From: Saccoglossus kowalevskii
Lineage: Eukaryota; Hemichordata; Enteropneusta; Harrimaniidae
Assembly: GCF_000003605.2 (NCBI RefSeq)
Contig: NW_003150756.1
Coordinates: 58,557 to 80,335 of the forward strand
DNA: 21,779 nucleotides
Direction of reading: 5' to 3'
Below the pieces are notes generated by a model. It ran no database searches, had not been told where the DNA came from, and saw nothing but the letters and a program-made list of their open reading frames with translations. Within the stretch, counting starts at the first letter, position 1. Each line of letters opens with the position of its first letter. The translations under genes were made by a program, and so were the position numbers. Below, in pieces: positions 1 through 21,779 of this stretch.

Positions 1-959
1 ATATTTTAAAACTTAAAACATGCTGACCCCCCCCCCCCTAAAAAACAAAGAAACATTAACAGTTTTGGCTCTGACATGATTACAAAATGTATTATATGTG
101 CATTGAAAATATCATGGTTTGCCATAATTTTGACATAATTTTTTAGCGTTTGCATTTAATAGACCTTAGGAGGGGAGGGGAAGCATAAAGCCAAAAAATG
201 ACTACAGAAAAGGCTGCAGGAAGGAGGGAAATCTATTCTGCTAAAGATAGTAAATAAAAGCAAAGCTGTGGAGTACTCACTCGATAAACGCCCTTATAAG
301 ATAGGAAAAGAGGATTTGAATCTAGGCGGTTTGAACTCTTTGAAAACTAAGTTGGATTTAAAATATCTTTCATATCTTATAGACCAGGAAAGCTTTACAC
401 CCGAAGCCAGTCTGTGCTTATGAAAACAAAGGAAACTTTGATTTTTGCTTAAATTTGTGTTGGATTTTGGTATTTTACAGAGCAAAATATGCATATTTAA
501 AAGTTAAAAAAACAAAAAAACTATTTATTTATTTGTTCATCATTTATTTTAATTTATATATCAGCATTTTCACAAATTTAACTTTTTTGATTTGCTGAAC
601 AAAAACTGTCACTGCTCAGTCTTTGTACTAATTGCTGTGTTGTCTTTCCGTCTCCTGTTATAATTGGATAAATCCAGTAAATATCTTATACAATAGTGAC
701 TTCAGACTTTAAATAAAACAAGTCATTGTTAATGACACGGTCCCCGTCCCAAATTTTGTGATCTGACATATCAGTTTGATACTGATGAAGTCATTGAGAT
801 TAGATTGAAACCATTAATAGGAGATGGATTTGTAAAAAAATATGATTTAGTGCTTTTACACAAGAATTGGACATTGGGCAGTCATATTGATTCAAATTAC
901 AAAAAACAAGTAGCGTATACAACAGATTGTTTATTTACATCAAAACACGTGTTCAGTGT

Positions 960-1446
960 AGTAGTAATATGGTCAAAAATAAAAACAGCCGTTATTTGGC
1001 CATCTTTGATCTGATTATGAAACACACTGATATGTATGATGTATGTGCCAAATACGAATGAAAATGGTACATAAATTGTGGAAATATAGTAGTAAGGCCA
1101 AAAAGTCAGATTGCTGTCAATCGGCCATCCTTGACCAGATTTTGAAACAAATTGTATGGACATGCATCCTAACATGTATAAAGTACATGTATGTGCCAAA
1201 TTTATGAAAACTGACAGAGCATCCAAGATACCGCATAAAAAAACAAAAACAAGATGGCTGCCAGTCGGCCATTTTGAATCGAATCGCTAAACCACTGCAT
1301 GTGCATATGTCCAACATAAAGTACTAGGCACATACAAAGAATGAACAGAATCGGTCCAAGGGATTCTGAGATATGACTCCGAACGGACGCACGGAGACCG
1401 AATTACAAGTCCCCGTTTTTGGACTTTGTTCAAACGGGGACTAACA
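960..1446 (-). repeat. Hairpin-headed interspersed repeat, copy 1
   Basis: On the minus strand it starts with an 11-bp perfect hairpin (AGTCCCCGTTT...AAACGGGGACT, 1442-1408), then GTCTCCGTGCGTCCGTTC. Three degenerate units of about 125-145 bp follow, marked on the plus strand by TTTGGCCATCTTTGAT (about 995), ATCGGCCATCCTTGAC (1120) and GTCGGCCATTTTGAAT (1265). It may extend further left. It lies in or beyond the CIR1 intron after exon 5. The rest of 1-960 is AT-rich with no gene seen. Confidence 0.7.
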
Positions 1447-1522
1447 AAAGTCAAGATTTTAACATAATTAGGGTAGTCACACTATTCTCACAAACTTGTG
1501 GGGTTACAATACTTGCACAAAC

Positions 1523-1608
1523 CTGAGGAGTTTCTTTTTCTGTTTTGTAGTCAGTGATTTCAAAAATGTGACTTCTGGGTCCTCTTCATCATCACTCCCA
1601 AGTAGTTG
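1523..1608 (-). CDS. CIR1: CIR1 coding exon 5
   Basis: The acceptor TTTGTAG is followed by [20 protein letters not shown] and TKQKKKLLR, ending CTC AG|GTTTGTG (phase 2). DEEDPEV.FLKSLT matches the CIR1 middle region. The next exon should encode a K-rich continuation and was not found in 1-1522. Confidence 0.9.
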
Positions 1609-4020
1609 CTACAAAGACAATATGCAAGACAATATTTCAGTAAAAAAGAATAATTAAGTAGTATTTTTAGACACAAAAGTACCTACATGGTTAATAAGTG
1701 ACATAGAACCTACTTTATTAATAACCAACATAGGACCTAACCAATTAATGACTGACATAGGAACTACCTGATTAATAACCAACATAGGACCTAACCAATT
1801 AATGACTGACATAGGATCTGCCTGATTAATAACTGACATAGGACCTACCTGATTAATAACTGATAAAGGACTTGCCTGATTAACAGCTGACATAGGACTT
1901 ACCTGATTAGTAGCTGCTAGATCTACTCTTCTGCCAAGTACACTCTGTTTCAGTTTCAGCCCTTCTTTTTCCATATCACTCATTAGTTCAGCTGGATTGG
2001 AAGAAGGACCCGCTAGGTCGTAGGTAGCAGATTTGTTGAATAATGGACACTGTAAATCAAATTTAGACAGATGTACTCTACTGCAGTTTATCCCAAATAA
2101 CCTTGGTAAATGTTGGATTTCTTTTTACTTAACCCAACACATGGAATATACCTCAATCACTGGTACACATTTATCATTCATTTGACAGTGTAAACAATTT
2201 TCTGTTTGAAATGTTATCTTCTGTAACTTTTCATAATTTTTGCTCATGTGTGATTTGTTCACCTATCTAGGCAAAAAATTTGTTTGGACTTAGTTTTCAA
2301 CTGTTTATGACATATTTTCACTATCAGCACTTGTTTTCTCTTGTATGAGCTAAATTATGTCGGCATGTTCATGCATTCATGATCACTGACGTCACATTCA
2401 AACACTTCTATTTGTTTACCATGAATTCAGAAGCGCTATAGTGCATCTGAGTAAAATAGAATGTTGTCACTAAACACAGCGCAAATTGTTTTTTAGTTGC
2501 AATTTCAGGCTATAATCTCATTAAATTATTACTATGTGTCATTTGATACAATCGCCGCTCTCCCTTCTTGCATAATTTGCAGTATTCTCTCCACTGTTAA
2601 CTTGAGACTGGCTTTCAAAATATGTTCATCGAAAAAATGCATTACAAACAAAAACTTATGAAGTACCTCTTTGTCAGTGTTTACGTGGCCCCATTTATGA
2701 CACTTGATACATTTCACATTTCGAACTTGGATACCAAATGGTTGATCACGGATGTCCAATTCTTTTGCATAGGCTTGTCTCGGAGCTCCTCTCTGCCATT
2801 CAAACTTATATTCAGGTTCGTCATCTTCTCTTACTTTGTCTTTCTTCACTCCTTTTGGCGGCTCATACATAAAATTCAATCCATGTTTTACTTTTTCATC
2901 ACTCAGTAGTAGTCTTTGGATAGAAAAATATTTGTGTTTGCATTGGTGGATACCGTAAAGCAGCCATAAAATGTTGAAAAAATCAAATCCAATACGATGC
3001 TAAAGACACTGGGAACATACGATTCATAGCGTACAAGTGTGTGATAGAGCAGTAAAGCAATAACTAGCTCTTTCAGAAAAATTATTCGCCATCTAACTAA
3101 TTTCACACACATTTCATAACCTCTCGTACACAAAATGACATTGAAAACACAGAAAATACTAACATTATCCATTTTGAACATAAAGTATACATTGTATGAG
3201 AGCTGAACTACATTTTACCGATTTTTGTACAAGTCTTGTTCTTTTTCGTATTCTCTTTTTAATTCCTCCTGTTGTTTAGTTTCATGCTCAATTTTCTGCT
3301 CTCTCATCCATACCTGTTGATGTACAGAAAGATGGCAATATTGTGATTATAAACTTTTTAACACTATTAACACAAATGACAGACGTTGATCTAGTCTTTC
3401 ATGTACATATTGGTAGTATCTTTGGCCTCAGATATATCATCCCTAAAGTCACTGTTCCAGTCATATGTTCACTGCTACTCATTTTTGTGATTTTTCAGCC
3501 TGGACTATGCTAAGAGTGATTGGACAGAAACAAACACCGTATTACTGATTTTGAAGGTTTCAGACGATGATTAAATTTAATAATTTGTGCTTCCATTACG
3601 TTACCAAACTGTTTTAATTCTATAATTTCTATTATTTTGAGCAACAATAAGGCCCTGGACTAGATCATAGTGGTAATCAGAACAAAGTTATAGACCCATA
3701 GACATGTTACTACTGAATTCATCAATCAACCACACGAATAGATTGTCAGGCCTCGTGGTTCTACCGCCAAACATTTAAGTAAGCCAGGATACGCACAATT
3801 GATAAGTCAATCTCTAGTAAAGATTACATGCAAGTATTGAGTTGAGGTCGAACTAGCCCTGTGAACAACATACATTTTATACGGCTACGGTCGGACACGT
3901 TTATTTTTACATGTAAGAAATTCGAGAATAGTGTTCGTCAAAACTCACCCGTTTTACGTTAGCATATGAAGCAGGATGAAAATCCTTTTTACACATAAAA
4001 TTTGCGAATGACTTTCCCAT
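1523..4020 (-). CDS. CIR1: CIR1, corepressor interacting with RBPJ (CBF1-interacting corepressor), five exons, 3' end outside window
   Basis: CIR1 is a nuclear protein that links the Notch effector RBPJ/CBF1 to histone deacetylase corepressors and also associates with splicing factors. Five minus-strand exons (4020-3949, 3313-3219, 2913-2667, 2049-1903, 1608-1523) join in frame to 215 codons plus two bases. The protein opens [18 protein letters not shown], the CIR N-terminal domain. Next comes an acidic/basic helical stretch, then [26 protein letters not shown] and the zinc-knuckle-like CxxC...H...C ending [12 protein letters not shown], then DEEDPEV and [15 protein letters not shown]. All are hallmarks of the family. 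All junctions are GT-AG and phases agree. The lysine/serine-rich tail expected next is not recognisable before position 1, so the gene is cut by the window. It is divergently transcribed from OXNAD1. Exon 4 ends inside a 27-bp repeat array. Identity is firm; the C-terminus is unseen. Confidence 0.93.
1676..1914 (-). repeat. 27-bp tandem array spanning the CIR1 exon 4 splice donor
   Basis: About nine copies of a 27-bp unit lie head to tail. On the minus strand the consensus is roughly ATTAATCAG|GTAGGTCC, then TATGTCAGTT. The first copy includes the last codons and authentic donor of CIR1 exon 4. Later copies carry GTAGGT, GCAAGT, GCAGAT or GTTAGG at the same position. Being 9 codons long and stop-free, the array stays open in the CIR1 frame, encoding variants of VINQVGPMS. 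See findings. Confidence 0.9.
1903..2049 (-). CDS. CIR1: CIR1 coding exon 4
   Basis: The acceptor TTTACAG is followed by [41 protein letters not shown] and AATNQ. The exon ends at AATCAG|GTAAGT (phase 0). CPLF and the ELM..M...G..LK..VLGR block are family hallmarks. The last codons (ATNQ) are the first unit of the 27-bp tandem array in the following intron, and the frame stays open through that array to 1654. Confidence 0.92.
2667..2913 (-). CDS. CIR1: CIR1 coding exon 3, zinc-knuckle region
   Basis: This exon begins AAAG|A CTA CTA and encodes [20 protein letters not shown], then [20 protein letters not shown], then [20 protein letters not shown] and WGHVNTDKE. It ends at GAG|GTACTT (phase 0). 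The CxxC and the histidine of the knuckle are here and the final cysteine opens exon 4. This is the most conserved part of the protein. An internal ATG at 2879 is not the real start. Confidence 0.94.
3219..3313 (-). CDS. CIR1: CIR1 coding exon 2
   Basis: A CAG acceptor is followed by [20 protein letters not shown] and more charged helix, ending AAT CG|GTAAAA (phase 2). The arginine is completed by the first base of exon 3. It matches the VWM..QK segment of the CIR N domain. Confidence 0.92.
3949..4020 (-). CDS. CIR1: CIR1 coding exon 1
   Basis: The start codon reads from 4020 and begins [12 protein letters not shown], the conserved CIR1 N-terminus. The exon has 24 codons ending ...NVKR at an AAACGG|GTGAG donor (phase 0). 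The start fits because family members begin at this exact motif. Confidence 0.93.
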
Positions 4021-4281
4021 TTTCGATATCCACAAAAAATAAATGCAGATATAGTAGACTTAAATGTTACGTAGGAAAATTTGTGAACAACTTCACAACA
4101 CTACGCCATTTTGAATTTCTGTTTTCCTCCCAGAGCATCATGGGAGTTGTAGCAATCAGCTGACTGTCACCTGACATATTTTTAAAAATATACATTATAC
4201 TAGTAACCTTTAAACTTGCGGACAAACTTTGTTGCTCTACGAAACGGCTCTTCTCACGGAATGTGAACCTTCCATGACCCG
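4021..4281. promoter_or_regulatory. Bidirectional promoter between CIR1 and OXNAD1
   Basis: These 261 bp separate the divergent start codons of CIR1 (minus) and OXNAD1 (plus), so both promoters and 5' UTRs must lie here or in unseen upstream exons. On the minus strand, 4152-4135 reads CTACAACTCCCATGATGC, a near-consensus ZNF143/Staf element (ACTACAAYTCCCANNRTGC), common in bidirectional housekeeping promoters. A YY1-like CGCCATTTTG lies at about 4104-4113. I see no clear TATA box. Confidence 0.7.
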
Positions 4282-4355
4282 ATGTCGACGATAAGAATAA
4301 CCACAGCTTGGACAAAGATCACACGTTTTACTTTTCCCCGTTTTCCGGTTTTCAG
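4282..4355 (+). CDS. OXNAD1: OXNAD1 coding exon 1, mitochondrial presequence
   Basis: The ATG at 4282 opens [20 protein letters not shown] then FPVF, and ends TTC AG|GTACTT (phase 2). It is basic, hydroxylated and free of acidic residues. It joins in frame to the acceptor at 4970, forming an arginine codon. It was found by phase and composition, not by similarity, so it is less certain than the other exons. Confidence 0.75.
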
Positions 4356-7300
4356 GTACTTCTGTACATATTTATGCAAATCAATTCAGTAATTGAGTTC
4401 AGTCGAAGGATGATTCGGTGCACCACAGTTACTATAAGTAACCATGGGTACACATTGGTGTTCTGAGGGTCATTCCATTTTTTTCACCCCCCCCCTACCT
4501 TTATGACACCCTATGGATTCAAATCCACCATTCAGGTGTCGGATTTTTGTTAACTAACACATCCCTTGGAAACTTTACTGATTTGACGTATACGGATGGG
4601 TATGTGAAAAAATTAAATATATCAAAAATATGTGACCTCTCGAAATTAAACCATCCATATTTTTTGTAGAAATATGACCCCTCGGATTTAAACATCCGTA
4701 GGGGGTGGACCAAAACTTGAGTGACCCTCTGTGGCTCGTTCAATCATGGAGCTACCTCCATGGTTCAATCAAGTCCATTGACCCATGAAGTTTGAACCGT
4801 AAATCTGGGTTAAATAGAGTATATCCAGGTGTTTCTTTATAGATGTTATTGTTGGAGAAAACATATATGATAAAATGACTGAATTGAAATATATTTCTAT
4901 TTTGGCACATAAAAAAGCTGTTCTGTGACAGAGTTACAGTAATTGTATTGTCTGAATGTATGGATTTCAGATTTAAGATGAGTCAAAGTGAACCAACTGA
5001 TGCAGGACCAGATCATCTACAAAGAACATCACACAACACAAGAAACCCTGTGAGTATTCAGTACTAGTATATTATTCTTGTTGCAAGAACTTTATTACAG
5101 CTTTGAAACTATGACAAATGAAGGTTCAATACTCTTGGTGCAACAAAGACATTCTCTTCATCTTTATAAATATTTATAAATTTCAATGCCAGTTGAATCA
5201 AACTAGCCAATCAACAAGAACAGTCCACCACAACGTCGTCTGCAAATGTTCCAATGTTTTTTCAGCCAACAGAAACCTCTCGTTTCAGTTAGAATTTTAA
5301 ATTTTTAGTTTTTTAGTAAATTCACATGTGTATTTTCTAAAAACATGTGAAAAGCATAAAACACTGTTATCTGAAAATAAAATGCTACTGTCAGTTCATA
5401 AACTAAAACCTAAGTCTGAATTCTCGAAATTGATCCATAGAAATGCAGGCCTAAATTCTGCATCATTATATTATCGTTTCTTTCACATTCCAGACTGTGA
5501 CATCAGCTGTAGTGACCAGTATACGACAGGAATCAGAAACCGTGAAAGGCCTAACACTCAAAATAGAGGACAAAGACTTTACCTTCAAAGCTGGTCAATG
5601 GTAAGTATCATCTGTACAGCATCCATAGTTTATATGCATTTATAAATTGCTTTGTGTGAACTTTGACACTACACAGCATCATTTCGACATTCTTTGAAAT
5701 CTTTTGTTAAGTGGGAGGGATGTCACCTGCGCACACGCAGAATTGAGTCCCAAGCGATGTTAACAACACACCTTAAAAATGCAAAGGCTCATGGGTAGAT
5801 GCTTGTTTGTAAACAATGACACGCTATGGCCATCTGACGCATGCGCAGGTGACAATCAGTTTTCCAAAATCAATGAAAATTGTTTATTATAATATTTAAA
5901 GAATTGTCCTTTTTTTCATTTTTTATAAAATTCTGCCAAAAAACAACAAACTGTAACATGCACATTTTTAACTGATAGGCATATCTAGGCCTAATAAATA
6001 AAATTAATAAGATATTTCCAGAAGTATAAATAACTTGTATAAATAAGTTTTACATAAAGAACAATTTGAAACATTCCTCAAAATTGTTATCATTGTGAGA
6101 AGTTGTGACCTGTGACCTTTGACATATTCACAGGGTTGACTTCTTCATTCCGGGTGTTGACGTATTCACAGGGTATTCAATGTGCTCTTCCGCCAAAAAA
6201 CTGAAAGACGAAAACCTCATGGATTTAGCTATTAAATATAGCGACTACCCTCCCACTGAATGGGTTCACAAAGAGGTAATACAATTTGTTTTTTGTATGC
6301 TTTCCCAGGGTGGATTTTTTCATTCCTGCTGTTAGTGTAGTGGGAGGCTACTCAATGTATTCAACACCTCAGACATTAAGAAAGCACAAGTTGATAGAGC
6401 TGGCTGTTATGTACAGTGAACACCCTCCTGCCTATTGGGTGCACACTCTGGTATGCTTTCTGTTTTACCCTATTCACCCCCTGTGTATTTCATATACAAA
6501 TGAACTGCTACAATGTACAAATTTCTGAATTGATGTCAAAACTCAATTTAAACACTGTAAAGGGAGCTAGTCATTCTAATTGCATCTTTTAAGATAGAAT
6601 CTCAGATTATTAAAACAAACAATCAATTTATTACAATGTATCTGGTACTGTAAAATACTTTATTTTTACTGGAATTAATTTTCGCTTAAAAGTCTTTTTT
6701 GGTGTTTTGTATAGAATTTATTTTCACTGATTTTTGACTAGCTGAATGTAAAATATAGGAAAAACGGTATATTTGCTGGTTTTTATTTTCACTGAATCAT
6801 ACCTTCAGCGAAAATAAATTCCAAGCGAAAATAAAGTATTTTACAGTATACATAAATGTTTCATTTTGGGTTTCCTTCTAACGTGTAATCACTGCCCTCA
6901 TATTCAGTCACAGTCTTTAATATTTATACTTTTGTTTTTTCAACATGTATTTTTTTAGTGTCAAGAAGGTAGTGAAGTATCCATTCGAGCAGGGGGTGAT
7001 TTTTATTATGACCCACAGCCGACTGACTCCACCACAGATGTCTTACTTATAGCAGGTGGTGTAGGGATCAATCCCTTGTATTCTATGTTCTTGCATAACG
7101 CAGATCTACACCAAAGAATGAAAGAAAACAGTGATTCATACAAACCAGGGAAGACTACACTTTTATTTAGTGCAAGTAATCACAGTGAACTCATCTTTAA
7201 GGTTTGTACATTAAGTCATAATAAACTAGTGCGCCCTGCCCTCTATTGGCAAAAAAATATTTTGACATATTTGTTTTTTTCGTTGTGCTTTTTAATTATT

Positions 7301-8346
7301 TGTAAATTCTTACTCTGACAGAAATCCATTTTAGAACTCTGCAAGAAAACACCTAATATGAACTGTCAATTTTTTGTTACTAAAGAAAAGCACAAAGATA
7401 ATTTTGGATCAGAAACTTCAGGTATGTGAATAAAACAATACAAAGAGTTGGGTTAGGAGTATGAGGGTGGGGTGGGGTGAGTTGGGCAGTGTTCAAATGT
7501 CTTACCACAAGTCTTTTTTCTTAGTATAGTTAGAATCATTTAACTGATCCATAGTTAATTTTGTATATACATATTCATTATTTCAGGTACATTTGGAATG
7601 AATTCATTTATAATGTTGATCAAAAACTGTTGGTACTGGTATTTCAGGGGGGGGTACAAATTGACGATCTATGAGAATTTCTCAATCACCCCCCTCCCCT
7701 CGAAAATTGCAAACAGTTGTCACTGAAATTCAAACAAAAAAATTTTTGAAACTGAGATTTTCTCAGGAACGAACATTTGGGCATTTTCTCTGCCTGGCAA
7801 CCACAACCATTAAAAACAATGGTTGAAAATTCTCAAAAAAAAAAACAGTACTTTGGAATTGTTGTTGAGACTCTCTTGGACAGGGTAACCAGGGTACCCT
7901 TACATGTGCAACATTTATAAATGTAGGTGTCTCTCATAGTTGGATTTGTGCTGTTTACACCAGCTCTTTGACTGGCGTTCCACAGCAGCTCGCACAGAGC
8001 CCATAGAAATACACATGGAAAAGTGGTGCACATCTCAGCAACATAGAACATTCAGTGGCGTTGCTGCGACCACAAGAATATAATTTGAAATTTTGACCTT
8101 CAGGTGGTCATGCATGTGGCATTTGACAATATATTAGTATCAGATATTTTCAATATGTGTTATTTTTTTTTTTTTGTAGTTGGACGTATCAATAAATCTG
8201 TACTGAAAATGGCCCTTGAAGAAATGAAGATTGACAAAGTAAAAATTTACATCTGTGGACCAGCTTCGATGATTGGTGACATAGAATCAATATTGCATTC
8301 TCTCGGTGTGAATCCCAAACAGATTGCATATGAAAAATGGTGGTGA
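4282..8346 (+). CDS. OXNAD1: OXNAD1, oxidoreductase NAD-binding domain-containing protein 1, with duplicated alternative exon 4
   Basis: OXNAD1 is a mitochondrial ferredoxin-NADP reductase-like oxidoreductase with a flavin-binding barrel and a C-terminal NAD-binding domain. Its substrate is not established. Coding exons are 4282-4355, 4971-5049, 5494-5600, then either 6134-6275 or 6309-6450, then 6959-7201, 7322-7421 and 8180-8346. With one alternative exon they total 912 nt, or 303 residues, close to vertebrate OXNAD1. The first 24 residues are rich in Arg, Thr and Phe and lack acids, fitting a mitochondrial presequence. Visible motifs are FKAGQW-VDFFIP, the flavin-binding GYS, DPQP, the nucleotide-binding [18 protein letters not shown] and the terminal YEKWW. 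All junctions are GT-AG with matching phases. AATAAA signals lie at 8391 and 8428. The gene shares a promoter with CIR1 and converges on the sialyltransferase gene. Confidence 0.93.
4461..4734. mobile_element. MITE with about 35-bp inverted ends, in OXNAD1 intron 1
   Basis: The left end (CTGAGGGTCATTCC, then pyrimidines and a C tract) is the inverted counterpart of the right end (GGGGGTGGACC, then CTTGAGTGACCCTCTG). No coding capacity is visible. Related subterminal motifs such as ATGTGACCTCTCG and ATGACCCCTCGG repeat inside. The superfamily is unassigned. Confidence 0.65.
4971..5049 (+). CDS. OXNAD1: OXNAD1 coding exon 2
   Basis: The acceptor GATTTCAG is followed by (R)[20 protein letters not shown], then HNTRNP, ending CCT|GTGAGT (phase 0). 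DHLQRT resembles the DHMERT segment of vertebrate OXNAD1. ATGs at 4960 or 4978 could serve as alternative starts without exon 1, giving a form lacking the presequence. Confidence 0.85.
5494..5600 (+). CDS. OXNAD1: OXNAD1 coding exon 3
   Basis: The acceptor CATTCCAG is followed by [29 protein letters not shown] and TFKAGQ(W), ending CAATG|GTAAGT (phase 2). This is the first strand region of the FNR-like barrel. The split tryptophan codon needs a G from whichever exon 4 is used, and both candidates supply it. Confidence 0.92.
5707..5862. mobile_element. TTAA-type MITE copy 1, in OXNAD1 intron 3
   Basis: This copy is inverted relative to the copies at 9689 and 15946. It starts TTAA then GTGGGAGGGATGTCACCTGC and ends CGCATGCGCAGGTGACAATC, with the shared core TTGTTTGTAAACAATGACAC and GCTATGGCCATCTGACGCAT. 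The right terminus is eroded and lacks TTAA. Confidence 0.8.
6134..6275 (+). CDS. OXNAD1: OXNAD1 alternative exon 4a
   Basis: This 142-nt exon follows the acceptor TATTCACAG and ends AAAGAG|GTAATA. It encodes [40 protein letters not shown] and TEWVHKE, the flavin-binding portion including the GYS motif. It is 24/47 identical to exon 4b and has the same length and phases. A second ATTCACAGGG at 6164-6173 is a possible cryptic acceptor but would shift the frame. The frame and both splice sites are intact. Confidence 0.9.
6309..6450 (+). CDS. OXNAD1: OXNAD1 alternative exon 4b
   Basis: This 142-nt exon follows the acceptor TTTCCCAG only 33 nt after exon 4a and ends CACTCTG|GTATGC. It encodes [40 protein letters not shown] and [15 protein letters not shown] is closer than exon 4a to the vertebrate OXNAD1 sequence at this point, so this is probably the ancestral-type exon. 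Confidence 0.92.
6646..6849. mobile_element. MITE with about 43-bp terminal inverted repeats, in the OXNAD1 intron after exon 4b
   Basis: The left end TACTGTAAAATACTTTATTT, continuing through TTTCGCT, is inverted at the right end as AGCGAAAATAAATTCC, continuing to AAAGTATTTTACAGTA. TA flanks both sides, suggesting a Tc1/mariner-type duplication. It is about 200 bp and non-coding. In RNA it can fold into a long hairpin, starting 196 nt after exon 4b. Confidence 0.75.
6959..7201 (+). CDS. OXNAD1: OXNAD1 coding exon 5, nucleotide-binding core
   Basis: The acceptor TTTTTTAG is followed by [20 protein letters not shown] and [20 protein letters not shown], then a charged helix and [16 protein letters not shown]. 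It ends AAG|GTTTGT (phase 0, 81 codons). AGGVGINPL is the family's nucleotide-binding loop. Confidence 0.94.
7322..7421 (+). CDS. OXNAD1: OXNAD1 coding exon 6
   Basis: The acceptor TCTGACAG is followed by [20 protein letters not shown] and [13 protein letters not shown], ending TCAG|GTATGT (phase 1). FVTK matches the strand before the last helix of the NAD domain. Confidence 0.9.
8180..8346 (+). CDS. OXNAD1: OXNAD1 terminal coding exon
   Basis: A long T tract and GTAG acceptor precede [20 protein letters not shown], then [12 protein letters not shown], and the C-terminus IAYEKWW with TGA at 8344-8346. YICGP and EKWW are diagnostic of OXNAD1. Polyadenylation signals AATAAA follow at 8391-8396 and 8428-8433. 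Confidence 0.94.
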
Positions 8347-8390
8347 TCTCTAGCAATACGACCAGAAAATTGTTTTGCATCCAGTATAGC

Positions 8391-8433
8391 AATAAAACTT
8401 CTACATATTTTCTTACAATGCTTTGTAAATAAA
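8391..8433 (+). terminator. OXNAD1 polyadenylation signals
   Basis: Two AATAAA hexamers, at 8391-8396 and 8428-8433, lie 45-82 nt after the OXNAD1 stop codon. Confidence 0.75.
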
Positions 8434-8439
8434 ACTGTA

Positions 8440-9478
8440 TATGTTACATGGTTGAGTATTACTTATTTTATTTTATGTTTATTGGTCCCCCAACATCTGT
8501 CTGACCTGTCATCATCATAGGCATCTAAAAATAAAATCACATGTAATTCATTGCTTGTTTTTATTTCTGCTATCTTGTTTTTGTTCAAACCAAGAGAAAA
8601 TAGAAAAAGTTTTTGGGCATATTTTTATTTTCAAATAGCATATTTAAAATATTTTATGAATTTAAGATTTTTCAAAAATTCTGACATAAAAAAAAGCTTT
8701 GCTGCAGAGCATATACAAGAAACGTATTGTGTGGAAAAGATGCATTTTGGTTACCATGGAAATGATCACAATTTTCATGATGTATGATGATGAGGCTTTA
8801 TAGTTGCCTGTATGCGGTGATTGGAATATGCAAATGATCACATCTGACCAACATATATCACATGCTATTTGCATGAGGACAACGAACAAAATAGCTTTGT
8901 TATTGGTCAGCACGAAACGCTGACCAGCACTGTTTTAGTTTCTGTAAAAATGTAGAAGGGATTACTCTGTACCTCTGTATTATGGGATGTACTTCAGTAG
9001 CATTTTGTCCTTTGATCAGATGACAACCAATGGACTTTTAGGAATTTATAAAATCACACGTATTAATATATTGTTTTGGGGCATTTAAAATGCACTCTTC
9101 TTCGAAAAACTTGTCATACACATATTCTGACCCTCAGAATTTTGATTGGTCAATTAGTTTGGTAGCCATCTTGATTGAATTTAAATTGGAAGTGACCATT
9201 TTTAATCCTTTCTGAGGAGGCATTCTGAGTTTTGTTGTAGCTTTTTTGGATATTGACATGTACCTATTTCACATGTAAAAATTATAGTGATATTGTGGCT
9301 TAAACATATTCTTCAAATCCTCTGAGCACATTGATGTAAGAGTTGTTTTTCACCATCTCTGTGTAAGCATGTTAAAGTTTATGTGGTTTGGACGCCATAT
9401 TTAATTTCTTCTAAAAAGTGAGTTGTTTTTACTGCTATCCTATTTCTTCGAAATTTAACTTGCACAACTGAACTTGAC
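8440..9478. other. Intergenic region with no gene seen
   Basis: I see no conserved protein, RNA gene or intact element between the OXNAD1 poly(A) signals and the first MITE fragment. Small features include a GGTCAGC-ACGAAAC-GCTGACC hairpin at about 8906-8926. The open frames here are short, AT-biased and unlike any family I know. Confidence 0.5.
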
Positions 9479-9568
9479 GCTTGTTTGTAAACAATGACAT
9501 GCTAGGACCATCTGATCATGGACGTACTATGATCTGATGCATGCTCAGATAACGAATCCCCACTTTAA
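9479..9568. mobile_element. TTAA-type MITE fragment
   Basis: It matches the right half of copy 1: CTTGTTTGTAAACAATGACA, then ACCATCTGAT. A roughly 20-bp internal insertion and partial duplication follows. The end GCATGCTCAG...CCCCACTTTAA retains the terminal motif with TTAA. Its orientation is opposite to the full copy 120 bp downstream. Confidence 0.7.
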
Positions 9569-9688
9569 GGAAAACTAAAATAATTTTGCATGTTTTGGCC
9601 ACCATTTCGGATTGAAAGCTGATCCTTAAAGTCAAGTCCAAGGGACATTTCTAAGTATGAAGCAGAAGAATCATAATCAATAGTTTGC

Positions 9689-9852
9689 TTAAAGCGAGAG
9701 AGTCGTCACCTGCTCATGCGTCAGATGGCCATAGCGTGTCATTGCTTACAACAAGCGTCTACCCATGAGCCTTTGCGTTTTCAGCGTGTGCTGTTATCGT
9801 CGCTTGGGACTCAATTCCCGCGCTTGCGCAGGTAATGACCTCCTCGCTTTAA
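9689..9852. mobile_element. TTAA-type MITE copy 2
   Basis: A complete copy of about 160 bp. TTAA flanks both sides (9689-9692 and 9849-9852), with inverted ends AGCGAGAGAGTCGTCACCTG and CGCAGGTAATGACCTCCTCGCT. TTAA target duplication is typical of piggyBac-type transposition. There is no coding capacity. Confidence 0.85.
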
Positions 9853-10024
9853 CAATTTCAACCGGATATGTCATTGGAATGTGACCACTAAATTATAATT
9901 GTAGAATAATATATTCGAATGTGAAATTAAAGAACTTTGTGTATAATCAACTTGCGTAAAAATTCAAATTCATACTCTATTATAATAAAAAAAATCTATT
10001 GAAACCGTATCCTAGTGTGGGATT

Positions 10025-10030
10025 TTTATT
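10025..10030 (-). terminator. Polyadenylation signal of the sialyltransferase gene
   Basis: The minus strand reads CCAATAAAAATCCC, an AATAAA about 245 nt after the sialyltransferase stop at 10276. It is the best placed signal in the 3' region. Confidence 0.5.
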
Positions 10031-10275
10031 GGAAATACAATAAAGTAACAAAAACAAGCAAACAAGACAATCACAAACATTTGAATGAAAATAAAAACAA
10101 AAATATATATGTGCAAATCGATTCGTTGTTAGTTCATTATTACCAGGGTTGCTATCATCTAGTATTTTAAGATTATTCACGGCTAATATCGGAGTTGTGT
10201 ACCGGATTAGATTACCGCGTGGTACAGATCAAATACTGCATAATATATATCAGAGTTGCTCATATCGTAATCTGT

Positions 10276-10520
10276 TTACAATCCGTTAGTGTGGCCGCAT
10301 TTCCCAAGATGCAGCTTGACAATGCCTCGATTATGAAGCTCTAGGAGGTTTTGCATTTCCCATCCCATATTGTGGGCGCATACAAACACTTCATCAAATC
10401 CAGAATCACCAGTGTAATGATAAGGTAATGCATTTCCATCTATGTCTGTGTTAAACGGCCAGAATCCAAACAGATGAATCTCCTCGCAAAGTGGCAATCC
10501 CATAGTTAACAAAAGCAATC
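10276..10520 (-). CDS. Sialyltransferase terminal exon with motifs S, III and VS
   Basis: The acceptor TTTTTCTCAG precedes (G)[19 protein letters not shown], then [27 protein letters not shown] and [13 protein letters not shown], with TAA at 10276. The catalytic histidine and glutamate of motif VS are present. Reading through the upstream intron would give a spurious continuous frame. Confidence 0.95.
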
Positions 10521-12393
10521 CTGAGAAAAATAAAATAAATGAAACACGATCAAATGAAACACATATGGAATGTATATAAAATTGCAACGAATCAGATTTC
10601 TCACCTGATGAAACAATTTTCTCAACCTTCCAAAATCTTCTCACTAAACCAAGATAGTCTCTATTGAGAAGCAGCAGATCTAGTGAGGTGTTCTTTTTTA
10701 TGTGATTCATGGCAGGAACAGTGAAATTTGGCGTTGAAGTAAATAGTATATGACCTTCATATTCCTCCAAGGCTTCACTGAATGCACTCATACTATAATT
10801 GAATCTAGAGCATAGGCGGGTAACGTTACTAACATTATGAAACTATACAGAGTCGAATTATAATTACTATTTTAATCATATACTAGTACCTGTAGTATAT
10901 TAATGTGCTAAAACAATAACAAAGTCTCTCCAAACCATATCCAAATTATTAGCCGAGATCCAGACAGCAAAGGTCCTAGTCCAATGATACTTATACAATG
11001 GTACTCACACATAAACACATAACATGTCAAACGAGAAAAATGAAGTTTTGGCATACAAACGGGAAGTTATCACAGTTGATATATATTAAACGTATATTTC
11101 ATAAAGTTCTTTGAAAAGTACTAGTATACGTCAGATTAACGTTACAACGACTTCTTTATTATTTAAGTTGAAACATCGCTAACTTTTTATTACCTGTTGT
11201 AAATTATACTTGGATTGAACGTAGTTAGATTCATACTCCTCCCTGCATCATGTGTAAAATTACGAATCACTGGAAGATTAGCTCTAGGAAAGAAGTACAA
11301 CCACATTATATCCGATACACTTACTAAGTTGCCACGGCAGCTGCGAATTACGAGAGTTTGCGGTGATAGCGAGTATTAACGATAATGAACTCCCCAATCA
11401 AAAGCAATGACATTTGAAATACATTCATTTTATGAATGAAAATATTGACATGGAGTACCTCAAAATAAGATCAGACTTATCGATTTCATCTCCACATCCA
11501 CTGTCCTTCAGTATACCACCATTACCCACAATGCTACAGCGCCTGTAAGTACTTCTTTCGGTAGGCGATTTGTTCTGCATAGACAGTATACACATTTTAA
11601 TGGAGCGAATGATGCTCCAGATTCTTGGTATTGTGTGCTACGATTTACAATGCACAAAATTACCATGTGGTGATTATATATTTACACTACGTGAATACCA
11701 CGTAGTATATCGCAAAGACGCACATACGTACCAGAAACATCTTCTGAGAACTGAGGCTTGCATTCGAACTTAGATAAAACTGTGTACTATTTGGCATAAA
11801 GCCATTTAACTTATTTCTGTAAGAAACGACGAGGTACTATGAATGCGTTTAAAAATGTGCAAGTGACACTAAGCGGTAAGTGAAAATAAACAAAAGTATG
11901 AATCAATTTTTTCGATTCTCACCTCAAGTCATACAGATGTATTTTATTGGATTTCCAGTTATTTATATCATTTACCGTGTTTTTCATTTGCCCAAGAGTG
12001 GTCTTATTTGCTGCAAATGTCGACTGATTTGTACTAAATTACAAAAAAAAAAACATTAATAAACTAACAAAAATATAGAAATTTACATTTACAGTAGAAT
12101 TCATTAAAAGAGTTTGTTTCTTAATTTTCGAAATTGGACAATGTCTATTTACCCGTCAAACATTATGGCATCAATGGCAAACAACATAGTAACATAATAC
12201 AGTTGCTTCTGCTACAGGCGAAGCGATGTGTGTCACAACTGCTTATATTGTCTACAACTATATTGACGTTTAGGGTACGCACCTTATATTGTGAAAACCT
12301 AGGTAACTACGTTTACATCGCTGGTAAGCTCTTTTTGTATCTGCATCTTCCTTTTCAAGATCACTCATCTTTGCATTGTTATGCCCTTTTTTC
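10276..12393 (-). CDS. ST8Sia-type alpha-2,8-sialyltransferase, six exons found, N-terminal exon missing
   Basis: This is a family GT29 sialyltransferase, a Golgi type II membrane enzyme that moves sialic acid from CMP-sialic acid to glycans. Minus-strand exons are 12393-12283, 12033-11923, 11542-11459, 11283-11194, 10792-10605 and 10520-10276, about 275 codons. All four sialylmotifs are present: L ([20 protein letters not shown], then NLP...TTFNPSII), S ([20 protein letters not shown], then GFWPF), III (HYT) and VS (HNMGWE). The paired cysteines of L (SGCGD) and S (LPLCEE), the Cys before VGN and a C-terminal LGKC are all there. The first four introns are phase 2 and the last is phase 1. Several N-glycosylation sequons occur in the stem. 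The short cytoplasmic tail and membrane anchor must lie upstream (above 12393) and were not located. Motifs favour ST8Sia over ST3Gal or ST6Gal, but the linkage and subtype are not determinable. Confidence 0.88.
10605..10792 (-). CDS. Sialyltransferase exon between motifs L and S
   Basis: The acceptor AATTATAG precedes (S)[19 protein letters not shown], then [15 protein letters not shown] and [13 protein letters not shown](G), ending TCATCAG|GTGAGA (phase 1). The FWK..K..SSG run leads into motif S. The ATG at 10791 is internal, not a start. Confidence 0.9.
11194..11283 (-). CDS. Sialyltransferase exon, second half of motif L
   Basis: The acceptor TTTCCTAG precedes (R)[19 protein letters not shown], then [10 protein letters not shown], ending AACAG|GTAATA (phase 2). 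NLP and TT.NPSI are canonical for the ST8Sia motif L extension. Confidence 0.93.
11459..11542 (-). CDS. Sialyltransferase exon with sialylmotif L
   Basis: The acceptor ACTTACAG precedes [20 protein letters not shown], then DKSDLIL(R), ending TTGAG|GTACTC (phase 2). This is the CMP-sialic acid binding motif L with its invariant cysteine. Confidence 0.95.
11923..12033 (-). CDS. Sialyltransferase stem/pre-L exon
   Basis: The acceptor GTAATTTAG precedes [20 protein letters not shown], then [16 protein letters not shown](R), ending TTGAG|GTGAGA (phase 2). The NKTTLG segment resembles the NNTPLG stretch that precedes motif L in ST8Sia enzymes. Confidence 0.8.
12283..12393 (-). CDS. Sialyltransferase stem exon
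   Basis: The acceptor TTTCCTGCATAG opens a 111-nt stop-free stretch encoding [20 protein letters not shown] then [16 protein letters not shown]. It ends ATA AG|GTGCGT (phase 2). It joins the next exon to make a serine and the sequon NIS. The stem region is poorly conserved, so support is frame, splice sites and position. Confidence 0.65.
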
Positions 12394-12752
12394 CTATGCA
12401 GGAAACAAACAAACGCGCCGTTTACTTTACCCACGCTTACATTCTATCTATTGTTGTCTTTGTGATATGGACGAACTTTTCATAACAGACCTGCTGCGAA
12501 ATTGAAAATCTAAAAAAATGGAAGCATATTTCATTTTCGGGTTGAACACTTTGCGTTTTATTGCTGTGATGAAAATCAAATAAACGAATGACCGCCAAAT
12601 GCACATATGGGGCTAGTTGGCTGTTCCTCAAATGATAATGGTGTGTGTGAAATTGTAGCTCTGCTTTGTCTAGAGATACATTGTTGCAATATTTAGTTGT
12701 TGTTGTTTTTACTGATAAGCAATACCATCGATGTATAGCAAGAGATGCTGTA

Positions 12753-14208
12753 TTGTTCGAGTTAGGGACATCGAGTTACGAAAACATACATTTTGGTTTT
12801 TGTTGAACGTCCACATTCAGTAACTCGAACTTTAAATAACAGTTGTGTCATGAATTAGTTTATGCGTATCTGTTGACCGACTTAATTAGCTGATTATTAG
12901 CGAATTTCTGTGTTATGTCTGTCATCGTTTAGGCCTATTTGAAGTTTTGGACGGAACTTGGCTCAGTGGTTTGGAACTAATTACGGGATAACCGTCGCTA
13001 TTCTGACTACTCTTTCTGACAGTTGGTATTCGTAGTTATTAATGTAGTGAACGATTAATCAAAAGATATGACGTATTCAGTACTTAGTGTGATTGGCTTT
13101 ATGATTGAAGGTTACGCCCTAGAGTCTTTTTACTGTTTTGTAATTGGTTAGAGTTTTGAAAATGAATAAAGAGAGTTTTGAGTTGGTTTTGGCAAGTACT
13201 CTACATAGACGCAGTCGAGAGTGCAGTCCTGGAGAGCCTTGGGGCGAGTGTTGACGCAGTCTAAGAGAGTCTTGGGTCAGCCTTGCGATAGTCTTGGGGA
13301 TTTTTCCCCAGGGCGCTGTGTCTTATAGAGTGCTCGATTGACCGACTAAGACGAGAGCTGAAACGTATTTCGTTGTGTGTGTCTTATTTGACTGTAAAGT
13401 TAAAGTGACTTCCCCGATCCCGCACCTCGAGGGGACGAGATATAGAGACGAGACGAGATTCCCCCCTGACACGTGTGGAGAACCCAGAGGGAGAAGAGAT
13501 TTACCGCCTGATATAATACCGCATTCTTCAATTATTACGCATTACGTACGTAGTATAGGTGTACGAAGACGCCACCAACGGCAGTAGTAATTAGGAGAGG
13601 CGTGAAGAAAGACTGTAACCCACAAATGAAGTACTAGTACTTGTTTTTCTGGGAACAAGGGAGAGGTGGCACCTGGCTGGGAATATCGTCAACCACGATA
13701 GAATGCACTAGAAGTCGGGTTTCAAGTCTATATTTCAAATATATTTAAACCCCCCCCCGTTTGACACGCCACCCGCTTACCGGCTTTATTTTATGATACT
13801 TTGTCGTAAACTGGATTTAAGCTAAATTGGAGGTAAACGCAATATTAAGCGCCCATGTAACATCAAAATCAGCACCCCCATCGGATTAATATGAATATTG
13901 GATTATTGACAACCCAGATTTGTGGTAAGCATGGTCATTGCAACTTTTGGCTGTAGTCTCTGGGCGCAAATGTAGAATTTGAGCAACATTACAAATCTAG
14001 GCTGGGAAAAAATTGAACGTTAAACAAAACAAACAATTTATGTTGCCGGTTACTAGAATTTCTGTTAACAGATAATTAGAGTTAGAGTTATGGGCGTGGT
14101 TCAAGTTGCAAAAGTGGGTAGGTTTTTTTAAAATACGGGCGTGGACATTTTTATAACTCAATGTTTACGTAACTCGATGTTCGCAACTCGATATCCGTAA
14201 GTCGAACA
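12753..14208. mobile_element. pogo/Tigger-like inverted-repeat element, no transposase seen
   Basis: The left end TTGTTCGAGTTAGGGACATC, continuing GAGTTACG, is inverted at the right end, which carries GTAACTCGATGTTCGCAACT and GTAAGTCGAACAA. The repeated TCGAGTTACG words within the ends recall pogo/Tigger-type termini. Probable TA flanks the left end. The 1.4-kb interior has no transposase. Much of 13200-13790 is richer in G+C than the surroundings and holds only short frames. Confidence 0.6.
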
Positions 14209-15480
14209 ATTACTTTTTTTCGGAGTGAGACACTTTATTATATCAAATATCCTCGGTACTCATTGTAAAATATTATGCATCAACGATACTTACATGAATA
14301 ACGCATCATAACATCCAACGAACTCTGAATGAAATATATATACTTATTTTTTTACAATGTTTGTATTAATATTCAAGTTTGCTTAGTTCAACATTCGTAT
14401 CATAAATCAACGCTCCACAGAATAGAATTAATGATTAACCCCAATAATAGTGATATGTATTGTAACTTTGTTGATACTGTGTCTGTGAAGTTATATTAGT
14501 ATATACCTATTTATCAATCGAAGTCCCCTCTAGCATGGCTTTATTGAAGGTCATTTTATTTTATTTTATTTATTTTTAAGGTAGGCTTCTAAATTCAATT
14601 TCAAGTTTCTGTTGAATAAGATAAGCTGTAAGTAAAAAAATCAGTGTGACTAGTTACTAATTATATGCCAGTCTTATGTTATATTTTGTCGAGAATAATG
14701 TCAGTTCAAATATCCAGTACGTTTCGGTCGTGTTATGCCAACTTGAAGTTATTCATTGCCTACATCAGTGACTTCAAAATCTATGTTCTAATCCCAGGAA
14801 TTTCACTTGCTATTAATTGCATGGGAGTGCCAGTCTTTTATTTTCTATTGTAATGCCAATTTCATGCGATTGCTCGGAACATGAAGCTGTAACCACAGAC
14901 CGTCTAGGTACTGTAACTAAATCCTGGTATAAGCACTGGTTAGGCAGGCTTGAACCATGCATGTGAAGCCAGCTGAGAGGTATATCCAATCCTATAGATT
15001 TCTCATTGTTTGGTAACTATTTGCTGCAAATGCAACAAAAATCAATATAAAAATATTACCCACACAGCATTCTACAGGTTACTTGTTATATAAAGTCATG
15101 TAGCTATTGTCTCATGACACCACAAAATAGCATTCTTTTATGTGTTATAGTGACGTGTTTTGGGAGACTCAAAAATGATCTATTTAGAACAATTCCATAG
15201 AGCATGTTGAAGAAATATAACATTTTTGTCACTTTTTAAAACCCAGATTTTTGAAATAATTAAGGACAACAAAAAGTACCCTCCCTGTCTATCATATAAG
15301 TTGGTGGCAATGTCAGCTGGAGTTGTTACAATGTAACGATAACGACGACACTGACATATAATTTCCTAACACACGTATTTACCCCAATATCTAAAACACC
15401 TACATTTTTAACCAAACGCACCTGGTTTTTTCCGAAACAATTTCAGAAGTGAATCAGTTATGACAACTGCCGCTCTTTTC
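14209..15480. other. Non-coding stretch, no gene seen
   Basis: It contains a TTTTATTTTATTTTATTT run near 14552 and AT-rich sequence. A minus-strand GTAAGTAT donor-like site at about 14289 follows an acceptor-like TTTCATTCAG, bracketing roughly 30 nt. It could be a missing upstream sialyltransferase exon, but its short peptide is not recognisable. Confidence 0.4.
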
Positions 15481-15515
15481 GTTACAACAACACAACACAA
15501 CACAACACAACTCAG
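15481..15515. repeat. (AACAC)n simple repeat
   Basis: ACAACACAACACAACACAAC-type pentanucleotide run. Confidence 0.85.
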
Positions 15516-15845
15516 CAAAGGTTATAAAACATAGTTAATAATTGTTTTGATTTTTTCTGGCTTTATTGCCTTGCAATATACAATGCTCTGTGTGGTTTGT
15601 TTTAGATCGCCAGCGGCACAAGCAATTCGACGTGTAGTGTTCTATGTTCTTCGCGTAATTAGGTGTTTGTATGCAAGGGATTTTTCCACACAAAAACGTC
15701 GAATTCGGCCGAATTTTGTTATCGGTTGGTTAATATAACCCCAACGGACCGTATTTTTGTGAAAGATTGGTATTTTTGTCCTGATTTGTGGGAATCTGAA
15801 AAACGCGTTTCACAACTTGTCTCTTATTTAGTTTTATGCGTCATT

Positions 15846-15860
15846 CAAGATGGCGGCCCC
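15846..15860. promoter_or_regulatory. YY1-type site, possible promoter
   Basis: TCAAGATGGCGGCCC is a full YY1 consensus (AAGATGGCGGC), a motif concentrated just downstream of transcription starts. A CACGTG E-box lies nearby at about 15892. The ATG inside the motif opens only a five-codon frame. It may mark the first exon of the sialyltransferase gene (minus) or an unseen transcript. Confidence 0.3.
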
Positions 15861-15945
15861 CATATAGTAAATATCGTATTTATTTTATTATCACGTGTGC
15901 GCCAGCTGACTGTGAAAAACACCAACATCGAAATTTGCTCTAAAT

Positions 15946-16108
15946 TTAAAAGCGGGGGAGTCGTCACCTGAGCATGCGTCAGATGGCCATAGCGTGTCAT
16001 TGTTTACAAACAAGCGTCTACCCATGAGCCTTTGTGTTATCATGTGCTGTTATCATCGCTTGGAACTCAATTCCCACGCGTGCGCAGGTGACGACTCTCC
16101 CGCTTTAA
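15946..16108. mobile_element. TTAA-type MITE copy 3
   Basis: A complete copy flanked by TTAA at 15946-15949 and 16105-16108. Its ends are AAGCGGGGGAGTCGTCACCT and AGGTGACGACTCTCCCGCTT, nearly perfect inverted repeats of about 30 bp. It has the same orientation as copy 2. Confidence 0.88.
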
Positions 16109-16270
16109 CAAGGCTTCCGCGTAATACAATAAAAACAGTATTAGAAATGGGGTTTGACATGATAGCAAACACAAAATATTAATAATGCTCCGTCAATTTA
16201 AAATATGCCAGTGAAACGTTTGCTACTCCTATGTTCAAAATTACTTAATGGTATGTGAATACTATCATAG

Positions 16271-16412
16271 CAGGAGCGGATTTAGAGGGGTGCCGAGGGG
16301 GCCGCCCCCTATTTTTAACCCCCCGCAAGGCTTCGCGCCATCGTCGCTCGCGAACTAGACCTTCGGCCAACTTATCGCCCCCCCCTATTCCAGAATCCTA
16401 GATCCGCCCCTG
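16271..16412. mobile_element. Short MITE with CAGGGGCGGAT ends and CATAG target duplication
   Basis: The left end CAGGAGCGGATTTAGA is inverted at the right as TCCTAGATCCGCCCCTG. CATAG occurs directly on both sides (16266-16270 and 16413-16417). The interior is GC-rich, with CGCGCCATCGTCGCTCGCGA. I recall similar CAGGGGCGGAT termini in many invertebrate genomes. Confidence 0.8.
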
Positions 16413-16417
16413 CATAG

Positions 16418-17187
16418 TTCATATATCCTGGCACAGGATAAATTTATTAAAATATTAGCAGACTATTGTAAAACCTGGAATCTTGATGTGAATGTTAAGA
16501 AAACTAAAGTGATGATATTCAACACAAGTAACAGAGTACTGAAAAACCAAACTTTTATTATAGATGGTAAAAACATAACACCAGTCAAGGAGTTCTGTTA
16601 TTTGGGTATGATATTCACTCCGAATGGAAAATTTAAAACAAATCATTGTATGCTAAAAAATAAAGCAATAAAGACATTATTTGCCATTAGACAAACTATA
16701 CTGAGTCATAAAATGATTTCAACTTCATTGTGTTTAAAATTATTTGATCAGAAATTTGCTTCCTTAAAACATAGACAGTACTACTATACTGTCTATGCTT
16801 AAAATAACATATTAAAATATGCATTAAAGCTCAGACTAGTAATACAATTACAAGTATACAAAATAATTCTAGTACTGGTACCTGGGATACTCAAATAAAA
16901 ACAATTTTTGGAGAAAATAACTTGTCTAAAATAAAAGAAACTTACAAGGTCAACAATATTAATCAACTAACCAATGTTGTAAAAACAAAGCTAACAAATA
17001 AATTTATTCAATCATGGAGAAAACAATTAAATAAAAAAGAGGGGAACAAACTTAGAAGATACAGTATTTTTAACAAAAATTTGAATTGGAAAATTATCTA
17101 AATGGAATTGAATTGGGAAGAAAGAGTAAACCAAAAACCCCAGAAAATGAAAGAACTTGCAAAAAATGCAATTCAGATCAAATTGAT
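16418..17187 (+). pseudogene. Decayed non-LTR retrotransposon (LINE) fragment, reverse transcriptase C-terminal part
   Basis: The frame encodes AQDKFIKILADYCKTWNLDV then NVKKTKVMIFN, FCYLGMIFTPNGKF and KAIKTLFAIRQTILSHKMI, typical of the end of LINE reverse transcriptases. It stops at 16800 beside a perfect hairpin. Related coding continues in other frames: NLSKIKETYKVNNINQLTNV, KFIQSWRKQLNKKEGNKLRR, then after a frame change near 17094 NGIELGRKSKPKTPENERTC and KKCNSDQIDYY, the start of a C-terminal CxxC zinc ribbon. The rest is replaced by an (AAT)n tract. The left edge abuts a MITE. This is an inactive remnant. Confidence 0.85.
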
Positions 17188-17190
17188 TAT

Positions 17191-17280
<90 letters not shown>
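17188..17280. repeat. (AAT)n trinucleotide microsatellite
   Basis: About 30 units of TAA/AAT starting exactly at the Tyr-Tyr-Asn codons of the LINE zinc-ribbon region. Apparent poly-Asn or poly-Ile frames across it are artefacts. Confidence 0.97.
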
Positions 17281-17281
<1 letters not shown>

Positions 17282-17291
17282 TACACGAGTT

Positions 17292-17488
17292 TCAAAGTTG
17301 CTGTTTACTATCAGTCATGTACAGCATTTCACAACGAGGCTCCTCATCATCCCTCATTTGCATACATGAATTCCTCTTGTAGAATGAACATTTGTCACCC
17401 TGCAAAAGGACTGCTATGATGGTATGTTTCTTTTCGTGTTTTTCCAGGAATTCGAATGCTTCATCGAAATCAGGTGTTTTCGTTGTAA
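17292..17488 (-). CDS. Candidate orphan terminal exon, function unknown
   Basis: A good acceptor (AACTTGTGTTTTCAG) precedes an open frame reading (V)TTKTPDFDEAFEFLEKHEK, KHTIIAVLLQGDKCSFYK and RNSCMQMRDDEEPRCEMLYM, then TDSKQQL and TGA. Composition is protein-like: mixed charge, four cysteines, amphipathic start, few AT-driven residues. I do not recognise the family. No upstream partner exon or poly(A) signal was found, so it may be chance or a remnant of a retroposed or decayed gene. Confidence 0.3.
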
Positions 17489-17889
17489 CTGAAAACACAA
17501 GTTATCAATGTTTCAGAATTATACAAGAGGCAGAAATTAGTGTTGGCGAGTAATAAAAAAATCTTATGTTCCAGTCATCGTGAGCATAAAAGTTAAAAAT
17601 TTTAGCGTCAACAAAAAAAAATTCATGAAAAGTCAAAGTAAAACTTAAATTTTAAAATTAAAATAAAATAAAATAAACCGCATGCCTGCATCGATTTTGG
17701 AAACCAATTGACCAGAAACCATTCCCATGAATTGAATTCATATCGGGAATTCAGGTCAGTCGGGTGCAGAGATTCAATGAAAATGTACGTGCCAATTTCG
17801 TCGTCTCATACTGCGCAATTAGTTTTTTTAGCTCCACAATCATATAATCAAAACACCAGCTGTACGGCTTTGGGGTGTGTCGATTTTCT

Positions 17890-18199
17890 GGTCTATGATT
17901 GGCTCGTGTATTAAAGCAAATTTGCATAATATTACGTGTTTAAACGTCAACTGAAACCGTTCGTCTTATTGATCGCCGTTATGTATGCATTTGATATACT
18001 TTATCGCCGCTTTATATATAACCAACACTGATTTGTTTTTGTCAAAATGCAATTTAGTTGTCGCAATGTGAAAATCGGATGATTTTACCAAGTACCCTGT
18101 TTTATGGGACGCACCAACGTTTTTTTAACTGATGAAATGCATTGTGGGAATCAAAACTAGATACGTGGTATAAGCTTCGCCATTTTGAACAACAACAAG
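17890..18199 (+). promoter_or_regulatory. Probable IP6K promoter and 5' UTR exon
   Basis: Going downstream there is an inverted CCAAT (GATTGGCT, about 17898), an octamer (ATTTGCAT, about 17921), a TATATATAA run (about 18014), a partial ZNF143-like GCATTGTGGGAATC (18139-18152), a YY1-like CGCCATTTTGAAC (about 18178) and a strong donor CAACAAG|GTAAGTGG at 18199/18200. The nearest plus-strand coding exon with an open acceptor is IP6K at 20944, so this is most simply its first non-coding exon. The link is inferred. Confidence 0.5.
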
Positions 18200-20150
18200 G
18201 TAAGTGGTGTGATGGTCTCGCCTAAGCCTTTTTATTTACTTTTATTCTTCACATGTTAATCGAAATAAGTATGTCAAAGAGTGTACTGCTACTGAACTGC
18301 CAAACGCTTTATATATTATGTAATAGAACCTTGACAAGGGGTGTTGCTTATGGATATTTTGTGAAATATCCTCCCGACTACAAGGGATCGAGAGTCTGAA
18401 GACAGAGCTGTGGAAAATTCCAGACTAACTCTCACTGCGCTGGTGATTGTTCTGAAAACCTTTCCATTTAAATAAATGCAGTGTTAACGGTCGTCAATGT
18501 TTCTCCGTTTCACCATTTGTCTCCATTTGAAAATTGTTTCCAGGTTTACTGAATAGTAAATAATAATAGAACCAGAACGCGGAATTGTTTATCTTTCGGC
18601 GAAGGAAATGAAACGAAACTCAAAGTCTCTTTCATTCATACGTAGCGGATCATCGTTTCAAAATGAGTACGTCATATGTCGTACGTTTTGTTTTGATGCA
18701 TAGAATTGACCTCGCTTGAAATCATTTTTTGTGTGTTCACAACTGAGATTTGTAAATTAACACACCAAATACGTATTTACTTCCCATAGAGGTTATCACC
18801 TCGTACCATAATATAACGACCAGCTGTTGTTGGCTGGCAGACACAGACTATATATATATATATATAAAGGACATTGTCCCTGATTTACGTTGTTGACACG
18901 TTTAATTGCGGTGAATTACTATTGTTGGGCTGTAGACTGTATTAAGATGGACGTACAACAGCTGATTCATTTCGTTTGATGCTGTGTAGGATGCAGCACC
19001 CCCAGGGGGTGATCCCTTGAAAATGCAAATAACGTTTCAACCCATGATACCTGCTGAAAGCCTCTGTGGTTAACCACAATGAATGGGAGAAAACCATGTC
19101 AGCAGACAATGTATTATTTGGTGTTAATGAGACTGAAGATCACACACAAGTAAAATAGGTGTTGCTTGAAAGTAATAATTTTTAATATTAACTGAACATA
19201 AAACTTAATTACAGGCAATTTAAATGCTTTGTCTTCCAGGATTTGTGTAGATCAGAGTACAAACTTTTTTTGTCTCGCCAAATTTTATTATTAAAAAACA
19301 TCTGCTTTTCGAGTTTCTTGGCATCTTGGTATAGAAATATCATTGTACCAGCTACTTCATTGTAAACAGACAGATTTGAAAACATTGAAGGATGCCTCAG
19401 CCCTGTTTTTAATGAACCTCTATGGTATAAATGCTACTGAATTTCTCACACAAATTTACTCACAAAACGTTTACCAGTTTAATACAGACACAGTCCCTCT
19501 ATCCCGAGGGACTGTCATACGGATTACAGTAAGTTACATACTGATTGACTTGACTAATTTTTGTATTAATCATGAATGCCTCAGTTTTGAGAGCATCCTG
19601 GAAGTAGCTTATGAAGCTGTGCCTTTTCACATTCAGGGTGCTAGCTGGCTGTCTGTTTAGGTATATAGAGGAAGTCTTCAAAGGAGATTTCATTTTTTTC
19701 TCTGCTTGTAAACAGTTTATTTACTGTTATTGTTGCATAACAGTGATTGACAAAAGTTTATTCAAAGGACTGTGTTCAAAGGAGACTACATTTTTTTCTC
19801 TGCTTGTAAACAGTGTATTTACTGTTATTGTTGCATAACAGTGATTGACAAGAGTTTATTCAAAGGACTGTGTTCAAAGGAGACTACATTTTTTTCTCTG
19901 CTTGTAAACATTTTATTTACTATGAGAAGAGTTTATTCAAAGGTGACTTCTATTTGTTCTTCTCTGCCCTTGAATCTAACCATGTTTTCAAAAAAAACTT
20001 GACCAATGTTCAAGTAATCATTATAAATTAGGCATACAATCGGTAATATGATAATCATAAATCTCTGAAAAAAGACATTATGATCGCGTCGCCGTGTGTT
20101 CTAGGTATATTATATAACCAGAATGAGGGTTTAAAATATCTTTTGAAAGG
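18200..20150. other. Presumed IP6K 5' intron, mostly unstructured
   Basis: It holds a (TA)n run at about 18849-18867, a perfect TGTGGTTAACCACA palindrome at 19065-19078 and the 98-bp tandem repeat at 19677-19948. The open frames near 19343 and 19611 are AT-rich and repetitive and look non-coding. Confidence 0.5.
19677..19948. repeat. 98-bp tandem repeat, about 2.7 copies
   Basis: Units start TTCAAAGGAGAYTWCATTTT at 19677, 19775 and 19873. Copies 1 and 2 are almost identical through TTGTTGCATAACAGTGATTG. The third is truncated internally, then resumes GAGTTTATTCAAAGG. Confidence 0.92.
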
Positions 20151-20760
20151 TAATTAGTCCCAGTTTGTACGTAGTCCGAAAACGGGGACTTGTGGTTTGT
20201 ATGGACCGATTAAGTTCAAACTTCACTCACACATCACACATTATATGGGACATATGCACATGCATTTTTTTCATGATCCGATTATCGATAGCCGAAAAGC
20301 GGCCATTTTAAGGCCGAAAATGCATCAAAGCCGCACATTTTCACCATTCCGGACCCGGGTCTCAGTCATGCATGGACGGATTTTGTTCAAATTTGGTACA
20401 TACATTAAACATAATAGTACCTTGATGCACGTCATTTTTTTTCCCGCATCAAGTTCGAAATGGCCGACTGGCAGCCATTTTGTTTTAAAGAATTCAGTTC
20501 TGGATCCGTATCGGAGACGTGCCTGGATTGATAGAGTTCAAACTTCACACACACAAGGTACATCATGTCACAAATAGATATGTGCATTTGTTTCATGATC
20601 CGCTTAACAATAGCTGAATGATGGCCATTTTAAGGCCGAAAATGCATCAAAATCACGTATTTTCACAATTTCGGAACCGAATCTCAGTCATGCATGGATG
20701 GATTTTGTTCAGATTTAGTACAATGTGTTGTACATATGTAGGTGCATTTCGGAGTTCACA
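20150..20760 (+). repeat. Hairpin-headed interspersed repeat, copy 2
   Basis: The same family in opposite orientation: AGTCCCAGTTT...AAACGGGGACT (20156-20190), then TTGTGGTTTGTATGG and two tandem units of period 322 bp, each with GTTCAAACTTCAC, TCATGATCCG, GGCCATTTTAAGGCCGAAAA and CTCAGTCATGCATGGAYGGA. CCGACTGGCAGCCATTTTG near 20464 matches copy 1. It has no coding capacity. Confidence 0.8.
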
Positions 20761-20943
20761 ATTTAAACTAAAACAAGAAGGTTCCTTTTGGTTAAGTGTT
20801 GTGCTGATAGTACCATAGATGTGTCTCTGTCATTTATGTAAGCGTATGCGCTAATAATAGAGAAAGTACAGTATTCTTTTACACAATACACACCTTAATA
20901 ATCTTAATGAGTTAACTGCTATTTTCATTTTTTTCTATTCTAG

Positions 20944-21225
20944 ATTACTTAAAAAATACTGACCAATTCTGCCATTTTCCAATAAGGGACCAAAGCTTAT
21001 TTTCTCTGGATACTGTATGTATTTCTTACGTCTATGTACTGAGTATGGACTGTATAGATTGGGAAGGAGCAGTAGCACTTCAGCCGTTTGCACACCAAGT
21101 CGCGGGACACTGTAGCATGATGAAATTTGACGACCAGACTATATGTAAACCATTGATATCAAGAGAATATAATTTTTATGAATCGCTACCCAACGATATA
21201 AGTCAATTTACTCCGCAATACAGAG
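20944..21225 (+). CDS. IP6K: IP6K, inositol hexakisphosphate kinase, first coding exon (gene continues beyond window)
   Basis: IP6 kinases phosphorylate inositol hexakisphosphate to the pyrophosphate InsP7, a signalling metabolite. An acceptor with a long pyrimidine tract (TTTTTTCTATTCTAG, 20943) opens the exon, and the coding start ATG is at 21045. The first 60 residues read [40 protein letters not shown] and [20 protein letters not shown]. The exon ends AGAG|GTACGT (phase 1). HQVxGHxSMM, KPLISRE, FYESLP and FTPxY are signatures of animal IP6K1-3. The catalytic PxxxDxKxG motif lies in later exons off the window. The invertebrate gene is probably the pre-duplication orthologue of vertebrate IP6K1/2/3. 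The 5' UTR carries two upstream ATGs. Confidence 0.92.
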
Positions 21226-21227
21226 GT

Positions 21228-21690
21228 ACGTCAGTATTTACATATAATTCTCTTAGGTGATGAACCTGTAACCTTTACTGTGTTGTTGTTATTGACCTTG
21301 ATTCGAATCTCTGTTTGGGTCAAACTGTCTTGTATATCAATGGGTATTTGTGAATATGTTACTGCCTGCAAACAAAAAATAGTTCATAAATATCTACCAA
21401 TTCATTCCTAAAATAAGTCAGATGAACATTAACCTATACAAGGCAAGTTTATTTGTATGATATTACTATTGATCATGGACACAACAGTGCAAACGAACTT
21501 AGTACATTCCTATTCAATGGAAGCATGATGTAATCATTGAGTTGCCCAGTGTTGACTATATATAGAATTGAATAAGAGTGTTTACCATTCTTACTGGCCC
21601 CTCCTGCAGTGACCTGCATGTTCAGATATGTAACTTGTTAGTAGAGTTCTATAAATACAACCAGGGCTTAACTCACATAAATTACTTTTT
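21228..21690. other. IP6K intron, nothing recognised
   Basis: AT-rich sequence after the IP6K exon donor. I see no gene or repeat boundary before 21691. Confidence 0.6.
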
Positions 21691-21779
21691 AGCTCCGCTG
21701 TCGACTTTGTCGAGCGGAGCTTATCATATGAGTGATTGTCCGTCGTCGTCGTCCGTCGTCGTCCGTGTCAATGTTTTAC
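21691..21779 (+). repeat. Start of a second hairpin-headed repeat family, cut by the window end
   Basis: A perfect 9-bp stem AGCTCCGCT (21691-21699) / AGCGGAGCT (21713-21721) is followed by TTATCATATGAGTG, then a GTCCGTCGTCGTCGTCCGTC run. The stem sequence differs from the AGTCCCCGTTT family but the layout is the same. Confidence 0.75.

Follow-up and report, generated by a model that had tools for sequence, protein, structure and literature searches.

A tandem duplicated exon pair in the OXNAD1-like flavoprotein gene of Saccoglossus kowalevskii, with probable mutually exclusive splicing enforced by spacing

The stretch of Saccoglossus kowalevskii DNA analysed here (21,779 nucleotides of contig NW_003150756.1, referred to as the window) contains a complete OXNAD1-like gene on its plus strand (4282-8346). 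The gene comprises seven coding exons, the fourth of which is present twice, as exons 4a and 4b (Table 1). The first coding exon, which is in frame with the rest, is an addition to the gene model of a previous sequence-only reading of the same DNA. It encodes a protein start that resembles a mitochondrial presequence, with six basic and no acidic residues among the first 27 by charge count; the enzyme is probably mitochondrial. Apart from the gap between the twin exons, the six introns of the gene measure 120-758 nt.

Table 1. Coding exons of the OXNAD1-like gene, the gap between the twin exons and candidate branch adenosines for exon 4b
Feature	Positions in the window	Strand	Remarks
Coding exon 1	4282..4355	+	joins exon 2 in frame through GT-AG sites; ends AG/gt; recovered in the protein search of the animal's own genome
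Coding exon 2	4971..5049	+	gene model
Coding exon 3	5494..5600	+	ends ...FKAGQ(W); strongest U1 pairing of the seven donors, -11.0 kcal/mol
Coding exon 4a (alternative)	6134..6275	+	ends ...EWVHKE
Gap, 4a donor to 4b acceptor	6276..6308	+	33 nt, pyrimidine-rich
Coding exon 4b (alternative)	6309..6450	+	ends ...YWVHTL
Coding exon 5	6959..7201	+	NAD-binding domain (PF00175) begins here
Coding exon 6	7322..7421	+	gene model
Coding exon 7	8180..8346	+	stop codon 8344-8346; ends ...YEKWW
Candidate branch adenosine for 4b	6268	+	TTCAC, perfect yUnAy inside exon 4a, 41 nt from 4b; inferred
Candidate branch adenosines for 4b	6283..6284	+	+8/+9 of the 4a donor, 25-26 nt from 4b; inferred

Several other features surround this gene. 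A gene on the minus strand (1654-4020), which we take to be CIR1-like, stands head to head with OXNAD1, with about 260 bp between the two start codons. It is adjoined by a 27-bp tandem repeat of 8.7 copies (1681-1916) that could be translated, in the minus-strand open frame 1654-2124, into a recurring unit of 9 residues. Further along the window lie a sialyltransferase piece (10276-10842, minus strand; Pfam Glyco_transf_29, 1.7e-11) and an exon at about 21045-21226 that presumably belongs to an inositol hexakisphosphate kinase-like gene. Up to an E-value of 0.01, Pfam returned no family for the two CIR1-like pieces, the kinase-like piece and the frame 16359-16802. The intron between exons 4b and 5 harbors an element of about 200 bp with inverted ends (6646-6848), near full-length matches to which occur on many contigs at 81-93% identity among the 40 of 3750 candidates scored; its features suggest a repeat of MITE-like kind. 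A second dispersed element is found three times in the window, in both orientations (5740-5853, 9691-9855 and 15949-16111), and pieces akin to it lie on three further contigs. Elsewhere in the same genome, the mitochondrial contig (L030, contig C4830 of the assembly) carries COX1 on the strand opposite ND1 and COX2, presumably an unusual gene order for a hemichordate. Its ND1 and COX2 frames have ATA at isoleucine sites, AAA at lysine sites and AGA at serine sites of the homologues, a codon usage that fits the mitochondrial code of a hemichordate. A promoter common to the CIR1-like gene and OXNAD1 is possible; the human OXNAD1 promoter is described as being common to DPH3 (PMC4742151, available text).

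The identification of the gene as OXNAD1 agrees with what had been proposed from sequence. Both predicted isoforms match the Pfam NAD_binding_1 family (PF00175, 2.4e-16), and the isoform containing exon 4b (isoform B) is 43% identical to human OXNAD1. No Pfam flavin-domain model was matched by either isoform up to an E-value of 0.1. A scan of prokaryote contigs, with the two isoforms and human OXNAD1 aligned as the query, used two peptide patterns and yielded 112 matching stretches, seven of which were confirmed as homologues (30-35% identity in the best segment). All seven come from entries titled Dehalococcoidia, SAR202 or Chloroflexi. The same scan with isoform B alone returned no homologue among 31 stretches, and a scan of viral contigs found no relative. 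In the PDB, a profile of six of the bacterial homologues finds its nearest solved relatives among flavohemoprotein reductase domains and among NADH-cytochrome b5 reductases (1gvh, 3.1e-23; 2eix, 1.8e-22). Homologue L003, modelled with AlphaFold (mean pLDDT 78.3), matches the same structural families, its flavin loop (residues 47-56) being the only listed stretch with a pLDDT below 50. The layout of OXNAD1, in which an FNR-like flavin domain precedes the NAD-binding domain, is recovered, with the FNR fold predicted for the bacterial homologue. The gene shares with OXNAD1 and the FNR superfamily the NAD-binding domain, a YS motif and, in its bacterial homologues, the FNR fold. It differs from the superfamily at the arginine of the FNR motif, which is replaced by glycine in human OXNAD1 and six bacterial homologues, by alanine in the seventh, by glycine in exon 4b and by threonine in exon 4a. 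To our knowledge, no reaction has been established for OXNAD1.

Exons 4a and 4b form a tandem duplicated pair: they are neighbouring, homologous and compatible in length and phase. Each is 142 nt long, in the same phase, with intact GT-AG sites (4a: acceptor cacag/G, donor GAG/gtaata; 4b: acceptor cccag/G, donor CTG/gtatgc). Their products agree at 24 of 47 residues and their DNA at 87 of 142 positions; the coordinates, lengths, phase, intact sites, gap and protein identity announced by the sequence-only reading were all reproduced. By codon position, the agreement amounts to 31/47, 38/47 and 17/47 for the first, second and third. Chance similarity can be set aside: in an ungapped six-frame comparison within the window, the best non-self match to 4b is 4a, with a BLOSUM62 score of 130 as against 22 for the next segment.

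That the pair is an artefact of the assembly, or a collapsed paralogue uniting two gene copies, is scarcely conceivable, and nothing was found in its favor beyond the duplication itself. The two exons are too different for this explanation, at just 87 identical nucleotides, and a single set of flanking exons serves both copies. A search of the animal's own genome (572 Mb, 4830 contigs) with isoform B gave eight matches at E ≤ 1, none of them outside this locus, and each exon, 4a and 4b included, accounts for one; no paralogue, allele or retrocopy showing a spliced form was found among the seven candidates scored at this threshold. The artefact was rejected on the exon divergence and this lack of a second locus. 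At the DNA level, no second copy of the twin exons was found among the 40 of 3750 candidates scored, the remaining matches being repeats.

Inclusion of either 4a or 4b alone leaves an open protein of 303 residues. When both are included, a stop is reached at codon 143, which is codon nine of exon 4b; when both are skipped, at codon 118; and when the 33-nt gap is retained, at codon 154. The claim that the frame tolerates neither both exons nor none is thus borne out, with one qualification: on paper, 4a could be joined to 4b in frame through 27 GT-AG pairs, each using one or two cryptic sites, and the frame rule by itself does not bar every combination. The acceptor sequence of 4a, GACATATTCACAGGGT, is repeated nearly exactly within exon 4a as GACGTATTCACAGGGT (6118-6180). 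The AG ending at 6171 in this repeat is a cryptic acceptor candidate, use of which would drop 38 nt and lead to a stop at codon 108.

Since double inclusion and gap retention both terminate early, they might be regulated, decay-targeted products that tune the level of OXNAD1. This explanation is very improbable, as a poison exon does not require a conserved 47-residue homologue of its neighbour, and the gap is shorter than the shortest of the spliced human ultrashort introns named in the available text of PMC8363638 (43-65 nt).

The pair is more readily explained by an either/or choice of exon that its spacing enforces. The threshold proposed for steric exclusion is a distance of about 50 nt between donor and branch point (PMC7969005, available text), and here the entire gap measures 33 nt. 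For comparison, 20 introns of the S. kowalevskii genome, estimated from neighbouring myosin-head matches, are all at least 108 nt long; this sample drew on 53 of 56 match rows (three plus-strand rows omitted) and on pairs with a profile gap of at most 12 positions, and would miss tiny introns read through in one match. No perfect yUnAy site is present in the gap, which contains one partial match, GTAAT (A6279), overlapping the 4a donor. Up to 60 nt from the 4b acceptor, a perfect yUnAy is found only at A6268 inside exon 4a, with AGs after it at 6272 and 6274. U2 pairs best in this range at A6259 and A6260, also inside 4a (-1.8 and -1.7 kcal/mol, 49-50 nt away). A6283 and A6284 pair slightly less well (-1.4 kcal/mol) and have an AG-free stretch up to the 4b acceptor. 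The sequence-only reading had concluded that the gap leaves no room for a normal branch point. As an argument from spacing this stands; the absence of the motif carries little information, because a perfect yUnAy occurs 18-45 nt upstream of only two of the six other acceptors of the gene (those of exons 5 and 6), four lacking it. It is the 33-nt spacing that carries the argument. Any branch site for 4b has to fall on the 4a donor, upstream of it or no more than 33 nt away from it. A 4a-4b splice between the main sites is therefore very unlikely, and the exclusivity through spacing combined with frame that was first suggested withstood the tests made.

The following course of events may be proposed. 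Coding exon 4 would have been duplicated in tandem and both copies retained. U2 recruited for 4b would have to sit 33 nt or less from the 4a donor, on the donor itself (+8/+9) or inside exon 4a, and would clash with U1 bound at that donor, which would make 4a-4b joining through the main sites impossible or very poor. Any leaked 4a-4b product would be frameshifted and probably removed by nonsense-mediated decay. The choice would then be a competition between 4a, with the less pyrimidine-rich acceptor (0.64, as against 0.77 for 4b) and the second-weakest of the seven donors in U1 pairing (-6.7 kcal/mol), and 4b, with the pyrimidine-rich acceptor and the weakest donor (-4.2 kcal/mol). Neither exon is superior on every splice-site measure, which is compatible with a regulated choice. 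One gene would in this way make two OXNAD1 isoforms of 303 residues, identical outside a segment of 47. In an overlapping variant, the choice is likewise exclusive but depends chiefly on regulators or on RNA structures that compete with one another, and spacing plays a lesser part; competition between RNA structures has been described as a way of controlling exon pairs of this kind (PMC9013439, available text). This variant is rather unlikely, as the spacing would be sufficient alone.

The comparison of synonymous and nonsynonymous substitution proposed in the sequence-only reading was run between 4a and 4b and gave no sign of a relic: dN is 0.37 and dS 2.61 (Nei-Gojobori with Jukes-Cantor correction), the latter being near saturation and only roughly known. 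In a neutral simulation with the 55 differences placed randomly, the mean number of identical residues was 14.7, as against 24 observed, and the fraction reaching 24 was 5e-5. Fourteen positions of the exon are invariant in human OXNAD1 and six bacterial homologues; 4a retains 12 of them and 4b 11 (binomial test against the neutral retention rate, 4.1e-5 and 3.8e-4). At the 20 positions invariant in the six bacterial homologues alone, the counts are 13 and 12 (0.002 and 0.0075). These counts and the structure alignment used six of the seven homologues; the seventh, L008, was omitted as it has X at some residues. L008 has alanine at position 99 and retains the lysine at 121, and Gly99 would drop from the invariant set were it included. 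The family-invariant residues that have changed are Gly94 and Lys121 in 4b, Gly99 in 4a and Ile103 in both. Residue 103 is a methionine common to both exons, and an isoleucine in the human protein and the bacteria; this is consistent with a duplication that postdates the divergence from vertebrates, a single residue being thin evidence.

These results bear on the alternative that a single copy is in use, the other being a silent or cryptic exon that still looks intact because decay has not yet set in. The weak 4b donor and the less pyrimidine-rich 4a acceptor would be in line with it, as would the alteration of each exon at two or more family-invariant residues, one of them common to both. It is nonetheless improbable: synonymous sites are near saturation, yet both copies retain their splice sites, their frame and 11-12 of the 14 invariant residues, and 85% of the neutrally simulated sequences carry a stop. 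Neither copy resembles a decaying relic. In its substitution pattern and its retained invariant residues, the pair bears the imprint of purifying selection, a signal that averages over the time since duplication, so that a recently silenced copy would look identical.

Exon 4 corresponds approximately to residues 34-81 of the L003 model, which comprise the first helix of the flavin domain together with three strands. In the alignments, its YS coincides with the Y-S/T of the FNR motif; Lys121 matches the lysine of strand 5 in 2eix. The assignment of the exon to the flavin-binding segment, previously made from the YS motif, is in agreement with this position within the FNR-fold flavin domain of its relatives. 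The positions of 2eix were related to the numbering of human NADH-cytochrome b5 reductase by an assumed correspondence. The OXNAD1 equivalents, 99, 100, 101, 102, 119, 120, 121 and 128, are those of eight residues listed among the FAD-interacting ones of the human reductase by docking: Arg91, Pro92, Tyr93, Thr94, Val108, Ile109, Lys110 and Ser127 (PMC3355021, available text). According to the alignment, four of the eight differ between 4a and 4b: 99 (T/G), 120 (I/V, conservative), 121 (K/M) and 128 (T/A). The proportion becomes 5/11 when Gly124, Lys125 and Met126 are added as 125-127; Tyr112, Phe113, Phe120 and Gly123 were omitted from the comparison, as the loop length differs. Such residues are reported to be almost always kept between the isoforms of human exon pairs, the figure in the available text being 80.6% (PMC9741552), and the OXNAD1 pair appears to vary its cofactor contacts beyond the usual. 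Threonine at the FNR motif arginine in 4a and loss of the strand-5 lysine in 4b are expected to result in a different affinity for flavin or NAD(P)H, or in a different use of acceptors, rather than in one dead isoform.

Tandem duplicated, mutually exclusive exons are well described in general. ACOX1 and OXNAD1 belong to different protein families. Human ACOX1 is nonetheless a close parallel, as a flavoprotein with a tandem duplicated exon pair in which a homologous alternative segment of similar size lies at the FAD site. This segment is reported to conserve 28 of 55 residues and all five predicted FAD-binding residues (PMC9741552, available text), unlike the OXNAD1 pair, with its four differences in eight contact-equivalents by alignment. 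As to spacing, the OXNAD1 pair resembles exons 4a/4b of OGDH and rat Tpm1, where the branch site is less than about 50 nt from the upstream donor, namely 25-41 nt for OGDH and 41 nt for Tpm1 (PMC7969005, available text). It differs from both in that its entire gap measures 33 nt and its candidate branch sites fall at +8/+9 of the donor or within the upstream exon. In a 2017 census, possible steric interference is given for 57 of 629 human clusters of mutually exclusive exons (PMC5740500, available text), and OXNAD1 is absent by name from its main text. No description of a mutually exclusive or duplicated OXNAD1 exon pair was found in the available text of the open-access literature searched, in keeping with the earlier statement that no such pair was known. 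The passages found to mention OXNAD1 together with mutually exclusive exons concern an event labelled AA and no exon pair. Titles and opening lines of abstracts on mutually exclusive exons in amphioxus, hemichordate or flavin contexts, or on exonic branch points, showed no comparable case.

Taken as a whole, the locus very probably holds an OXNAD1-like, probably mitochondrial flavoprotein gene with a duplicated exon 4, both copies of which are kept and are predicted to be spliced in a mutually exclusive manner enforced by spacing. A more specific proposal, tentative and more doubtful than not, is an either/or switch in which the 4b branch site overlaps the donor or the coding end of 4a, and in which 4a (Lys and Thr on the FAD side) would specify an NAD(P)H-efficient reductase and 4b (Met and Ala) an NAD(P)H-poor or acceptor-shifted one. 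The 33-nt spacing offers a natural test of the proximity of branch site and donor at which splicing ceases. A natural exchange of exons that alters the cofactor pocket alone would likewise amount to a built-in experiment, as comparison of the two isoforms would show which properties of the enzyme the animal tunes.
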